Origin: Deltaproteobacteria bacterium
GTDB lineage: Bacteria > Desulfobacterota > GWC2-55-46
Assembly: GCA_020846435.1 (NCBI GenBank)
Contig: JADLDY010000063.1
Location: forward strand, 1 to 64,000
DNA: 64,000 bases
Direction: 5' to 3'
Shown here: piece after piece, positions 1 through 64,000 of the stretch
Layout: each line of letters opens with the position of its first letter
Numbering within the stretch: position 1 is the stretch's first letter
The notes under the pieces: model-generated
What the model was told of the DNA's origin: nothing
The model's input: the letters and a program-made list of their open reading frames with translations, nothing else
The model's database searches: none
Made by a program: the position numbers and the translations under genes

Positions 1-788
1 ATTTTAAATTCGGCAATCTCACGAATTTCAGCAGGGTACATAAATATCAGACCTCGTGTTTTAAAAACTAAAACACTTACAACTCCTACAACCAACATCG
101 TATAGCAAAGCGGTTTTATCAGTTTTTTTTTGCTTTCAAAACGAATAGGCCTTTCAATAAACTTGTATGTCAATCCAGCCATTATCACGCTCAAGAGAAT
201 GACGAGCGTACGGTCCCCAATGGTCAAGGGCTCATCCTTGTATAACCTTGCAAATACGAGCAGTGGCCAATGCCATAGATAAAGCGGATAGCTGATTAGT
301 CCAATTTTTACCATCGCTCTGTTTGCTAGAAGCTTACTATTAAAGCTGGCATCAGGTCCAGCAGCGATAATTAAAAAAACCCCTATCGTTGGAAGCAACG
401 CCTGCCAACCAGGGAATGCATCCTTATCACTGAAAACGAGGGCGACTACCAACATTGTCGCACCAACCCATGAAAATGCCCCCCTGCTGCACGACATATC
501 TTTATATGCTTCTGTAAAATAATTTCCTTTCAACTTGGCCAAAAAAGCAAGAAGACATCCGATCATCAACTCCCAAAAGCGTGTAAAAGGAAGATAAAAT
601 GCTGCTGCTGGTCTGTCATAAACAAGAACAATATTTAATAGAAATGAACCTAAAAACATGGCAATTAACAGGAGAGACCAATTCTTTCTGTGCTTATACA
701 AAAAAAGTACAACTAAAGGCCAAACAATATAAAACTGTTCTTCAATGCCAAGCGACCATAAGTGCAACAAGTTGAATTTATTCTCATA
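1..788 (-). pseudogene. 5'-truncated acyltransferase-3 (OafA/YrhL-like) membrane protein, runs off left edge
   Basis: The minus strand is open from 788 to the edge and translates into acyltransferase-3 family sequence: HLWSLGIEEQFYIVWP, then RFWELMIGC, then ISYPLYLWHWPLLVFARLY, separated by hydrophobic helices. These enzymes move acyl groups onto sugars or lipids at the inner membrane. In intact members the first motif lies about 130-150 residues in, after an N-terminal region with the catalytic histidine. Here an in-frame TGA (789-791) sits only a few codons upstream of it, and the DNA beyond is an intergenic palindrome rather than coding sequence. The first third of the gene, including the catalytic part, is therefore missing. 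The region is much more AT-rich than its neighbours, which suggests acquired DNA. The 3' end lies outside the window. Confidence 0.75.
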
Positions 789-800
789 TCAGCTCTGTCG

Positions 801-825
801 GTTGGGTAGCGAAGCGTAACCCAAC
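801..825. repeat. Small palindrome GTTGGGT...ACCCAAC at the acyltransferase break
   Basis: GTTGGGT (801-807) and ACCCAAC (819-825) flank an AGCGAAGCG core. A related copy, with GTTGAGTT as its left arm, lies at 49256-49281. Both copies sit beside AT-rich, foreign-looking genes. Confidence 0.6.
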
Positions 826-831
826 AATCCC

Positions 832-1254
832 CTACCCCAACGCCGCCAATAAATTCTTGAAGTGTATCGCCGTTGCCGTGTCCCCGGTTATCTCGAGCTT
901 CCTTGAGAAAAAGACCGTGTCAGGGTCTTCCTTGCCAAGGAGCACATCCATGAGCACGCTCACATTGCCGCTCATGGTCACATCGGGCGTGCGGGATGAG
1001 TGCGGGTGCACCTTGATGTCACGGTCCTTGATATGCAAAAAGAACTTCTTGCCAACATCTTTAGCCTCGAAGAGGAATACCTTGTCGTCGACCTCAATGA
1101 GCCTTTGCCTGAACCTCGGGTTGTTCTCGAGTATATGCGCTACGAAAACTCCCGCGCCAATGGCTTCCATCCACGACGGCATCGCCTTCAAGGGAAGGTT
1201 CATGCCCTTGAACAACTTGTCCTTGATCTTTTTTTTCAGCTCTTCTTTTTCCAT
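832..1254 (-). CDS. ubiT: SCP2 sterol-carrier domain protein, UbiT-like quinone biosynthesis accessory factor
   Basis: About 140 residues with one SCP2 lipid-binding domain. The C-terminal part (DPDTVFFSRKLEITGDTAT, then KNLLAAL) matches the most conserved stretch of E. coli UbiT (YhbT). UbiT binds polyprenylated quinone intermediates in the oxygen-independent ubiquinone pathway. It is last in a run that also holds UbiV, UbiB and UbiE homologues, which supports the quinone role over generic SCP2 lipid transfer. I chose the ATG at 1254, preceded by AGGCGAGAAG. A GTG at 1311 would add 19 residues with a poor context. It is shorter than E. coli UbiT, lacking the C-terminal tail. Which quinone it serves here is not shown. 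Confidence 0.72.
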   Translation of the reverse strand: MEKEELKKKIKDKLFKGMNLPLKAMPSWMEAIGAGVFVAHILENNPRFRQRLIEVDDKVFLFEAKDVGKKFFLHIKDRDIKVHPHSSRTPDVTMSGNVSVLMDVLLGKEDPDTVFFSRKLEITGDTATAIHFKNLLAALG

Positions 1255-1343
1255 CTTCTCGCCTGTCGGTTCAATAAACCGGTGCGCACAGCGCACCCAT
1301 CTTTTTTTCACCCCTCTGTACTAAAGAGGGGGGGAGATTACTT

Positions 1344-1431
1344 CAGCCCAATAATAATCCCCCTCAATCCCCCTTTAGAAAAGGGGGAAGAAAGCGAGAT
1401 TGCCACGGGGCCAGAGCCCCTCGCAATGACA
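1344..1431. repeat. Mosaic intergenic repeat: CCCCCTTT hairpin plus CGAGATTGC...CTCGCAATGAC unit
   Basis: AATCCCCCTCAATCC leads into the hairpin CCCCCTTT-tag-AAAAGGGGG (1369-1387). A second unit follows, beginning CGAGATTGC and ending CTCGCAATGACA (1395-1431). The same two modules occur in the same order at 49505-49657. The second module alone recurs at 2358-2386 and twice near 51.5 kb. Confidence 0.75.
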
Positions 1432-1436
1432 ACAAG

Positions 1437-2183
1437 CTAAACCTTCACGCCGATATGCACAGCCGCGATGCCGTTGAAGAGGTTATGGTACTTCACTCTC
1501 CACAGGCCCGAGTCTTCCATTATCTTCTTCAGCTCCTCCTGAGGAGGGAACTTCCTTATCGACTCCGGCAGGTACTCGTAAGCGCTCCTGTTGCCGGTTA
1601 TCATCTCGCCGACATTCGGGATGAATGAGAACGAGTAGAGGTCGTAGAGCTTCTTGAAGAGAGCGTTCGTGGGGTGCGAGAACTCCAGGCAGATGACCTT
1701 GCCGCCGGGCTTCACTACCCTCGTCATCTCGCTGAACGCCCTGTCCAGGTGCGTGACATTCCTTATGCCGAAGCCGACGGTCGCGCAGTGGAACGAGTTG
1801 TCCTCGAACGCTATCTCTTCTCCGTTGCCCTGCACGAAGCGGATGTTTTTAAGATAGCCCTTGTCTATGCACTTCTCATGGCCGACCTTGAGCATCTCGT
1901 GGTTGATATCGTAGACGACGACATTGCCCTTCTCACCGACCCTGTCTGCCATGAGTATCGAGATGTCTGCCGTGCCTCCGGCGACATCTATGGCCGACTG
2001 GCCCGGCCTGAGGCCCGTTTCAGAGGCCACGAACCTTTTCCAGAGCCTGTGCACGCCGAGGCTCATGAGGTCGTTCATGAGGTCGTACCTGGAAGCGACG
2101 GAGTCAAAGACTTCCCGTACCTTTTTTTCTTTTTCATGCTCGGGAATAGTCTGGTTACCGAAGTGGGTCATCTTTTCAGTCAT
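1437..2183 (-). CDS. ubiE: Ubiquinone/menaquinone biosynthesis C-methyltransferase
   Basis: A 248-residue class I SAM methyltransferase of the UbiE/MenG family, which C-methylates demethylmenaquinone or the corresponding ubiquinone precursor. Signature 1 (YDLMNDLMSLGVHRLWK) is at residues 33-49, motif I (IDVAGGTAD) at 65-73, and signature 2 begins RNVTHLDRAFSEM. The open frame extends 35 codons further upstream, but those codons translate an intergenic repeat (SPSPLVGEGRGEG). The true start is therefore the ATG at 2183, ten bases after AGAGGA. It lies downstream of ubiB and the CGGC gene in the same direction, separated from them by about 200 bp of repeats, so it may be transcribed separately or by read-through. 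Confidence 0.93.
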   Translation of the reverse strand: MTEKMTHFGNQTIPEHEKEKKVREVFDSVASRYDLMNDLMSLGVHRLWKRFVASETGLRPGQSAIDVAGGTADISILMADRVGEKGNVVVYDINHEMLKVGHEKCIDKGYLKNIRFVQGNGEEIAFEDNSFHCATVGFGIRNVTHLDRAFSEMTRVVKPGGKVICLEFSHPTNALFKKLYDLYSFSFIPNVGEMITGNRSAYEYLPESIRKFPPQEELKKIMEDSGLWRVKYHNLFNGIAAVHIGVKV

Positions 2184-2392
2184 TGGAAAATCCTCTGGAA
2201 TATCTTTATTGAAGCGGTCAATAAAATCCCCCTCTCCCCTGCCCTCTCCCACGAGGGGAGAGGGAGAAAAACGAATCTCGCACTGCACTCTTACTTCCCC
2301 TCCCTTGATGGGAGGGGATTGAGGGGAGGGTGAAAGCGTCGACTGTACATTTAAAAACGAGATTGCTTCGCTTTGCTCGCAATGACGAGCTA
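2184..2392. repeat. Gap holding three different intergenic repeats
   Basis: On the plus strand this gap contains CCCTCTCCC-acgag-GGGAGAGGG (2242-2264), CCCCTCCC-ttgat-GGGAGGGG (2297-2317) and a CGAGATTGC...CTCGCAATGAC unit (2358-2386). Each can form a short GC-rich hairpin. I see no gene. The first palindrome reads through into a false N-terminal extension of ubiE. Confidence 0.75.
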
Positions 2393-2827
2393 CTACTCCC
2401 CATCCCAGTCAAATGGCTCGTAAAGACCGGCTTCCCGCCTGGCGGTCGCCGTCTTGCTCTTGTAGCTGCCCTTCTTGACCTTCATGCCCTTCCTCTTCAA
2501 TATCGTAGCGATATAATCAAGGTGCGGGCACGGCGGGTAATGTCCGTTGTCCGTCACCATGCAAGAGGCAAGGTGTATGACTATCTCGTCCTTTTCGATC
2601 TCCGCTTTTTTCTTTGCCCTCTTGACGAGGTTTGAAACCGTCCTCGATATGCGCCTTCCGGGACAGCCGCCGCAGTTGAACGGCACGACCATTATCTCCG
2701 CGCCCAATGGGTACTTAGTGAATGCGTCGATCCTCTTCGTGAAGGAATTCACGCACCCGAATCCGGAGCAGCGCTCCTTTGCGAAGTCGCACTGGATTAT
2801 GCCTATGAGCTTTACCTTACTTTCCAT
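2393..2827 (-). CDS. CGGC-domain putative metal-binding protein
   Basis: A 144-residue protein with the CGGC-domain pattern: an early IIQCDFAKERCSGFGC segment, the central FNCGGCPGRR motif and a later HLASCM and PPCPH. The spaced cysteines and histidines suggest binding of a metal or Fe-S cluster, but I know of no established function for the family. Its ATG lies inside the last codons of ubiB (11-bp overlap, the ATG reading through the UbiB stop), so translation is probably coupled. The position in a quinone operon makes a redox or metal-handling job for quinone synthesis plausible; that is inference. Confidence 0.7.
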   Translation of the reverse strand: MESKVKLIGIIQCDFAKERCSGFGCVNSFTKRIDAFTKYPLGAEIMVVPFNCGGCPGRRISRTVSNLVKRAKKKAEIEKDEIVIHLASCMVTDNGHYPPCPHLDYIATILKRKGMKVKKGSYKSKTATARREAGLYEPFDWDGE

Positions 2828-4484
2828 TGCGCCGCCCCTTGAAGAGCCTGAAGCCCATGAAAGCGGCCACTATGAAACCTGCCCAGCTGAGGCCCGGAAG
2901 GCCCATCGCGAAGCCCGGGCCGTCAGAGAGCACTGACACGACAGAGGCGGCAAGCACGAGGGAAGCGACGATTATGCCGCCGCCAATCCTTCTGCCCGCA
3001 TTCTCAAGCTCGTCTGTTACTACCTCAAGCCTGTGATGTACAAAGCCTATTCTAATCTCCTCGCGCAAAGTCCTTTTCAAAAGCGTGTTGAGGTTCGCCG
3101 GCAGATCAAAGGCGTTCTCCACAATCTCCTCGAGCTTTTCCCTGCCCTTTGCCGCAACTACCTTGGGAGAGAACTTCTCCTTGGCCATCCACTTGAATAT
3201 GAGGGGCTTGGCGACCTCCCACATGTTGACGTCAGGGTAGAGCTGACGGCCGACGCCCTCGATTATGACCATCGACTTCTGCAGAAGAAGGAGGTTCGGC
3301 TGGAGCGTCATCTGGAAGCGGCGGGCTGTCTGTATGAGCTTCATGAGAAGCCCGGGGATGTCTATGTCCTCTAACTTCCTGCCGAAGATAGGCTCTGATA
3401 TGTCGCGCAGGGCTTCTTCGAACTCGGAGAGGCTGACATCCTCGCCGATGAGCCCCATTTCCCTGTGCACGGCGGCCATCCTCTTGTAGTCGGAGCGCAC
3501 GAGGTGATAGAGCATGGACGCGAGGTATTTTCTGAGGTCGTGGTCGAGCCTGCCGATTATGCCGAAGTCGAGGTAAATGATCACCCCGTCGTCCCTGACG
3601 AAAATGTTGCCGGGGTGCAGATCCGCGTGGAATATTCCGTGCTCGAACACCTGCTTGAAGAATACGCCGATGCCGCGGACCGCGACTTCTTTTATATCGA
3701 TACCCTTGGCCTTTAGCGTTTCGACCTCGTCGATGGGCGTGCCGTATATGCGCTCCATCGTGAGGACATCTTCAGTCGTGTAGTCCCAGAAGACCTGCGG
3801 TATCTGCACCTGCGGGTCGTCCTTGAATATGTTGTAGAAGCGGGTGATGTTCACCCCTTCGGTCGAGAGGTTCAATTCGTTTCTTATCACCCTCTCAAAC
3901 TCGCTCACGACCTCTTTGGGCCTGTACCTGCGGGAGGCCGCGATGTACTTCTCGAGCAATCCGGCGAGGGTGTGCATGACAGAGATGTCAGACTCGATGA
4001 CCTTCTCTATGCCCGGCCTCTTGACCTTAACGGCAACCTTTGAGCCGTCAAAGAGCTCGGCAAAGTGGACCTGCGCAATAGAAGCCGAAGCGACAGGCTC
4101 TCTCTCAAAGGACGCGAACTTCGTGCTGATGGGGACCTTGAGAGAAGTCTCGACGACCTTTTTCACCTCGTCGAATGGAACGGGCGGGACCATGTCCTGG
4201 AGCTTTTTGAACTCATCCACCCATTCGGGAGGAAGGAGGTCCGCCCTTGTCGAGGCTATCTGCCCGAGCTTTATGAAGGTCGGCCCGAGCTCCTCTAAAA
4301 CGAGGCGCACGCGCACGGGAGTTGAAAGGCCCTGGGCCTTTTTCGATACGAATATCCTCTCCAGGGCTGAGAAGAAGGGCGGGAATATCCGCAGGTCGCG
4401 TGCGAGGCTGCCGAAGCCGTACCTTATGAGAGTGACGACTATCCTGTTTAGCCTGCGTATGTTCCTTAATGCCTGATTTGCCAT
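2817..4484 (-). CDS. ubiB: UbiB/ABC1-family atypical kinase-like ATPase
   Basis: 555 residues, close to E. coli UbiB (546). The KxGQ-type motif (FIKLGQIASTR, residues 70-80) and the alanine-rich loop ASASIAQVH (132-140) that replaces the glycine loop of ordinary kinases are present. So are the lysine in AVKVKRPG (151-158), HADLHPGNIF (286-295) and DFG (306-308). Two hydrophobic segments close the protein (roughly 495-550), as in UbiB. UbiB is an ATPase needed for delivery or handling of membrane quinone intermediates. The gene follows a coiled-coil gene with a 9-bp gap and overlaps the CGGC gene. Confidence 0.92.
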   Translation of the reverse strand: MANQALRNIRRLNRIVVTLIRYGFGSLARDLRIFPPFFSALERIFVSKKAQGLSTPVRVRLVLEELGPTFIKLGQIASTRADLLPPEWVDEFKKLQDMVPPVPFDEVKKVVETSLKVPISTKFASFEREPVASASIAQVHFAELFDGSKVAVKVKRPGIEKVIESDISVMHTLAGLLEKYIAASRRYRPKEVVSEFERVIRNELNLSTEGVNITRFYNIFKDDPQVQIPQVFWDYTTEDVLTMERIYGTPIDEVETLKAKGIDIKEVAVRGIGVFFKQVFEHGIFHADLHPGNIFVRDDGVIIYLDFGIIGRLDHDLRKYLASMLYHLVRSDYKRMAAVHREMGLIGEDVSLSEFEEALRDISEPIFGRKLEDIDIPGLLMKLIQTARRFQMTLQPNLLLLQKSMVIIEGVGRQLYPDVNMWEVAKPLIFKWMAKEKFSPKVVAAKGREKLEEIVENAFDLPANLNTLLKRTLREEIRIGFVHHRLEVVTDELENAGRRIGGGIIVASLVLAASVVSVLSDGPGFAMGLPGLSWAGFIVAAFMGFRLFKGRRNGK

Positions 4485-4493
4485 GATGTAGTG

Positions 4494-4898
4494 TTAGATG
4501 TTCCCCTGCTGCTCGTCTTTGATGAGCCTTTTCTCGAGCTCAGCCACGCGTTTTTCGAGCTTGTCGACCTTTTCGCGGGCGACCCTCGCCATCTCTTTTA
4601 TGAGTTCGATGTCGTTCTGGGTCGCGACATTGAGCTTCTCTAATACCTTTTCAGAGCCGGACGAGACATCTTTTTCGAGCTTCTCCTTCGCGGACTTCAC
4701 GAGAGAGACGAACTCCTTCAGGGCCCTCACGCCCTCGTCCACGACCTTGTTCTCAGCCGCCTGTTTGGGGGGAAGCCCCTCGGAACCGGGAGCTTCTTTT
4801 GAAGTCTTTCCGGCGTTCTCAAGCTCGTCCAACACTTCTTTGGCCTTTTTCTCAAGACCCATGCCGATGAGTATAGCCTTGTCGAGCAAGTCAGACAT
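4494..4898 (-). CDS. Small coiled-coil, phasin-like protein upstream of UbiB
   Basis: About 134 residues, mostly charged helix: an N-terminal LLDKAILIGMGLEKKAKE stretch, a low-complexity middle, and a C-terminal heptad-like coil ending VDKLEKRVAELEKRLI. This resembles phasin/PhaI-type coiled coils and, at the C-terminus, the BMFP coil of UbiK. I cannot assign either firmly. The start at 4898 is clear: AAGGAGGC lies 7 bases upstream, whereas the longer frame would begin inside ubiV. It lies between ubiV and ubiB with gaps of 16 and 9 bp, so an accessory part in quinone biosynthesis is a fair guess. Confidence 0.7.
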   Translation of the reverse strand: MSDLLDKAILIGMGLEKKAKEVLDELENAGKTSKEAPGSEGLPPKQAAENKVVDEGVRALKEFVSLVKSAKEKLEKDVSSGSEKVLEKLNVATQNDIELIKEMARVAREKVDKLEKRVAELEKRLIKDEQQGNI

Positions 4899-4914
4899 AA
4901 AAGCCTCCTTTTTT

Positions 4915-5814
4915 TTAGCGGCCTGAAGTGACCGCGCTGAGGTAGTCTTTACCGGCTCCCCCAAGATACCAGCCGTTCGAGAAGCCGCCGTCTGTCACGG
5001 CCTTCAGTTCATCCAACGCTTCCTTGTTCCCTATCGTACCGTTCATGCGGGCCCTGAATACTTCGACTATTTTTCCGGTATTTTTATGCTGCGGGGATAT
5101 CCTCAGGGCTTTGACCCCGGCCTCTTTGAGGCTGTCGACGAACTCGATGAGAGTATAGGTGTCTCCGCTCAAAACCGATGTGCCGTTTACCGTGAATATG
5201 GGCTCTTTGTCGACGGTCTTCAATTCCATGCCATCCGGGTAGTTCATGCAGTGGTGCTTGCAATTGGTCTTCGACAGCCCGAACGCCCTTGAAGTATAGC
5301 ACCTCCACGAGAAAGCAAGAGGCGCCTTGCCGTGGGCAAAGACCTCACCGAAGACGCCCGTCTCCCTGATTATGTGCTCGAAAGATTCTTTTGAGAGCTC
5401 GACCGGGAAGGTCACTCTTTTCACGCCGATGGACTTCAAGAACTCGACGGTCGGCGCGTTGTAGGCTGTTATGTGAGGGCCGGCGAAGACCTCGCGCACT
5501 GATGGGTCGGCCATGTTGAAGACGGCCATGTCGTTGGCCTCGATGGAGCACGAATGGGAAAGGAGCTTTCTTGTGAACTCGAGCTCGTCGTCATTGGAGA
5601 TGACGGCAAGGCTCGACAGAGTCACCTTTTTGCCGGCCGCCTCAAGGAGCTCTATGATGGCCTTGAGGTCGCTGTGCGAAAAACCGAGCTTGCGGGCGCA
5701 GACCACCTCTCCGATGTAGACCCTGTCCACATCCATCCGGGCGGCTTCCTCATAGAACCTTAGAAACTCGTCCGGGTTCCGCTCGAACAGTATTGGCCCG
5801 AGGGTGAGCTCCAT
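4915..5814 (-). CDS. ubiV: UbiV-like U32 peptidase-family protein, O2-independent quinone hydroxylation factor
   Basis: 299 residues of the U32 (YhbU/YhbV) family. The opening (ELTLGPILFERN), the DRVYIGEVVCARK stretch and the cysteine cluster match UbiV rather than collagenase-like members. Cys39, Cys171, Cys184 and Cys188 correspond in order and approximate spacing to the four [4Fe-4S] ligands of E. coli UbiV (Cys39, 176, 193, 197). UbiV works with UbiU and UbiT to hydroxylate the ubiquinone ring without oxygen. It is first of a run with ubiB, ubiE and ubiT. No UbiU homologue is present in this window. Assignment to UbiV is strong by motif; the quinone made is unknown. Confidence 0.85.
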   Translation of the reverse strand: MELTLGPILFERNPDEFLRFYEEAARMDVDRVYIGEVVCARKLGFSHSDLKAIIELLEAAGKKVTLSSLAVISNDDELEFTRKLLSHSCSIEANDMAVFNMADPSVREVFAGPHITAYNAPTVEFLKSIGVKRVTFPVELSKESFEHIIRETGVFGEVFAHGKAPLAFSWRCYTSRAFGLSKTNCKHHCMNYPDGMELKTVDKEPIFTVNGTSVLSGDTYTLIEFVDSLKEAGVKALRISPQHKNTGKIVEVFRARMNGTIGNKEALDELKAVTDGGFSNGWYLGGAGKDYLSAVTSGR

Positions 5815-5913
5815 AAATGCGTTCCTTTTGCGGGTTTTTTACAATAATAAAGTATGCAACAGGGGGGAGGGAAACTCAAGAAAATTAAGGCGAATCGGAA
5901 CTGGGCGATACCG

Positions 5914-6019
5914 CAGGTTGTTCAAAAAGCTCCAGATGCGAGGAGTCGAGGAGCGAGGAATGAGGCGTACTTTGTTTGTACGCCGCAATGAACTTGCGGC
6001 GAAGACGACAAAGCAGATG
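5914..6019 (+). repeat. Palindromic repeat family A, copy 1 (lacks right terminal arm)
   Basis: Starts CAGGTTGTTCAAAAAGCTCC, contains the core GGCGTACTTTGTTTGTACGCC, and stops at AAGCAGATG without the closing GGACTTTTT...CCTG arm. It is separated from copy 2 by about 41 bp. The surrounding gap (5815-6188) holds only these two repeats and no gene. Confidence 0.85.
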
Positions 6020-6060
6020 TGATTCCACGCTGACAAGAGCCCTGAAAACGCCATATGGCG

Positions 6061-6186
6061 GCAGGCCGCTTAAAAAGCTCCAGATGCGAGGAGCCGAGAC
6101 GCAAGGAATGAGGCGTACTTTGTTTGTACGCCGCAATGAACTTGCGGCGAAGACGACAAAGCAGATGGACTTTTTAAGCGGCCTGC
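6061..6186 (+). repeat. Palindromic repeat family A, copy 2 (complete), abuts truA stop
   Basis: A complete 126-bp unit. The terminal arms are a perfect 17-bp inverted repeat: GCAGGCCGCTTAAAAAG (6061-6077) and its complement (6170-6186). The interior has an imperfect stem topped by GGCGTAC-tttgttt-GTACGCC. The right end is 2 bp from the truA stop triplet at 6189. No flanking direct duplication is visible. Confidence 0.9.
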
Positions 6187-6188
6187 CC

Positions 6189-6929
6189 TCAGTACTCGAC
6201 CTTCACAAGACACAACCCCTGCGCAGGCGCTGTCATGCCCGCCGCGGCCCTGCTCCTGGCCTCTATTATCCCGTGCAGGTCCCCTGGCCTCATCTTTCCC
6301 TTGCCGACGGCGGCGAGCGTGCCTACCATTATCCTCACCATGTGCCTCAGGAAAGCCGTGCCCCTGACCTCTATCTCGATGAGGCCGTCCTCTTTCTTGA
6401 ATATCCCGACAGAGGTGATCTCCCGCACCGGATGGTTTGCGTCCGAGTCAGCGGCCATGAACGACGAAAAGTTCTTCTCGCCTATGAAATGCGTGGCAGC
6501 CTCCCGCATTGCGTCGAGGTCAAGGGGGTTTAAGATGTTCCATGAAAAGTTGCGCATCAGGGCGGAAGGGTGGTTCCTGTTGATTATCCTGTACAGATAG
6601 ACCTTGCCCTTCGAGCCCCTCCTCGGATCAAAATCTTCCGGCATTTCAATAACTTGCTTTACGACTATGTCGGCCGGCAGAAAAAAATTCAACCCTTTCA
6701 GCAAGTCCTGGCAGGAGATGTTAGTGTCGGCCTTGAGGTTCGCGACTTGCCCGAGCGCGTGCACCCCGGCGTCCGTGCGGGAAGCGCCGGCGACCCTGGC
6801 CTCGCTGTCGCGCGTGAGCCTTCTGGCGGCGATGACAAGGCTGCCCTGTATCGTCGGCAGGACAGTCTGCGCCTGCCAGCCCGAGTAATTGGTGCCTTCG
6901 TATTCGACGATCAGCTTATAATTCCGCAT
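6189..6929 (-). CDS. truA: tRNA pseudouridine(38-40) synthase
   Basis: 246 residues from the ATG at 6929 (MRNYKLIVEYEG). TruA converts uridines 38-40 of the tRNA anticodon arm to pseudouridine. The catalytic aspartate is Asp53 in ASRTDAGVHALGQ, the family signature. The frame is open 37 codons further upstream, but that stretch (MRGVEKRGMRRTLYVRR...) is translated repeat copy 3, so it is not part of the enzyme. The gene is enclosed by repeat copies on both sides. Confidence 0.93.
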   Translation of the reverse strand: MRNYKLIVEYEGTNYSGWQAQTVLPTIQGSLVIAARRLTRDSEARVAGASRTDAGVHALGQVANLKADTNISCQDLLKGLNFFLPADIVVKQVIEMPEDFDPRRGSKGKVYLYRIINRNHPSALMRNFSWNILNPLDLDAMREAATHFIGEKNFSSFMAADSDANHPVREITSVGIFKKEDGLIEIEVRGTAFLRHMVRIMVGTLAAVGKGKMRPGDLHGIIEARSRAAAGMTAPAQGLCLVKVEY

Positions 6930-6939
6930 ATCCTTGAGA

Positions 6940-7061
6940 AGGCTGCTGAAAAAGTCCCCTCTGCTTCGTTGTCTTTGTCGCTCGTCTTTGCGGCGTACAT
7001 ACAAAGTACGCCTCATTCCTCGCTTCTCGACGCCTCGCATATGTAACTTTTTGAGCAGCCT
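6940..7061 (-). repeat. Palindromic repeat family A, copy 3 (inverted orientation)
   Basis: Runs from AAGGCTGCTGAAAAAG to CTTTTTGAGCAGCCTT with the core in the opposite orientation to copies 1 and 2. It ends 10 bp before the truA start codon, so it lies in the truA leader and creates a false N-terminal extension in that frame. Confidence 0.87.
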
Positions 7062-7099
7062 TTAACTATTTTTTGATGACCCGTTAAAAACCCTAAACT

Positions 7100-7134
7100 A
7101 AAAAGCCCTCCCCCCTATCAGGGAGGAGGGCTTT
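7100..7134 (-). terminator. Rho-independent terminator of asd
   Basis: The minus strand reads AAAGCCCTCCTCCCT, a short loop, GGGGGGAGGGCTTTTTAG: a GC-rich stem followed by a T run, 13 bp past the asd stop. Confidence 0.85.
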
Positions 7135-7146
7135 GAGGTGAGCATG

Positions 7147-8169
7147 TCAGATATAGTCTTTTATGAGGACTTCGGCTATCTGCACGGCATTCAGGGCCGC
7201 GCCCTTACGGAGGTTGTCCGCCACTATCCACATATTGATGCCGTTGGGCACCGTGTCATCGCGCCTGATCCTGCCGACAAATACCTCGTCCTGGCCAGCG
7301 ACATCGGAAGGCATGGGGTAGACACCCTCTTTGGGGTCGTCGATGACGATGACGCCCGGGGACTTGGCGAGGAGTTTTTTCACATCCTTGGGGTCAATGG
7401 GCTTTTCGGTCTCTATGTTGACCGACTCGGAGTGGCCGACAAACACCGGCACGCGCACGGTCGTGGCCGTGACCTTTACCGACTCGTCGCCGAATATCTT
7501 GTGCGTCTCGTTGACCATCTTCATCTCTTCCTTGGTGTAGCCGTCATCAAGGAAGGAGTCTATCTGCGGCAGGCAGTTGAAGGCTATCCTGTGCGGCAGG
7601 ACCTCGACCTTCGGCTCCCTCATGTTGAAGAGCTCTTTTACCTGGGTCGAAAGCTCTTCCATCGCCTCCTTGCCAGCGCCTGAGACAGACTGGTAAGTCG
7701 AGACGACTATCCTCTTTATCTTGTACTTGTCGTGGATGGGCTTTAACGCCACGACCATCTGTATTGTCGAGCAGTTGGGGTTGGCGATGATGTTCTTTTT
7801 CGTGTATTTGGCTATGTCGCCGGGGTTGACCTCCGGGACGACCAGCGGCACATTTGGGTCCATCCTGAACTGGCTGGTGTTGTCGATGACTATGCACCCG
7901 GCTTTGCCGGCTATCGGCGCGTACTTCGCGCTCACGGAAGCTCCCGGCGAGAAAAGGCCAATGTCTATGCCCTCAAAGGTCTCGTGCGCGAGGTCCTGGA
8001 CTGTCTCGTCTACCCCCTTGAACTTGAGGGTATTGCCGGCGCTCCTTTCGGAGGCCAGAAGGCGTATCTCGCCCACCGGAAAGTTCCTCTCCTCGAGGAT
8101 AGTCAAAAATTCCTTGCCCACGACGCCTGTTGCGCCGACTATGGCGACATTATACTTTTTCTTCTTCAC
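7147..8169 (-). CDS. asd: Aspartate-semialdehyde dehydrogenase
   Basis: 340 residues. Asd reduces aspartyl phosphate to aspartate semialdehyde, the branch point to lysine/diaminopimelate, threonine and methionine. The N-terminal NADP-binding loop is VGATGVVGKEF. The catalytic cysteine is Cys133 in NPNCSTIQ, and the GRIRRD segment and C-terminal NLRKGAALNAVQ are typical. I chose the GTG at 8169 (VKKKKYNVAIVG) because GAGG lies 7-8 bases upstream. A TTG at 8202 would add 11 unlikely residues. It is monocistronic, with its own promoter and terminator. Confidence 0.94.
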   Translation of the reverse strand: MKKKKYNVAIVGATGVVGKEFLTILEERNFPVGEIRLLASERSAGNTLKFKGVDETVQDLAHETFEGIDIGLFSPGASVSAKYAPIAGKAGCIVIDNTSQFRMDPNVPLVVPEVNPGDIAKYTKKNIIANPNCSTIQMVVALKPIHDKYKIKRIVVSTYQSVSGAGKEAMEELSTQVKELFNMREPKVEVLPHRIAFNCLPQIDSFLDDGYTKEEMKMVNETHKIFGDESVKVTATTVRVPVFVGHSESVNIETEKPIDPKDVKKLLAKSPGVIVIDDPKEGVYPMPSDVAGQDEVFVGRIRRDDTVPNGINMWIVADNLRKGAALNAVQIAEVLIKDYI

Positions 8170-8232
8170 CTGAGACCTCGGATGTCCAATTCCTCCGGAC
8201 AAGAGCCGGAAGGTTTTATTTTAGTGTATCTA

Positions 8233-8260
8233 ATTATAATAAGGCAAAAAACATGGGCAA
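8233..8260 (-). promoter_or_regulatory. Candidate sigma-70 promoter for asd
   Basis: The minus strand carries TTGCCC (8260-8255), 16 bases, then a perfect TATAAT (8238-8233), about 65 bp before the asd GTG. An alternative -35, TTGACT, is spaced too far. It overlaps the end of the upstream transporter gap. Confidence 0.5.
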
Positions 8261-8261
8261 G

Positions 8262-9152
8262 TCAATCGCTCTGTTTGGCTTTCCAGCTCGCCGATACCAC
8301 AAGGATGACAGCCGCCGTGATAACGACCATAGCGCCAAGCCCTGCCCCTGAGATCTTCTCGCCCGCGGCGACGACCCCCAAAAGCACGGCAAAGACAGGG
8401 TTTACATAGGCGTAGGAGGTGGCCAAAGAGGCCCGGACATTGTTGATGAGATAAGTGTAGGCGGAAAAACCTATTATCGCCCCGAAGATTATAAGATATA
8501 AAAGGGCCATGCCGGAACGCAACGAGACGGCTTCCGGCACAGGCTCTCCCCAGATAAAGCTCAATACAAAAAAGAAAAAACCTCCGGCTATCATCTGGAC
8601 TGCCGCGGCCATGAGCCCCTTTGGAAGCGGGAGCCTTCTGCCCCACGCCGACCCCAGCGACCAGCCTATCGTGGCGACGATTATGGCCAAAGCCCCTGCC
8701 GGGTGCGCCCTGAAATCGCCTTCGAGGTTAAGCAGGACTACGCCCGCGAAGCCCAGCGCAACGCCGACCCATTCGAGCCTTGTGGGCCATTTTCCCCAAA
8801 GCCCGAAGAAAAGAACTGTCCAGAGCGGGACGGTTGCGACCCCAAGGGCCGCGAGGGAAGAAGCCACCCACTGCTCAGCGTAGACGACCCCGCCGTTGCC
8901 GACAAGGAGCAATAGAAAACCGACAGATGCGCCTGCGGCCCACTCCTTCTTTTCAGGGGCTTTTACGCCCGTAAATCTAAGGGCCGCGTAGAGAGCCCAG
9001 CCGGAGATAAAGAACCTCAAGCCCGCCATCATGAACGGCGGGATGGACTCTATGGCTATCCTTATGGCGAGATAGGTGGAGCTCCAGAGTATGTAAACGG
9101 ATGCGAGGGCTATGAAGACTTTAAGCCGCTCGCTTGATTGCGGGCTTGCCAA
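8262..9152 (-). CDS. EamA/DMT-family inner-membrane transporter (YedA-like)
   Basis: About 296 residues with ten predicted helices in two EamA repeats: the first begins ALASVYILWSSTYLAIR, the second follows the loop near residue 150 and contains WSLGSAWGRR. The family moves small metabolites such as amino acids or drugs out of the cytoplasm; the substrate cannot be told. The likely start is the TTG at 9152 with GGGAGGT upstream. An earlier TTG at 9167 overlaps that ribosome site. Confidence 0.85.
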   Translation of the reverse strand: MASPQSSERLKVFIALASVYILWSSTYLAIRIAIESIPPFMMAGLRFFISGWALYAALRFTGVKAPEKKEWAAGASVGFLLLLVGNGGVVYAEQWVASSLAALGVATVPLWTVLFFGLWGKWPTRLEWVGVALGFAGVVLLNLEGDFRAHPAGALAIIVATIGWSLGSAWGRRLPLPKGLMAAAVQMIAGGFFFFVLSFIWGEPVPEAVSLRSGMALLYLIIFGAIIGFSAYTYLINNVRASLATSYAYVNPVFAVLLGVVAAGEKISGAGLGAMVVITAAVILVVSASWKAKQSD

Positions 9153-9260
9153 GAAAAAACCTCCCAAAAAATAATGATAACCTCAGAGGAGGAGGGAGGC
9201 AAAGAGAAAAAGTTCTAACGACATTGACTGAAAACATGTGAATAAATTTTAAATTCTGTT

Positions 9261-10289
9261 TTATGTCGCTCGCCATGGATATGTACTCTCAAACTTTATC
9301 TTAAGTTCTTCCATTTTTTTCTCAGCCCAGTGCACAGATTCTTTTAGTGCCAGCTTCGGATTAGTCACGTCATAACTTTTTTCAAGTATCACATTGCTAA
9401 AATGAGCTGCTCCTGCTGTCATCCAAGAGCCACCTATACCATTTGCTCGCAACAGGATAGTTATCCAATTATTTTGTTTACAAAGCTGAACCTCCGACAA
9501 GTGCCCTGATTTGGAAGAATCATCGACAACTATAAAACGAGAAATAGCTCCGACAGCTACTACTTTCTGTGATATATCTTGATACGGATTATCGGGAATA
9601 TTCCTTATCAGCAATGGCTCATAATTAAGTTCTTTAAGAACGATAGCTATTTTCGAAAGACGCTCCAGCCCATTATCGTCATAATCTCCTAGTAGGAGAA
9701 CTGTTTTTTGCTTATAGCGAGCTATATAATCGGCCAAACTAATATTTAGCGCTTCAGCATGTTGTAATTCAACTAGCGCTGCCAATACCTCGTCTTTAGC
9801 CCTAGCAATTGCATTCTGTTCACTCCAATATGTTTTCTCTCTATTACCATACACTTCAGCATAGCTAATCAGCTTATTCCAGTCCTTAGCTTTAAATTCC
9901 GTATTTTTGATAAATAGACTTGCTTCGAGTCCACTCAAACGGAAAGGATATCTGTTAACGAAAGTTACATTTGAAACTTGATTCTTTGAAGAAGAAACAA
10001 ATAATAATGCTGGTTCCTCGCGTAAATATTTCGGTGCTTGAATTAATAAATCCTCTACTCGAGCACTTCCTTTTTTGATCTCAACTACTGTTTGCTCTGC
10101 CGGTTGATACTCAATTGCAACACCGTATTGCGTAGAAACATAACCAATAATATGTGCTGGTAGAAGCGATAAATGAAGCAGGTTTCCTTTGACTTGCGTC
10201 GGCATGAATTGTTCTGAAGTTGCTTTTAAAATCGTATTAAAGGTTTCAAGGTAATTCTTTAAACCAGTTTCAGTTATGTTCATCATCAT
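9261..10289 (-). CDS. AT-rich orphan protein with a C-terminal Rossmann-like domain; possible defence gene
   Basis: 342 residues that I do not recognise as a named family. The composition (about 40% GC by eye) is far below both neighbours, which suggests recent transfer. The N-terminal 190 residues are mixed alpha/beta without an obvious motif. From about 195 there is a strand KTVLLLGDYDDNG, a helix, and GAISRFIVVDDSSKSGHLSE followed by WITILLR. That pattern recalls the TIR / nucleoside-deoxyribosyltransferase type of fold, in which a glutamate after a glycine (here Glu266) is catalytic. If so, the protein could be an NAD- or nucleotide-cleaving effector; this is inference only. It starts with three consecutive ATG codons and a weak ribosome site. 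Confidence 0.6.
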   Translation of the reverse strand: MMMNITETGLKNYLETFNTILKATSEQFMPTQVKGNLLHLSLLPAHIIGYVSTQYGVAIEYQPAEQTVVEIKKGSARVEDLLIQAPKYLREEPALLFVSSSKNQVSNVTFVNRYPFRLSGLEASLFIKNTEFKAKDWNKLISYAEVYGNREKTYWSEQNAIARAKDEVLAALVELQHAEALNISLADYIARYKQKTVLLLGDYDDNGLERLSKIAIVLKELNYEPLLIRNIPDNPYQDISQKVVAVGAISRFIVVDDSSKSGHLSEVQLCKQNNWITILLRANGIGGSWMTAGAAHFSNVILEKSYDVTNPKLALKESVHWAEKKMEELKIKFESTYPWRAT

Positions 10290-10415
10290 TATCTTGTTCA
10301 GAGTTTTAAATAGCTACTCTGTATTTTTGAGTTGTTTCAAGACCAAAATTTTTAAACTTTTATTCCCTTAGATACTGAAAAATACAATTAAAGACTTATC
10401 AGTTTCTATCACCTA

Positions 10416-11474
10416 CTATTTCTCCCCTTTACCCTCTTCCCCGCCGATGAGCTCGAGCCGGTTGGAGAACTTCGCCGACTTCTTCTCGACCTCGTCGTAC
10501 TTCACTTTGGCGAAGTTGATATGGCGGCCGAGCGTTTCGAAATCTGAGGAGAGCTTGTCGAACTCCTGCTTCAAGGTATTTATATGAGCGAGTATCTCCT
10601 GTGCCCTCTCGCCGACTTCCATTCCGCGTAGGCCCATGAGTATGGTCTGGAGATATGCGTAGAAGCTGTTCGGAGAGACTGGGATGACTCTCTTTGAAAG
10701 GGCATAGGAGGAAAGGCCTCTGCCTGAGTCGTCCTCCATCGTGATGAACTCGTAGTAGACACCCTCTGCCGGTATGTACATGAGCGCGAGGCTCAATGTC
10801 GCCTCAGACGGGCGGATGTAGCTCGACGCGATGGCGTCGATGTGCTTTCTGCAGTCTGTGGCCAGTTTCCTTGAAGCCGAACGGCGGCCCTCGTCTGTCG
10901 TTGCCTCGGTGAGCTTTTTGAAGTTCTCAAGCGGGAACTTGGAGTCTACCGGCACAAGCCCTTCGTTGAGCTTAATGACGGCGTCGACCCTCGCCCCGTC
11001 AGAAAAGCCGTACTGGAGCTCGTAGCGGCTCAAAGGCAGGCACTGGGAGAGGAGGTCGGCGAGGAAGAACTCGCCGAGCCCGCCACGGAGCTTCGGCGCG
11101 GCCAGGATCTTTTCGAGCCCTGAGATGCTTTTCCCAAGCTCGAAGACCTGCTCGGTTGATTTCGAGAGCTCGCCGAGGGCCTGCCTGACTTCGCCGACGG
11201 CCCTGTGGGCGCTGTCCATGCGGGTGTTTATCTGGCCGGTAGACGAGTTGAGCTGGGCGGTGACTGAAGAGAGCTGTTCAGCGACCTGGCCCGTAACTGA
11301 CGAGAGCTGAGAGTTTATGTGCCTGATGTTGGCTGAAAGGGTGTTCTGGAGTTCCGTCTTGAGGGAGTCTATCTGGACCTGTAAATCATCGCTGCCTTTC
11401 CCTCTTGCCGCCTGGAATATCAGGAGCGCGATGAGGGCAAGGACAACGACAGAGAGGATAATTATTATTTCCAT
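10416..11474 (-). CDS. rmuC: RmuC-family DNA recombination protein
   Basis: 352 residues. An N-terminal membrane anchor (residues 1-23) is followed by a long coiled coil (about 30-120) and the RmuC nuclease-like domain, with KFPLENFKKLTEA, YIPAEGVYYEF and VIPVSPNSFYAYLQT. RmuC limits inversions and other rearrangements at short repeats; the exact reaction is unproven. That role is of interest in a genome full of palindromes. The ATG at 11474 is only 9 bp below a strong stem-loop and has no clear ribosome site. Confidence 0.9.
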   Translation of the reverse strand: MEIIIILSVVVLALIALLIFQAARGKGSDDLQVQIDSLKTELQNTLSANIRHINSQLSSVTGQVAEQLSSVTAQLNSSTGQINTRMDSAHRAVGEVRQALGELSKSTEQVFELGKSISGLEKILAAPKLRGGLGEFFLADLLSQCLPLSRYELQYGFSDGARVDAVIKLNEGLVPVDSKFPLENFKKLTEATTDEGRRSASRKLATDCRKHIDAIASSYIRPSEATLSLALMYIPAEGVYYEFITMEDDSGRGLSSYALSKRVIPVSPNSFYAYLQTILMGLRGMEVGERAQEILAHINTLKQEFDKLSSDFETLGRHINFAKVKYDEVEKKSAKFSNRLELIGGEEGKGEK

Positions 11475-11483
11475 TTAACCGAT

Positions 11484-11517
11484 AGCCGGAAGGGCGTCTT
11501 TTGACGCCCTTCCGGCT
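11484..11517. terminator. Perfect 15-bp stem-loop between the activase gene and rmuC
   Basis: AGCCGGAAGGGCGTC, a TTTT loop, and the exact complement. On the minus strand there is no T run after the stem, and the rmuC ATG follows within 10 bases. It may act as an mRNA processing or translation-control hairpin rather than a classical terminator. Confidence 0.7.
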
Positions 11518-11528
11518 CGTTGTTATTA

Positions 11529-14500
11529 CTAAATATGGGCCTCATTGCCCTTATGCTTGCCTGACTTAACTGACTTAGAAGCGGCGTCCTTCCTTTCCAT
11601 GAACTCCCTGGCCTGATGGACAAAGGCTTCCATCCTCGTCATGGAGTTGGTGTCCTCCGCGCCCTCGTAGACCATGTGAAGATAAGGGATGTTCTGGTTG
11701 TTCTCGCGCAGCCTCTTCAACACGGCGTTCACAATAGTGCCCGGCATGCAGGTAAAGGGCATGGCGTTGACGATGCCGTGGCAGCCGTGGGCTATGTAGT
11801 CGAGGGATTTTCCGACTGAAAGGACGGCCTCGCCCTCGAAGGAATTGTGGATATAAGGCGCGGCCCTGTCGATTATCTCCTTTACCGGAGGCTCGTGCCC
11901 GCTCCTCATGTCCCCGTTTATTATGCTCTCCATCTTCTTCTCGTCCTTCCTCTGGACGAAGTCGCTGGCTATGGTGCGCAGGAAATCCGTATACTGGCCC
12001 CTCGCCCAGGTCTTGCGCTTGTTGCAGAAGTTGGTGTAGTAGATCCACTCGCCTATCGTCGGCATCCTGACTTCCGCGCCGAGGGCTTCGAGCTTTTTCA
12101 CCATGTTCTCGTTGGAGAACCTGTTGCTCCTGACATATATCTCGCCGACCACGCCGATTATGGGCCTTCCGCCGTGCGCTGTCACCGGCACTCTCCTGAA
12201 AGCTTCCTTTGCTTCCCTGAGCTCCTTTTCAGGGAACCTCTTAGCCGTGACCGCGTCGCAGACCTTGTGGACGAACTCCCAGTAGACCTTCTCGGCGTCT
12301 CCCGGGTTTTTCTCGTAGGGCCTTACCTCACGGAGCCTCTTCTCGAGGAGGTCTATGCCGGCTATGCCCCACCATCCGAGCCTCGGGAAGTTGCCTTCCA
12401 CTATGTTGAGCTCCCTGTAGAAGTTGCCGTCCTGATCAGGCGCGTAAACAGGGACATCCTGGAAGCCGAGCTCGTCAAGGATGAGCCTGTGATAACGGTT
12501 GTACTGGCCGAACCTGCACGGGCCGTTGCCGGAGGGCATGAAGAACGCGCTCCTCTTCGGGTCGAACCCTTCGCGCTTCAAGACCTTGACCATGTCGCCG
12601 GTAGTGAGTATGGCCGGATAGCACTCCCTGCCGGAGGTGTAACGCCTGCCCCACTTGAGGCTGTCCTCATCAGGCTCGGGCATGACCTCGGCATCGAGGC
12701 CGCACGCGCGGAAGGCCGCGGCTATGCCGTGCACTCCGTCCGACATGTTCGGCAGATAGAGCTTCTTTTTTATGCCTGACCTGTCAAGGACCTGCTTTTC
12801 CCTGACCTCTATCCTCAGACGGCCCTTGGTGTTCCTTATGCTGTCGAGGAACGCCTCGCACCTGGTGATGGCTCCAGCGTCGGCCGAATGCTCGTCTATC
12901 TCGAGCTGGAGGAAGGGCTTGCCGGATGATACATCCTTGTAAAAGTGGGTGATCATCGAGTCCGGGCCGCAGCCGAAGTTGGTTATGTATATCGAGAAGA
13001 GCCTGTTGTCGGTCATTATCATCTTGGCCGCCGCCAGTATCCTCTGTCCGCTCCTCCAGTACATGTCCTCGGCAAGGGCGCCTTCGGTCACGGAGTCGAC
13101 ATCGAGCATGTCGCCCGGGATGGCTATGGTGCCCATCTCGCGAAGCTTTTGAGGGAGTTCGAGGTTGATGCCCGAATCCGTCGTGTTGTACGCCCTGCCG
13201 ACGATGACGAGGGCTGTGTCCTCGGGCTTGAGGCCGTCTATGACCTCTTTACCCCTGGCAATGAGCTTTTTCTTGAAGTCGGTCTGTGCGGAAAACGCCG
13301 CCTCAACGGCCTTGTCGATAGAGCCCTTGTCCTTGCCGAGCGTCTTGCCGAACTCGTAGAAGTCCTTCTTCATCAGGTTTTCTTTGGTGTTGAAGTGGAT
13401 GACAGGCGTCAGCACTTCGACCCCGGCGGCCTTGAAGTCATAGGCTGACTTGCACAGGTACGGTATGGTCTGGACATAGGGGCAGAGCTGAGTGAAGGTC
13501 TGGCCTTCTTTCGCGGGCTTCAGGTTGATGATCGAGGGCAGGAATATCTTCTTCACGCCCTTTTGCATCAGCTCGTTCACATGGCCGTGAGCGACCTTTA
13601 TGGGGAAGCAGGTCTCGGTGACTATCTGCTCGATGCCGTTCTTTATTATCTCCTTGTTCGTCGGCGAGGAGAGCTGAGTCCTGAAGCCGAGCACATCGAA
13701 GAAAGCCTTCCAGAACGGGTAGAGCTCGTACATGACGAGCATCCTCGGAAGTCCTATGACAGGGGCGTCCTTGCCCGCGACCTTGCCGGTATAGGCGGCG
13801 TAGAGCATCTTCTCGCGCTCTTTGAAGAGGTCGGGCAGATGGCTGTTCTTGGAATCGTCCCTCTTGACGTCGTATTTCTCGCAGCGGCCGCCGTAATAAA
13901 GCGGGGCCTCGCCTTCCATAACGACCTTTCTCACCTCGCAGATGTTCGAGCAGTCCCTGCACTCGAACGAAGTGAGCTCGTACTTCTTCCTTCCGGCGTC
14001 CCAGCCCTTGAACTTCGTCTTTGTGCCGGCAGGCATCTCCTTGGCCACGAGTATGGCCGCGCCGATGGCTCCGGTGACATCGTGGTTTTCAGGCACGGTT
14101 ATCTTCTTGCCGGTGACCTTCTCGAAAGCCGCTACGACGCCGAGGTTTGCGGCCGTCCCGCCCTGGAAGAATATCTTGTTGCCGATTCTCCTGTCGCCGA
14201 CGACCCTGTTGAGGTAGTTCTGGACGATGGAGTATGAAAGCCCGGCCACGAGGCCGTCCTTCTCCACGCCCCTTTGCTGGTAGTGGACCATGTCTGACTC
14301 GATAAAGACCGTGCACCTCTCGCCCATTGGCGGCGGGGTGGTACAGCCGAGCGCGAGGTCTGAGAACTCGCCCTTGATGCTGATGCCGAGCCTTTCGGCC
14401 TGCTCCTCAAGGAACGAACCGGTGCCCGCGGCGCAGACCTTGTTCATCTCGAAGTCGACGACGACGCCGTCCTTCAGGGCTATGTACTTGGAGTCCTGCC

Positions 14501-15785
14501 CGCCTATCTCGAATATGGTGTCGACCTCGGGGTCTATTTCAGCGGCGGCGGTCGCCTGCGCGGTTATCTCGTTCCTTATTACGTCAGCGCCGATGAAATC
14601 CCCGGAAAGATACCTGCCGGAGCCTGTCGTGCCGACGCCGATGACATTGACGAACTCGCCGCACTCGTCCCCGACCGAGGAGAGACCCTGCCTTATCGCC
14701 TCAAGCGGCCTTCCGGCTGTGGCAAGGTAACGCTTGGTTATGAGCTTGTTCTGCCTGTCTATCAGTATGACATTGGTGCTGGTCGAGCCTACGTCTATGC
14801 CGAGATAAGCGTCTGTCTTCGTGCCCTTCTCGAGGACATACCCTGTGGCGCTCCTCCTCTGCGAGGGGTGCCCCTCGGGGCGGGTAAGCTTTTCAAGCGA
14901 CCTGTCGTTCGTCCTGCCGGAGGAGATGTACTCGGCAAGGGCCTCTACTCCCTTGAAGGCGCCTATGCCCTTGCCCATCTCGATGCAGGTGAAGACCGCG
15001 CCAAGAGCGCCCATTGAGGCAAAATGCGCGGGGATGATGTAGTCTTTGTCTTCGAGCTCGAGAACATCCTTGAAGGCCTTTCTCACGCCCTGGTTTGCGG
15101 CGACCCCGCCCTGGAAAACGACAGGGGCCACGAAGTCCTTGCCCTTGCCGATGGTTGCCTTGAAGTTCCTGGCCACGGCGTAACAGAGGCCCGCGACGAT
15201 GTCGTAGTCCGGGGTTGCTATCTGCTGGAGGTGTATCATGTCGCTCTTGGCGAAGACCGAGCACCTTCCAGCGACCCTCGGAGGGTGAGCGCTCTTCAAC
15301 GCCAGGTGGCCGAACTCCTCGATGGTAAGGCCCATCCTGAAGGCCTGCTGGTCGAGGAACGAGCCAGTCCCGGCGGCGCACACAGAGTTCATCTGGAAGT
15401 CGGCTATGCGGAGCTTGCCGTCGTCACCCTCGGGAGCCATGAATATGAGCTTGGCGTCCTGTCCGCCCATCTCGATTATCGTCCTTGCCTCGGGATGGTA
15501 TACCTCTGTTGCCTTGGCCTGGGCTATGACCTCGTTGGTGAAGGCCGCGCCGATGAGCGGGGCTATGAGCTTGCCGCCGGAGCCTGTTGCCGCGACGAGC
15601 TTTATGTTCTCCTTGCCGTACTTATGGATCATCTCGGTAAGGACATTCAGGGAGGTCTCGAGAGGCTCTCCCTTTGTCCTTGTGTAATACTCTTCAAGAA
15701 GGTTCCTGCGCTCATCCAATACGACCGTATTGGCGCTCACGGAACCTATATCAATACCTACGTAGAAGGTTTTTGAACCTGACAA
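11529..15785 (-). CDS. Giant acyl-CoA-dehydratase-type activase: two ASKHA ATPase domains fused to DUF2229/HgdB-like region
   Basis: 1418 residues. The first BcrA/BadF/HgdC ATPase domain (about 5-265) has YVGIDIGSVSANTV, IEMGGQDAKLI, NSVCAAGTGSF and RCSVFAKSD. The second (about 330-585) has YLGIDVGSTSTNV, IFEIGGQDSKYI, NKVCAAGTGSF and RCTVFIESD. The paired cysteines are those that hold a bridging [4Fe-4S] in activases of 2-hydroxyacyl-CoA dehydratases and benzoyl-CoA reductases. A cysteine-rich linker (FECRDCSNIC) leads into DUF2229 and a C-terminal HgdB-like segment (MPFTCMPGTIVN). Such fusions are widespread in anaerobes, but their substrate is not established. The start is TTG, set by GGAGG six bases upstream. 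No separate dehydratase subunits adjoin it. Confidence 0.9.
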   Translation of the reverse strand: MSGSKTFYVGIDIGSVSANTVVLDERRNLLEEYYTRTKGEPLETSLNVLTEMIHKYGKENIKLVAATGSGGKLIAPLIGAAFTNEVIAQAKATEVYHPEARTIIEMGGQDAKLIFMAPEGDDGKLRIADFQMNSVCAAGTGSFLDQQAFRMGLTIEEFGHLALKSAHPPRVAGRCSVFAKSDMIHLQQIATPDYDIVAGLCYAVARNFKATIGKGKDFVAPVVFQGGVAANQGVRKAFKDVLELEDKDYIIPAHFASMGALGAVFTCIEMGKGIGAFKGVEALAEYISSGRTNDRSLEKLTRPEGHPSQRRSATGYVLEKGTKTDAYLGIDVGSTSTNVILIDRQNKLITKRYLATAGRPLEAIRQGLSSVGDECGEFVNVIGVGTTGSGRYLSGDFIGADVIRNEITAQATAAAEIDPEVDTIFEIGGQDSKYIALKDGVVVDFEMNKVCAAGTGSFLEEQAERLGISIKGEFSDLALGCTTPPPMGERCTVFIESDMVHYQQRGVEKDGLVAGLSYSIVQNYLNRVVGDRRIGNKIFFQGGTAANLGVVAAFEKVTGKKITVPENHDVTGAIGAAILVAKEMPAGTKTKFKGWDAGRKKYELTSFECRDCSNICEVRKVVMEGEAPLYYGGRCEKYDVKRDDSKNSHLPDLFKEREKMLYAAYTGKVAGKDAPVIGLPRMLVMYELYPFWKAFFDVLGFRTQLSSPTNKEIIKNGIEQIVTETCFPIKVAHGHVNELMQKGVKKIFLPSIINLKPAKEGQTFTQLCPYVQTIPYLCKSAYDFKAAGVEVLTPVIHFNTKENLMKKDFYEFGKTLGKDKGSIDKAVEAAFSAQTDFKKKLIARGKEVIDGLKPEDTALVIVGRAYNTTDSGINLELPQKLREMGTIAIPGDMLDVDSVTEGALAEDMYWRSGQRILAAAKMIMTDNRLFSIYITNFGCGPDSMITHFYKDVSSGKPFLQLEIDEHSADAGAITRCEAFLDSIRNTKGRLRIEVREKQVLDRSGIKKKLYLPNMSDGVHGIAAAFRACGLDAEVMPEPDEDSLKWGRRYTSGRECYPAILTTGDMVKVLKREGFDPKRSAFFMPSGNGPCRFGQYNRYHRLILDELGFQDVPVYAPDQDGNFYRELNIVEGNFPRLGWWGIAGIDLLEKRLREVRPYEKNPGDAEKVYWEFVHKVCDAVTAKRFPEKELREAKEAFRRVPVTAHGGRPIIGVVGEIYVRSNRFSNENMVKKLEALGAEVRMPTIGEWIYYTNFCNKRKTWARGQYTDFLRTIASDFVQRKDEKKMESIINGDMRSGHEPPVKEIIDRAAPYIHNSFEGEAVLSVGKSLDYIAHGCHGIVNAMPFTCMPGTIVNAVLKRLRENNQNIPYLHMVYEGAEDTNSMTRMEAFVHQAREFMERKDAASKSVKSGKHKGNEAHI

Positions 15786-15920
15786 CGTGCACCTCCGGAA
15801 TTATGGCGTTGGAAAACGGAAAAGACTACCGATAGAAGCTAAAGCCCCCACAAGAAAATGGCGGCTGTTGAATTTGTAGTTGAAAGAAAAACCTTAAAAA
15901 AACAGGGATTTTATTAAGAT

Positions 15921-15949
15921 TTTATATTTTTATAGCCTATTATTATCAA
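15921..15949 (-). promoter_or_regulatory. Candidate sigma-70 promoter for the activase gene
   Basis: The minus strand reads TTGATA (15949-15944), 17 bases, TATAAA (15926-15921), in an AT-rich block about 135 bp upstream of the TTG start. The rest of the gap 15786-16131 holds only the downstream terminator of the cytochrome c gene. Confidence 0.55.
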
Positions 15950-16079
15950 TGATTTTGAAAGCGAAGTCAACAGAGTCTTTCCGCTGGCTTTTATCCGCGG
16001 AAGTCATAACAGATGAGGCAGATTTTTACTGCGGAATAATCAAACACTCTAACAACGCGGACCATGGAGCGAACCAAAA

Positions 16080-16107
16080 GAAAAGGCCCGGCAGAGCCGG
16101 GCCTTTC
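16080..16107 (-). terminator. Terminator of the NOR-like/cytochrome c operon
   Basis: The minus strand has AAAGGCCCGGC-tct-GCCGGGCCTTTTCTTTT, a strong stem with T run, 25 bp past the cytochrome c stop. Confidence 0.88.
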
Positions 16108-16131
16108 CCATTGAGGCTTGAATAATACTGA

Positions 16132-16461
16132 TTACTTCGCCATTCCCTTGAGGGCGGCGACAACGGCCTTTACTTCGTCGTCGGCGAGCTTCTGCTTCGG
16201 CATGCCGATGGCGTACTGCTTGTACTTCTTGGCGGCGCCTTCACGGCCCTTGACGATGGTGTCAGCGATCTCGGCGTCAGCGGCGCCCTTTACCCAGGCA
16301 TTGCCCTTGAAAGCGGGGGCCATAGCGGTGCCCTGGCCGTCAGCTCCGTGGCAAGGCGCGCACTTCGCCTTGTAGATGGCCATGCCGTCAGCTGCCATGG
16401 CGGTGCCGGCGAACGCGGCGACGCCAAGAGCAAGAATTCCAATTCCCAATAACTTGCGCAT
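16132..16461 (-). CDS. Small periplasmic class I cytochrome c
   Basis: 109 residues: a signal peptide (MRKLLGIGILALGVAAFAG, cleaved near AMA-AD), the heme motif CAPCH at Cys34-His38, and a probable axial methionine in IGMPKQKL. The start at 16461 is fixed by GGAGG 8 bases upstream; the longer frame has no signal peptide. It is the second gene after the heme-copper-type protein (73-bp gap) and shares its terminator, so it is the likely electron donor to that protein. Confidence 0.92.
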   Translation of the reverse strand: MRKLLGIGILALGVAAFAGTAMAADGMAIYKAKCAPCHGADGQGTAMAPAFKGNAWVKGAADAEIADTIVKGREGAAKKYKQYAIGMPKQKLADDEVKAVVAALKGMAK

Positions 16462-16534
16462 TTGAGTATCCTCCGGAAATGATTTTTGAAACCAAAGAAT
16501 ACAGTCAAAAAAAAGGCTTGTCAAGCATTTTGTC

Positions 16535-17899
16535 TCAGTGTAAAAGGCCGGTTTTTTGACGGCCGAAGAGCGAGAATAAAGCGTTTATCACGAAAACAAT
16601 CCCCCCTGTTATGGCGACGAAGCCGCCAATGCCCATTATCGACATGCCGATGAATCTGGCGGCGGTGCCAAGCTCCTGCTCGCCTGCGTATGCCTTCCGC
16701 GCGACCCCGTGAGAGCCCGCGATAAAGAGCCCGACCGCGAAAAGGACTATACCGAGGCTGTAAAGATAGGGCTGTATCCTTGCCAGCCTCTCAGACCACA
16801 GCGGCCTGCCGAAGGTGGGGAGTATCTTGTAGAACAGGCCCATGAAGGCTATGGTGACAGCCCCTATCGCGCAGTGGTAGTGCGCGGGGATGATGGTGTT
16901 CGCGCCCTCTATTGAGACGCCGATGAGCCCGCCGAGGGAGAAGACCGCGACTGAGAGGACGAGCGAGGAAAAGCCCGGATCCCCCCAGGGCTTTTGTGCC
17001 GTAAAGATCTTCCAGGCAAGAAGAAGCGTGAAGACGGCCGCTGGAGTTCCCAGACCCCACCTCATGAGCCATGTAAAACTCTCCATGTGGGAGAGGGTCG
17101 AGGTGTCATGGATAAAGTATATGACAGGCGAAGGTATTACGAATAACAGGAAGAGGCAGTAGAGCGCCTTTGAAAGAGACGGGGGGAACGCCTCTTCATG
17201 GAATACCATCCTCGCCAGATAGAGCCAGACCGCAGTCATGGCCATGGTGTTAGAGAACTGGAGCATGTGACCGCCGCCCCAGAAGAGCCTTTCAAAGTCC
17301 AGAAACATCTTTCCAGTCGAGTACTGGAACCACCATGAGAGGCCGAAGCAGGCAAAGGCCACGGCCACTCCCGCGCCAGAGGCCGCCATGCCGACTGTCA
17401 CGGCAGGAAGAGCGGTCCTTTCGCCTGAAAAGAGAGTACCGAATGTGTTGACGAGGTTTAAAAGGATGCCCGTGGCAAAGAGGATGAGCCCGCTGAAAAA
17501 GACCGGGGTATGGAGGACTGGCACATAGTTGGCAAGCTCGGAGGGCCCGAGGCCGAAGACGGCTGAGATGACGACGAGGGCCATGCCGGCGCCGCTTGCG
17601 GATATGGAGACCCATCCGAGAGACTGGCTCAAAACCATCTTTTTCATCAGGGTCGAGGAGGAGTGGACCCAGAGGAAGCCCTCGAAGGCCAGAAACCATA
17701 TCACAACGGCCAGGACGACGTGCCCGACGAGTGCTACATATATATAATCCCTGCCGAGGGGGAGCATCTCCTCTATGACAGGGGTCCTGGCCAGGGCAAC
17801 TAGGAGAGCGAATATCCCGGCGAAGACAAGCGAGAAGACGGACAGGACAAGCCACGCGGCCTCTATCTTCATGCCAGCCCTGTCGCAAGAGGCGTCCAT
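16535..17899 (-). CDS. Divergent heme-copper oxidase superfamily subunit I, nitric oxide reductase-like
   Basis: 454 residues, about twelve hydrophobic helices. Candidate ligands: His60 (helix II), His211 in WGGGHMLQF (helix VI), His264 followed by Asp265 in YFIHDTSTLSH (helix VII, where oxidases have His-His), and His340/His342 in IIPAHYHCAIG (helix X, the H-x-H of the low-spin and active-site hemes). Phe215 sits where A- and B-type oxidases carry the cross-linked tyrosine. Lack of that tyrosine and the His-Asp pair point to a NOR-like enzyme rather than an O2 reductase. I recall a gNOR group with Asp in the metal site but cannot verify the match. Membership of the superfamily is fairly sure; the substrate is inference. 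The start has AAGGAAGG upstream. Confidence 0.75.
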   Translation of the reverse strand: MDASCDRAGMKIEAAWLVLSVFSLVFAGIFALLVALARTPVIEEMLPLGRDYIYVALVGHVVLAVVIWFLAFEGFLWVHSSSTLMKKMVLSQSLGWVSISASGAGMALVVISAVFGLGPSELANYVPVLHTPVFFSGLILFATGILLNLVNTFGTLFSGERTALPAVTVGMAASGAGVAVAFACFGLSWWFQYSTGKMFLDFERLFWGGGHMLQFSNTMAMTAVWLYLARMVFHEEAFPPSLSKALYCLFLLFVIPSPVIYFIHDTSTLSHMESFTWLMRWGLGTPAAVFTLLLAWKIFTAQKPWGDPGFSSLVLSVAVFSLGGLIGVSIEGANTIIPAHYHCAIGAVTIAFMGLFYKILPTFGRPLWSERLARIQPYLYSLGIVLFAVGLFIAGSHGVARKAYAGEQELGTAARFIGMSIMGIGGFVAITGGIVFVINALFSLFGRQKTGLLH

Positions 17900-18041
17900 G
17901 GACCTTCCTTTACCTGATCGATTTACATTGGAATCTAACAGAGTTACGCCGTTTATTCAAGGCAAGGGCGCCTCTTCGCCCTCAATTCTCCTCGATTCCA
18001 TTGACGAGCCTCTCAACATGATGGAAATCATTTATTCCTCC

Positions 18042-18071
18042 TTGAAAGGGGTTTATATTTTAAGATATAAT
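18042..18071 (+). promoter_or_regulatory. Sigma-70 promoter of the nfu-mrp operon
   Basis: TTGAAA (18042-18047), 18 bases, TATAAT (18066-18071), 35 bp before the nfu ATG, whose GGAGG is at 18094-18098. Short arms TATATT (18054-18059) and AATATA (18069-18074) overlap the -10 and might be an operator, but I do not recognise a known NO- or Fe-S-responsive site. The 206-bp gap is shared with the divergent NOR-like gene, for which I see no clear promoter. Confidence 0.65.
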
Positions 18072-18105
18072 ATATTGTTACAACTATCATTTTGGAGGTT
18101 TTTTC

Positions 18106-18333
18106 ATGATCAGGGAAAGAGTAGAAGAAGCCCTTAACGGAATAAGGCCAGCTCTCCAGGCTGACGGCGGAGACATTGAGCTCGTTGACGTCGACGAGAA
18201 AGAGGGCATAGTGAGGGTCCAGCTCCAGGGCGCGTGCTCAGGCTGCCCCAGCGCGCAGATAACTCTCGCGATGGGCGTCGAGAGGGCCATAAAAGAGAAG
18301 GTCCCCGAAATCAAGCAGGTCCTTTCAGTCTGA
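18106..18333 (+). CDS. NifU C-terminal domain (Nfu-type) Fe-S carrier
   Basis: 75 residues, a stand-alone NifU-like domain. The cluster-binding CSGCPSAQITL motif puts Cys44 and Cys47 in the usual CxxC. Nfu proteins carry and pass on [4Fe-4S] clusters to client proteins. It is the first gene of the only plus-strand operon, followed by ferredoxin, redox-domain and Mrp/ApbC genes, a set concerned with Fe-S supply. Confidence 0.92.
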   Translation: MIRERVEEALNGIRPALQADGGDIELVDVDEKEGIVRVQLQGACSGCPSAQITLAMGVERAIKEKVPEIKQVLSV

Positions 18334-18340
18334 TTCAGGA

Positions 18341-18372
18341 GGCTGAAAGAGCCTTTAACGGCTCTTTCAGCC
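18341..18372 (+). terminator. Perfect 13-bp stem-loop just after nfu
   Basis: GGCTGAAAGAGCC-tttaac-GGCTCTTTCAGCC begins 7 bp after the nfu stop. There is no T run, so it may be an mRNA-stabilising or partial-termination element that sets nfu above the downstream genes. The gap to the ferredoxin gene (18373-18458) shows nothing else. Confidence 0.65.
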
Positions 18373-18449
18373 GGCCCTGCCAGGCTGTATCCAAGGCTCT
18401 GGCGCAACCCCAAGCCTTACACCACAGGTGCGTGAAGCATCAAACCTGA

Positions 18450-18644
<195 letters not shown>

Positions 18645-18667
18645 AAACAACTTTCCCGGAGGTCTGA

Positions 18668-19087
18668 ATGAGTAAAATTACCGTCTGGTTCATCAGGTTC
18701 GCCATAATATACTTCCTCGTCTCCATACTCCTCGGCATACACATGAGCATGAGCGGGGCAGTTTACCCCTGGATGCCGATACACGCGCACTTCAACCTCC
18801 TCGGCTGGATGTCGATGATGATATACGGCGTCGGCTACCACATACTCCCGAGGTTTTCCGGCAAGCCCCTTTTCAGCGACGCGCTCGCGACCGCGCAGCT
18901 CTGGCTCTCCAACATAGGCCTCGTCGGCATGGCCGCCGGGTGGTGGGTCAAGAGCTCTGGCGGGTCTAATACGGTCCTCCTCGTATTCTCTCTCCTCGAG
19001 GCGCTCTCGGTAGTCTTCTTCGCTGTCAACATGTTCAAGACCATAAAGGCCGCGCCTGCCCCGGCCCCGGCGCCAGCCAAGAAATAA
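18668..19087 (+). CDS. Short four-helix heme-copper-oxidase-like membrane protein
   Basis: 139 residues, four helices, then a proline/alanine tail. Residues 36-70 (MPIHAHFNLLGWMSM, then GVGYHILPRFSGKPL) align with helix X and the following loop of the neighbouring NOR-like protein (IIPAHYHCAIG, then GLFYKILPTFGRPLWS), including the H-x-H pair (His39, His41). It is thus a C-terminal-half homologue of subunit I. It lacks the helices that supply the binuclear-metal histidines, so it can at most bind heme. Short cbb3-subunit-I-like proteins of this kind are known as conserved hypotheticals. GGAGG lies before the ATG. Confidence 0.75.
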   Translation: MSKITVWFIRFAIIYFLVSILLGIHMSMSGAVYPWMPIHAHFNLLGWMSMMIYGVGYHILPRFSGKPLFSDALATAQLWLSNIGLVGMAAGWWVKSSGGSNTVLLVFSLLEALSVVFFAVNMFKTIKAAPAPAPAPAKK

Positions 19088-19092
19088 GGATC

Positions 19093-19335
19093 ATGGCGGG
19101 CCTGATAACAAAAGAGATGGTAATAGGCGAGGTCATCGAGGAGTACCCGGAGACCGCCGCTGTTTTCAAAAAGTACTTCGGCAAGGGCTGCTCTGACTGC
19201 CCCGGGTCAAAGGTCGAGGACATAGACTTCGGCTCGACAATGCATAACGCTGACATCGATATTGTCCTCAAGGAACTGAACGAGATAGCCTCGAAACTCA
19301 AGAAGGGAAAAAACAGCCATGGGAAAAGTAAATAA
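19093..19335 (+). CDS. DUF1858 / hybrid-cluster-protein-associated redox disulfide domain
   Basis: 80 residues. The ITKEMVIGEVIEEYPETAAVF opening (motif split around residue 20) and the GCSDCPG pair (Cys-x-x-Cys) match the DUF1858 domain often linked to hybrid cluster protein and other nitrosative-stress genes. The charged lysine tail overlaps the next gene by 17 bp. Function unproven; a disulfide or cluster role is inferred. Confidence 0.83.
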   Translation: MAGLITKEMVIGEVIEEYPETAAVFKKYFGKGCSDCPGSKVEDIDFGSTMHNADIDIVLKELNEIASKLKKGKNSHGKSK

Positions 19336-19510
19336 AGAGATGGTCGTCAACGACTGCATAAAGCTCTTCCCGAAGACGATAGGGGTCTTCACCCGCTTCC
19401 ACATCGATTCGTGCTGCGGAGGGGCCGTGCCCATAGAAGACGCGGCCAGACGCGACGGCGCGCCGGTAGATGAGCTCATGGCAGCCCTCGAAGAAGCGGC
19501 CTCGAAGTAG
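19319..19510 (+). CDS. Stand-alone ScdA/YtfE N-terminal (DUF542) domain
   Basis: 63 residues. FTRFHIDSCCGG (Cys32-Cys33) is the hallmark of the N-terminal domain of RIC di-iron proteins (YtfE, ScdA, NorA), which repair or protect Fe-S centres after NO or oxidative damage. The hemerythrin-like half of those proteins is absent here. Its start overlaps the DUF1858 gene, so the two are probably made together. Confidence 0.85.
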   Translation: MGKVNKEMVVNDCIKLFPKTIGVFTRFHIDSCCGGAVPIEDAARRDGAPVDELMAALEEAASK

Positions 19511-19550
19511 GCCTGACTTCACTTAAAAGATACTTACGGAGGTACTATCG

Positions 19551-20603
19551 TTGGCACACATAACCGAAGCGCAAGTCCTCTCCGCACTCGGCAAGGTCAT
19601 GGACCCCGAGCTCGGCAAGGACCTCGTTACCCTCAACATGATAAAGGACGTGAAGATCGACGGCACTAAAGTGAGCTTCAACCTCGTGCTGACGACAATG
19701 GCCTGCCCGCTCAAAAAAGAACTCGAAGCCAACTGCGTGAACGCGGTGAAGGCTATCCCCGGCGTTACCGAGGTGAACCTCACCACCGGCGCGCAGGTGC
19801 CGAAATCAAAGCAGCTCCCCGACAAGATGGCCATACCTGGCGTCAAGAACACAATAGCCGTCGCGAGCGGCAAGGGCGGGGTAGGAAAATCGACGGTCGC
19901 GGTCAACCTCGCCATGGCCCTTGCCCAGACAGGCGCGAAGGTCGGCATACTCGACACCGACCTGTACGGCCCGAGCCTTCCCCTGATGATGGGCATACAC
20001 GAGCCTCTGCAGGCGACCCCGGAAGAAAAGCTCATCCCGCTCGAAAAATTCGGCATGAAGCTCGTCTCAGTCGGCTTCATGCTCGATGAGGAGACTCCTC
20101 TCATCTGGAGGGGCCCTCTGGTCATGCAGCTTGTAAAGCAGTTCCTCGTCGGCGTTGAATGGGGCGAGCTCGACTACCTCGTAATCGACCTGCCGCCAGG
20201 CACCGGAGACGTCCAGCTCACTCTGGTGCAGACCATACCGCTCACAGGAGCCGTCATAGTAACGACGCCGCAGGACGTAGCGCTCATCGACGCGAGGCGA
20301 GCCATAAAGATGTTCAACGAGGTAAAGGTGCCTATCCTTGGAATAGTGGAGAACATGAGCTACTTTGTCTGCCCCCACTGCAACGGCACCTCCGAGATAT
20401 TCAGCCACGGCGGCGGACAAAAGACCTCCGACAGGTACAATGTGCCTCTCCTCGGCAAGATCCCGCTCGACATCGAGATAAGAGAGGGCGGGGACTCCGG
20501 CATGCCGATCGTCCACGCTGACCCGGCTTCAGCCCACTCAAAGGCCTTCATCGAGATAGCCCAGACGGTAGCCGCGAAGATAAGCGTCCTCGACCTTTGC
20601 TGA
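19551..20603 (+). CDS. apbC: Mrp/ApbC P-loop Fe-S cluster carrier with N-terminal MIP18 (DUF59) domain
   Basis: 350 residues. The MIP18/DUF59 domain occupies 1-90, the deviant Walker A GKGGVGKST is at 107-115, and CPHC (Cys273, Cys276) is the dimer-bridging cluster site. These ATPases bind and transfer [4Fe-4S] clusters. The start is a TTG with GGAGG nine bases upstream. It is the last gene of the operon, followed by a clear terminator. Confidence 0.94.
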   Translation: MAHITEAQVLSALGKVMDPELGKDLVTLNMIKDVKIDGTKVSFNLVLTTMACPLKKELEANCVNAVKAIPGVTEVNLTTGAQVPKSKQLPDKMAIPGVKNTIAVASGKGGVGKSTVAVNLAMALAQTGAKVGILDTDLYGPSLPLMMGIHEPLQATPEEKLIPLEKFGMKLVSVGFMLDEETPLIWRGPLVMQLVKQFLVGVEWGELDYLVIDLPPGTGDVQLTLVQTIPLTGAVIVTTPQDVALIDARRAIKMFNEVKVPILGIVENMSYFVCPHCNGTSEIFSHGGGQKTSDRYNVPLLGKIPLDIEIREGGDSGMPIVHADPASAHSKAFIEIAQTVAAKISVLDLC

Positions 20604-20626
20604 GCAACAGATCAAATTAAAAAAAC

Positions 20627-20666
20627 AAAACCCGGGAAGGCGAAAGCCAACCCGGGTTTTTTATTT
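20627..20666 (+). terminator. Rho-independent terminator of the nfu-mrp operon
   Basis: AAAACCCGGG, a 14-base loop containing its own small GGC/GCC pair, then CCCGGGTTTTTTATTTTTT. Confidence 0.92.
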
Positions 20667-20773
20667 TTTATCTCGGCCTTTAGTTTAAAATCCCCCATTA
20701 CCTTGAAGGGGGGAATATAGCTCTTCAAAAAAACTTCGCAAAAAACCTTGTTACGCGGCTGTCGCCGCTCTTT

Positions 20774-20897
20774 GTAACAGGGCTCGCACGTTTTCCTCCC
20801 CCCCCCCCGCCCGCGAATCGAGCCCCTTAGGTCGCTTCGCTCCCGCAACCCCGGCTCGATTCGCCCTTCCTCCCTTAGGCTCGCTCCGCCCTGTTAC
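20774..20897. repeat. Nested inverted repeat with an 11-C tract
   Basis: Outer arms GTAACAGGGC (20774-20783) and GCCCTGTTAC (20888-20897) enclose inner arms CGAATCGAGCC (20814-20824) and GGCTCGATTCG (20853-20863). A run of eleven C lies at 20798-20808. It fills most of the 451-bp gap 20604-21054, which otherwise holds two terminators and no gene. It could be a mobile or regulatory palindrome. Confidence 0.7.
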
Positions 20898-21001
20898 GGG
20901 GTTTGTGTTTAAAACGATACAAAAATCTTGCATTTGTTTTGTCTTACCTGTCTATTAAAAGCCAACTCGCCGCGCCTCCACGCTCCTTCAGGACAACAAA
21001 A

Positions 21002-21031
21002 AAAGCGGGGCGGCAGAGGCCGCCCCGCTTT
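21002..21031 (-). terminator. Terminator downstream of the coiled-coil gene
   Basis: AAAGCGGGGCGGC-agag-GCCGCCCCGCTTT. On the minus strand the stem is followed by a T run. Confidence 0.88.
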
Positions 21032-21054
21032 GAATTACGCGCAAAACCTGTCAG

Positions 21055-21360
21055 TTACTTCTTGAGCTTCGCGACAGCCAGCTTGTAGTCCTTCCTGATC
21101 TCGTTCATGACGGAGTCAGTGCTCTTCTTGAGCTTGGTGACAAGGCCCTCGTAGCCGCCCTTTCTCCAGATCGTCAGCTGGTCTTCAATCTTGACCTTCT
21201 TCTTGGCCGCCTGCTTTTCGAGCTTCGTCAGCTCCTTGCTGAACTTCTTGCCGATGACGTCCATCTCCTTGTCGAACTTCTTGCGGAGCTTGCCTATCTT
21301 GACGTGCATCTCTGAGTGAAGCGCCCATTCCTTCTTGAATATCTCTATCGGATTTTTCAT
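21055..21360 (-). CDS. Lysine-rich coiled-coil hypothetical protein
   Basis: 101 residues, almost entirely charged helix (about a quarter lysine), no signal peptide, no cysteine. The middle (KFDKEMDVIGKKFSKELTK) is heptad-like. I do not recognise a family. It has its own terminator and a 92-bp gap after pyrD. A nucleoid- or ribosome-associated role is possible from the charge, but nothing in the sequence proves it. Confidence 0.7.
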   Translation of the reverse strand: MKNPIEIFKKEWALHSEMHVKIGKLRKKFDKEMDVIGKKFSKELTKLEKQAAKKKVKIEDQLTIWRKGGYEGLVTKLKKSTDSVMNEIRKDYKLAVAKLKK

Positions 21361-21452
21361 GCGGATCCTCCTGCGTATTTTGTTTTAAACAATATCCCTG
21401 AAAACTTTTTCTCGCACCTTGATTCAAATCATCGCAGAAAAGCGCGGCGCAG

Positions 21453-22394
21453 TCAAGCAAGCTTGAGAGAGCCAGTGAGATCCTTCATGCTCACTGAGTG
21501 CTTCTTCGAGTATTCTTCGAGGCCGACGGCGACCTTCACTGCGGCGTCAGGGTCGATGAAGCTCGCTGTCCCGACCTGCACGGCCGAGGCTCCAGCGATG
21601 AGAAATTCGAGCGCGTCATTGGCGTTCATTATCCCGCCCATGCCGATGATGGGGACCTTCGCCACCTGGGCCGCCTGCCAGACCATCCTCACGGCAACGG
21701 GCCTTATCGCTGGCCCCGAGAGCCCGCCTGTGGCGGTCGCGAGCACGGGCCTTCTCTTCTCGACGTCTATGACCATGCCGGTCAATGTGTTGATGAGCGA
21801 GATGGCGTCGGTGCCGGCGTCCTCCGCGGCCTTTACCATTACTCTTATGTCAGCGACATTCGGCGAGAGCTTTGTTATGAGAGGCATGCTCGTTGATTTC
21901 CTTATGGCCGAGACGACCCTGAAAGCTTCCTGAGGGTCTGTGCCGAAGACTATGCCGCCTTTTTTGACGTTGGGGCACGAGATGTTTATCTCGAGTGCGC
22001 TGACGCCCTTGACGCCGTCGAGCTTCCTGGCCACTTCCATGTAGTCTTCTATCGTCTCGCCGAAGATATTGGCTATGACATGGGTCCTGACGCCTTTAAG
22101 GAGCGGCAGCTTTTTTTCTATGAAGTCGTCGACTCCAACGTTCTGGAGGCCGATGGCGTTCAACATGCCGCACGGCGTCTCAACTATCCTCGGGCCGGGG
22201 TTGCCCTGCCTGGGGTAAAGTGAGAGGCCCTTGACGACTATGGCGCCGAGTTTTTCGATGTCGGTAAAGGGCGCGAACTCGGCCCCGTAGCCGAACGTGC
22301 CAGAGGCGGTCATCACCGGGTTTCTAAACTTTATCCCGGCGATGGTGACCTCAAGCGGTTTTTTTGGAAGTTTTTTCTTCAGAGGAGTTCCCAA
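21453..22394 (-). CDS. pyrD: Dihydroorotate dehydrogenase, class 1B catalytic subunit
   Basis: 313 residues. Oxidises dihydroorotate to orotate in pyrimidine synthesis. The class 1 catalytic Cys140 is in EINISCPNVKKGG (class 2 enzymes have Ser), and the FMN-binding IIGMGGI segment is near the C-terminus. It overlaps pyrK by 16 bp, and the pair makes the NAD-dependent 1B heterotetramer, independent of oxygen and quinone. Confidence 0.95.
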   Translation of the reverse strand: MGTPLKKKLPKKPLEVTIAGIKFRNPVMTASGTFGYGAEFAPFTDIEKLGAIVVKGLSLYPRQGNPGPRIVETPCGMLNAIGLQNVGVDDFIEKKLPLLKGVRTHVIANIFGETIEDYMEVARKLDGVKGVSALEINISCPNVKKGGIVFGTDPQEAFRVVSAIRKSTSMPLITKLSPNVADIRVMVKAAEDAGTDAISLINTLTGMVIDVEKRRPVLATATGGLSGPAIRPVAVRMVWQAAQVAKVPIIGMGGIMNANDALEFLIAGASAVQVGTASFIDPDAAVKVAVGLEEYSKKHSVSMKDLTGSLKLA

Positions 22395-23170
22395 TCTATG
22401 TCCTCGCCATCGAATACCGGGCCGTCAGAGCAGACCATCTTGTAATTGCGGTTTTCTTTGCCGTCGTGGTTCACCGACCTCACCGCGCACCCGAGGCACA
22501 CGCCTATGCCGCAGGCCATGGAGCGCTCGAGCGAGACAAAGCATCTGACCCCGGCGTCAGAGCACATGCGCGAGACAGCTTTGAGCATGCCGAGGGGGCC
22601 GCAGGCATAGACAACAACGCCGGCGGCGAGCTCCTTTTCAAGGAGGGCGGTCACAAGGCCCTTTGTGCCCATGGACCCGTCCTCGGTAGCTGTCTTCACT
22701 TTAAGGCCGGGCCCTTTGAAGCCGTCGAGCAGAAAACGCTCTTTTTTAGTCCTCGCCCCGAAGAGCAGGATCCCGCCAGTCTGGCTCGCCAGCATGTAAA
22801 GGGGCACTATGCCCATCCCTCCGGTGACCATTACGACCTTGAGCCCCTTCCGGGGAGATGGGAACCCGTTGCCGAGAGGGCCGAGTATGCCTAAGACCTC
22901 GCCGGGCCTTTTAGCCGAAAGTATGGAGGTGCCCCTGCCGACGACCCTGTAAAGAAGCTCTATGCCAGTGCCTTTTGACGCGCTGCCTTTGGCGCCTATC
23001 ACCTTGTAGACGCCGAAAGGCCGGCGAAGCAGAGGGTCCATGCCGTCAGAGACCCGCAGCATGACAAAATGGCCTGCCTTTACCCGAGGGGTCTTCCATT
23101 CGAGCCCGAGCCTGAAGTAGCCTTCGGCGAGCATGTCGTTGTAGAGGATTTTCGATTCTATCGATTGCAT
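22379..23170 (-). CDS. pyrK: Dihydroorotate dehydrogenase electron transfer subunit
   Basis: 263 residues. The N-terminal FAD domain has DPLLRRPFGVY, the central NAD domain has VTGGMGIVPLY, and Cys220, Cys225, Cys228 and Cys247 hold a [2Fe-2S] cluster in CGIGVCLGC...C. It passes electrons from PyrD to NAD. It follows rimI by 5 bp. Confidence 0.94.
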   Translation of the reverse strand: MQSIESKILYNDMLAEGYFRLGLEWKTPRVKAGHFVMLRVSDGMDPLLRRPFGVYKVIGAKGSASKGTGIELLYRVVGRGTSILSAKRPGEVLGILGPLGNGFPSPRKGLKVVMVTGGMGIVPLYMLASQTGGILLFGARTKKERFLLDGFKGPGLKVKTATEDGSMGTKGLVTALLEKELAAGVVVYACGPLGMLKAVSRMCSDAGVRCFVSLERSMACGIGVCLGCAVRSVNHDGKENRNYKMVCSDGPVFDGEDIDWELL

Positions 23171-23175
23171 GTTTT

Positions 23176-23649
23176 TCAGAGGTCGAGGACCATGACGATG
23201 GCGTCCTCGTCGCCGTAGTAGTTCTTCCTTATGTAGGCTTCCCTGAAGCCGTACTTCATGTAAAGGCTCCTGGCCGCCTTGTTCGAGACCCTGACCTCAA
23301 GGAATACCTCATAGACGAGATTCCTCTTCATGAGCACGAGCATCAGCCCCAGGAGCCTGGAAGCTATGCCGCGGCCCCTGTACTCCGGGTTCACGGCGAT
23401 GTTGAGTATGTGCGCCTCTCCGTGGATGATCCACAAGACGACATAGCCGCCGACGCGCTCAGCGCCCTCATGAGGCCTGACCTTCAGGGTGTAGGAGAAC
23501 GAGACAGGGTTTTTCAGCTCGCCTTCGAACATGGCCCTGGTCCAGGGCTTGGGAAATGAGGCCTGCTCTATCTCAAGGACCTCGTCGAGGTCTTCAGCCG
23601 TCATCGGCTGGACAGAATGTCCGAACAGAATATTTTCCCTGGGTTGCAC
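23176..23649 (-). CDS. rimI: Ribosomal-protein-alanine N-acetyltransferase-like GNAT
   Basis: 157 residues with the RimI pattern: LEIEQASFPKPWTRAMFEGE near the N-terminus, HILNIAVNPEYRGRGIASRLL (split at the acetyl-CoA loop, RGRGIA), and LEVRVSNKAARSLYMKYGF. RimI acetylates the N-terminus of S18. The start is a GTG with a weak purine stretch; a later ATG (MTAEDLDEV) would remove 15 residues. Confidence 0.88.
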   Translation of the reverse strand: MQPRENILFGHSVQPMTAEDLDEVLEIEQASFPKPWTRAMFEGELKNPVSFSYTLKVRPHEGAERVGGYVVLWIIHGEAHILNIAVNPEYRGRGIASRLLGLMLVLMKRNLVYEVFLEVRVSNKAARSLYMKYGFREAYIRKNYYGDEDAIVMVLDL

Positions 23650-23709
23650 CGGAGCCCCGGAATATGAAGCAAGCCGTAAATCTCCGGGCCTGGAGCCCGG
23701 AACAGACTC

Positions 23710-24342
23710 TCACTTCTCGTTAGTCGCGAAGAGTATGTGCCAGAAATCGAGTTTTTTCAACATGTACTTCTGCCTGACATTGAGGCCGGAACGCCTGATG
23801 AACTCGTTCAAGCACAGATCCGACCTCCAGCCGATTTTCTTGCAGACCGGATTTATGAGCTTTTCGACCAGCTCCACCATCTTGTTGCTCGACTTGAAGT
23901 GGTTGACGATGACGACCTGGCCGCCTTTTTTGCACACGCGCCTCACCTCGTTCATGAGCCTGTACGGGTCCGGCACGACGGTGACCACGTGCGAGATGAA
24001 CACCTTGTCGAAGCTGTCGTCCTTGAACGCTATGTTCATGGCGTCCATGTTCAGCACCTTTATGTGGCTGAGCCGGTTCTTGCCCACCTTTTCCTTCGCT
24101 TTTTTGAGCATCTCAAAGGAAAGGTCTACGGCCGCCACGCGGCAGCCCTTGGGGTACTCGGCAAGGGACAAGCCAGTGCCGACTCCAACGTCAAGGACGC
24201 GCTCGCCCGGCTTTATGTGCATGTAGTTGATGGCGTGCTTTATGCGCGGATAGAAGAACCTTTTGAAAAGGGCGTCGTATACGTTCGAGTAGCCGGCGTA
24301 TATCCTCTTGATGCTGTCGAGTTCCAATCCGTGTTTCCTCAT
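23710..24342 (-). CDS. pmtA: PmtA-like phospholipid (phosphatidylethanolamine) N-methyltransferase
   Basis: 210 residues. A class I SAM fold with motif I VLDVGVGTGLSLAEYP, the SHVVTVVPDP segment and VIVNHFKS, followed by INPVCKKIGWRSD. This combination is characteristic of the Rhodobacter/Sinorhizobium PmtA group, which methylates phosphatidylethanolamine towards phosphatidylcholine. It has no membrane helix. It overlaps the upstream GNAT gene by 4 bp, so a different small-molecule substrate made by this operon is a real alternative. Confidence 0.72.
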   Translation of the reverse strand: MRKHGLELDSIKRIYAGYSNVYDALFKRFFYPRIKHAINYMHIKPGERVLDVGVGTGLSLAEYPKGCRVAAVDLSFEMLKKAKEKVGKNRLSHIKVLNMDAMNIAFKDDSFDKVFISHVVTVVPDPYRLMNEVRRVCKKGGQVVIVNHFKSSNKMVELVEKLINPVCKKIGWRSDLCLNEFIRRSGLNVRQKYMLKKLDFWHILFATNEK

Positions 24343-24848
24343 TTCGCGTTTTGTGTGAGCCGCTTCACGTAAAAGACGACGTCATCGCCCGGCTTGTAGA
24401 AATCCCTTATGCGGGCCTCCTCAAGAAAACCGCATCTCAGATAAAAACCTCTCGCCGCCTCAAACGCCGGAAGCCCGGAGGTCTCGGCGACGATCATGCG
24501 CGCGTTGAGAGAGAGCAATATCTCTTCAGTCCTGCCGAGAAGCGCCCTGCCAACTCCGGCTCCCTTCATCCGCTCATCGACGACGATCCAGTAAAGATCC
24601 CAGACGCCTTGGGTGAGAGAGCGGTCGCCGTAGCATGCGTAACCAACGGGCGAGCCGTCCTTGATCGCCGTTATGAAAAAATAATCAGTCTGCTCCGGCT
24701 GAGTAAGATATGTGTCGAGGAGCTCTGCCGCGCACTCGCGCTCATCTCCGGTGAGACTCGCGGTTCTTTCGATTATCGAGACCAGCGCGTCCCTGTCAGC
24801 ATCGAGCGTCTCCCTTACGAGAAGGCTCTCTACCACAAAGGCCGTCAT
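24339..24848 (-). CDS. GNAT-family N-acetyltransferase
   Basis: 169 residues, acetyl-CoA loop VDERMKGAGVGRALL and C-terminal ARGFYLRCGFLEEARI. The substrate is unknown. It overlaps both neighbours by 4 bp (ATGA type), so it is translationally coupled to an ATP-grasp ligase and a methyltransferase, and probably modifies the same product. Confidence 0.85.
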   Translation of the reverse strand: MTAFVVESLLVRETLDADRDALVSIIERTASLTGDERECAAELLDTYLTQPEQTDYFFITAIKDGSPVGYACYGDRSLTQGVWDLYWIVVDERMKGAGVGRALLGRTEEILLSLNARMIVAETSGLPAFEAARGFYLRCGFLEEARIRDFYKPGDDVVFYVKRLTQNAK

Positions 24849-25906
24849 CTGGCGGGCACAGGCTTTGAGAGAGCCTTTGACTGGTACCTCGACTCGGCCG
24901 CCTCGACTATCGCGGCGACGAGATCAGGGTACTCGAGCCCGGATGCCTTTGCCGCCCTCGCGAACCCGGCGTTCGACGAGATGTCAGGGTTCGGGTTGAC
25001 CTCCAGGACCTTTATTTTTCCGTCAAAGCCGACCCTCATGTCGACCCTCGCGTAGTCCCTGCAGCCGAGGACGCCGTAGGCCTTGAGCGCTGTTGCCTGG
25101 AGCTCGGCTCGCATCGCGTCAGAGACATCGGCCGGGCACGAAGGCACGGTCTTCATGTAAAACGGGCTCTCCTCGACCCATTTGGCCTCATAGCAGATTA
25201 TCTTAGGCTTGTCCTCCGGAAAATCGACAAAGAGTATCTCGGACGGGGGCAGAGCCTTTTTACCGGCCCCGTTGCCGAGGACCGCTATGTTGAACTCCCT
25301 GCCGTCTATGAACTCCTCGACTATCGCCGGCTGAAGGTAGCGTTTGGTTATGAAATCGACCCTCTCTCTCAGCTCCTTCAAAGAGCTCACGACCGCCCTG
25401 GAATCTATGCCCACGCTCGCGTCCTCGCGGAGCGGCTTGACTATGAGCGGGAAATCGAGGCCAAGGGGCATCGCCTCAGGGGCCGCGTCCATCACGGCGT
25501 ACTCAGGGGTAGGCACGCCCCTCATCTTGAGTATATCCTTTGCCATGCCCTTGTCGAGCGCGAGGCCGAGCGCCAGCGGCCCGCTTCCGGTAAAGCGCGC
25601 GCCGTAGAGCTCGAAGAGGGCGGCGACGTTCATCTCAAAGGAGCTTTTTGAGAACGCCCCCTCGCAGAGGTTGAAGATGAGAGAGTCAGGAGAGGCCGCG
25701 TAGACCGACTTCGCGAAGCCTTCGAGACCGGCGGCGCTGCGCAAGGGCAGCAATGACGTGGAAAAGCCACTTGCCTTGAGGCCGCCTTCGATGTCGGCGA
25801 CCGTCGAGGAAAGGTCGTTGTCAAGTTCTATGACCCTGCCGTCAATATTGTAGGTATCATGCCCGTCATCATTGAATGTTATGATGACCTTGGGCGCGCC
25901 GGTCAT
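24845..25906 (-). CDS. ATP-grasp ligase related to D-Ala-D-Ala ligase (second of a tandem pair)
   Basis: 353 residues with the Ddl-type ATP-grasp layout: FNLCEGAF in the N-domain, YGARFTGSGPLALGLALDK, FPLIVKPLREDASVGI, and ARVDMRVG leading to LEVNPNPDISS. The last motif, which in true Ddl is LEVNTIPGMT (as in the ddl at 55.1-56.0 kb here), is changed, so the substrate is unlikely to be D-alanine. It probably joins a carboxylate to an amine with ATP. It overlaps its paralogue and the GNAT gene by 4 bp each. Confidence 0.82.
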   Translation of the reverse strand: MTGAPKVIITFNDDGHDTYNIDGRVIELDNDLSSTVADIEGGLKASGFSTSLLPLRSAAGLEGFAKSVYAASPDSLIFNLCEGAFSKSSFEMNVAALFELYGARFTGSGPLALGLALDKGMAKDILKMRGVPTPEYAVMDAAPEAMPLGLDFPLIVKPLREDASVGIDSRAVVSSLKELRERVDFITKRYLQPAIVEEFIDGREFNIAVLGNGAGKKALPPSEILFVDFPEDKPKIICYEAKWVEESPFYMKTVPSCPADVSDAMRAELQATALKAYGVLGCRDYARVDMRVGFDGKIKVLEVNPNPDISSNAGFARAAKASGLEYPDLVAAIVEAAESRYQSKALSKPVPAR

Positions 25907-26916
25907 ATCCCGTACCTCAGGCGGGCCGCTTCAAGGACTCCGTTGACCATGTCAGTAAAAGTCATGCCAGCGGCCCTCGCGGCCTTGGGAAAGCAGGAGT
26001 TGCACTTGGGGTCCTCAAGGATACCCGGAAGGGGGTTCAGTTCTATTATATGCGGGGTTCCCTCTGAGTCGAGCCTTACGTCTATCCTGCACCAGTCACG
26101 CACGTCGAGCGCGCCGAAGGCGTCCTTTGAGACGGCTTCAATCGCGCTCTTGAGCCTCGGAGTGAGATCTGCCGGGCAGCTGAATATGTCAAGAGGAGCG
26201 TCCGGAGTGTCGAATATCCACTTCGCCTCATACGAGTATATGGGGTTTACCCCCTCAGGAAGCGCGGAGTAGTTTATCTCGACTATCGGCAAAGCCTTCA
26301 AGGTCTCGCCGTTGCCGATTAGCGCAACAGTGAACTCCCTGCCTTCGAGGTACTCCTCGACAAGCGCTGGCTGCGAGTATTCCTCAAGGACTGACGCCAC
26401 TTTTTTCCGGAGCGAGGCCACGTCGCGCACTATGGAGTCGTTCTTTATGCCCTTGCTCGATCCCTCGAGCAAAGGCTTTACTATCATGGGAAAAGAAAGG
26501 TACTTCTCGACTTCGAGAGAGGCTGAGCGCGCGACTATGAACCGCGCCGTGGGTATGCCGTAATAGGAGAGTATCTCCTTGGCGCGCGCCTTGTTGAGGC
26601 ACATGGCAAGGGCAAGCGGGTTTGAGCCGGTGTAGGGGATGCGGAGCATCTCGAGGATGGACGGTATCTGCGACTCCCTCGAGTCTCCCCAGACGCCCTC
26701 GGCCATGTTGAAGACGATATCCGGCCGCTCTTTCCTGAACTTCTCGAAAGCGTCCTCGTCCGCCTCGACCATCAGGATGTCGCCGTGGCGCTCCCGCAGG
26801 GCGTCGGCGACCGCCTCGACGGTCTCGGGGTCGTCACACTCGGCGTAGAAATCCTCGGGGAGGCCTTCGGCCTCCCCGATTTCCTTCTTGAGATTATAAG
26901 TCAGGGCGACTCTCAT
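25903..26916 (-). CDS. ATP-grasp ligase related to D-Ala-D-Ala ligase (first of a tandem pair)
   Basis: 337 residues. Motifs: FNMAEGVWGDSRESQIP, IPYTGSNPLALAMCLNK, FPMIVKPLLEGSSKGI and CRIDVRLD leading to IELNPLPGILED. As in its neighbour, the Asn-Thr of true Ddl is Asn-Pro. It carries a CNSCF cysteine pair near the C-terminus that is absent from the neighbour and from Ddl. It lies 36 bp after pdaD. The two ligases may act in sequence on a product containing agmatine or arginine; that is inference from the context. Confidence 0.82.
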   Translation of the reverse strand: MRVALTYNLKKEIGEAEGLPEDFYAECDDPETVEAVADALRERHGDILMVEADEDAFEKFRKERPDIVFNMAEGVWGDSRESQIPSILEMLRIPYTGSNPLALAMCLNKARAKEILSYYGIPTARFIVARSASLEVEKYLSFPMIVKPLLEGSSKGIKNDSIVRDVASLRKKVASVLEEYSQPALVEEYLEGREFTVALIGNGETLKALPIVEINYSALPEGVNPIYSYEAKWIFDTPDAPLDIFSCPADLTPRLKSAIEAVSKDAFGALDVRDWCRIDVRLDSEGTPHIIELNPLPGILEDPKCNSCFPKAARAAGMTFTDMVNGVLEAARLRYGI

Positions 26917-26952
26917 TTTTCCGGATGGGCCTGCGCGTCCGCTGCCGGCCGC

Positions 26953-27498
26953 TCAGGGAACGAGCACGGCCGCCGCTACGACGGTCGTGTACTTTCCGTC
27001 GCTCTTGACGATGGCGGACTGGGTTATATTGGAGGTCTTGACTATCTTGTCGCTTATCCTGTATATCTCTTTTTTCTCGTCCCAGCCGAGGTTCTCGTCA
27101 AGGTCTATGCCGAGGGTCGAGGCGAGCATGGCCGCCGCGAGGTCTTCGGCGTAGTCTCCGGCAACCGTGTCAGACTCTCCGTACGAGTGGTGCTCGCTCA
27201 GGTAGCCATAGAGCTTCCTGTCGGTCGGTATGGCGCAGCCGACAGAGGCCGCAAGAAGCCTCCTGGGCTCGTTGCTGGCAAGCCTGCTCATGACGCAAAA
27301 GACTATCTGGCCGGGCGAGAGCTTCTTCAAGCCCACGCTCTTGGTCACGATCTTAGCTGACGGCGGGAAGATACTGGAGACCTGCACCAGGTTGAACTTC
27401 TCGATGCCGGCGTCTCTGAGCGCGAGCTCGAAGCTCGTGAGCTCTTCTTTATGTATGCCTACGCCTTTAGTGAAAAAGACCCTTTTCGGTACGAACAT
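26953..27498 (-). CDS. pdaD: Pyruvoyl-dependent arginine decarboxylase
   Basis: 181 residues. Makes agmatine from arginine with a self-generated pyruvoyl group. The chain is expected to cleave between Ser41 and Ser42 in VQVSSIFPP, the family's cleavage site. GQIVFCVMSRLASNEP, ASVGCAIPTD and HHSYGES are conserved PdaD segments. The family is typical of archaea and scattered bacteria. Placed directly before two ATP-grasp ligases. Confidence 0.92.
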   Translation of the reverse strand: MFVPKRVFFTKGVGIHKEELTSFELALRDAGIEKFNLVQVSSIFPPSAKIVTKSVGLKKLSPGQIVFCVMSRLASNEPRRLLAASVGCAIPTDRKLYGYLSEHHSYGESDTVAGDYAEDLAAAMLASTLGIDLDENLGWDEKKEIYRISDKIVKTSNITQSAIVKSDGKYTTVVAAAVLVP

Positions 27499-27575
27499 GT
27501 GGCTTACCCCCGGATATGCGGATTATATTATGAACCCGGATGACTCCGGGGTGGAACGCGCGCCCGGTAAAGGCG

Positions 27576-28193
27576 TCAGTAAAAATCGGCCCTTTCCCTG
27601 AAATACCTGTAATTCGAAAGGACCTTCCTCGCGAAGACCGGCTCTACTCCCTCGACGCCTGCGTCCACGCGGCCAGGCCCCATGTTGTAAGCCGTAAGGG
27701 AGGTCTCCGTGTCCTTGTAACGGTCCTGGAGCTTGGAGAAGTAACTCACGCCCATCCTGACATTGGCAAACGGGTCGAAGAGAGTGCCATCTCCCTTCCA
27801 CCTCATGTTGAGCTCGGAAGCGAGCTCTTCACCGGTCGAAGGGAGTATCTGCATGAGTCCGAGCGCGCCGTTCATCGACTTCGACCAGTTATTGAAGGTC
27901 GACTCGGTCTTCATGAGGGCGAGGACGAACAAGGGGTCTATCTTGTTCTTCACGCTCTCCACGAGGATGACCTCGGCGAGCTTGAGCTCCTCGATGGAGC
28001 CGAGCCCGGTCCTGTTCTCCTTCAGGATACCGTGCACGTAATCGAGCATGCCTGAGTCCCTGGAATCCTGCGGAAAGAGGGAGACGAACCTGCTCGAGAA
28101 CTCGGGCATTACCGCGGCCTCGATGACGAGCGCCAGAATGAGCGCGGCAAATGCCTTTTTAAAATTTATTTTATTCATTTTTCCGAGAAACAT
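27576..28193 (-). CDS. Lytic transglycosylase (SLT domain), membrane-anchored or secreted
   Basis: About 205 residues. An N-terminal hydrophobic segment (FAALILALVIEAAVMP) is followed by an SLT domain with the catalytic glutamate in LALMKTESTFNNW, GALGLMQILPST, and SLTAYNMGPGRVD. It cleaves peptidoglycan glycan strands in the periplasm. The ATG at 28193 has GGAG about 10 bases upstream; a later ATG (MNKINFKK) is also possible. Confidence 0.88.
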   Translation of the reverse strand: MFLGKMNKINFKKAFAALILALVIEAAVMPEFSSRFVSLFPQDSRDSGMLDYVHGILKENRTGLGSIEELKLAEVILVESVKNKIDPLFVLALMKTESTFNNWSKSMNGALGLMQILPSTGEELASELNMRWKGDGTLFDPFANVRMGVSYFSKLQDRYKDTETSLTAYNMGPGRVDAGVEGVEPVFARKVLSNYRYFRERADFY

Positions 28194-28248
28194 CAAGAAG
28201 ATATCTCCAATTTAGAGGGCGGCTGAAAAAAATATTCCGTTTTCAGGT

Positions 28249-29997
28249 TCATGCCTGGAATTTTACCGCCCCGTGCACTACGTCTTTAACGCGCAGGCGA
28301 AGGCTCCTGGAGCCCTGCCACTCGTCGATGTATGGTGAAAAAACTACGGCGTAGCCGTCTCCGCGCATGGGGTGGAGTCCGGCAAGTCCGAAGCCGATAG
28401 CGCTCCTCGAGCAGCTCCCGTGCTTTACCCTGAAGCGCAGATGCCTGTTGCCGACTACCTCCGTGCCGACTATCTGCGCGTCAGGCAGACAGAGAAGTGG
28501 CTCTCTGTTCGATTGCCCGAATGGCGCGAGAGAGCCTATCTCGGCGATAAGCCTTGAGTTCACCTCGTCGAGAGCGACTACCGCGTCGAGGCTTATCTCA
28601 GGGGTGAGGTCGTCGTCCGTAAGCTTATCGTTAGCGTACCTTATGAACTCGTCCCTGAACGTCGCGAGATTGCCTGTCGAGACCGTAAGCCCTGCCGCGG
28701 CCTTGTGCCCGCCGAAGCGCTCCAGTCGGCTCGAGCAGCTCTTGAGCCCCTCGAGCATGTCAAAAGACCTTATGCCCCTTGCCGAACCCTTGCCGACTCC
28801 GTTGTCGAGCGCGATGAGGACTGAGGGCCTGGAGAACCTGTCAACCAGCCTCGAAGCCACGATGCCGATGACGCCCGGGTGCCATTTCTCCGAAAAAAGG
28901 ACGATGCCCCTGTCCGTGTACCCTTCGAGCATCACGAGAGCCTCTTCGAGCGTCTCAGCCTCCATCTTCTGGCGCGCGCAGTTCTCTCTGTCGAGTTCCG
29001 CCGCCAGCGACGCGGCCTCAAGACCGTCCTCGGTCACAAGAAGGCGCAGCGCGGTAGAGGCGCTCGCGACCCTTCCGGCGGCGTTTATCCTCGGCGCGAT
29101 CTGGTAGGCTATGCTGTCGGCGTCTGGCCTGGAACGAAGGCACGCCAGCTCTATCAGAGCCTTGAGGCCGGGCCTCGAAGTATTCTCAAGCTCCTTGAGC
29201 CCGTAGTGTACGAATATCCTGTTCTCGTCCATGAGCGGCACGAGGTCCGCGACCGTGCCGATTGCCACCAGGTCGAGATACCTCTTGAGGTTAGGCGCGC
29301 TGGAAGCGGCAAACCAGCCCTTCTCGCGCAGGCTCGACCTCAAGGCCATTATGAAGTTGAAGGCGACCCCTACCCCGGCAAGCCCCTTGAACGGGAAGGC
29401 GCAGCCCTTTTGCTTGGGGTTCAGGACAGCGGCCGCTCCTGGCGCGTCCCCTGATATCTCATGGTGGTCGGTCACTACGACGTCGACGCCGAGAGAGGTT
29501 GCCAACTCTATCTCAGCGCTGTTCGACGAGCCGCAGTCGACGGTTATTATCAGCCTTGTGCCGGAAGCCGCGAGCTTTCTTACGGCGTCGGCGTTAAGGC
29601 CGTAGCCTTCTGTCTGCCTGTCAGGTATGTAGGTAGCGGCCTCGACGCCTATCTCCTTGAAAAAAAGAAAGAGCAGGGCCGCCGAAGTGGTGCCGTCAAC
29701 GTCATAGTCGCCGTAGACCGCGATCGGCTCCTTGTTTACGAGGGCCTTCGAGACTCGCTCGACAGCCCTGTCCATGTCTTTCATGAGCAGCGGGTCATGG
29801 AGCCCGGCGAGGTCAGGCCTTAAAAAAGAAGAGGCCATACAAGAGTCGACAAGGCCTCTGTTTACCAGCAGCTGCGCCGTAAGTGGCAGTATGTTCAACT
29901 CCCTGCCCAGCTCTGTCTGGAGCTCCTTGTTGGCCGGAGAAACCTTCCAGCGCCTCTTTTTCCTCAATATAAGCCCCCTGTACCGTCCCTTTCCCAA
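28249..29997 (-). CDS. recJ: Single-stranded-DNA-specific exonuclease
   Basis: 582 residues. 5'-3' ssDNA exonuclease of recombination and mismatch repair. Metal-binding motifs: VYGDYDVDGTTSAALL, ITVDCGSSN and VVVTDHHE (DHH), then GSARGIRSFDML and RFGGHKAAAGLTV in the DHHA1 part. The first codon is a TTG at 29997; a GTG 18 codons in is also possible. Confidence 0.94.
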   Translation of the reverse strand: MGKGRYRGLILRKKRRWKVSPANKELQTELGRELNILPLTAQLLVNRGLVDSCMASSFLRPDLAGLHDPLLMKDMDRAVERVSKALVNKEPIAVYGDYDVDGTTSAALLFLFFKEIGVEAATYIPDRQTEGYGLNADAVRKLAASGTRLIITVDCGSSNSAEIELATSLGVDVVVTDHHEISGDAPGAAAVLNPKQKGCAFPFKGLAGVGVAFNFIMALRSSLREKGWFAASSAPNLKRYLDLVAIGTVADLVPLMDENRIFVHYGLKELENTSRPGLKALIELACLRSRPDADSIAYQIAPRINAAGRVASASTALRLLVTEDGLEAASLAAELDRENCARQKMEAETLEEALVMLEGYTDRGIVLFSEKWHPGVIGIVASRLVDRFSRPSVLIALDNGVGKGSARGIRSFDMLEGLKSCSSRLERFGGHKAAAGLTVSTGNLATFRDEFIRYANDKLTDDDLTPEISLDAVVALDEVNSRLIAEIGSLAPFGQSNREPLLCLPDAQIVGTEVVGNRHLRFRVKHGSCSRSAIGFGLAGLHPMRGDGYAVVFSPYIDEWQGSRSLRLRVKDVVHGAVKFQA

Positions 29998-30167
29998 TGA
30001 AAATGAACGGTTCCGTTATTTTACCCTTTTAAACGCCATGAAATCAAGGAATGAATGGGCAGGGCTCTCCGGTGGACAAGCACGAGCAAAGCGGATGGGA
30101 GGAACTGAAAAGGGAGAAGATGAGGACAGGTCCGCTTCATCTCTTACAGCCGCGGCCTTAGACAAAA

Positions 30168-30196
30168 AAAGCCCGGCAGGAATACTGCCGGGCTTT
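30168..30196 (-). terminator. Terminator of the signalling operon
   Basis: AAAGCCCGGCAG-gaata-CTGCCGGGCTTT, followed on the minus strand by TTTTTTTGTC, 18 bp past the HD-GYP stop. The rest of 29998-30214 shows nothing recognisable. Confidence 0.9.
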
Positions 30197-30214
30197 GGGG
30201 TTGACTGACAGAGG

Positions 30215-31444
30215 CTACGCTACCGGAAACCCTTCGAGCATGCGGTTCAAAGAGACCGAGTCGAGCTGCTCCTGAAGGAGCGGGACGATGGTGGGGTTGT
30301 CCACCTCGCGCCTCACCTCTTTTCTTATCACGGTCAGGAACGGCTGGACGACATCCGGGTCGAACTGCTTCCCGAAGTTCGCCTTCACCTCGTCCATCGC
30401 CTCCCTGAACGAGAGCCTCGGCCTGTAAGGCCTGTCCGTCGTCATGGCGTCGAAGGCGTCTACCAGCGCCATTATCCGCGCGCCGATCGGTATGTCAGTC
30501 TTCTTGAGCCTGTCGGGGTAGCCCGAGCCGTCGACCTTCTCGTGGTGGTTCCTGGTCATCATCGGGATACCCTTCCAGGGGAACTTTATCTTGGAGAGTA
30601 TCTCGTAGCCAACGACCGGGTGGGAGTTCAATTCCCTGCACTCGTAGCTCGTCAAAGGGCTCGCCTTGTTTATTATGGTCTTGTCGACGGCAATCTTGCC
30701 GATGTCGTGGAGGAGCCCGGCTATCCTTATGCCCTCGACCTCCTCATGCGACCAGCCCATCTCCCTGGAGAGGACCGCGCTGTAAGCCGAGACCCTGTGC
30801 GAGTGCCCCCTTGTGTAGGAGTCCTTTGCGTCGATCGATGCCGCGAAGGCGTGGATGGTGTCGTAGTAAATCCTCCTGAGGTTCTCGTAGAGCCCCTTGT
30901 TCTCGTTGTACTTGTGCATGAGCCGCATGAGGAGCATGTGGCTGTGGAGCGAGAACGATATGTGCTGTGCCATGACGGAAAGGAGCTGGCAGTCGTAGAC
31001 CGAGAAGTCCTCGCCGGAGAATTTTCCGTTTATGGCGATGAAGCCCAAAAGCTCGTCTTTCACGACAAGACAGGCTATCATGCGGGCTTCCAGCTTCTCG
31101 AGCACACCGGCGGCCTCCCCGAGCGTCTCGACAGGGTGTTCGCCCTTTTTGAGGTCAATGGGCTTGTTGTGCTTCGTAAGGGCTGAGGCCGTCTCTTTGC
31201 TCAGCTTGACATGGGCCGCCCCGACATCCCCGAGCCCCTTTGAGGCGATAGGCGCGAATACGCCGCGGTCGCTGTCGAACTGGAATATGACGCCCTTGGT
31301 CGCCGAGAATGAGCCCATCACCATGTAAAGGGCTGACTTCACTACCCTCGTGAAGTCCTTTGGCGAGGTTATCTCCTCGCCGAGCTCCGCCAGAGTATTA
31401 AGATTGAAAAGGAGCTTTTCAAGGCTCAGGTCAGTCTGCAACAT
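30215..31444 (-). CDS. GAF-HD-GYP cyclic-di-GMP phosphodiesterase
   Basis: 409 residues: an N-terminal GAF-like sensor (about 15-165), then a full HD-GYP domain with RGHSHRVSAYSAV, LLHDIGKIAVD and NHHEKVDGSGYPDRL. The HD pair and GYP motif are intact, so hydrolysis of c-di-GMP is expected. The start ATG at 31444 follows GGAGG by 7 bases. It is the last gene of the operon, 40 bp after the STAS gene. Confidence 0.92.
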   Translation of the reverse strand: MLQTDLSLEKLLFNLNTLAELGEEITSPKDFTRVVKSALYMVMGSFSATKGVIFQFDSDRGVFAPIASKGLGDVGAAHVKLSKETASALTKHNKPIDLKKGEHPVETLGEAAGVLEKLEARMIACLVVKDELLGFIAINGKFSGEDFSVYDCQLLSVMAQHISFSLHSHMLLMRLMHKYNENKGLYENLRRIYYDTIHAFAASIDAKDSYTRGHSHRVSAYSAVLSREMGWSHEEVEGIRIAGLLHDIGKIAVDKTIINKASPLTSYECRELNSHPVVGYEILSKIKFPWKGIPMMTRNHHEKVDGSGYPDRLKKTDIPIGARIMALVDAFDAMTTDRPYRPRLSFREAMDEVKANFGKQFDPDVVQPFLTVIRKEVRREVDNPTIVPLLQEQLDSVSLNRMLEGFPVA

Positions 31445-31484
31445 CAAAGATCCTCCTTAAATAAACAAACCTGCCCAGAGTGCC

Positions 31485-31850
31485 TCAGGTCGTCACCATG
31501 CCCTGCCGGGCCCTCGCGTTCACGGCGTCTTCTTCCGTGTCAAAAATCTGTATGTGCTTTGTGAGGCCGACTATGCTGAAGATGTCGTGGTTGACCCTCT
31601 TCAAGCCTGAGAACGAAATCCTGCCCTTGGAGTCCCTTACCTTCTCTATTATGCCGATGAGTATGGACACTCCGATGGAGTTGACGAGGTCAGTCTCGGA
31701 AAAATCGATGACTATCCTGGTAAAGCCACGGTCAAGGTAGCTGGCGCACAGGTCTTCGAGCTTTTCGCCCTCTATGTCATTGATGTAATTGTCAGAGTAT
31801 ATGACGACGGCGTCTCCGATTTCCTTGAAGTTCCTATACTTCTTGACCAT
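31485..31850 (-). CDS. STAS-domain anti-anti-sigma factor
   Basis: 121 residues, a single SpoIIAA/RsbV-like STAS domain. The phosphorylation-site region reads VIDFSETDLVNSIGVSILIG, in which Ser58 takes the place of the regulatory serine. It would release a partner by binding the kinase domain encoded just upstream; the two genes overlap by 17 bp. Confidence 0.9.
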   Translation of the reverse strand: MVKKYRNFKEIGDAVVIYSDNYINDIEGEKLEDLCASYLDRGFTRIVIDFSETDLVNSIGVSILIGIIEKVRDSKGRISFSGLKRVNHDIFSIVGLTKHIQIFDTEEDAVNARARQGMVTT

Positions 31851-34062
31851 TCCTGCCGTCTCCTTTTTTTACCAGGTACTTGACGAGGACTATCTTGGCC
31901 CCGCCCCTGACCTTCTCCATCCTCACCTCGTCCATGAGCCCGCGCATGAGCTCGAAGCCCCAGCCCCTTTTTCTCGGGAGCCCGGCCTCAGCGTCCCTCG
32001 AAGCGCCTGAAGCGGCTGCCGCGTCGAAGTCAACCCCTGTGTTCTGGACGTATATGGTGAGCCTGTCGACCGAGGAAACGAACCTCAAAAACACCCTGGC
32101 CGTCCTGTTCCTGCTGTGCTCAAAACCGTTAATGCACGCCTCCACGAGAGCGGCCTTCATCTGGCCTATTGCCACCTCGTCAAAGCCCATCTCAGTGCCG
32201 ATCTCCTCTACCGCCCTCGCGGCCACCAGCTCGGCCTTCGTGGCCGAGGGAAGGACTACCTCGAACTCCTTGACCGGCACTATCTTCTCGGCTGTGCGGA
32301 GCCTCGAAGCCCCGTCAACGTCCCCGAGCCCTTCCTTGATTATCCTGAGCTGCACCGGGTCAGAGGAGTAGACGCCTTCGGAGTCCATCTTCTTCTGGGC
32401 CTCTGCGGTAAAGCCGTCCCTGCCTATCATCCATCTCACAAGCCTCGCTGCCCTGAAGTTCTCCCTGAGTATCATGGACCGCCTCAAGAAGTTCTCGACG
32501 TCCCCGAGGTTCACAGGGGACGGGGAATCCTTGACCGACACTATCCAGACGACCTCGCTGCCGGCGTCGTACCTGCCGTTCTGGAAGCCGTGCGCGACGA
32601 GTATCGGCGGGCCGGCTTCTCCTGACTCGAGGCGCATGGTGTCAAAGCTGCCGACGACCTGCGGCAGATCGAACTCCTCATCCTCCTTGCGGTCGGCAGA
32701 GACCTTGTACGCGCCGTTCTTGAACTTGGAATTGAAAGCCTGGTTTCTGAAAAGAACCTTCAGGATCTTCTGGTTGTTGAAAGACCTGACTATGCCTGAA
32801 GCCTCATTGAAAAGAGAGACGCTTATCCTGGAGCCCTTGAAGTCAAAGCCCTGCTTTAATACCTCTCTTGCCAGATATGTCCTGACCTCATCCGAGCTTC
32901 TGCCCTTGACCCTGGTCTCGTATATGAAGTAGACGAAGTCCTTTACCGTGGAATCGCCCGCCCACCTGACTGAGCCGAGGTTCACCTCTACGAGGCCCGC
33001 CCCGGAAAGGGAGTTGAGGATCTCCCTCATCTCGGGCGCGCTGAACCTGAAACGCTCCATGAGATCCTCGTCGGAGACAGGAAAGAGCGCTCCTGAGCAG
33101 GCGTGAAGGACCCTGAGGTCGTTTATGCTTTTGAGCCCCATCGCGGCGCGAAGGGCAAAGCCGATGTTGCCGTCAAAGAGCTCCTGCGTATAGAGGTCGG
33201 CGAAGTCCTTGAGGCTCTTGAGCTTCAAGCCTGACTTGGCGGCGGCCCACACGAGGCTCTTCAGGTACATCGGGTTGCCGTCGAGCCTGAAAGCCGCGAG
33301 CTTTAGCATCTCGGTGTCCGCGTCAACCCCATACTGGCGGCACAGGTCGATCATCATCGACGAGGACAAATCCTCGTCGAGACCATTCAATTCCATCGCC
33401 TCGATGGAGCCGAATACGCCGCCCTCAAGGACGCGCCTTGAAGAAGCGGCCGCGACGAACGAAAAATCGCTCGACGAAAGGGAGGATATCAGCTCCCTGG
33501 CGACTGCCGTGCTCCTGCCAAGAGGCCCCTGGTACTCGGCAAGGTCTATGTCATCCAATATCATGTATACGGGTATGCCTGAAAGCCGCGTTATGGCCAG
33601 AGGCGCGTGCATCGCGTTCTTCAGCGCGGCCGACGCGTCCCCTGACTTCCTCGCCTCCCTGTGGAGGGCGGCGATGTCGGCGAGCCCGTACATGTCGTTG
33701 TCGACGAGGAGCTTTTCTATCTTGTCAAGCGAGATCCCGTCGCGGACGAATTTGGGCTCCCTCATCCTGAAGGCAAGGTACTGCTTCAGGACTTCCTTCA
33801 GGTAGTCCTCGGAGAAGTCCTCGACAGTGCCGTAGCCCTTGAACTGGTAGTAGACAGGCACGCACCTGGCCTGTCCCCAGAACAGGTTGTGGAATACCCT
33901 CCTCAAGACCTCTGTCTTGCCTGTCCACCTGCCTCCGAAGAGCAGTATGGAAGGGGCCGGGCGCCTCTCGGAAGAGGCCCGCCTCAATATGCTGTCTATC
34001 TCGGAGACCCTGCCAAAGAACTCGCCATCAGGGCACGTCGCGAAAAGCGCCCTATGCTTCAT
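31834..34062 (-). CDS. AAA/STAND ATPase fused to RsbW-like serine kinase (HATPase) domain
   Basis: 742 residues. N-terminal P-loop ATPase: Walker A GGRWTGKT (43-50) and Walker B VYMILDDID (165-173), then winged-helix-like regulatory sequence to about 400 and an unassigned middle. The C-terminal 130 residues are a Bergerat-fold anti-sigma kinase: ALVEACINGFEH (N box), VQNTGVDFD (G1, with Asn where Asp is usual) and RKRGWGFELMRGLMDE (G2). RsbW-type kinases are usually stand-alone proteins of about 150 residues, so the fusion is unusual. It overlaps the GGDEF gene by 11 bp and the STAS gene by 17 bp. Confidence 0.82.
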   Translation of the reverse strand: MKHRALFATCPDGEFFGRVSEIDSILRRASSERRPAPSILLFGGRWTGKTEVLRRVFHNLFWGQARCVPVYYQFKGYGTVEDFSEDYLKEVLKQYLAFRMREPKFVRDGISLDKIEKLLVDNDMYGLADIAALHREARKSGDASAALKNAMHAPLAITRLSGIPVYMILDDIDLAEYQGPLGRSTAVARELISSLSSSDFSFVAAASSRRVLEGGVFGSIEAMELNGLDEDLSSSMMIDLCRQYGVDADTEMLKLAAFRLDGNPMYLKSLVWAAAKSGLKLKSLKDFADLYTQELFDGNIGFALRAAMGLKSINDLRVLHACSGALFPVSDEDLMERFRFSAPEMREILNSLSGAGLVEVNLGSVRWAGDSTVKDFVYFIYETRVKGRSSDEVRTYLAREVLKQGFDFKGSRISVSLFNEASGIVRSFNNQKILKVLFRNQAFNSKFKNGAYKVSADRKEDEEFDLPQVVGSFDTMRLESGEAGPPILVAHGFQNGRYDAGSEVVWIVSVKDSPSPVNLGDVENFLRRSMILRENFRAARLVRWMIGRDGFTAEAQKKMDSEGVYSSDPVQLRIIKEGLGDVDGASRLRTAEKIVPVKEFEVVLPSATKAELVAARAVEEIGTEMGFDEVAIGQMKAALVEACINGFEHSRNRTARVFLRFVSSVDRLTIYVQNTGVDFDAAAASGASRDAEAGLPRKRGWGFELMRGLMDEVRMEKVRGGAKIVLVKYLVKKGDGRNGQEV

Positions 34063-35644
34063 AAACTACCACTCTGTTCTTTCCCATCCTCTTGGCAAGA
34101 TACATGGCCCTGTCGGCCTTGTTTATCAGGTCGTCTATATGGCTCGCGTCCGCCGGAAACTCGGCGACCCCGAGGCTTATGGTCGGCCACTCTTCGAATA
34201 TGCTGTGAGCGGGCCTGTAATCCTGCACGCCCTTTCTCATCCTCTCGGCTATTATGCTCGCGTCCCTCTTGTCGGTGTGCGGGAGGATTACCGCGAACTC
34301 TTCGCCGCCGTAGCGCGCTACCACGTCCATCGACCTCACCGCGTCCTTTACCGCCTTGGAGACGCCCTTCAGGAGCTCGTCGCCGGCCAGATGCCCGTAC
34401 CTGTCGTTGAAGGACTTGAAGTTGTCTATGTCTATGATGAAGGTCGAGAAGCGGCCGTCATGCCTCTTGACCCTTTCGACTTCCTCGTAGAGCCTCTCCC
34501 TGAAGTACCTGCGGTTGAAAAGGCCGGTCAACGGGTCTGTCATGGAAAGCGTCTTCAGCTCTTCTGACATGCTGTAATACGCGCCGCGCTCGATCGCGAT
34601 GGAGGCGTAGTTGGCGAACGAAAGCAGCAGGTGCAAATCCTCTTCGGAGAAGGTGCCGCCTGAGAGCTTGTCAGAGACGTTTATGACGCCTATGACCCGG
34701 TTCTCGAGCTTCAACGGTATCGAGATGAACGACTTTGTCCTGTACCTGGCCCTGTTCTTCCAGGACGGGACCTCGTCCTCTATGTCCCTTACTATGACCG
34801 GCACGCCCTTGGCCGCTATCGCCCCTGAGATGCCCTCGCCGACCTTGACCCTGAGCCCGTCAACCAATGACTTGTCCATGCCGCGCGCGGCCTTGATGGA
34901 CAGGAGGTTGTTCTTGTTGTCGAGTATCATCAATGAGCCCTGGCGCGCGCCGACCAGCTCGGAGGACTTCACCAGGATAGTCTCGTAGAGCTCCTCCCTG
35001 TCGAGGACAGGAGCTATGGCCTTGTAGACCTGCTCGAGCGCGTAGAAACCCTTGAGGCGCGCGGCCGAAGCGTCAGAGACCCCTTTTTCAGCGGCCGCCA
35101 TGACGGAACGCAATACAGGGGCGGCCATGTTGTTGACTATCGAAGGGATGGTGAAGAGCGCCTTGGGAGGTATGGTCTTGACCTCTGCCCTGAGCTTCGA
35201 GACCGTCTCCCCGTCGAACCCGTACCCTGTGATGCCTTCGTAGAAGTCCTTTATGTCGCTTCCCTCGAGATATACATGCCCCCCGACGGCGACAAAGGCG
35301 TACCTCGCGTCCACGACCACCGGGATGGCGAAGAAGTACTGGTTGGCGTGGCACTTGTAGACATAGACGTTGCCTGTCTCCACTACCTGGGCGACCGAAC
35401 TGGCGATAAACTCGGAGCACTGGGCCGCGCCCTTCGGGCAGCCCTGTACCGCGGCGCACACCGGGCTCTCCTTCATGGACGGGACAAGGAGGGCTCCTGA
35501 GGCGTCATAGAGGCTGAGCGGTATGTCCAGGAGAAGCGAAACGCCGTTCTGGAACTCGCGCCACGACGACAGGTCAAGCGCTTCTGGCAACGAAGCGTAG
35601 CCGGTTTTTTTCAGCATATCCTTACCGCGGGCATCTGGTAGCAT
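34052..35644 (-). CDS. PocR-GAF-GGDEF diguanylate cyclase
   Basis: 530 residues. An N-terminal PocR-type sensory domain (about 25-170) has Cys63, Cys69, Cys76 and Cys98, which could bind a ligand or cluster. A GAF domain spans about 205-355. The GGDEF domain has the active GGEEF (446-450) with an inhibitory I-site RSMD five residues before it, so it should make c-di-GMP with product feedback. I chose the ATG at 35644 (MLPDARGKD) because the longer frame runs back through a terminator. An ATG 9 codons later is possible. Confidence 0.9.
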   Translation of the reverse strand: MLPDARGKDMLKKTGYASLPEALDLSSWREFQNGVSLLLDIPLSLYDASGALLVPSMKESPVCAAVQGCPKGAAQCSEFIASSVAQVVETGNVYVYKCHANQYFFAIPVVVDARYAFVAVGGHVYLEGSDIKDFYEGITGYGFDGETVSKLRAEVKTIPPKALFTIPSIVNNMAAPVLRSVMAAAEKGVSDASAARLKGFYALEQVYKAIAPVLDREELYETILVKSSELVGARQGSLMILDNKNNLLSIKAARGMDKSLVDGLRVKVGEGISGAIAAKGVPVIVRDIEDEVPSWKNRARYRTKSFISIPLKLENRVIGVINVSDKLSGGTFSEEDLHLLLSFANYASIAIERGAYYSMSEELKTLSMTDPLTGLFNRRYFRERLYEEVERVKRHDGRFSTFIIDIDNFKSFNDRYGHLAGDELLKGVSKAVKDAVRSMDVVARYGGEEFAVILPHTDKRDASIIAERMRKGVQDYRPAHSIFEEWPTISLGVAEFPADASHIDDLINKADRAMYLAKRMGKNRVVVYEA

Positions 35645-35660
35645 TTTTTTCCGTCCAATG

Positions 35661-35704
35661 AGCAAAAAAAAAGCCGTTAATACCCGAAAACGGGTATAGC
35701 GGCA
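35661..35704 (-). terminator. Leader terminator/attenuator ahead of the GGDEF gene
   Basis: The minus strand reads GCCGCTATACCCG-tttt-CGGGTATTAACGGC followed by ten T, about 20 bases before the GGDEF ATG. It is a full rho-independent terminator placed in a 5' leader. The unpaired leader from about 35890 to 35705 has no gene. Since secF already has its own terminator, this one may regulate the signalling operon. Confidence 0.8.
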
Positions 35705-35890
35705 TCTTGCCTTTTCCCGGCCCGCCTTGAGCCTCATACGCCAACAGACCAAACTCGCGCAAACAGGATCAGCCGCAGATTAAGAGACTCTTCAATCCAG
35801 ACGGTCAGAAGCCTTCAAACCTGTTAGTAGACATATCATAAATACTTGAAAAAGACAATAGGGTTTTTAGGCCGGGGAGGGCGAAAAAAA

Positions 35891-35918
35891 GCCCGGGGCG
35901 GGATTATCCGCCCCGGGC
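35891..35918 (-). terminator. Terminator of the yajC-secD-secF operon
   Basis: GCCCGGGGCGG-gattat-CCGCCCCGGGC, with TTTTTTTCGC following on the minus strand, 23 bp past the secF stop. Confidence 0.92.
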
Positions 35919-35941
35919 CTGAATAAAAACTCCGGACTTTG

Positions 35942-36856
35942 CTACGCCTTCGCAAGTGCCGGTTTTCTATGGTCTTTCCAGAGAAGCAGGATCGGGCTCG
36001 CTATGAATATAGAGGAGTACGAACCGATTATTATGCCAAGGACCAGGGCCAGGGCAAAGTCATGTATGACCTCTCCGCCGAGGAGCATGAGGGAGAGCGA
36101 GGCCAGAAAGGTCGTAAGAGAGGTCACGATAGTCCTTCTTAACACCTCGTTTACAGACCTGTTCAAGAGGGCTTCCATCCCCTCCTTGCCCTTCTTGTGG
36201 AGGTTCTCCCTTATCCTGTCGAAGACCACGACGGTGTCAGTGAGGGAGTACCCGGCCAGGGTGAGGAGGGCCGTGACGACAAGGAGGCTTATCTCCTTGT
36301 CGAGGAAGTAGAATATCCCGAGAACCGCGAGGACGTCATGGAAGGTCGCGATGACGGCGGCCACTCCGAACCTGAACTCAAACCTCCAGGCAACGTATAT
36401 GAGTATGCCGATGAGGGATATGGCTATGGCCCAGAGCGCGTCCTTCTGGAGCTTTTTACCGACTGTCGGGCCTATCTCAGAGGTCGACTCGACGAGATAG
36501 GGGTTATCCGGCATCCCGGCCGCGAAGACGTCGCCTATCGACTGCGAGACGGCGCGCAGGTCGCCGGAAGTCCTGCTGAGCTTGACGAGGAGCTTCGAGG
36601 GCTCCGCGAACTGCTGGAGCTCGGCGTCGGGAAAGCCGCCGGTCTCGAGTATGCCCCTTACCTTCTCTATCTCAAGAGACTTCTCGAACTTGAACTGGAT
36701 GGCTATGCCGCCCTCGAAGTCGGTCGAAAGGTTTGCCTTCCCGAGAGGGATGGCTACAGCCGCGATGATGCCGATTATGACGAGTATTATCGAGATGGCA
36801 AAAGTTATCTTCCTTTTGCCCATGAAATCGATTTTTGTATCACCCCATATGTCCAT
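35942..36856 (-). CDS. secF: Protein translocase subunit SecF
   Basis: 304 residues. Six helices with a periplasmic loop after the first; conserved DFEGGIAIQFKF, VGKKLQKDALWA and YSLTDTVVVFDRIRENL. With SecD it uses the proton gradient to pull exported proteins through SecYEG. GGAGG precedes the ATG; 40 bp after secD. Confidence 0.95.
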   Translation of the reverse strand: MDIWGDTKIDFMGKRKITFAISIILVIIGIIAAVAIPLGKANLSTDFEGGIAIQFKFEKSLEIEKVRGILETGGFPDAELQQFAEPSKLLVKLSRTSGDLRAVSQSIGDVFAAGMPDNPYLVESTSEIGPTVGKKLQKDALWAIAISLIGILIYVAWRFEFRFGVAAVIATFHDVLAVLGIFYFLDKEISLLVVTALLTLAGYSLTDTVVVFDRIRENLHKKGKEGMEALLNRSVNEVLRRTIVTSLTTFLASLSLMLLGGEVIHDFALALVLGIIIGSYSSIFIASPILLLWKDHRKPALAKA

Positions 36857-36896
36857 CTGTCCTCCGGAAGATCCGAACTGCGAAAAAACTGACCGC

Positions 36897-38483
36897 TTAG
36901 ATACTGAGCTTTTTAACCCTCATCTTATCGTTCATTATATCGAACGACACCTTGGTGCCGACAAGCGAGGTAAAGAGGTTTATGAGTATGCCGAGGCTCA
37001 ATGAGACCGCGAAGCCCTTTATCGGGCCGCTGCCGAACTGGAAAAGGACGGCCGCGGTAATGAGCGTCGTGACGTGCGAGTCGACTATCGTCCACCACGC
37101 GTGGTCGTACCCGGCGTTGACGGCCGACCTCGGGGTGCGCCCGGTGCGGAGCTCCTCTTTTATCCTCTCGAAGATGAGGACGTTGGAGTCGACTCCCATG
37201 CCTATCGTGAGGACTATTCCGGCGATGCCAGGGAGCGTGAGGGTGGCGTTGAGCCAGGCCATCGCTCCCAGGAGCATGACTATGTTGAGGAATATGGCTA
37301 TATCCGCGACCAGTCCCGAGAGCCTGTAATAGACGAGCATGAACACGAGGACGAGCACAGTGCCAAGGACGCCTGCCCTCACTCCGTCCCTTATCGAGTC
37401 CGCGCCCAGGGTCGGACCGACTGTGACGTTCTGTATGATGTTAACCGGCGCTGGCAGGGCTCCGGCCCTGAGCACTATGGCAAGGTCGGTCGCCTCCTCA
37501 TAAGCGAAGCCGCCTGATATCTGCGCCTTGCCTCCGCTTATGGCCTCCCTTATCTGCGGGGCAGAATGGACGTTGCCGTCGAGGACGATGGCGAGGCGCT
37601 TGCCTACATTCTGGCTCGTCACCCTCTCGAATATCCGGCCGCCGTTGGCGTCGAAGGTCAGGGAGACGTACGGCTCGTTGTACTGGCTGTCAAAGGCGAC
37701 CCTCGCGTCCGATAGAGAGTCCCCAGTGAGGAGCGGATCCTTCTTTACGAGGTACGGGGTCTTCTCGACCTGTCCGGTCTCTTTGTTCACGGACTGCTGG
37801 TAGAGCACCTCCGAGCCGAAAGGCGCTCCTGCGCTCGCCGCGGCGGCCGGGTCCATCGACTCGTCAACGAGCCTGAACTCGAGGACAGCCGTCTTGCCGA
37901 TGAGCTGTATGGCCCTTTCAGGGTCCTTGAGGCCTGGGAGCTGTATGACTATCTCGTCTTCGCCCTGCTTCTGGATGATGGGCTCGGCGACGCCAAACTT
38001 GTCTATCCTGTTTCTTATGGTCTCGAGCCCCTGGGAGACGGCCGAGTCCTTTATGCGCTTTACTTCTTCGTCGGAAAGACTGAAAAGGAGGCGGCCGTTC
38101 TGATCGACCGGCTCATTGAAGACGCCGAACTCGTCGTCAAGGACCTTTTTAATCTCTCCCTTTGTCTTCTCATCCGGGTAGGCGACTTCTACCGAGCTCG
38201 CGCCAATCCTCGTCACGCTGTAATACGCGATGGACTTGGCCTTCAAGGCGTCCTCTACCGTCCCGGTGAGCCTGTGCGTATGGCTCTCTACCGCCTTTGC
38301 CTGGTCGACGCTCAAGACAAGGTGCATGCCGCCCTGGAGGTCAAGCCCCAGGTTTATCTTGGGGACATTGTCGGCCCAGAAGGACGGCAGGCTCTTTGAA
38401 AGAGGGGTCGACGGCAGGAATAGCGCCAGCGCGGCAATCGTGAACACCGCGAGCATGACTATACGCCATAAGATGCTTTTCAT
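36897..38483 (-). CDS. secD: Protein translocase subunit SecD
   Basis: 528 residues. The first helix is followed by INLGLDLQGGMHLVL, the large periplasmic P1 region, ALPAPVNIIQNVTVGPTLG (split at the helix start), and the C-terminal helices with GIVLTIGMGVDSNVLIFERI. Partner of SecF. Confidence 0.95.
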   Translation of the reverse strand: MKSILWRIVMLAVFTIAALALFLPSTPLSKSLPSFWADNVPKINLGLDLQGGMHLVLSVDQAKAVESHTHRLTGTVEDALKAKSIAYYSVTRIGASSVEVAYPDEKTKGEIKKVLDDEFGVFNEPVDQNGRLLFSLSDEEVKRIKDSAVSQGLETIRNRIDKFGVAEPIIQKQGEDEIVIQLPGLKDPERAIQLIGKTAVLEFRLVDESMDPAAAASAGAPFGSEVLYQQSVNKETGQVEKTPYLVKKDPLLTGDSLSDARVAFDSQYNEPYVSLTFDANGGRIFERVTSQNVGKRLAIVLDGNVHSAPQIREAISGGKAQISGGFAYEEATDLAIVLRAGALPAPVNIIQNVTVGPTLGADSIRDGVRAGVLGTVLVLVFMLVYYRLSGLVADIAIFLNIVMLLGAMAWLNATLTLPGIAGIVLTIGMGVDSNVLIFERIKEELRTGRTPRSAVNAGYDHAWWTIVDSHVTTLITAAVLFQFGSGPIKGFAVSLSLGILINLFTSLVGTKVSFDIMNDKMRVKKLSI

Positions 38484-38516
38484 TATTTACTCCGCAGTAT
38501 TTCTCAAAAGCAAAAG

Positions 38517-38536
38517 GCCGCCCCTTTCAGGGCGGC
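38517..38536 (-). terminator. Stem-loop between yajC and secD
   Basis: GCCGCCC-tgaaag-GGGCGGC on the minus strand, followed by CTTTTGCTTTT. It may partly stop transcription so that yajC is made in excess of secDF. Confidence 0.7.
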
Positions 38537-38554
38537 GCATGTCTTGCCGTTCTG

Positions 38555-38881
38555 TTATCCCTGGGACTTTCTTACTGTTACGGCTTCCTTGGAGACCTTC
38601 ACCTTCACGCCGTCCGATATCTCGAGAGATATCGAATCCTCGTTGACCGACGCGACCTTGCCGTGTATCCCGCCGGAGGTGATGACATTGTCCCCCTTCT
38701 GTATGGCCGAGAGCATCTGCTTGTGCTCCTTGGCCCTCTTCTGCTGGGGCCTTATGAGGAGGAAGTAGAATATCACGAAAAGGATGATAAGGGGAGCTAT
38801 GCTCATTATGCCCGAGAGTCCCGGGGTTGCCGCCTGCGGCGCGCCTTCAGCGTACGCAAGGGCTACTGGAAAGAAAAACAC
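38555..38881 (-). CDS. yajC: Sec translocon accessory protein YajC
   Basis: 108 residues: one N-terminal helix (APLIILFVIFYFLLIRPQQK), then the YajC cytoplasmic domain with KGDNVITSGGIHGKV. The standard neighbour of secDF and tgt. Confidence 0.95.
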   Translation of the reverse strand: MFFFPVALAYAEGAPQAATPGLSGIMSIAPLIILFVIFYFLLIRPQQKRAKEHKQMLSAIQKGDNVITSGGIHGKVASVNEDSISLEISDGVKVKVSKEAVTVRKSQG

Positions 38882-38905
38882 TGTACGACCTCCTTGGTTT
38901 GTTCC

Positions 38906-40039
<1,134 letters not shown>

Positions 40040-40080
40040 TTATCAATTCCAACGGGTTGCTGAAAAACCTTGATTTTATT

Positions 40081-40203
40081 AAGGCTGTTCAAAAAGCTCC
40101 ATATGCGCGTTGTAGAGGAGCGAGTGATGAGGCGTACTCTTTTGTACGCCGCAATTGCGAGCTTTGAGGCCAACAAAGCAGATGGGGAGCTTGAGGCAGC
40201 CTG
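40081..40203 (+). repeat. Palindromic repeat family A, copy 4, abuts queA stop
   Basis: AAGGCTGTTCAAAAAGCTCC to GGGAGCTTGAGGCAGCCTGA, core GGCGTACTCTTTTGTACGCC. The right end touches the queA stop at 40205. An extra half-arm, GTTGCTGAAAAACC, precedes it at about 40056. It separates queA from tgt. Confidence 0.87.
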
Positions 40204-40204
40204 A

Positions 40205-41224
40205 TTATTCGATGAACATCGCGTCCCCATAACTGAAGAACCGGTACTCTTCTTTTACGGCTTCCCTGTAAGCCTCAAGCGCGAGCTCCCTGCCCGCGAA
40301 AGCTGAGACCAGCATAAGGAGCGTCGACTCAGGAAGGTGAAAGTTGGTCAAGAGCGCGTCAACCACCCTGAACCTGTACCCGGGGTAGATGAACAGGCTG
40401 GTCGCCCCTTCGAGAACAGGGGAGGCAAAACCGTTCGCGGCGCTTGCCTCAAGGGCCCTCGTCGAAGTCGTGCCGACCGCCACGACCCTCCTGCCCTCTT
40501 CCTTTGCCTTCACAACGGCCGCGAATACAGACGCGTCTATCCTGTACCGCTCGCGCATCATCCTGTGCTCTTCTATCTTCTCGACGCGCACAGGCATGAA
40601 GGTGCCTGGGCCCGTATGGAGCGTTACATGACAGACCTCGACGCCTCTGGCCTTTATCTCTTGTATCAGGGGCTCCGTGAAATGGAGGCCGGCTGTGGGA
40701 GCCGCGACAGCGCCGTCGACCCCGGCGAAGACCGTCTGATAACGCAGAGTATCAGCCTCAATCGCCTCCCTCTTTATATAAGGCGGCAGAGGCACTTTGC
40801 CGATCCTTTCGAGGTCAAGGGGGCAGGAGAAACGGAACAGGAAGAGCCCTTCGGAGTCAAGCCCGAGAAAACTCCCCTCGACCCCGTCGAAAAACACCTT
40901 GGCCCCCGGCTTCATCCCCTTGCCCGGTCTGGCAAGGCACTTCCATTCCTCTTCAGAGCCTGATGAGAGCTTTTCAACGAGAAGAAGCTCGACCTTCCCG
41001 CCTGTTGGCTTTACGCCGAGGAGCCTCGTGGGTATGACCCTCGTGTCGTTCAACACAAGGAGGTCCCCCTCGCGCAGGCGGCCCGGGAAATCGGTGAAAG
41101 AGCCATGCGCTATGGCTCGATCCTTTCTCGAGACCATCATCAGGCGCGAAGAGTCCCTTTCATCCAGAGGCTCTTGCGCGATGAGCCTCTCAGGGAGGTC
41201 GAATGTGAAGTCTTTCAAGTCCAT
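40205..41224 (-). CDS. queA: S-adenosylmethionine:tRNA ribosyltransferase-isomerase
   Basis: 339 residues from the ATG at 41224 (MDLKDFTFDLPERLIAQ). Makes epoxyqueuosine from the tgt product using the SAM ribosyl group. Key segments: RVIPTRLLG, APTAGLHFTEPLI, and LLTNFHLPESTLLMLV. The longer open frame upstream reads through a different small gene and is not part of QueA. Confidence 0.95.
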   Translation of the reverse strand: MDLKDFTFDLPERLIAQEPLDERDSSRLMMVSRKDRAIAHGSFTDFPGRLREGDLLVLNDTRVIPTRLLGVKPTGGKVELLLVEKLSSGSEEEWKCLARPGKGMKPGAKVFFDGVEGSFLGLDSEGLFLFRFSCPLDLERIGKVPLPPYIKREAIEADTLRYQTVFAGVDGAVAAPTAGLHFTEPLIQEIKARGVEVCHVTLHTGPGTFMPVRVEKIEEHRMMRERYRIDASVFAAVVKAKEEGRRVVAVGTTSTRALEASAANGFASPVLEGATSLFIYPGYRFRVVDALLTNFHLPESTLLMLVSAFAGRELALEAYREAVKEEYRFFSYGDAMFIE

Positions 41225-41240
41225 GTCATTCTCTGCGTGG

Positions 41241-41369
41241 TTAATCCCAGTTAAGCCATATTGAAATAATAAAGATAGATACCCAAAATATAATAACAAT
41301 AACTTGCCAGGTAAGGCTGTTCTTGTAATGCTCCATATTAATCTTGTTGTAGGTTATTTTTTTGCTCAT
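41241..41369 (-). CDS. 42-residue single-helix membrane protein upstream of queA
   Basis: A small gene with a near-perfect ribosome site (AGGAGGAG, 41380-41373, three bases before the ATG at 41369). The protein starts MSKKITYNKINMEHYKNSL and continues into one hydrophobic helix of about 18 residues (WQVIVIIFWVSIFIISIW), ending LNWD. A positively charged N-terminus before the helix suggests a cytoplasmic N-terminus. The stop is 16 bp before queA, so they are probably co-transcribed. It is AT-rich compared with its neighbours. I know of no family; it could also be a small toxin-like peptide. Confidence 0.7.
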   Translation of the reverse strand: MSKKITYNKINMEHYKNSLTWQVIVIIFWVSIFIISIWLNWD

Positions 41370-41493
41370 TTACTCCTCCTGATTGAGCCGCAAATAGGAG
41401 ACTCCCACCCTGTCAGCCGTCAAAGTCGCTCAGGAGCCTCCTGTTCGATTTAAACTCCCTTGACTCAGCAACTCGCAAAAAAACTTTTTGTCT

Positions 41494-41616
41494 AGGCCGT
41501 TCAAAAAGGTCCATATGCGAGGCATCGAGACGCGAGGAATGAGGCGTACTTTTTATGTACGCCGCAATTACGAGCGGCGATGATAACGACGCAGATGGGC
41601 CTTTTTCAGCGGCCTG
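41494..41616 (+). repeat. Palindromic repeat family A, copy 5, near SpoIID-like stop
   Basis: AGGCCGTTCAAAAAGG to CCTTTTTCAGCGGCCT, core GGCGTACTTTTTATGTACGCC. Ends about 10 bp before the stop triplet at 41626. The adjoining 41370-41493 shows no gene. Confidence 0.87.
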
Positions 41617-41625
41617 TCAGGCGCT

Positions 41626-42729
41626 CTACCAGAGTTTCGTCAGAGAAGTGCCCGGATAGAAGTGAAGGAGTATCTGCCTGTAGGAGTAGCCGTTCTCGGC
41701 CATGCCCTTCGCGCCCCACTGAGAGAGGCCCACGCCGTGACCTGAGCCCTTGCCCCTGAAGACGAACATCTCGCCCCCGCGCTCGACATAGAACATCGCT
41801 GACCTTATGACAGAGTACCCTACGACGCTCCTCAACTCCTCGCCGGCAAGCCTTATCTCGCGCCCCTCGGAGTCCCGCACGGCAAGAGTCTTGACCCTGC
41901 CTGAAGGCGTCGTCTCCAGCACCTCGAGAGCCGCCGGGTCACCTATCGAGCGGCCTGAGCGCCTCAACGCTTCGCCAAGGCCCGCGGCTGTCGCGGTGTA
42001 ATCCCATTCAAACCTCGGCGCCCCTTTGTCAAACGGGCTCTCGACAGGCATGAGGTAAGGGTAGTCCCTCGACCATACGGCCCGCGAAGCCTCGGTCATG
42101 CCCCCGGCGTTTGAATGGTAGACGGTTAGGGCCGGCTCGTCTTCGAACATGAGCACCTCTCCGGCTGTCGCGGCAACCGCATTTACCGCGGCCGGGTCTT
42201 CGGAAGCGGCCCCTGAGTAGACCTGCCCCATGACGGAGCTCTCAACGTGCCAGGGGGAGCCTGCGCGCTTGTTCCTGTTGAACAGGGCGTAGGTCCTCGC
42301 TATGACGGCCTGTGTCTTTATGACGTCCTCATGCCACTTCGAGGAGATCTCGTTGTTTATTATCCCCGCGAGGTAAGCTTCTATCGGGAGTTCGTTTATG
42401 ACAAGAAGCCCCTGCTTTCCCGAGGCTATCTCAATTGAGCCCCGGTACGGCCGTCCGTTGACGAGTATGTGGCCGTTGTCAGGGAGGAGCCTCAAGGGCA
42501 GGCTCCTCGTCTTTCCGTTGACGCGGGCCTCTCCAGAGCCGCCGCTCCTTATGACAAGAGAGCCCCTGTCCGTGCCCTTCACTTCCAGGGAAGGGACTTC
42601 TTTCATGATGAGGACGCGTATCTTCTCGCCGTATCCGGCCTGACCGGGGACCGAGTGCAGGCACCCTGAGACAAAAAACACGAGGAGTATTACAAGACGC
42701 CAGGGCCTATGCTTGAGATAAGATGTCAT
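41626..42729 (-). CDS. SpoIID/LytB-domain lipoprotein
   Basis: 367 residues from the ATG at 42729. A lipoprotein signal (LVILLVFFVSGC, lipobox with Cys after VSG) leads to a SpoIID domain: EAYLAGIINNEISSKWH, KTQAVIARTYAL, VYHSNAGGMTEAS, and the C-terminal GKGSGHGVGLSQWGAKGMA. Related proteins cut glycan strands or enhance amidases that split denuded peptidoglycan. The frame reaches 42849, but the added 40 residues are low-complexity and precede the signal peptide. Confidence 0.88.
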   Translation of the reverse strand: MTSYLKHRPWRLVILLVFFVSGCLHSVPGQAGYGEKIRVLIMKEVPSLEVKGTDRGSLVIRSGGSGEARVNGKTRSLPLRLLPDNGHILVNGRPYRGSIEIASGKQGLLVINELPIEAYLAGIINNEISSKWHEDVIKTQAVIARTYALFNRNKRAGSPWHVESSVMGQVYSGAASEDPAAVNAVAATAGEVLMFEDEPALTVYHSNAGGMTEASRAVWSRDYPYLMPVESPFDKGAPRFEWDYTATAAGLGEALRRSGRSIGDPAALEVLETTPSGRVKTLAVRDSEGREIRLAGEELRSVVGYSVIRSAMFYVERGGEMFVFRGKGSGHGVGLSQWGAKGMAENGYSYRQILLHFYPGTSLTKLW

Positions 42730-42743
42730 TGTTTTTCCGGGGG

Positions 42744-42932
42744 TCAAAAGACGCGGACCACCACAAGGAGCAGCAGCCCGGAGATGACGGCGACCAGACC
42801 GATCACCCTCATCGGAGAGTCCTGAGCCTCCTGCAACGCAGCGGCCCACTGTCTCACCTTCGACGGGAACGCAAGGTACGGGAGCCCCTCGATTATGAGA
42901 AGCGCGCCGAGTACGGCCAGGACAATGTCCAT
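42744..42932 (-). CDS. DUF2065 (YjeT-like) small inner-membrane protein
   Basis: 62 residues, two helices: IVLAVLGALLIIEGLPYLAF and VIGLVAVISGLLLLVVV, joined by KVRQWAAALQE. The family is a conserved inner-membrane protein of unknown function, often near hflCK or purA elsewhere. It precedes the SpoIID-like gene by 14 bp. Confidence 0.88.
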   Translation of the reverse strand: MDIVLAVLGALLIIEGLPYLAFPSKVRQWAAALQEAQDSPMRVIGLVAVISGLLLLVVVRVF

Positions 42933-42960
42933 AGTTTTATTTGTTTGTAATATCCCTTAT

Positions 42961-43090
42961 GGCCACTCAAGCTCAAACAAGCTCCATATATTTCTCGTCG
43001 AGGAGCGAGGAGTGAGGCGTACTTTTTTGTACGCCGCAATTACGAGCCTTGCAGCCAACGACGCAAATGGACTTTTTTTGAAGAGCCACT
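42961..43090 (+). repeat. Palindromic repeat family A, copy 6a (first of tandem three)
   Basis: A diverged left arm (GGCCACTCAAGCTCAAACAA), core GGCGTACTTTTTTGTACGCC and right arm ending TTTGAAGAGCCACT. The right half is nearly identical to that of copy 6b. Confidence 0.85.
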
Positions 43091-43218
43091 GTTCAGTCTG
43101 CTCAAAAAGCTCCAGCTGATAGGCGTCGAGGAGCGAGGAATGAGGCGTACTCTTTTGTACGCCGCAATTACGAGCCTTGCAGCCAACGATGCAAATGGAT
43201 TTTTTTTGAAGAGCCACT
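43091..43218 (+). repeat. Palindromic repeat family A, copy 6b (tandem, 128-bp period)
   Basis: Begins GTTCAGTCTGCTCAAAAAGC. Its left half is nearly identical to copy 6c and its right half to copy 6a, so the array looks made by unequal exchange or duplication. Confidence 0.87.
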
Positions 43219-43343
43219 GTTCAGGCTGCTCAAAAAGCTCCAGCTGATAGGCGTCGAGGAGCGAGGAATGAGGCGTACTCTTTTGTACGCCTCAATTACG
43301 CGCGACGCTGACAACGACGCAGATGGACTTTTTGTGCAGCCTG
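43219..43343 (+). repeat. Palindromic repeat family A, copy 6c, abuts cytochrome c stop
   Basis: Begins GTTCAGGCTGCTCAAAAAGC and ends TTTTTGTGCAGCCTGA, 3 bp from the stop triplet at 43347. Core GGCGTACTCTTTTGTACGCC. Confidence 0.87.
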
Positions 43344-43346
43344 AGG

Positions 43347-43718
43347 TCATCTGCCCTTGCAGTTGCACAGCTTCCTCAGATAATCCTTGAGGGAGACGAT
43401 CTCCTGCTTTGAAAGCGTCTTGCCGAAAGGGGGCATGAGGCTCGACTTGCTCGTCGCCGTGCCGCCGTCCGTTATGGCGCTTATTATGTCCCCATCCGTG
43501 AGCTTGCCCATCTCGAGGGCGCTCGTGTGGTCGCGCGGGGTCACCGGCATCTCTTTCGTGGCGTTCGGGCCGTCTCCCATGCCCTTTAATCCGTGGCACT
43601 GAGCGCAGTGGAACATGTACAGGTCCTGCGCTGTCTCGGCCAGAGCGCCTGAGGCTCCGGCTGACAAAAACAACCCGAGAACAAGGGCTGCGGTGAACGA
43701 TCTCCTGGGCTCAAACAT
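43347..43718 (-). CDS. Periplasmic monoheme cytochrome c
   Basis: 123 residues. Signal peptide FTAALVLGLFLSAGASGALA, heme site CAQCH, and probable axial Met in SSLMPPFGKTLS. It ends in a CNCKGR tail with two extra cysteines. It follows a diheme cytochrome gene by 33 bp; the two probably work together. Confidence 0.92.
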   Translation of the reverse strand: MFEPRRSFTAALVLGLFLSAGASGALAETAQDLYMFHCAQCHGLKGMGDGPNATKEMPVTPRDHTSALEMGKLTDGDIISAITDGGTATSKSSLMPPFGKTLSKQEIVSLKDYLRKLCNCKGR

Positions 43719-43751
43719 GTGGCTCCTTTCGGCTGGGGCGCGTCAAGCGTC

Positions 43752-44417
43752 TCAATTCAGGCTGCTGACATAGGAGGCAAGCTCCTTCAATTCCGATTCC
43801 TTCAATATGCCAGCGTAAACTGGCATCATCTTCACAGGCTTGAAGACTTTAGGGTTCTTCAGATAAGCGAAGACCCAGTCAGGGTTGAGCCGCTCAGAAG
43901 CGCCGGCAAAGGTCGGGCCTGTAAGCCCTCCTGCCATCTTGCCCCTGACCCTCGCGCTGTGGCAGCCGTAGCACGACTGCTTCTTGACGAATATTATCCT
44001 GCCCCTGGGGTTGTCTACGGCTGGCAGGCCAAGCGGCTTCACTTCCCTGGATTTGAGCCCCATGAGATAGGCCGCGACGTCGGATGAGTCCTTCTGGGAG
44101 AGCTTCGGGTGATCCCCCCTGTTCCTCTCGGTTATCGAGTTGTAGGCAAAAGGCCTTATGGGCTGCGGGTTGGCGAGCCACTTCGCGAGAAAGCCGTCCT
44201 TGAACTTGCTGCCGGCATACCAGAGCTCAGGGCCTTTTTTGGCCATCTGGTCTTTTATGGTCTTCTCTCTGGCAGGCCCCTCGACCTGATGGCAGCCAGA
44301 GCACTTGTTGGCCTCAAAAGCCTTCCTGCCTTCGGCGACCCCGGCGTGAGAAGGGAGGCTCCATAAAAAGGCCGCGGAAAGAAGCCCAGCTGAGAGTAAA
44401 CGCCTGAAAGATGTCAT
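43752..44417 (-). CDS. Periplasmic diheme cytochrome c
   Basis: 221 residues. Signal peptide LLSAGLLSAAFLWSLPSHAG, heme 1 CSGCH, heme 2 CYGCH, and methionines in YLMGLKSR and KMMPVYAGI as candidate axial ligands. Two cytochrome c domains in tandem. The start at 44417 has AGGAG 9 bases upstream; the longer frame would bury the signal peptide. Confidence 0.9.
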   Translation of the reverse strand: MTSFRRLLSAGLLSAAFLWSLPSHAGVAEGRKAFEANKCSGCHQVEGPAREKTIKDQMAKKGPELWYAGSKFKDGFLAKWLANPQPIRPFAYNSITERNRGDHPKLSQKDSSDVAAYLMGLKSREVKPLGLPAVDNPRGRIIFVKKQSCYGCHSARVRGKMAGGLTGPTFAGASERLNPDWVFAYLKNPKVFKPVKMMPVYAGILKESELKELASYVSSLN

Positions 44418-44530
44418 GTCAACGACTCCTTTTTTTAAAAAAGGCCGGTTCAATACAGCTTTTATGGTAACCATACGCAAAGGGTTTGTCAAGGGGAACT
44501 CATGCCGAAAAGGCTTGAAAAACACGGGTT

Positions 44531-44568
44531 TTGAAGGGCCGCGGCCCGTAGTGGCCGCAACCCTTCAA
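44531..44568 (-). terminator. Stem-loop downstream of rng
   Basis: TTGAAGGG-cc-GCGGCC / GGCCGC-aa-CCCTTCAA. Only a broken T run follows on the minus strand, so termination strength is uncertain. Confidence 0.6.
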
Positions 44569-44608
44569 AAGATGGGGGGGAATCATGTCCGTCAGGAAAA
44601 CGATCCTT

Positions 44609-44646
44609 GATGACAACAACGCAGATGGGGCTTTTGGGACAACCTG
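44609..44646 (+). repeat. Palindromic repeat family A, half copy, abuts rng stop
   Basis: Only the right arm remains: GATGACAACAACGCAGATGG then GGCTTTTGGGACAACCTG, 2 bp from the rng stop triplet at 44649. Confidence 0.75.
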
Positions 44647-44648
44647 CG

Positions 44649-46139
44649 TCAGATTATCTCGAACCTCTCCTGATGGAACCTGTCAACCGGCTTCACGATT
44701 ATCTGGTGTCCGGTTTTCTTCTCAAGGTCGGCAAGCGGCGAGGGGTCTTCCTTGAGCCTCTCGGCTATTGCCACGCTCACGTAGAGGCTGGCCTTCTTCT
44801 TTCTAATCGGCAGCTCCCTTGCGAGCTCCCTGTATATCTCCATTATGACCGTATCCCTGGCCTTGACGTTGGAGTTTCCGTCGCAGTACGGGCACGGCTC
44901 GCACAGGGAATGCACGAGGGACTCCCTCACCCTCTTTCTCGTCATCTCGACTATGCCGAGCTCGGATATCTTGAGGATATTTGTCCTGGCCTTGTCTACC
45001 TTCAAGGCCTCTTTCAGGGCGTTGTAGACCTTCTCCCGGTCGGCTGTCCTTGCCATGTCTATGAAGTCGATGACGATTATGCCGCCGATGTTGCGAAGAC
45101 GTAGCTGATAGACAGCCTCTTTCACGGCCTCGAGGTTCGTCTTCAATATAGTCTCGTCAGAGCTCTTCTTGCCGACGTACTTGCCGGTGTTGACGTCGAT
45201 GGCGGTCAAGGCCTCCATCTGGTCTATCACGAGGTGGCCGCCGGAGCGGAGCCAGACCTTTCTTTCGATGGCGTCGGCAAGCTCTATCTCTATGCCGTTG
45301 GCGTCGAATATATCCTCTTCGCCCTGATAGAGCTCGATCCTGTCCGCGAGGTGCGGCATGAACTCCTCTACGAACTTCTTAGCCCTCTCGTACTCTTCCT
45401 TCGAGTCTATGACGAGCCTGTCTATGTCGCTCGAGAAGATGTCCCTTATTATCCTCAGGGTAAGGTCAAGCTCCTCCCAGACGAGCCCCGGAGTCCTGAC
45501 CTGCTCTTTTTTCTTCTGGATGGCCTGCCAGAGCTTTATCAGAAACTGCATGTCCGCCTCGATATCTTCCCGGGACATGCCCTCGCACACGGTCCTTATG
45601 ATAAAGCCGTTGCCCGGAGGCTTCATCGAGTGGACTATCTCGCGCAGGCGCCTTCTCTCCTTCTCGCTCGATATTCTTCTGGAGATGGCGACCTTGTCGT
45701 AGGTAGGCATGAAGACGAGATAGCGGCCCGGCAGGGAGACATAGGAGGTGACGCGCGCGCCCTTGGTGCCTATCGGCTCCTTGGCGGCCTGCACCAATAC
45801 CTCGTTGCCTTCCTTTATGAGGTCCTGTATGCGTACCTCGGCGCGCTTCTTGCGCTCCTCCTCGTTGTCCTCCTCCTCGTCGACAGGCTCTTGTATGTCG
45901 GAGACATGGAGGAACGAGGTGCGCTGGACGCCTATCTCCACAAAGGCGGACTGCATGCCCGGAAGCACACGGACGACCTTGCCCTTGTAGATGTTGCCGG
46001 TTATGCCCCTGTCCTTGGCGCGCTCCACGTAGAACTCGACCAGGCGGCCCTGTTCAACCATGGCGACCCTGGTCTCAAAGGGGTTATAGTTGATGATAAG
46101 CTCTGTCTTGTTATTATTGGAATTTTCGTTTTTCATCAA
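44649..46139 (-). CDS. rng: Ribonuclease G (Rne/Rng family)
   Basis: 496 residues. An N-terminal S1 domain (IYKGKVVRVLPGMQSAFVEIG, split at residue 20), RNase H-like region, catalytic aspartates in LTAIDVNTGKYVG and GIIVIDFIDM, and the zinc-link CEPCPYC. Cuts rRNA precursors and mRNA. Short Rng form without the long RNase E scaffold. Directly after the radical SAM gene (28 bp). Confidence 0.93.
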   Translation of the reverse strand: MMKNENSNNNKTELIINYNPFETRVAMVEQGRLVEFYVERAKDRGITGNIYKGKVVRVLPGMQSAFVEIGVQRTSFLHVSDIQEPVDEEEDNEEERKKRAEVRIQDLIKEGNEVLVQAAKEPIGTKGARVTSYVSLPGRYLVFMPTYDKVAISRRISSEKERRRLREIVHSMKPPGNGFIIRTVCEGMSREDIEADMQFLIKLWQAIQKKKEQVRTPGLVWEELDLTLRIIRDIFSSDIDRLVIDSKEEYERAKKFVEEFMPHLADRIELYQGEEDIFDANGIEIELADAIERKVWLRSGGHLVIDQMEALTAIDVNTGKYVGKKSSDETILKTNLEAVKEAVYQLRLRNIGGIIVIDFIDMARTADREKVYNALKEALKVDKARTNILKISELGIVEMTRKRVRESLVHSLCEPCPYCDGNSNVKARDTVIMEIYRELARELPIRKKKASLYVSVAIAERLKEDPSPLADLEKKTGHQIIVKPVDRFHQERFEII

Positions 46140-46167
46140 AGGCGGACTTCCCTCCGGGAATAGAGAG

Positions 46168-48690
46168 TTATTGAACGGTCCTGACCTTGAGGATGGGGAT
46201 TAGGGACGCGTCTTCCCTGGAGAGGCCGAACAGACAGGCCATGACGTCGGAAGGGCGCGCTGGAGGGGAGCCTTCGCACCTTCTCAGCACAAGCGACAAA
46301 TCGGCTCCCGATTGCGAAAGCCCTGCCAGCGCTGGTTTCAAATCGACGTCTGTTACCTTGTCCTCTCTGGTGATGCGTACAGGAATGGAGTCCTTTGCCA
46401 AAAAATCCCTAAGCAATCCTTCAATTCTTTCAGGCTCTATTTTAATGCCCAACGGGCCGTCCTTAACAGCGACAATATATTCAGTCATAATAGCAGAGGG
46501 AAATGGAATTTTCAAGGGCAAGGGCTCCCCGGAGAGAATCCGCACGCCATCTGGCAGTTCCCTGTTAAGGCTCGCGAGAGCTTCCGAAGCTGAAATCATC
46601 GAGGCGAACTCGACATCCACGTACTCTTCGAGCGATTCCATGCCGACAGGCAAAGGCTGGCCAAAGGTGAGCTTTGGCATGGGATGGAAGCCCTGGGAGT
46701 ACCTCAAGGGCAGCCCGGCCCTCCTTATCGCCCTGATAAAGACCGAGATAAGCTCAAGGTGGCCGAGGAACCTGGCGTTGCCCGTCTTTGAGAAGCGGAA
46801 CCTCACCCTTGAGGTCGCTTCAGCTGAAAGGGCCTTTGGCGCGTCCTCGAATACCGGGGCCTCTTTGGCAGACCTCGGCTTTATTACAGAATGGTCGCAC
46901 AGGCCGCAGTTCGAGCACCTGTCTACCTTGCAGTCCGGCGTCCGGGCGAGCTCTATGGCCCGCTCGAACTCCTTTATCAGGAATTCCTTCTCGACCCCGG
47001 GCTTGAGGTGGTCCCAGGGGAAGATCTCATCAAATGGGCGGGGCCGGCTGATATAGAACGCCGGGTCAACGCCGGCCTCCCTGAAGGACTCCATCCATTT
47101 GTTGTAATCGAACATCTCTGACCAGCCGTCGAACCTGCAGCCCTTATTGAACGCGTTCAGGATAGCCCTTGAGAGCCTCCTGTCGCCCCTCGCGAAGACG
47201 CCCTCGACGACGCTCATGTCAGCGTCGTGCCACTTGAAGTTAAGCTTCAGGCGGCTGAGCTCCCGCCGAAGGACAGACTGCTTCGCGAGACCCTCTGCCA
47301 TCGTTATCTGAGGGGACCACTGGAACGGCGTCCAGGGCTTGGGTATGAAGCTCGACGCGCTCACGTTAATCTGCGGGACCTTGCCAGAGGCCCTTTTGCC
47401 GATGGTCTTCACGCACTCGGCGAGGCGGACTATCTCCAATATGTCCTCTTCAGTCTCGGTCGGCAGGCCTATCATGAAGTAAAGCTTCAGGCCCTTCCAC
47501 CCGAGCGTGAATATGTCGGAGGCCGCGGCCTTGAGGTCTTCTTCCTTTATGCCCTTGTTTATCAGGAGGCGCAGCCTTTCGCTCCCCGCCTCAGGCGCGA
47601 GAGTGAAGCCGGTCTTTCTCACTTTCCTTATCTCGGTCGCGACTTTCGCGCTCAGAGTCCCGACCCTCAACGAAGGCAGGGAGACCGCGATCTTCTCGTC
47701 AGAGAATTTCTTCATGAGCCCGGCAAGAAGGTCTTCTATGAAAGTATAGTCGCCGGTCGAAAGGGAGAGCAAAGAGACTTCGTTATAGCCGGTGTTCCTC
47801 AAGCTATCGTTTATTATCCTTATTATCTTCTCGGGCGCCCTCTCGCGCACTGGCCTGTATATCATGCCCGCCTGGCAGAACCTGCAGCCCCTCGTGCACC
47901 CGCGCGATATCTCGACGCTGACCCTGTCGTGGACGGTCTCCATGAAGGGCACTACCGGCTTTGTGGGAAGCGGCAGGGAGTTCATGTCAGGGATGGTCCT
48001 TTTTACGACCTTTTCGTAACCCTCGACAAGCGGGACAACGGCCTTTACGGTGCCGTCTTCTTTATATTCGACATCGAAGAACGAAGGCACATACATGCCC
48101 GGGATCTTCGAGAGCTTAAGGAGTATCTCGCCTCTTGAGGCGCCAGTTCTTTTGCCTTCGAGGACCGCGTCGGCTATCTCGAGTATGGCCTCTTCGCCGT
48201 CACCCAAGAGAAAGGCGTCGAAGAACTCGGCGATAGGCTCCGGGTTGAACACAGAGGGGCCGCCGCCGATGACAAAAGGCTCGCCCTCTTTCCGGTCTGA
48301 CGCGAAAAGGGTTATGCCGCCCAAGTCGAGCATGTTGAGTATGTTGGTGTAGGAGAGCTCATACTGAATGGACAGGCCGAGTATGTCGAGCTCATCGAGC
48401 GGGATGCTCGATTCGAGGGTAGAGAGACGCAAGCCCCTTTTGCGAAGAAGCTCTTCCATGTCGAGCCAGGGCGCGAAGACCCTTTCGCAGGCGATGTCGT
48501 CGCGGCCATTGAGCACCTGATAGAGTATCTGGAGGCCCAGGTGGCTCATGCCTATCTCATAAGCGTCGGGAAAGCCCATGGCGAATTTAAGGGAGACCTT
48601 TGAGAGATCTTTTTTTATGGAATTCACCTCGCCGCCGGAGTATCTGGAGGGCTTTCTCACGAGGGGAAGGAGTGTCTTTATGTCGGTCAT
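46168..48690 (-). CDS. Radical SAM protein fused to DUF2344 (TIGR03960/TIGR03936 type)
   Basis: 840 residues. B12-binding-like N-domain with FAMGFPDAYEIGMSHLGLQ, radical SAM domain with RGCTRGCRFCQAG (Cys265, 269, 272), ISGF-type cysteines DRCSNCGLCDH, and a C-terminal DUF2344 domain from about 635 (RFRFSKTGNARFLGHLELI). The family is common beside rng in many bacteria, and a role in rRNA or tRNA modification is suspected but unproven. The architecture is complete. Confidence 0.9.
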   Translation of the reverse strand: MTDIKTLLPLVRKPSRYSGGEVNSIKKDLSKVSLKFAMGFPDAYEIGMSHLGLQILYQVLNGRDDIACERVFAPWLDMEELLRKRGLRLSTLESSIPLDELDILGLSIQYELSYTNILNMLDLGGITLFASDRKEGEPFVIGGGPSVFNPEPIAEFFDAFLLGDGEEAILEIADAVLEGKRTGASRGEILLKLSKIPGMYVPSFFDVEYKEDGTVKAVVPLVEGYEKVVKRTIPDMNSLPLPTKPVVPFMETVHDRVSVEISRGCTRGCRFCQAGMIYRPVRERAPEKIIRIINDSLRNTGYNEVSLLSLSTGDYTFIEDLLAGLMKKFSDEKIAVSLPSLRVGTLSAKVATEIRKVRKTGFTLAPEAGSERLRLLINKGIKEEDLKAAASDIFTLGWKGLKLYFMIGLPTETEEDILEIVRLAECVKTIGKRASGKVPQINVSASSFIPKPWTPFQWSPQITMAEGLAKQSVLRRELSRLKLNFKWHDADMSVVEGVFARGDRRLSRAILNAFNKGCRFDGWSEMFDYNKWMESFREAGVDPAFYISRPRPFDEIFPWDHLKPGVEKEFLIKEFERAIELARTPDCKVDRCSNCGLCDHSVIKPRSAKEAPVFEDAPKALSAEATSRVRFRFSKTGNARFLGHLELISVFIRAIRRAGLPLRYSQGFHPMPKLTFGQPLPVGMESLEEYVDVEFASMISASEALASLNRELPDGVRILSGEPLPLKIPFPSAIMTEYIVAVKDGPLGIKIEPERIEGLLRDFLAKDSIPVRITREDKVTDVDLKPALAGLSQSGADLSLVLRRCEGSPPARPSDVMACLFGLSREDASLIPILKVRTVQ

Positions 48691-48830
48691 ATTGATTTCA
48701 AATCCTTGGATTTACTAGTCAAATTTGTCGTTCTGAGAAGACTAAGCCCGCAGATTGGGTCAGCGGAGAGTAAAACAGCAAACATTTTTTCTAAAAGGCG
48801 AACCGGCAAAAGTGGGCGCAACCCACCCGG

Positions 48831-49205
48831 CTAACTAGTCGTAGGATAACAGGTTACTTCAATACTTATATCTGGAATGAGTTCGATGATCTCTTTCAGT
48901 AAATCGCCTTTAATATTCACTGTACAAGTAACTGTGTCATAGAAGATACCCACATCCAGAAGAATAGCTTTATAAACAAGATTTGATTTTGAAATTTTAT
49001 GTTTTTTAATTTTTGAAGTAATTGAAATTATGTGATCTTCTAATTTCTGATTTTTTTTACAATCAGAAAAAAACTTCCAGATGGTCTTTTGTTTATCTTT
49101 TATGCTAACCAAATCATCTATCTTTATGCCGAATGCACTAACAATTTGCGCAGATGTTGTTTTGTTCGTTACTATGTCAAGTGAAACGCTATAATATTTT
49201 TTCAA
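48831..49205 (-). CDS. AT-rich orphan, possibly DUF4279-like
   Basis: 124 residues, rich in Lys, Ile and Ser, about 33% GC by eye, so clearly foreign to its surroundings. It opens KKYYSVSLDIVTNKTTSAQI, and ends in a KGDLLKEIIELIPDISIEV strand-helix pattern. This recalls the DUF4279 fold, some of whose members look like immunity proteins, but I am not certain. It stands alone between the two radical SAM genes, with a repeat-rich gap on its 5' side. Confidence 0.6.
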   Translation of the reverse strand: MKKYYSVSLDIVTNKTTSAQIVSAFGIKIDDLVSIKDKQKTIWKFFSDCKKNQKLEDHIISITSKIKKHKISKSNLVYKAILLDVGIFYDTVTCTVNIKGDLLKEIIELIPDISIEVTCYPTTS

Positions 49206-49255
49206 GTGAGCTCTCCAATTCTATATTATTCCGAAAATTAAATAATCAGTTCGTA

Positions 49256-49281
49256 GTTGAGTTAGCGAAGCGTAACCCAAC
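49256..49281. repeat. Palindrome GTTGAGTTAGCGAAGCGTAACCCAAC
   Basis: Second copy of the small palindrome at 801-825, with one changed arm base. It lies just upstream of the AT-rich orphan. Confidence 0.6.
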
Positions 49282-49504
49282 AAAATGGTAGTGCAGCGCA
49301 GCCAATCTGACTAATAATGTCTCGTTTTGTTTTACCCAAACCCCAGGGGCATATCGGAGTGAGCATAAAAGATGCCGAGAGAGCGTGCCTGTTATTTTTA
49401 GCGAAAGAGGCCGACAGCGAACGGAGATATCGCCCCGAAGCGTGCGTCAGTGCGCAAAAAGGCTTTTGGTAAAAAACATAGCGCATCACCAGAGTACGCC
49501 TTAC

Positions 49505-49657
49505 AATCCCCCTCATTCTCCCTTTAGAAAAGGGGGAAGTTAAAACGAGATTGCTTATCTCGCCCCATCCTTGGGGCGAGCCCCTTCGGGCCTTCTCGCT
49601 CGCGCTCGAAGTTCAATTTTTGCTATCCTGCAAAAATTGTCGCTTCGCTCGCAATGA
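49505..49657. repeat. Mosaic intergenic repeat interrupted by nested palindromes
   Basis: The CCCCTCATTCTCCCTTT hairpin module is followed by CGAGATTGC and, about 100 bp later, CTCGCAATGAC. Between them lie CTCGCCCC/GGGGCGAG (49559-49580) and CAATTTTTG/CAAAAATTG (49614-49639), so one module appears split by inserted palindromes. The remaining gap 49282-49504 shows no supported gene. Confidence 0.7.
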
Positions 49658-49670
49658 CGGCACAATCCCC

Positions 49671-51371
49671 TCAACAGACCCCGCACCTTACGCAACTGCC
49701 CACATCGCACGGAGGCGTCTGCCTGCCCTCAAGACCCTTCTGGAACTCCTTCCAGAAGTAGCCCTTTTTCACGCCGTGGTCTATGATGTCCCAGGGCAGG
49801 ATCTCTTCTTTTCCCCTGCCTGAGTAGACAGATTCCTCTATGAAGGCTTCCATGCCTTTCATGGCCTTTTTCCAGCCATGCATAGATGCCTTCTCAATTA
49901 TCTCTGCGGCCCGTCTGTCGGCCCTCGCGAGGAAGGCCTGCATATAGGCCTCTTTGGCAGACATCTCCATCACCTTGACGCCGGTTTTGGCAAGCTCCTT
50001 TTTTATCAGCTTGAGCCTTCTGTCAACGACTGCCGCGTCCTCGAACCTGTGCCACTGGAAGGGAGTAAAAGGCTTTGGCACGAACGGGTTGACGCTGAGC
50101 ATTATCTCCCCGCCCTTTCTGAAGACTTCCCTTATCTTCTTCGTAAGCTCGGAGATGCCGAGGGCGTCCTCGTCAGTCTCACAGGGAAGACCCACGAGGA
50201 AGTAGAGCTTCAATCTCGTGAAGCCCGCCTCGGCTATGAGGCGCACCGATTCCATTACTTCTTCCTCGGTTATGCCCTTGTTTACTATGTCCCTCATCCT
50301 GGAAGAGCCTGCCTCAGGCGCGAGAGTGATAGTCCTGTAACCGGCCTCTTTGAGGAGAGCGAGAAACTCGTGGTCGAGTTCATCGAGCCTCAGAGACGAC
50401 AGGGTGATGGTACCTCCCTCATCGATGCCGTGCTTCAAAACTTCCTTTATAGCCGGGTACTCCGAGACTGCCGTGCCGACGAGGCCGACTTTGCCGGACC
50501 TTTTGAGCCCCGCGCTTACGGCTTCAAGGACTTTTTTTTCGTCCCTCATCCTCGGCGGCAGATACAAAAACCCGGCCGCGCAGAACCTGCACCCTCTCGG
50601 ACAGCCTCTTTCAGCTTCGACGCAATAGGTATCAGGCAGCTCTGTGCGCGGGGTGTAGACAAAGCTCTGCGGCACCGGGTACTTATCGAGGTCGCGGGCC
50701 TTGGAGGCCCGGACGACCTTTTTGGCGCCATCAATCGCGCTCATGGACTTTATGTGTATGCCGTCGTACTCGAAGGCGTAGAAGGAAGGCACATAGACCC
50801 AGTCGATAGAGTCGAGCGCCTTCAAGGACTCCTGCTTGCCGAGCCCATTTGACCTGCACTCCATGAGACTTTCAATGACAGGCCCGGCCGCGCCTTCAGC
50901 GTCTCCCAACATGAAAAAATCGATGAAATCAGAGAGCGGCTCCGGGTTGAGCCCGACAGCGACCCCGCCTGCCATGACAAGCGGGCCTGACCTGTCAGCC
51001 GACCTTGGCGCTATCCCGGCGAGCCTCAATATGGACGGTATGTTGAAGTAGTCATCCTCGAACGGAACCGAGAAGGCGATGAGGTCGAACTCGCGCAAAG
51101 GGGTCTGCGACTCAAGAGAAAAAAGGGATGATCCTGTGCGCTCGTACTCCGGCAGGTCCTCCCTTTCCGGCAGGAAAGCCCTTTCGCAGACGCAGTTGTC
51201 GATACCATTCAGGAGGCCGTAGACAGCCTGGAAACCGAGGTTGGCCATGCCGAGGCCGTAGCGGTTCGGATAGACAAGGCAGACCCTTAAGCGGCCGCCG
51301 TGCTCCTTGTGAAAAGTCCCTCTCTCTTCGGAGAGGAGCTCTCTCGCCTTCTTTTTAAGGTTCCAGGAAAT
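49671..51371 (-). CDS. Radical SAM protein with B12-binding-like N-domain, probable ATT start
   Basis: 566 residues if started at the ATT at 51371. The radical SAM motif is RGCPRGCRFCAAG. The N-domain LRVCLVYPNRYGLGMANLGF is a conserved opening, and the cysteine-rich tail ends CDVGSCVRCGVC. The first ATG (51248) lies inside that conserved segment and would cut off 41 residues. Upstream the frame stays open to a TAA with no ATG, GTG or TTG, and a GGAGG (51383-51379) sits exactly 7 bases before ATT. The function of this ftsZ-adjacent family is unknown; it resembles the 840-residue protein. Confidence 0.85.
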   Translation of the reverse strand: MSWNLKKKARELLSEERGTFHKEHGGRLRVCLVYPNRYGLGMANLGFQAVYGLLNGIDNCVCERAFLPEREDLPEYERTGSSLFSLESQTPLREFDLIAFSVPFEDDYFNIPSILRLAGIAPRSADRSGPLVMAGGVAVGLNPEPLSDFIDFFMLGDAEGAAGPVIESLMECRSNGLGKQESLKALDSIDWVYVPSFYAFEYDGIHIKSMSAIDGAKKVVRASKARDLDKYPVPQSFVYTPRTELPDTYCVEAERGCPRGCRFCAAGFLYLPPRMRDEKKVLEAVSAGLKRSGKVGLVGTAVSEYPAIKEVLKHGIDEGGTITLSSLRLDELDHEFLALLKEAGYRTITLAPEAGSSRMRDIVNKGITEEEVMESVRLIAEAGFTRLKLYFLVGLPCETDEDALGISELTKKIREVFRKGGEIMLSVNPFVPKPFTPFQWHRFEDAAVVDRRLKLIKKELAKTGVKVMEMSAKEAYMQAFLARADRRAAEIIEKASMHGWKKAMKGMEAFIEESVYSGRGKEEILPWDIIDHGVKKGYFWKEFQKGLEGRQTPPCDVGSCVRCGVC

Positions 51372-51484
51372 GGACGCGCCTCCGTTATCCGGCCCGCTGA
51401 CAGGCGGCCGATTGAAAATTATCCCATATAGGAGAGAGGTTTACAAGACAGGAAGAACTGAGGGCTCTCTTGCCGGAAACCGCA

Positions 51485-51561
51485 TCATTGCGAACGCAGC
51501 GAGGCAATCACCTTAATCGACAACTTGAGATTGCTTCGTCGCTTAGCTCCTCGCAATGACA
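51485..51561. repeat. Two TCATTGCGA/CGAGATTGC units in opposite orientation
   Basis: TCATTGCGAACGCAGCGAGG (51485-51504) and, inverted, GAGATTGCTTCGTCGC to CTCGCAATGACA (51527-51561). No gene lies in 51372-51742. Confidence 0.75.
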
Positions 51562-51572
51562 AAAATAAAAAA

Positions 51573-51598
51573 GCAGGGTGGGGCAGACCCCACCCTGC
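51573..51598 (-). terminator. Terminator of the division/cell-wall cluster
   Basis: GCAGGGTGGGG/CCCCACCCTGC stem, with TTTTTTATTTTTG following on the minus strand, downstream of ftsZ and the repeat copy. Confidence 0.9.
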
Positions 51599-51619
51599 AA
51601 CCAGTCTACATTCTATTTT

Positions 51620-51741
51620 CAGGCTGCTCAAAAAGCTCCATATGCGAGGTGTCGAGGAGCGAGACACGAGGCGTACTTTTTTGTACGCCGCAGTGAAGCT
51701 CGACGACGACAACGACACAGATGGAAGCTTGAGGCGGCCTG
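51620..51741 (+). repeat. Palindromic repeat family A, copy 7, abuts ftsZ stop
   Basis: CAGGCTGCTCAAAAAGCTCC to GGAAGCTTGAGGCGGCCTG, core GGCGTACTTTTTTGTACGCC. One base separates it from the ftsZ stop triplet at 51743. Confidence 0.9.
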
Positions 51742-51742
51742 C

Positions 51743-52906
51743 TTAATCAGCCTGTTTGCGCAGGAAGGTCGGCGTGTCGTAAAGGTCCTCGTCGTCCACA
51801 TTGAAGCCGCCGAGCTTGCCGAGCCTTCTTATCTCTGTGTTCTTGAGCTCCGCCCCCCTGTCAATATTGCGGCGGAGGACGGTTGGCACGTCGAGGTCGT
51901 TCTCGTCCACTATGACAGCCGGGGCGATTATCTCTTTTTGGCAGTTCTCCTTGCCAAAGCCGGTCGCTATGACCGTCACCCTTACCTCATCGCCCATCGA
52001 CTCGTCTATGACCGCGCCGAAGATGATGTTGGCGTCCGGGTGCGCCTCTTCCTGTATGAGGGTCGAGGCCTCGTCAACGTCGTGTATGGTCATCTCGGAT
52101 GAGCCGGTTATGTTGATGAGTATGCCTCTGGCGCCGGAGATCGAGATGTCCTCGAGAAGGGGCGAGGATATCGCCTTCCTCGCGGCCTCGGTTGCCCTGT
52201 TCTCACCCTTGGCGACTCCAGAGCCCATCAACGCCTGGCCCATCTCGGACATGATGGTCCTGACGTCGGCGAAGTCCACGTTCACGAGCCCGGGTATGGT
52301 GATGACGTCGGATATTCCCCTTACGGCCTGGAAAAGGACCTCGTCAGCCCGCCTGAACGCGTCCTTGAGGGAGGTGTTCTTGTTGGCGACCGAAAGGAGC
52401 CTCTGGTTGGGGATGGTGATGACGGTGTCGACGACTTCCCTGAGCTTGCGGAGGCCTTCTTCGGCCTGCTTCATCTTCTTGGCGCCTTCGAAGGCAAACG
52501 GCTTGGTGACAACGGCCACGACGAGCGCTCCGGCGGCCTTGGCCGCCTCGGCTACGACCGGGCCCGCGCCTGTGCCGGTGCCGCCGCCCATTCCGGCGGT
52601 CACGAAGACCATGTCAGCGCCGCGCATGGCCTCTATCAGGTGCTCCTTGCTCTCGAGAGCGGAGTTGCGGCCCACTTCGGGGTTGGCTCCGGCTCCGAGG
52701 CCCTTTGTGAGGGATACGCCGAGCTGTACCCTCGTGTTGGCAAGGGACTTTTCAAGCGCCTGGCTGTCGGTGTTGGCGGCGAGGAACTCGACTCCGTCAA
52801 GTCCGCTTTCTATCATGGTGTTCACGGCGTTCCCGCCGCAGCCGCCCACGCCTACGACCTTTAACTTGGCTCCGCTGTTAAAGCTCTCATCCATCTCAAT
52901 CACCAT
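51743..52906 (-). CDS. ftsZ: Cell division GTPase FtsZ
   Basis: 387 residues. Tubulin signature GMGGGTGTGAGP, synergy loop ITIPGLVNVDFADVRTIM, and the C-terminal peptide YDTPTFLRKQ that binds FtsA/ZipA. The start at 52906 has GGGAGG 7 bases upstream. Forms the Z ring at mid-cell. Confidence 0.97.
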   Translation of the reverse strand: MVIEMDESFNSGAKLKVVGVGGCGGNAVNTMIESGLDGVEFLAANTDSQALEKSLANTRVQLGVSLTKGLGAGANPEVGRNSALESKEHLIEAMRGADMVFVTAGMGGGTGTGAGPVVAEAAKAAGALVVAVVTKPFAFEGAKKMKQAEEGLRKLREVVDTVITIPNQRLLSVANKNTSLKDAFRRADEVLFQAVRGISDVITIPGLVNVDFADVRTIMSEMGQALMGSGVAKGENRATEAARKAISSPLLEDISISGARGILINITGSSEMTIHDVDEASTLIQEEAHPDANIIFGAVIDESMGDEVRVTVIATGFGKENCQKEIIAPAVIVDENDLDVPTVLRRNIDRGAELKNTEIRRLGKLGGFNVDDEDLYDTPTFLRKQAD

Positions 52907-52995
52907 CAATCTACCTCCCGATAATAGCCGCCGGCCGATTTTTCAGATCCGATAATCCGATTCAGCAAATTGCTGAAAAACTCCAACTCTATTCT

Positions 52996-53062
52996 GACTG
53001 TTCAAAAAGCTCCATCTGCGCTTTGAAGCCAACGAAGCAGATGGGGAGCTTGATGCAACCTG
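52996..53062 (+). repeat. Palindromic repeat family A, copy 8 (core deleted), abuts ftsA stop
   Basis: GACTGTTCAAAAAGCTCCATCTGCG joins directly to AACGAAGCAGATGGGGAGC and TGATGCAACCTG; the central GTAC hairpin is missing. It ends at the ftsA stop triplet (53063). A separate palindrome, TTCAGCAA-a-TTGCTGAA, lies at 52961-52977. Confidence 0.82.
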
Positions 53063-54292
53063 TCAAAAGAATTCCTTCATCCAGTCCTTCATGCGCGAAG
53101 TCAGCTTGTTGAAGAGTTTGGTGTCGTTGCCCTTCTGGAACTGCATGTCGCCTACGTTCTTGCCTCCGTAGAGCACGAGGCCCACTCCGGTCGAGTACAT
53201 CGGGCTCTTGACGACGTCGACGAGCCCGGTTATGCCTATGGGGAGCCCCCTTCTCACGGGCAGGTTGAAGACCTGCTCAGCGAGCTCGGTTATGCCGTTC
53301 ATGGCCGCGGTCCCGCCTGTAAGGACGACCCCCGAGGAGACGAGGCTTTCGTAGCCGGATTTCACCAGCTCGCGCTTGACCAGCTGGAAGATCTCCTCGA
53401 CCCTCGGCTCGATTATCTCGCAGAGCATGTAGCGGGAGACGCTCCTGGGCTTGTGCCCGCCGACGCTCTGGACCTCGAAGGTATCGTCCCTGGAGACCAT
53501 CGCGGTCATGGCGCACCCGTACTCCCTCTTGAGCTTCTCGGCCTCGTTCGCCGTGGTGCGCAAGCCTACGGAGATGTCTCCGGTTACCTGATTTCCGCCT
53601 AATGAAATTACCGTAGTATACTTTATTGTGCCGCCGTGGTAAAGGGCAATATCAGTCGTCCCGCCGCCTATATCGACCAGAACGACCCCTATCTCCTTTT
53701 CGTCCGGATTGAGCACGGCCTCACTCGACGCAATCTGCTGGAGGGCTATGTCCGAGACGTCGAGCCCCGCCTTGTTCGCGCATTTCACTATGTTCTGCGC
53801 GCTTGTCACGGCCGCGGTGACGATGTGCACCTTGACTTCGAGCCTTATGCCTATCATGCCGAGGGGCTCCTGTATGCCCTCCTGGTCGTCTACTATGTAC
53901 TCCTGCGGTATGACGTGTATGACCTCGCGGTCCGGCGGGATGACGACGGCCTGGGCCGCCTCTATCACCCTGTCTATGTCAGCCTGGGTTATCTCCCTGT
54001 TCTTTATGGCTATGACGCCGTGGCTGTTGAAGGCCTTTATGTGGCCGCCGGCAATGCCGCAGCAGACCTTGCTTATGTCGCACCCGGCCATGAGCTCGGC
54101 TTCCTCGACGGCCTTCTTTATCGACTCAACCGTGGACTCGATGTTGACGACGACGCCCTTCCTGAGCCCCTTTGAAGCGTGGGTGCCGATGCCTATTATC
54201 TCTACGCCGTCCCTTGTCTTCTCGCCGACTATGGCGCATATCTTGGTGGTGCCTATATCAAGGCCGACTATGATGTTATCCCTTTTTGCCAT
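53063..54292 (-). CDS. ftsA: Cell division protein FtsA
   Basis: 409 residues. Actin-like: VGLDIGTTKICAIVGE, VLVDIGGGTTDIALY and VLTGGTAAMNGI, with a C-terminal amphipathic helix (LTSRMKDWMKEFF) that binds the membrane. Anchors FtsZ. Overlaps ftsQ by 17 bp. Confidence 0.96.
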   Translation of the reverse strand: MAKRDNIIVGLDIGTTKICAIVGEKTRDGVEIIGIGTHASKGLRKGVVVNIESTVESIKKAVEEAELMAGCDISKVCCGIAGGHIKAFNSHGVIAIKNREITQADIDRVIEAAQAVVIPPDREVIHVIPQEYIVDDQEGIQEPLGMIGIRLEVKVHIVTAAVTSAQNIVKCANKAGLDVSDIALQQIASSEAVLNPDEKEIGVVLVDIGGGTTDIALYHGGTIKYTTVISLGGNQVTGDISVGLRTTANEAEKLKREYGCAMTAMVSRDDTFEVQSVGGHKPRSVSRYMLCEIIEPRVEEIFQLVKRELVKSGYESLVSSGVVLTGGTAAMNGITELAEQVFNLPVRRGLPIGITGLVDVVKSPMYSTGVGLVLYGGKNVGDMQFQKGNDTKLFNKLTSRMKDWMKEFF

Positions 54293-55121
54293 CGCCTGTA
54301 CCGCCTTCCTTTACAACGTCTGTCGTGAACCTTACGATTACCTCGCGGTAGTTGTTGAGGTCGAAGGCCTCGATGCCCTTCAGGACCCCGCCCCTTGTGC
54401 CGAGTATCTTCTCAAAGGAGGCGAGCTTCTCCTCAAAAGAGCCCATGCCCACGTCAAGCCTCACGCCCTCGTCGAGCGTGAAGAGAGAGAGGCCGTGGTC
54501 CGCGTCGATGTTTATCTCCGATACATTTGTTATGTTAAATCCGCTCCTGTTTGTCAAGACAGATATTAGCTCCATGAGCCTTTCTTCGAGGTTTTCCCCG
54601 CCAGAGGCCAGCGACTCCTTCGAAAGCCCTGTTACGACGGGCAGGTCGAGCCCTTCTTCAGCCGAATACTTCTTGAAGATGACGCCGTTGGCGTCCATCA
54701 CATACAGGGCGTCGAGCTTGACGAGAGCTATCGGGTCGCGCTCCTTCACGGTTATCTCGACCGTGCCGGATATCTCCCTGTTTATGTCCACGGACTCGAG
54801 CCAGGGGTTGGCCTTGAGGCGGGAAGTCACCTCGTCCTTGCTGAACGAGAATAGGTTTTTCCCCTGGACTATGCCTGAAGCCGCGACCAGCTCCTCAGGC
54901 GCGATCCTCTCGGCTCCCTCGACGGTTATGCCGCTTATCGCGAGATACCCGGTCGTCGTCACCTTGCCGTATGCCCACCACGCGCCGTATGCCAAAACCG
55001 GCACTGGCAGCGCGAAGGCGAGGATCCTGCCCCATTTTTTCGCACCCCTTGCCGCCCTTGCTGACAAAGGCTCCCTGTGGCGCCTGTTGCGTTTTCTGCT
55101 TTTTATCGGCTTTATCTTCAT
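54276..55121 (-). CDS. ftsQ: Cell division protein FtsQ/DivIB
   Basis: 281 residues. A basic cytoplasmic tail, one helix, then a POTRA domain (ISGITVEGAERIAPEELVAA) and a FtsQ domain with ESVDINREISGTVEITVKER. Part of the FtsQBL complex. Two bp after ddl. Confidence 0.92.
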   Translation of the reverse strand: MKIKPIKSRKRNRRHREPLSARAARGAKKWGRILAFALPVPVLAYGAWWAYGKVTTTGYLAISGITVEGAERIAPEELVAASGIVQGKNLFSFSKDEVTSRLKANPWLESVDINREISGTVEITVKERDPIALVKLDALYVMDANGVIFKKYSAEEGLDLPVVTGLSKESLASGGENLEERLMELISVLTNRSGFNITNVSEINIDADHGLSLFTLDEGVRLDVGMGSFEEKLASFEKILGTRGGVLKGIEAFDLNNYREVIVRFTTDVVKEGGTGDGKKG

Positions 55122-55123
55122 AA

Positions 55124-56032
55124 TCAGAATTTATTGAGCCCCGCGCTCTTTAGCATCTCCTCGACAAGGGCCGGATAATCGAGCCCCGCGGCCTCTGCCG
55201 CCCTCGGGAAAAGGCTCAATTCGGTCATGCCCGGGATGGTGTTGACCTCAAGGACATAAGGGACGCCCTTGGAATCCAATATCACATCGACCCTCGCCGC
55301 CCCCCTGCATCCCAGGGCCTCATACGCTTTGAGCGCCTCTTTCGCGACTTTCCTGCCTGAGAGCGCCGCTATCTGGGCGGGCACTATGAACTCGGTCATG
55401 CCTTTGGTGTATTTGTTCGTATAATCGTAGAAGCCTTTTTTAGGCCTTATCTCGATAGTGGGCAGGACTCTCTTGTCGAGTATCGAGACTGTCAATTCTC
55501 TTCCCTCTATGTACCTTTCCACGAGCACAGGCCCGCCGAACCTGGAGGCCTCAGAGAGGGCGGCCTTCAAACCTGATTCTTTTTTTACTATGGAGACGCC
55601 TATGGCCGAGCCCTGGCACGCTGGCTTCACGACGAGAGGAACCTTGACCGTGAGCTTTTGCCCCTCTTCGTAGACGCAGGATGCCGGGGTCGATACGCCG
55701 TGATAGAGCATGACCTTCTTGGCGGCGGTCTTGTCCATTGCAAGGGCCGAGGCCTTGACGCCGGAGCCCGTATAGGGTATCCCCATCACCTCGAGAAGCC
55801 CCTGCATGCAGCCGTCCTCTCCGTAGCGGCCGTGGAGAGCGATGAACGCGACCTCTATCTTCTTTCTGAGGAGGACGCTCGCTATATCCCTCCCGGCGTC
55901 TATGCCGACGGCGTTGTAGCCTTTTTCAAGAAGCGCCTTCAGGATGGCCGCCCCTGTCCTGAGGGATATCTCCCTCTCCTCGGACAAGCCGCCCATGAGT
56001 ACGCCTATCTTCTTTTTCTTCATTGACGCCAT
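55124..56032 (-). CDS. ddl: D-alanine-D-alanine ligase
   Basis: 302 residues. VLMGGLSEEREISLRTG, HGRYGEDGCMQGLLE, PLVVKPACQGSAIGV and VLEVNTIPGMTELS are the true Ddl motifs, unlike the two ATP-grasp genes near 25 kb. The start at 56032 has GGAGAGG 8 bases upstream; an earlier TTG overlaps murB. Confidence 0.95.
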   Translation of the reverse strand: MASMKKKKIGVLMGGLSEEREISLRTGAAILKALLEKGYNAVGIDAGRDIASVLLRKKIEVAFIALHGRYGEDGCMQGLLEVMGIPYTGSGVKASALAMDKTAAKKVMLYHGVSTPASCVYEEGQKLTVKVPLVVKPACQGSAIGVSIVKKESGLKAALSEASRFGGPVLVERYIEGRELTVSILDKRVLPTIEIRPKKGFYDYTNKYTKGMTEFIVPAQIAALSGRKVAKEALKAYEALGCRGAARVDVILDSKGVPYVLEVNTIPGMTELSLFPRAAEAAGLDYPALVEEMLKSAGLNKF

Positions 56033-56036
56033 CTTT

Positions 56037-56981
56037 TCAATCCTCTCCAACGACCTTGATCTCAGGCTCGAGGACGACCCCTCTCGTGCTGAAGACCCTG
56101 TCCCTGATAAGGGCCATCAGTGTGAGCACGTCCTTTGCCCTGGCCCCGCCCGTATTTACTATGTAATTGGCGTGCACTTCCGAGACAGCCGCTCCTCCCA
56201 TCTTCTCGCCCTTGAGCCCGGCCTCCTCTATGAGCCTTCCGGCCGGAGCGCTCTCAGGGTTTTTGAATATGGAGCCAGCGTTGGGAAAGTTTATCGCGCT
56301 GGACGTTGCCTTGCGCTTCTCCCTGAACTCGGTCACCTTTGCCTTTATCTCTTCAATGTCCCTCAATTCAAATACCATATGGGCCCTGGTGACGATGGCA
56401 CCCTTAGGGAGAGAGGCCCTCCTGTACGAGAAGTTGAGCTCGCTTTTAGGTATGAACCCCTTTTGCCCCTTGCGCCCGGCAATCTCCACGCCCTCGACGA
56501 CGTCCTTCATCTCGCCGCCGTAAGCCCCGGCGTTCATGCAGACCGCCCCGCCTATCGTGCCTGGTATGTTGGCGGCGAACTCGATGCCTGAGAGGCCTCT
56601 GTCCCTTGTCTGCACGACGAGGTCAGGAAGCTTCACCCCAGCGCCCACTATCGCCTTGCCGCCATCGAGCCAGGTGATGTCCTTGAAACCCTCGGTCATG
56701 TTGACGACTATGCCCCTTATGCCTCCGTCGCGCACGAGGAGGTTGGTGCCTGAGCCGAGGACATAGAAGGGAAAGCCCTTGGCCTCGGCAAAGGCCATGA
56801 GGTCCTTGAGGTCGCCTTCGTCCTGCGGGAAGGCCATGACGTCGGCTGGCCCGCCTATCCTCAACGAGGTATACTCGCTCATCGGGACGTTGAAAAGGAC
56901 CTTGCCCTTGAACCGCTGGATGAAAAAGAGAGAGTACTGCACCTTCTCTTCACCCTTGTTTTTGCCTGTCGCGCTTTTCAT
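56037..56981 (-). CDS. murB: UDP-N-acetylenolpyruvoylglucosamine reductase
   Basis: 314 residues. FAD-binding YTSLRIGGPADVMAFP and GSGTNLLVRDGG, FAANIPGTIGGAVCMNAGAYGG (split at 20), and NAGSIFKNPE with the active-site serine. Makes UDP-MurNAc. Confidence 0.95.
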   Translation of the reverse strand: MKSATGKNKGEEKVQYSLFFIQRFKGKVLFNVPMSEYTSLRIGGPADVMAFPQDEGDLKDLMAFAEAKGFPFYVLGSGTNLLVRDGGIRGIVVNMTEGFKDITWLDGGKAIVGAGVKLPDLVVQTRDRGLSGIEFAANIPGTIGGAVCMNAGAYGGEMKDVVEGVEIAGRKGQKGFIPKSELNFSYRRASLPKGAIVTRAHMVFELRDIEEIKAKVTEFREKRKATSSAINFPNAGSIFKNPESAPAGRLIEEAGLKGEKMGGAAVSEVHANYIVNTGGARAKDVLTLMALIRDRVFSTRGVVLEPEIKVVGED

Positions 56982-56992
56982 TTTTCCCTGCC

Positions 56993-58384
56993 TCAGGCCT
57001 TTGAAGAAGCCTTTGCCTTGAGCGACTCCACGAACATTACCCCGGCCTTCCAGACATCCCCGGCGCCAAGAGTTATTACTATGTCGCCCGGTACGACCAC
57101 GCTCTCCAGGTACGACGGAATTTTACTTATCTCAGGCACGAAAGAGACATCCTTGTGGCCGTAGCCCTTTATGCCCTTGTAGAGCGACTCTCCGGAGAAA
57201 CCTTCGAGCTTTTCCTCGCCTGCCGCGTAGACTTCCGTCAGGATGAGCTTTTCCGCATCATTAAACGCGGAGAGAAACTCGTTGAACAGGTCCCTTGTCC
57301 TCGTGTACCTGTGCGGCTGGAAGACCACGACGACCCTGTTGATCCAGCCCTTCTTGGCGGCCTTCAACACGGCCTTTATCTCCTCGGGGTGGTGGCCGTA
57401 ATCGTCAACCACGACGATGTCGCCAACTGTGCCTCTCACATGGAAGCGCCTCTCGACGCCGGTGAAGCCCTCGAGCCCGGCCTTTATCTTGTCGAAGGGT
57501 ATCTCGAGCTCCATCGCGACGGTTATCGCGGCCAGAGAGTTGTAGACATTGTGCTCTCCGGGCAGGTTCAGGGTGACAGAGCCCATGAGCTCCTTGTTCT
57601 GCCAGACCTCGTACGAAGTCTTCATGCCGTCGTGGACTATCTTTCTCGCGTGGATGTCGGCCTGGGCCGTGAGCCCGTAGGACTTGAAGCGCCTCGTTAT
57701 CTTGGGTATTAGGCTCTGTATTACCGGGTGGTCGAGGCATATGATAGCACAGCCGTAGAACGGGACCTTGTTCATGAAGTCGAGGAAGGCCTTTTTCACG
57801 GCGTCCATGTCCTCGTAATGGTCCATGTGCTCTCTGTCTATGTTCGTGACGACAGCTATCGTCGGCGAGAGCTTCAGGAAGCTGCCGTCAGACTCGTCGG
57901 CTTCGGCGACAAGGAAGTCCCCGGTGCCGAGCTTGGCGTTGGCCCCGAGGCTGTTGAGCTTGCCTCCGGTGACTATCGTTGGGTCCATGTTGGCAGACGC
58001 CAGTATCATCGAGACCATCGAAGTCGTGGTCGTCTTGCCGTGGGTCCCGGCGATGGCTATGCCGTACTTCATCCTCATGAGCTCGGCGAGCATCTCCGCC
58101 CTGGGGATTATGGGAATCTGGCGTGATGTTGCCTCCCGTATCTCCGGGTTCTCCTTCTTTACGGCCGACGAGTAGACGACGCAGTCCGCGCCGATGACAT
58201 TCTCTTCCCTGTGGCCGACGAATATCGTTATACCGATGGACCGGAGCCTTTTTGTCGTCTCCGTCTCCGCGAGGTCAGAGCCTGTGACCTTGTAGCCCAT
58301 GTTGACGAGGACCTCGGCTATGCCGTTCATGCCGCTGCCGCCCACGCCTATGAAATGAATCTTTTTTATTCTGCCTCTGTACAC
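56993..58384 (-). CDS. murC: UDP-N-acetylmuramate-L-alanine ligase
   Basis: 463 residues. Rossmann start HFIGVGGSGMNGIAEVL, ATP loop GTHGKTTTTSM, and DDYGHHPEEI. Adds L-Ala to UDP-MurNAc. Confidence 0.96.
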   Translation of the reverse strand: MYRGRIKKIHFIGVGGSGMNGIAEVLVNMGYKVTGSDLAETETTKRLRSIGITIFVGHREENVIGADCVVYSSAVKKENPEIREATSRQIPIIPRAEMLAELMRMKYGIAIAGTHGKTTTTSMVSMILASANMDPTIVTGGKLNSLGANAKLGTGDFLVAEADESDGSFLKLSPTIAVVTNIDREHMDHYEDMDAVKKAFLDFMNKVPFYGCAIICLDHPVIQSLIPKITRRFKSYGLTAQADIHARKIVHDGMKTSYEVWQNKELMGSVTLNLPGEHNVYNSLAAITVAMELEIPFDKIKAGLEGFTGVERRFHVRGTVGDIVVVDDYGHHPEEIKAVLKAAKKGWINRVVVVFQPHRYTRTRDLFNEFLSAFNDAEKLILTEVYAAGEEKLEGFSGESLYKGIKGYGHKDVSFVPEISKIPSYLESVVVPGDIVITLGAGDVWKAGVMFVESLKAKASSKA

Positions 58385-58400
58385 TTATTTACTCCTCTAC

Positions 58401-58519
58401 GGCTGCCTCAAGCTCCCATCTGCTTTGTTCTCATCGTTGCTCGTAATTGCGGCGTACAACAAAGTACGCCTCATTACTCGCTCCTCGACGCCGCGCATAT
58501 GAACTTTTTTAGCAGCCTT
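58401..58519 (-). repeat. Palindromic repeat family A, copy 9 (inverted orientation)
   Basis: GGCTGCCTCAAGCTCCCATCTGC to CTTTTTTAGCAGCCTT, with core GGCGTACAACAAAGTACGCC reversed relative to most copies. It lies in the 162-bp murC-murG gap, 28 bp from the murG stop and 16 bp from the murC start. Confidence 0.85.
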
Positions 58520-58546
58520 AATAAAGTCGGTTATTTCAACTGCCTG

Positions 58547-59650
58547 TCAAATAATGATCTTCGAAAAATTCTCGGCTATCTCCTGCGCCGCCCTTGGCTT
58601 GCCAAGGGCCTTTGACCGCTCCCTCATCGACTTCATGGCCTGAGCGTCGTTGTAAAGCCTTCTTATCTCGCCGGCAAGTAGAGAGCCTGTAAGCCCTTCC
58701 TGCTTTATCATCACGGCGGCCCCTGCCTTCTCGAGGCTGCGGGCGTTTACCGTCTGATGGTCGTCTGAAGCGAACGGGTACGGTATCAGTATTGACGGAA
58801 GCCCTGCCGCGGTTATCTCCGCCAGAGAGGTAGCCCCTGCCCTGCACACGACCAGGTCGGCTGAATTATAGGCCTCACCCATGGCCTCTATGAACTTATG
58901 CGCCTCTACCTTGAGGTTCTTCCTCTTATAGGCCGCGACTACCGTGTCAAAGCCCTCCTGTCCGGTCTGGTGCACGACCTTGAGGTTGCTCCAGATGTCG
59001 GTGAGAAACTCTGCCGCGTCAAGGAACGCCGCGTTGATGGCCGTCGCGCCCTGGCTGCCGCCAAAGACCAGTATGGAGAACCTCTCAGCCCTGCCCCGCC
59101 TGTCCTCGAGCCTGGTTATTATATCCCTTCTGACCGGGTTACCGGAGAGGATCGTGCGGCCCCCGGGGAAAAACCTGCGTGACTCTTCGAACGATATATA
59201 TACCCTGTCGACCAGCTTGCCTAAAGCCCTGTTGGTAAGCCCGGGAAGGGCGTTCTGCTCAAGTATCGCGGTCTTCATCCCGAGGAGCTTGGCCGCAGTC
59301 ACGACAGGCGCCGACGAGTAGCTGCCGGAGCCTATTACGCCGTCCGGCCTTATCCGGCGAAGGAGCATTACCGCTTCGACCGTCGACCTGGCGGCTTTAG
59401 CGAGCGCCCTCACGGCAGAGAGCCCCTTTTTCCTCTTGATGCCCTCGACGTCAAAGAGCTTCAAGGGCCAGCCGTACTTCGGGACTATCTTCTCCTCGAG
59501 CCCGCCGCGGCTTCCGACAAAGGTTATCTCGACGCCGGAGTTTATCCTCCTGAACTCTTCAGCCAGCGCGATTGCCGGGAAAAGGTGGCCGCCAGTGCCG
59601 CCTCCGGCGAAGACGAGCCTCAGGTTCCTGTTCGACGGCTTTCTGCTCAC
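58547..59650 (-). CDS. murG: UDP-GlcNAc:lipid I transferase
   Basis: 367 residues. The opening LVFAGGGTGGHLFPAIALAE and SLAEITAAGLPSILIPYPFA are diagnostic. Makes lipid II at the inner membrane. Confidence 0.96.
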   Translation of the reverse strand: MSRKPSNRNLRLVFAGGGTGGHLFPAIALAEEFRRINSGVEITFVGSRGGLEEKIVPKYGWPLKLFDVEGIKRKKGLSAVRALAKAARSTVEAVMLLRRIRPDGVIGSGSYSSAPVVTAAKLLGMKTAILEQNALPGLTNRALGKLVDRVYISFEESRRFFPGGRTILSGNPVRRDIITRLEDRRGRAERFSILVFGGSQGATAINAAFLDAAEFLTDIWSNLKVVHQTGQEGFDTVVAAYKRKNLKVEAHKFIEAMGEAYNSADLVVCRAGATSLAEITAAGLPSILIPYPFASDDHQTVNARSLEKAGAAVMIKQEGLTGSLLAGEIRRLYNDAQAMKSMRERSKALGKPRAAQEIAENFSKIII

Positions 59651-59675
59651 GCCGGAGCCTTATTACAAAGACCTT

Positions 59676-60776
59676 TCAAGCCTCGTTTTCCTTCATGTAG
59701 ATATTGAGCATTATGCCGACAGCCGCCATGTTCACCATGAGGGATGTCCCGCCGTAGCTTATGAACGGAAGAGGGAGCCCCTTGGGTGGCAGCATGCCCA
59801 TTACGACCGCCATGTTGAGCGCCGCCTGCAAAACGACCATGAAAGTAAGGCCGAGAGCGAGGTACTGCCCGTGCAAATCCCTTGCCTTGAACGCTATCTT
59901 TACGCCGCAGATGAGGAATATCACGTAGAACGCTATGACTACCGATACTCCGATGAGCCCTAACTCCTCTCCAATGACCGAGAGTATGAAGTCCGTATGC
60001 GCCTCAGGCAGGAAAAAGAGCTTCTGCTTGCCCTCGCCCAATCCCGCGCCGTAGAGCCCGCCAGCGCCAAAAGCCAGGAAGGACTGTACCATCTGGAAGC
60101 CCTTGCCGCCCGGGTCTTTCCACGGGTCGAGATATATCTGTATCCTCGTCATCATGTAGCCGAAGTTCTGTATGACCAGCCAGACAGCAGGAAGCGCGAG
60201 GAGCCCCATGCCGAAGAGGTAGCGGAGGCGCACGCCGGCGGCGAAGTTCATGATGACCACGATAGAAGCGAGCGCCATCGAAGTACCAAGGTCCGGCTCC
60301 ATTATTATGAGGCTTATGATGATGCCAGGTATCAGTATGTTAGGCAGGAAGCCCGGGGAGAAGGTCTTTATCCTGTCGGCCTTCGACGCCAGCGAGTACG
60401 CGAGGAAGAATATCACCGCGAGCTTCGCGGGCTCCGAGGGCTGGAAAGTAATCGGGCCCAGGTGTACCCACCTCCTCGCTCCTCCGGCGGTGACCCCGAG
60501 CCCAGGTATGTATATGCACACGAGGAAGAGCGCCGCGATTATCAATGCCGGGTACGCGAGCTTCCTGTAAAGCTGGTACGGCAGGCGGGAAGCCACTATC
60601 ATGCACCCGACGCCGGCGACCGCGTAGGTAAGGTGCTTCTTCACGAAGAAGAACTCGTCCCCGAACCTCTTCAGGGCCACGATGTAGCTCGTGGAATAGA
60701 CCATGACGACCCCTACCACGACAAGGAGGAGTGTCGATATTATGAGCAGCCTGTCTGTGTCTTTAAGCTTTATCAA
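59676..60776 (-). CDS. ftsW: Lipid II flippase/glycosyltransferase FtsW
   Basis: 366 residues, ten helices. SEDS motifs: QPSEPAKLAVIFFLAY, LIIMEPDLGTSM, and LPFISYGGTSLM. The TTG at 60776 is the likely start: its TTGA overlaps the murD stop, and GAGG lies six bases upstream. The longer frame starts inside murD. Confidence 0.94.
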   Translation of the reverse strand: MIKLKDTDRLLIISTLLLVVVGVVMVYSTSYIVALKRFGDEFFFVKKHLTYAVAGVGCMIVASRLPYQLYRKLAYPALIIAALFLVCIYIPGLGVTAGGARRWVHLGPITFQPSEPAKLAVIFFLAYSLASKADRIKTFSPGFLPNILIPGIIISLIIMEPDLGTSMALASIVVIMNFAAGVRLRYLFGMGLLALPAVWLVIQNFGYMMTRIQIYLDPWKDPGGKGFQMVQSFLAFGAGGLYGAGLGEGKQKLFFLPEAHTDFILSVIGEELGLIGVSVVIAFYVIFLICGVKIAFKARDLHGQYLALGLTFMVVLQAALNMAVVMGMLPPKGLPLPFISYGGTSLMVNMAAVGIMLNIYMKENEA

Positions 60777-62146
60777 AGGGCCTCTACGAGAGCGCGGAAA
60801 CGCTCCCCTCTTTCCTTGTAGTTCCTGAACATGTCGAAGCTCGAGCAGGCCGGGCACAAAAGGACCGTGTCTCCGGCGACGGCGCTCTCATGGGCCGCCT
60901 TCACGCCGTCCTCGAACGATTCGACAATGACCGTCTTCGTGAGGTGTCCGAGCGCGTCGTTAATCTTATGCTTTGCCTCGCCCAGAAGCACCATTGCCTT
61001 GACCTTTTCCCTGACGAGAGGGCCGAGGACCCTGTAATCTCCGCCCTTGTCGACCCCTCCGGCTATGAGGACGATTGGCCCCTTGAGGCCGCGCAAAGCC
61101 ATCTGAAGAGCGCCTATGTTCGTGCCTTTTGAATCGTCTATGTAAGTGACTCCGCCGAACTCCCTTACGGTCTCCATCCTGTGGTGGAGGCCGCTGAAAG
61201 CGCCAAGGGTCTTCATGAGGCTCGACTTGGAGACCCCGGCGAGTCTGGCCGCCGCGATGACGGCCATGACGTTCTCCATGTTATGGAGTCCCGTGAGCCT
61301 TATCCCGTCGACCGGGTACTCCTCCCTCCTGCCGTCCATCATGTGGACTATGGAGCCTCCGTCCAGATACAGGCCATCGCATTTGCCCTCGACCGTAAAC
61401 GGTATTACCTTGCCCCTGCCGAGAGAGGCCTGCCTGGCGGCTATGACCGGGTCGTTTGCGTTTACGACCGCGAAGTCGGCCTCTGACTGGTTCTCGAAGA
61501 GCCTGAACTTGGTAGCGGCGTAGTGCTCGAAGTCCCTGTACCTGTCGAGGTGGTCCTCGGTGATGTTGATCAGTATGGCGATGTGCGGCTTGAAGAACTT
61601 CGTCGTCTCAAGGTGGAAGCTCGATATCTCCAGCACGCACAGGTCGGCCCCGCCTCCGTTCTCAACGTACTCGACAGCAGGCGTGCCGATGTTGCCGCCG
61701 ACGAAGACTTTCAAACCGGAATCTTCCAGCGCCTGCCCGAGGAGAGTCGTTGTCGTGGTCTTGCCGTTTGTCCCTGCGATCGCGATGACGGGAGAGTCGA
61801 TGAAGCGCCACGCGAGCTCTATGTCGCTTATTACCTCTGAGCCGGCCTTTCTCGCGGCGTTGAGGAAGGGAAGGTCAGAGGGGACCCCCGGGCTCACGAC
61901 GATCATGTCGACCCCGTCGAGCTCTATGCCAGAGTGCCCACCGGCCTTTATCTCGACGCCGTAAGAGGCGAGGCTCTCCACGCCCGGGAGGACTTCAGCC
62001 GCCCGGGAGTCGGTCGCCGTGACCTTTGCCCCGCATTTCGCGAGAAAGCGGGAGGCCGCTATTCCGGTCGAAGCCAGCCCGACTACGACCGCTTTCTTTC
62101 CGTTCAAGGCTTCTCTGGCGGCCTGCAAGCAATCGCCTTTTTTCAT
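60773..62146 (-). CDS. murD: UDP-N-acetylmuramoylalanine-D-glutamate ligase
   Basis: 457 residues from the ATG at 62146, which has AGGGAG upstream. ATP loop GTNGKTTTTTLLG, KSSLMKTLGAFSGLHHRME and YIDDSKGTN. An ATG 15 bp earlier overlaps the mraY stop and is also possible. Confidence 0.95.
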   Translation of the reverse strand: MKKGDCLQAAREALNGKKAVVVGLASTGIAASRFLAKCGAKVTATDSRAAEVLPGVESLASYGVEIKAGGHSGIELDGVDMIVVSPGVPSDLPFLNAARKAGSEVISDIELAWRFIDSPVIAIAGTNGKTTTTTLLGQALEDSGLKVFVGGNIGTPAVEYVENGGGADLCVLEISSFHLETTKFFKPHIAILINITEDHLDRYRDFEHYAATKFRLFENQSEADFAVVNANDPVIAARQASLGRGKVIPFTVEGKCDGLYLDGGSIVHMMDGRREEYPVDGIRLTGLHNMENVMAVIAAARLAGVSKSSLMKTLGAFSGLHHRMETVREFGGVTYIDDSKGTNIGALQMALRGLKGPIVLIAGGVDKGGDYRVLGPLVREKVKAMVLLGEAKHKINDALGHLTKTVIVESFEDGVKAAHESAVAGDTVLLCPACSSFDMFRNYKERGERFRALVEAL

Positions 62147-62157
62147 TACGCTCCCTA

Positions 62158-63231
62158 TCATCTGATCTTCAGCGTGCTTATCGCGACCAGCGCGAGTATT
62201 ATCGAGATTATCCAGAACCTTACTATTATCCTCGGCTCTGGCCAGCCCTTTAGTTCGTAATGGTGGTGTATGGGCGCCATGGCGAACATCCTTTTCCCGG
62301 TGAGCTTGAACGAGCAGACCTGAAATATGACGGAGAGCGCCTCGACGACGAATATGCCGCCGACAAGTAGAAGGATTATCTCGTTCTTCGTTATGACGGC
62401 CAGTGTCCCGAGCGCGCCGCCCAATGAAAGAGAGCCTACGTCGCCCATGAAGACCTGCGCGGGGTACGTGTTGTACCAGAGAAAGCCCAATGACGCGCCG
62501 ACCATGGCTCCGGCGAAGACCGCGAGCTCTCCGGCGTGCGGCACGTACATGATGTGCAGGTAGCTCGCAATCTTCACGTGTCCCACGAGGTACGCGAGCA
62601 GCATGTAGGTCGCGGCCGATATCGTCATGGGGCCGATGGCCAGTCCATCAAGCCCGTCCGTGAGGTTCACCGCGTTCGAAGTACCCACGATGACAAAAAC
62701 CACGAACGGTATGTAGAAGGCCTTCAGGTCTATGGCCGCGTCCTTGAAGAACGGTATGGTCACTATGGTATCAGCGCCGTTGAAGTACAAGAAGATCGCG
62801 GCCGTCGAGGCCACCAGCACCTGATACAAGAACTTCGTGCGCGCCCTCATCCCGCCTTTTTTCTTCTTCACTACCTTGCTGTAATCGTCGAGGAAGCCTA
62901 TTGCCCCCATGCCGAGCGTGACGAAGAGCAAAAGCCATACGTACGGGCTCTTGAGGTTGCCCCACAGAAGGACCGACCCGGCGACGACCGCGAGGATTAT
63001 CGCGCCTCCCATGGTCGGCGTGCCTGCCTTGCTCATGTGGCCCGCCGGGCCGTCTTCCCTTATGACCTCGCCAAATTTGAGCTTGCGGAGCTTTTCTATG
63101 AGGTACGGGCCAAGAAGAAAACTCAGGACCAGCGCGGTAATGGCCGCGTAGATGGTCCTGAAGGTAATGTACTGGAACACGTTGAATATAGTGTGGTACT
63201 TCGCCAGCGGATATAAAAAATAATGGAGCAT
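62158..63231 (-). CDS. mraY: Phospho-MurNAc-pentapeptide transferase
   Basis: 357 residues, ten helices. [53 protein letters not shown]-like (here [20 protein letters not shown]), and [14 protein letters not shown]. Makes lipid I. Confidence 0.96.
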
Positions 63232-63284
63232 GCGCCTCGTTGCCTTTTCTGGCTTTATCCGCCGGGCTTGAAGGCCCGGGCCGG

Positions 63285-64000
63285 TTATTTCCTGAGACCC
63301 TCTACTACTTCCTCGAGAGCTACTCCCCTCGAGCCCTTGATGAGCACCGTGTCGCCCTCGTGCAGGATCCTCTTCAGAAGCTCGAGCGCGTTCTTCTTCG
63401 TGCCGAAGCTGAATACGTCTTTCAATCCAGCCTTTCTCGCGCTCTCCGCGGTCGTCTCGCTCGAAGAGCCTATGGCAACGAGCACGTCTACCCCGAGCTC
63501 GGCCGCGAGCCTGCCGACACCGGCGTGCTCTTTTTCGCTCGCGTCCCCTAACTCCAGCATGTCGCCAAGGACAGCCACCTTCCTGCCTCTTGCTTCTTTC
63601 AAAGTCCTCAACGCCGAGCCCATTGACTCGGGGTTGGCGTTGTATGTGTCGTCTATGACTGTAAGCCCGCCAGACCTTATGAGGCCCATCCTGCCCTTTA
63701 CAGGGGTCCAGGCCTCGAGCCCCTGAGCCATGTGAGAGACCGGCACGCCGAGCGCGTACGCCGCGGCTATGGCCGCCGCGCCGTTCACGCCGTTCATCAG
63801 GCCCGGGGCCGAGAACTTCACGCTTACTCTTTTTCCGCCCACTTTGTAGACGGCTCTGGCTCCTGCAAGCCCCGCCTCCGCAAAAGAGTCCTCTATAAAG
63901 ACATCGGCCTCTTTGTCCTTAGCGCTCCAGGTCACCATCTGTCCGCCGAATCCCGCGGCCCTGACGACCCATGGGTCGTCGAGGTTCACGGCCTTGACGC
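63285..64000 (-). CDS. murF: UDP-MurNAc-tripeptide D-alanyl-D-alanine ligase, C-terminal part, runs off right edge
   Basis: About 238 residues of the C-terminal half of Mur[34 protein letters not shown] and [12 protein letters not shown] are diagnostic. The frame is open to the edge, so the N-terminal part lies beyond the window. The 53-bp gap to mraY holds nothing seen. Confidence 0.93.

Follow-up and report, generated by a model that had tools for sequence, protein, structure and literature searches.

Partner switching is already known to control diguanylate cyclases. In Pseudomonas aeruginosa, the kinase SiaB and the phospho-acceptor SiaC of the SiaABCD system control the diguanylate cyclase SiaD (PMC7647112, PMC8457831), and the STAS protein HsbA (Ser56) of the HptB-HsbR-HsbA-HsbD pathway binds and controls a diguanylate cyclase according to its phosphorylation state (PMC5085249). 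In the Moorella thermoacetica stressosome, the GHKL switch kinase of the MtT/MtG pair is reported to act on a diguanylate cyclase (PMC7647112, PMC4976288). The locus considered here consists of four minus-strand genes (35644..30215) within a window of 64,000 nucleotides, i.e. the whole stretch of DNA that was analysed, from a Deltaproteobacteria bacterium (contig JADLDY010000063.1). It resembles SiaABCD in that a kinase, a STAS-like acceptor and a diguanylate cyclase share one operon and in that its proposed output is not a sigma factor. However, the SiaABCD operon includes a PP2C phosphatase (SiaA) and lacks a phosphodiesterase, its kinase stands alone, and SiaC is phosphorylated on Thr68, whereas in the HsbA-HsbD pathway the kinase lies within the response regulator HsbR, sigma control is also fed, and there is neither a STAND fusion nor an HD-GYP partner. 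Relative to both Pseudomonas systems, a STAND receptor would replace the separate input, and PP2C is lacking. The Moorella system differs as an RsbT/RsbS/RsbR stressosome with a single-domain kinase.

The locus is also related to two better-known groups of proteins. With RsbW/RsbV and SpoIIAB/SpoIIAA it shares the kinase fold, the Glu and Asn of the N box and the STAS serine; those pairs, however, have a sigma factor as client, a PP2C phosphatase, an Asp in the G1 box and no ATPase fusion. With the STAND NTPases (the archaeal 2qen/2fna type, plant NLRs and Avs) it shares Walker A and B motifs, a winged helix and a fold match, and it resembles Avs in architecture by having a PD-(D/E)XK-like domain after the ATPase, whereas the effector of the fusion is a GHKL kinase and its nuclease-like domain is without the acid of the (D/E)xK motif. 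Our leading interpretation, to which we assign a probability of roughly 58 %, is a STAND-gated partner switch that controls the c-di-GMP enzymes encoded alongside it and has no sigma-factor output.

The four genes are flanked by two strong intrinsic terminators, one behind secF on the upstream side (35920-35889, minus strand; a 13-bp stem with 11 GC pairs, then a T-run) and the other behind the HD-GYP gene (30196-30168, minus strand; a 12-bp stem, then a T-run). The operon is preceded by tgt, (yajC), secD and secF on its upstream side; recJ and a lytic transglycosylase gene follow it downstream. The kinase gene shares 11 nt with the cyclase gene and 17 nt with the STAS gene, and the STAS stop is separated from the HD-GYP start by approximately 40 nt. 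All of the genes and motifs named in a first-pass annotation of this DNA were found where it had placed them, and the overlaps and bounding terminators support its description of a single coupled operon.

The first gene (35644..34052, minus strand) encodes, according to Pfam/NCBIfam, a PocR-GAF-GGDEF diguanylate cyclase (Pfam E-values of 2.6e-18 for PocR, 1.3e-19 for GAF_2 and 6.2e-49 for GGDEF) with an intact GGEEF active site, kept in 25 aligned rows, and an intact, likewise conserved RxxD I-site; its start codon is uncertain, the reading frame being open from 35752. The fourth gene (31444..30215, minus strand) encodes a GAF-HD-GYP phosphodiesterase (HD_5, 1.7e-39; GAF_3, 3.1e-6) in which HDIGK and HHExxDGSGYP are intact, and the HD-GYP proteins of the relatives keep HDxGK and HHExxDGxGYP. 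As its start, the ATG at 31444, behind AAGGAGG, is better placed than the TTG at 31447. Judged by these motifs, the two proteins are probably an active diguanylate cyclase and an active HD-GYP phosphodiesterase, and the operon does hold, as had been proposed, a maker and a breaker of c-di-GMP. An apparent loss of PocR in families f11 and f12, suggested by an alignment gap, proved wrong; Pfam detects PocR there, together with an extra GAF domain. Since the genome yields 15 GGDEF, nine clear HD-GYP and 13 PilZ matches, c-di-GMP is a major signal in this organism.

The second gene (34062..31834, minus strand) encodes a fusion protein of 742 aa comprising, in order, a STAND/AAA ATPase, a winged helix, a degenerate PD-(D/E)XK-like domain (approximately aa 465-580) and an RsbW-like GHKL kinase (aa 600-730). 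Pfam matches HATPase_c_2 at 6.3e-14 and, under the curated cut-off, AAA_16 at 1.2e-5. The ATPase carries GGRWTGKT as Walker A and ILDDID as Walker B, and GxxWxGKT and LDD are kept in relatives. In an AlphaFold model of the full fusion (mean pLDDT 79.9, pTM 0.56), the predicted ATPase and winged helix are STAND/Orc-like, with Foldseek matches to 1fnn, 2qen, 2fna and plant NLRs, and the features by which STAND NTPases are recognized (a P-loop, an hhhhDD/DxD Walker B and a winged helix) are present by motif, model and Foldseek alike. The closest sequence match of the kinase domain is RsbW/SpoIIAB, and its predicted structure aligns with RsbW of the RsbV/RsbW complex at a TM to target of about 0.9 in Foldseek. 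The proposal of an AAA/STAND ATPase joined to an RsbW-like kinase is thus upheld by Pfam, motifs, AlphaFold and Foldseek. Modelled alone, the middle domain reaches a pLDDT of 85.4 and a pTM of 0.81; its top Foldseek matches are the PD-(D/E)XK nucleases MspJI, EndoMS and AF1548, an assignment that is weak because the best E-value is 1.8e-3. An active nuclease was rejected on that value and on the (D/E)xK position, which is without an acid in 30 sequences.

The third gene (31850..31485, minus strand) encodes a single-domain STAS protein of 121 aa and of the RsbV/SpoIIAA type (Pfam STAS, 1.9e-11). Its Ser58, the residue singled out by the first-pass annotation, does align with Ser58 of SpoIIAA and is invariant in 23 relatives as well as in other clades. 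The only other STAS protein of the genome (L125, approximately 1553-1806, plus strand), encoded after a CheY-like gene, contains a DSSGL motif.

Within the kinase domain, the catalytic Glu641 and the Mg-binding Asn645 of the N box are invariant in 26 sequences. In GHKL ATPases, the Asp of the G1 box contacts the adenine, and other members of this superfamily, e.g. Hsp90, no longer bind ATP once it is changed to Asn. Every sequence of the class to which the organism belongs has Asn at this ATP-contacting position, and f39, f22 and f20, three families of other clades, have Asp; the invariant Asn may therefore weaken ATP binding by the class kinase. Together with the lack of a SpoIIE-type PP2C phosphatase in 30 of the 33 sampled class members that carry the fusion (it is present in the other three), the Asn and its Hsp90 precedent favour a nucleotide-gated sequestration, whereby the GHKL domain of the class would be a binding platform (a pseudokinase or a very weak ATPase) that does not phosphorylate, and the ATP/ADP state of the STAND domain would decide whether the STAS protein is held or released, so that no phosphatase would be needed. 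We consider this rather unlikely; a dead kinase would need neither the N-box Glu nor the Mg-binding Asn nor Ser58 of the STAS protein, all of which are invariant. Moreover, f39 keeps the Asp, yet PP2C is missing in 14 of 14 f39 carriers, and thus the missing phosphatase does not track the Asn. Because members of the class that do not carry the fusion are mostly without the phosphatase too, its absence is a trait of the lineages and no proof of a link to the switch.

The home assembly is rated 100 % complete, and its seven sigma-70 factors comprise two of the RpoD type, three RpoS-like, one of the RpoH type and one FliA. At NCBIfam cut-offs, no SigB/SigF-type sigma factor was found in the complete genome; nor was a SpoIIE-type or PP2C_2 phosphatase, and the sole RsbW-like protein over the Pfam cut-off is the fusion kinase of the operon. 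None of the loci that were read has a sigma gene within or beside the operon. The term 'anti-sigma system', as applied to the locus at first pass, is not sustained by this inventory, and, given the missing SigB/SigF-type factors and PP2C, we rejected sigma control as the main explanation. In its classical form, an anti-sigma switch here would have the RsbW-like domain sequester an RpoS-like factor or FliA and the STAS protein release it, with the c-di-GMP enzymes being parallel outputs or inputs. The close match of the kinase domain to RsbW/SpoIIAB, the three RpoS-like factors and FliA, and a P. aeruginosa partner switch that is reported to feed RpoS and motility all speak for such an arrangement; set against the missing sigma factors, phosphatase and neighbouring sigma gene, they leave it improbable.

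Among 78 relatives, 34 have the fusion kinase, one of them as a weak match to the kinase domain only. The first-pass annotation had proposed a search of other genomes for the four-gene order, and GGDEF-KIN-STAS-HDGYP indeed recurs in no fewer than 23 further genomes of the class, including one where a frameshift or an error of assembly interrupts the kinase gene and others where the HD-GYP gene ends at a contig end; with such recurrence, the arrangement is not due to chance. Of 27 distinct loci, 26 show exactly this 11-nt overlap of the cyclase and kinase genes. Among named relatives, the Deltaproteobacteria MAG GWA2_54_12 is the closest. In the home family the cassette lies between secF and recJ, and in f11/f12 it has priA and def upstream and the formyltransferase gene fmt downstream (one locus checked). 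One relative has a TPR-repeat gene (L034:4194-5903, minus strand) inserted between the HD-GYP gene and recJ. A search of plasmids found no relative.

Other clades retain parts of the unit. Family f39, from a second class (L091-L103), keeps the kinase-STAS pair beside a divergent TIGR03960-like radical-SAM/DUF2344 gene, has no GGDEF gene nearby, and has an adjoining HD-GYP gene in about half of its loci only. Uninterrupted frames of 1531-1672 aa at f39 loci were not accepted at full length, since their front part is probably non-coding and the radical-SAM gene of sister loci runs in the opposite direction. Families f22 and f97 retain kinase, STAS and HD-GYP genes without the cyclase, and in f20/f34 (L108, L109 and L110) a stand-alone RsbW-like kinase, from which the STAND part is missing, and a STAS protein are followed by a GAF-histidine kinase in place of HD-GYP. 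Elsewhere, a 580-aa AAA-GHKL fusion without the middle domain (L104:2732-4474, plus strand) precedes STAS and GAF-HD-GYP genes, next to TPR and sugar-transferase genes. In G291, one of the genomes with a stand-alone kinase, the contig of that locus also encodes a SpoIIE phosphatase, at a distance of about 6 kb. Since they are retained across f39, f22/f97 and f20/f34, a kinase, a STAS protein and a GAF-bearing effector make up the common core. Of the two c-di-GMP enzymes, the phosphodiesterase seems to have been the partner for longer, as the f39 pair often has an HD-GYP gene and no cyclase nearby, and the cyclase would be an addition in this class, a direction suggested by presence and absence rather than by a rooted tree.

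That the cyclase is missing from the unit in other clades, and that the evidence is genomic, would also fit mere co-transcription, i.e. four signalling genes under one promoter for one condition with no physical coupling. We hold this to be very unlikely, because order and overlaps are fixed over 40-88 % kinase identity and in two independent contexts, and because the kinase, STAS protein and GAF effector stay together though the type of effector changes. Correlations of protein distance among the four proteins are high, yet equally high with secD; they therefore reflect vertical descent and say nothing on interaction.

Beyond the interval covered by the first-pass annotation, the leader that runs from the secF terminator to the start of the cyclase gene is also conserved and has a terminator of its own. 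Its hairpin P1 (35733-35719, minus strand; GGCUC-AAGGC-GGGCC) has an ANGRN loop and an invariant U-G pair, and its consensus, GRCUC-ANGRN-GGGYC, with a compensatory GC-to-AU change, is kept in at least 12 relatives. A second hairpin, AGGC-AAGAU-GCC, overlaps the intrinsic terminator (together 35712-35664, minus strand), whose stem (35703-35673) is conserved in the alignment and whose T-run (35672-35664) directly precedes the cyclase start; this hairpin is a possible antiterminator. A covariance model, R1, scores the home leader at 77.5 bits and also detects the element in members of f1 and f7. Over the portion of the home genome that was read (about 1.5 of 2.4 Mb), only two other strong matches occur, C36 (L162:5320-5412, plus strand; 50.8 bits), itself a training sequence of the model, and C1 (L164:425-522, minus strand; 36.2 bits, E 3.8e-8), which was outside the training set. 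Each directly precedes a gene for a paired-CXXCH (multihaem-type) cytochrome, supported by Pfam for C36 and judged by similar sequence for C1, where the gene ends at the contig end. No Rfam family reaches its gathering score in the window, matches to the leader being at chance level, and a GEMM riboswitch was rejected for want of Rfam support. Also rejected was a two-hairpin leader of the ANTAR type; the loops do not agree with that motif, and the portion of the genome that was read gave no ANTAR protein with a crude regular expression. The leader is likely an attenuator or riboswitch-like element.

Under the preferred, sigma-free interpretation, the RsbW-like domain would bind the STAS protein and most likely phosphorylate Ser58, and the free or phosphorylated STAS protein (or the kinase) would dock on those enzymes of the operon that bear a GAF domain. 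The chief target would be the GAF-HD-GYP phosphodiesterase, with the PocR-GAF-GGDEF cyclase as a further one in this class, and the balance of c-di-GMP synthesis against breakdown would thereby shift. The STAND ATPase at the N terminus would gate the kinase through nucleotide- or ligand-dependent opening or assembly. We infer these functions, from protein contacts, phosphorylation and the direction of the effect to STAND gating and a reset of the STAS protein without PP2C, from the conserved order in two contexts, the bounding terminators, the GAF-effector core, the invariant Glu641, Asn645 and Ser58, the RsbW fold match, the lack of PP2C and SigB/SigF-type factors, the single RsbW-like protein, and the SiaC-SiaD and HsbA-HsbD precedents. 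Against this interpretation stand the invariant Asn of the G1 box, the lack of a known phosphatase that would reset the STAS protein, the RpoS-like factors and FliA as possible clients, and the separation of HD-GYP and STAS genes in about half of the f39 loci. A fuller version, in which the STAND ATPase of a phosphatase-free switch behaves like a nucleotide-loaded receptor and directly sets the kinase and STAS protein onto both phosphodiesterase and cyclase, with the operon controlled by an as yet undescribed attenuator RNA that multihaem cytochrome genes have as well, is put forward only tentatively.

The unusual features of the locus are the fusion of STAND, degenerate PD-(D/E)XK-like and RsbW domains, the invariant Asn, the HD-GYP partner, the missing phosphatase and the leader RNA. 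The earlier statement that such a switch is not described holds in part: SiaABCD, HsbA-HsbD and the Moorella system are partner switches on cyclases, but the literature found contains no description of a STAND-fused switch kinase, of HD-GYP as a conserved partner or of a phosphatase-free switch. If the preferred interpretation is true, partner switching would have been freed from sigma factors and PP2C and wired to both breakdown and synthesis of c-di-GMP. Its STAND input would bring into second-messenger signalling a class of receptors known mostly from immunity and the control of transcription, and through the leader RNA that they share, the switch would be tied to the expression of cytochromes.
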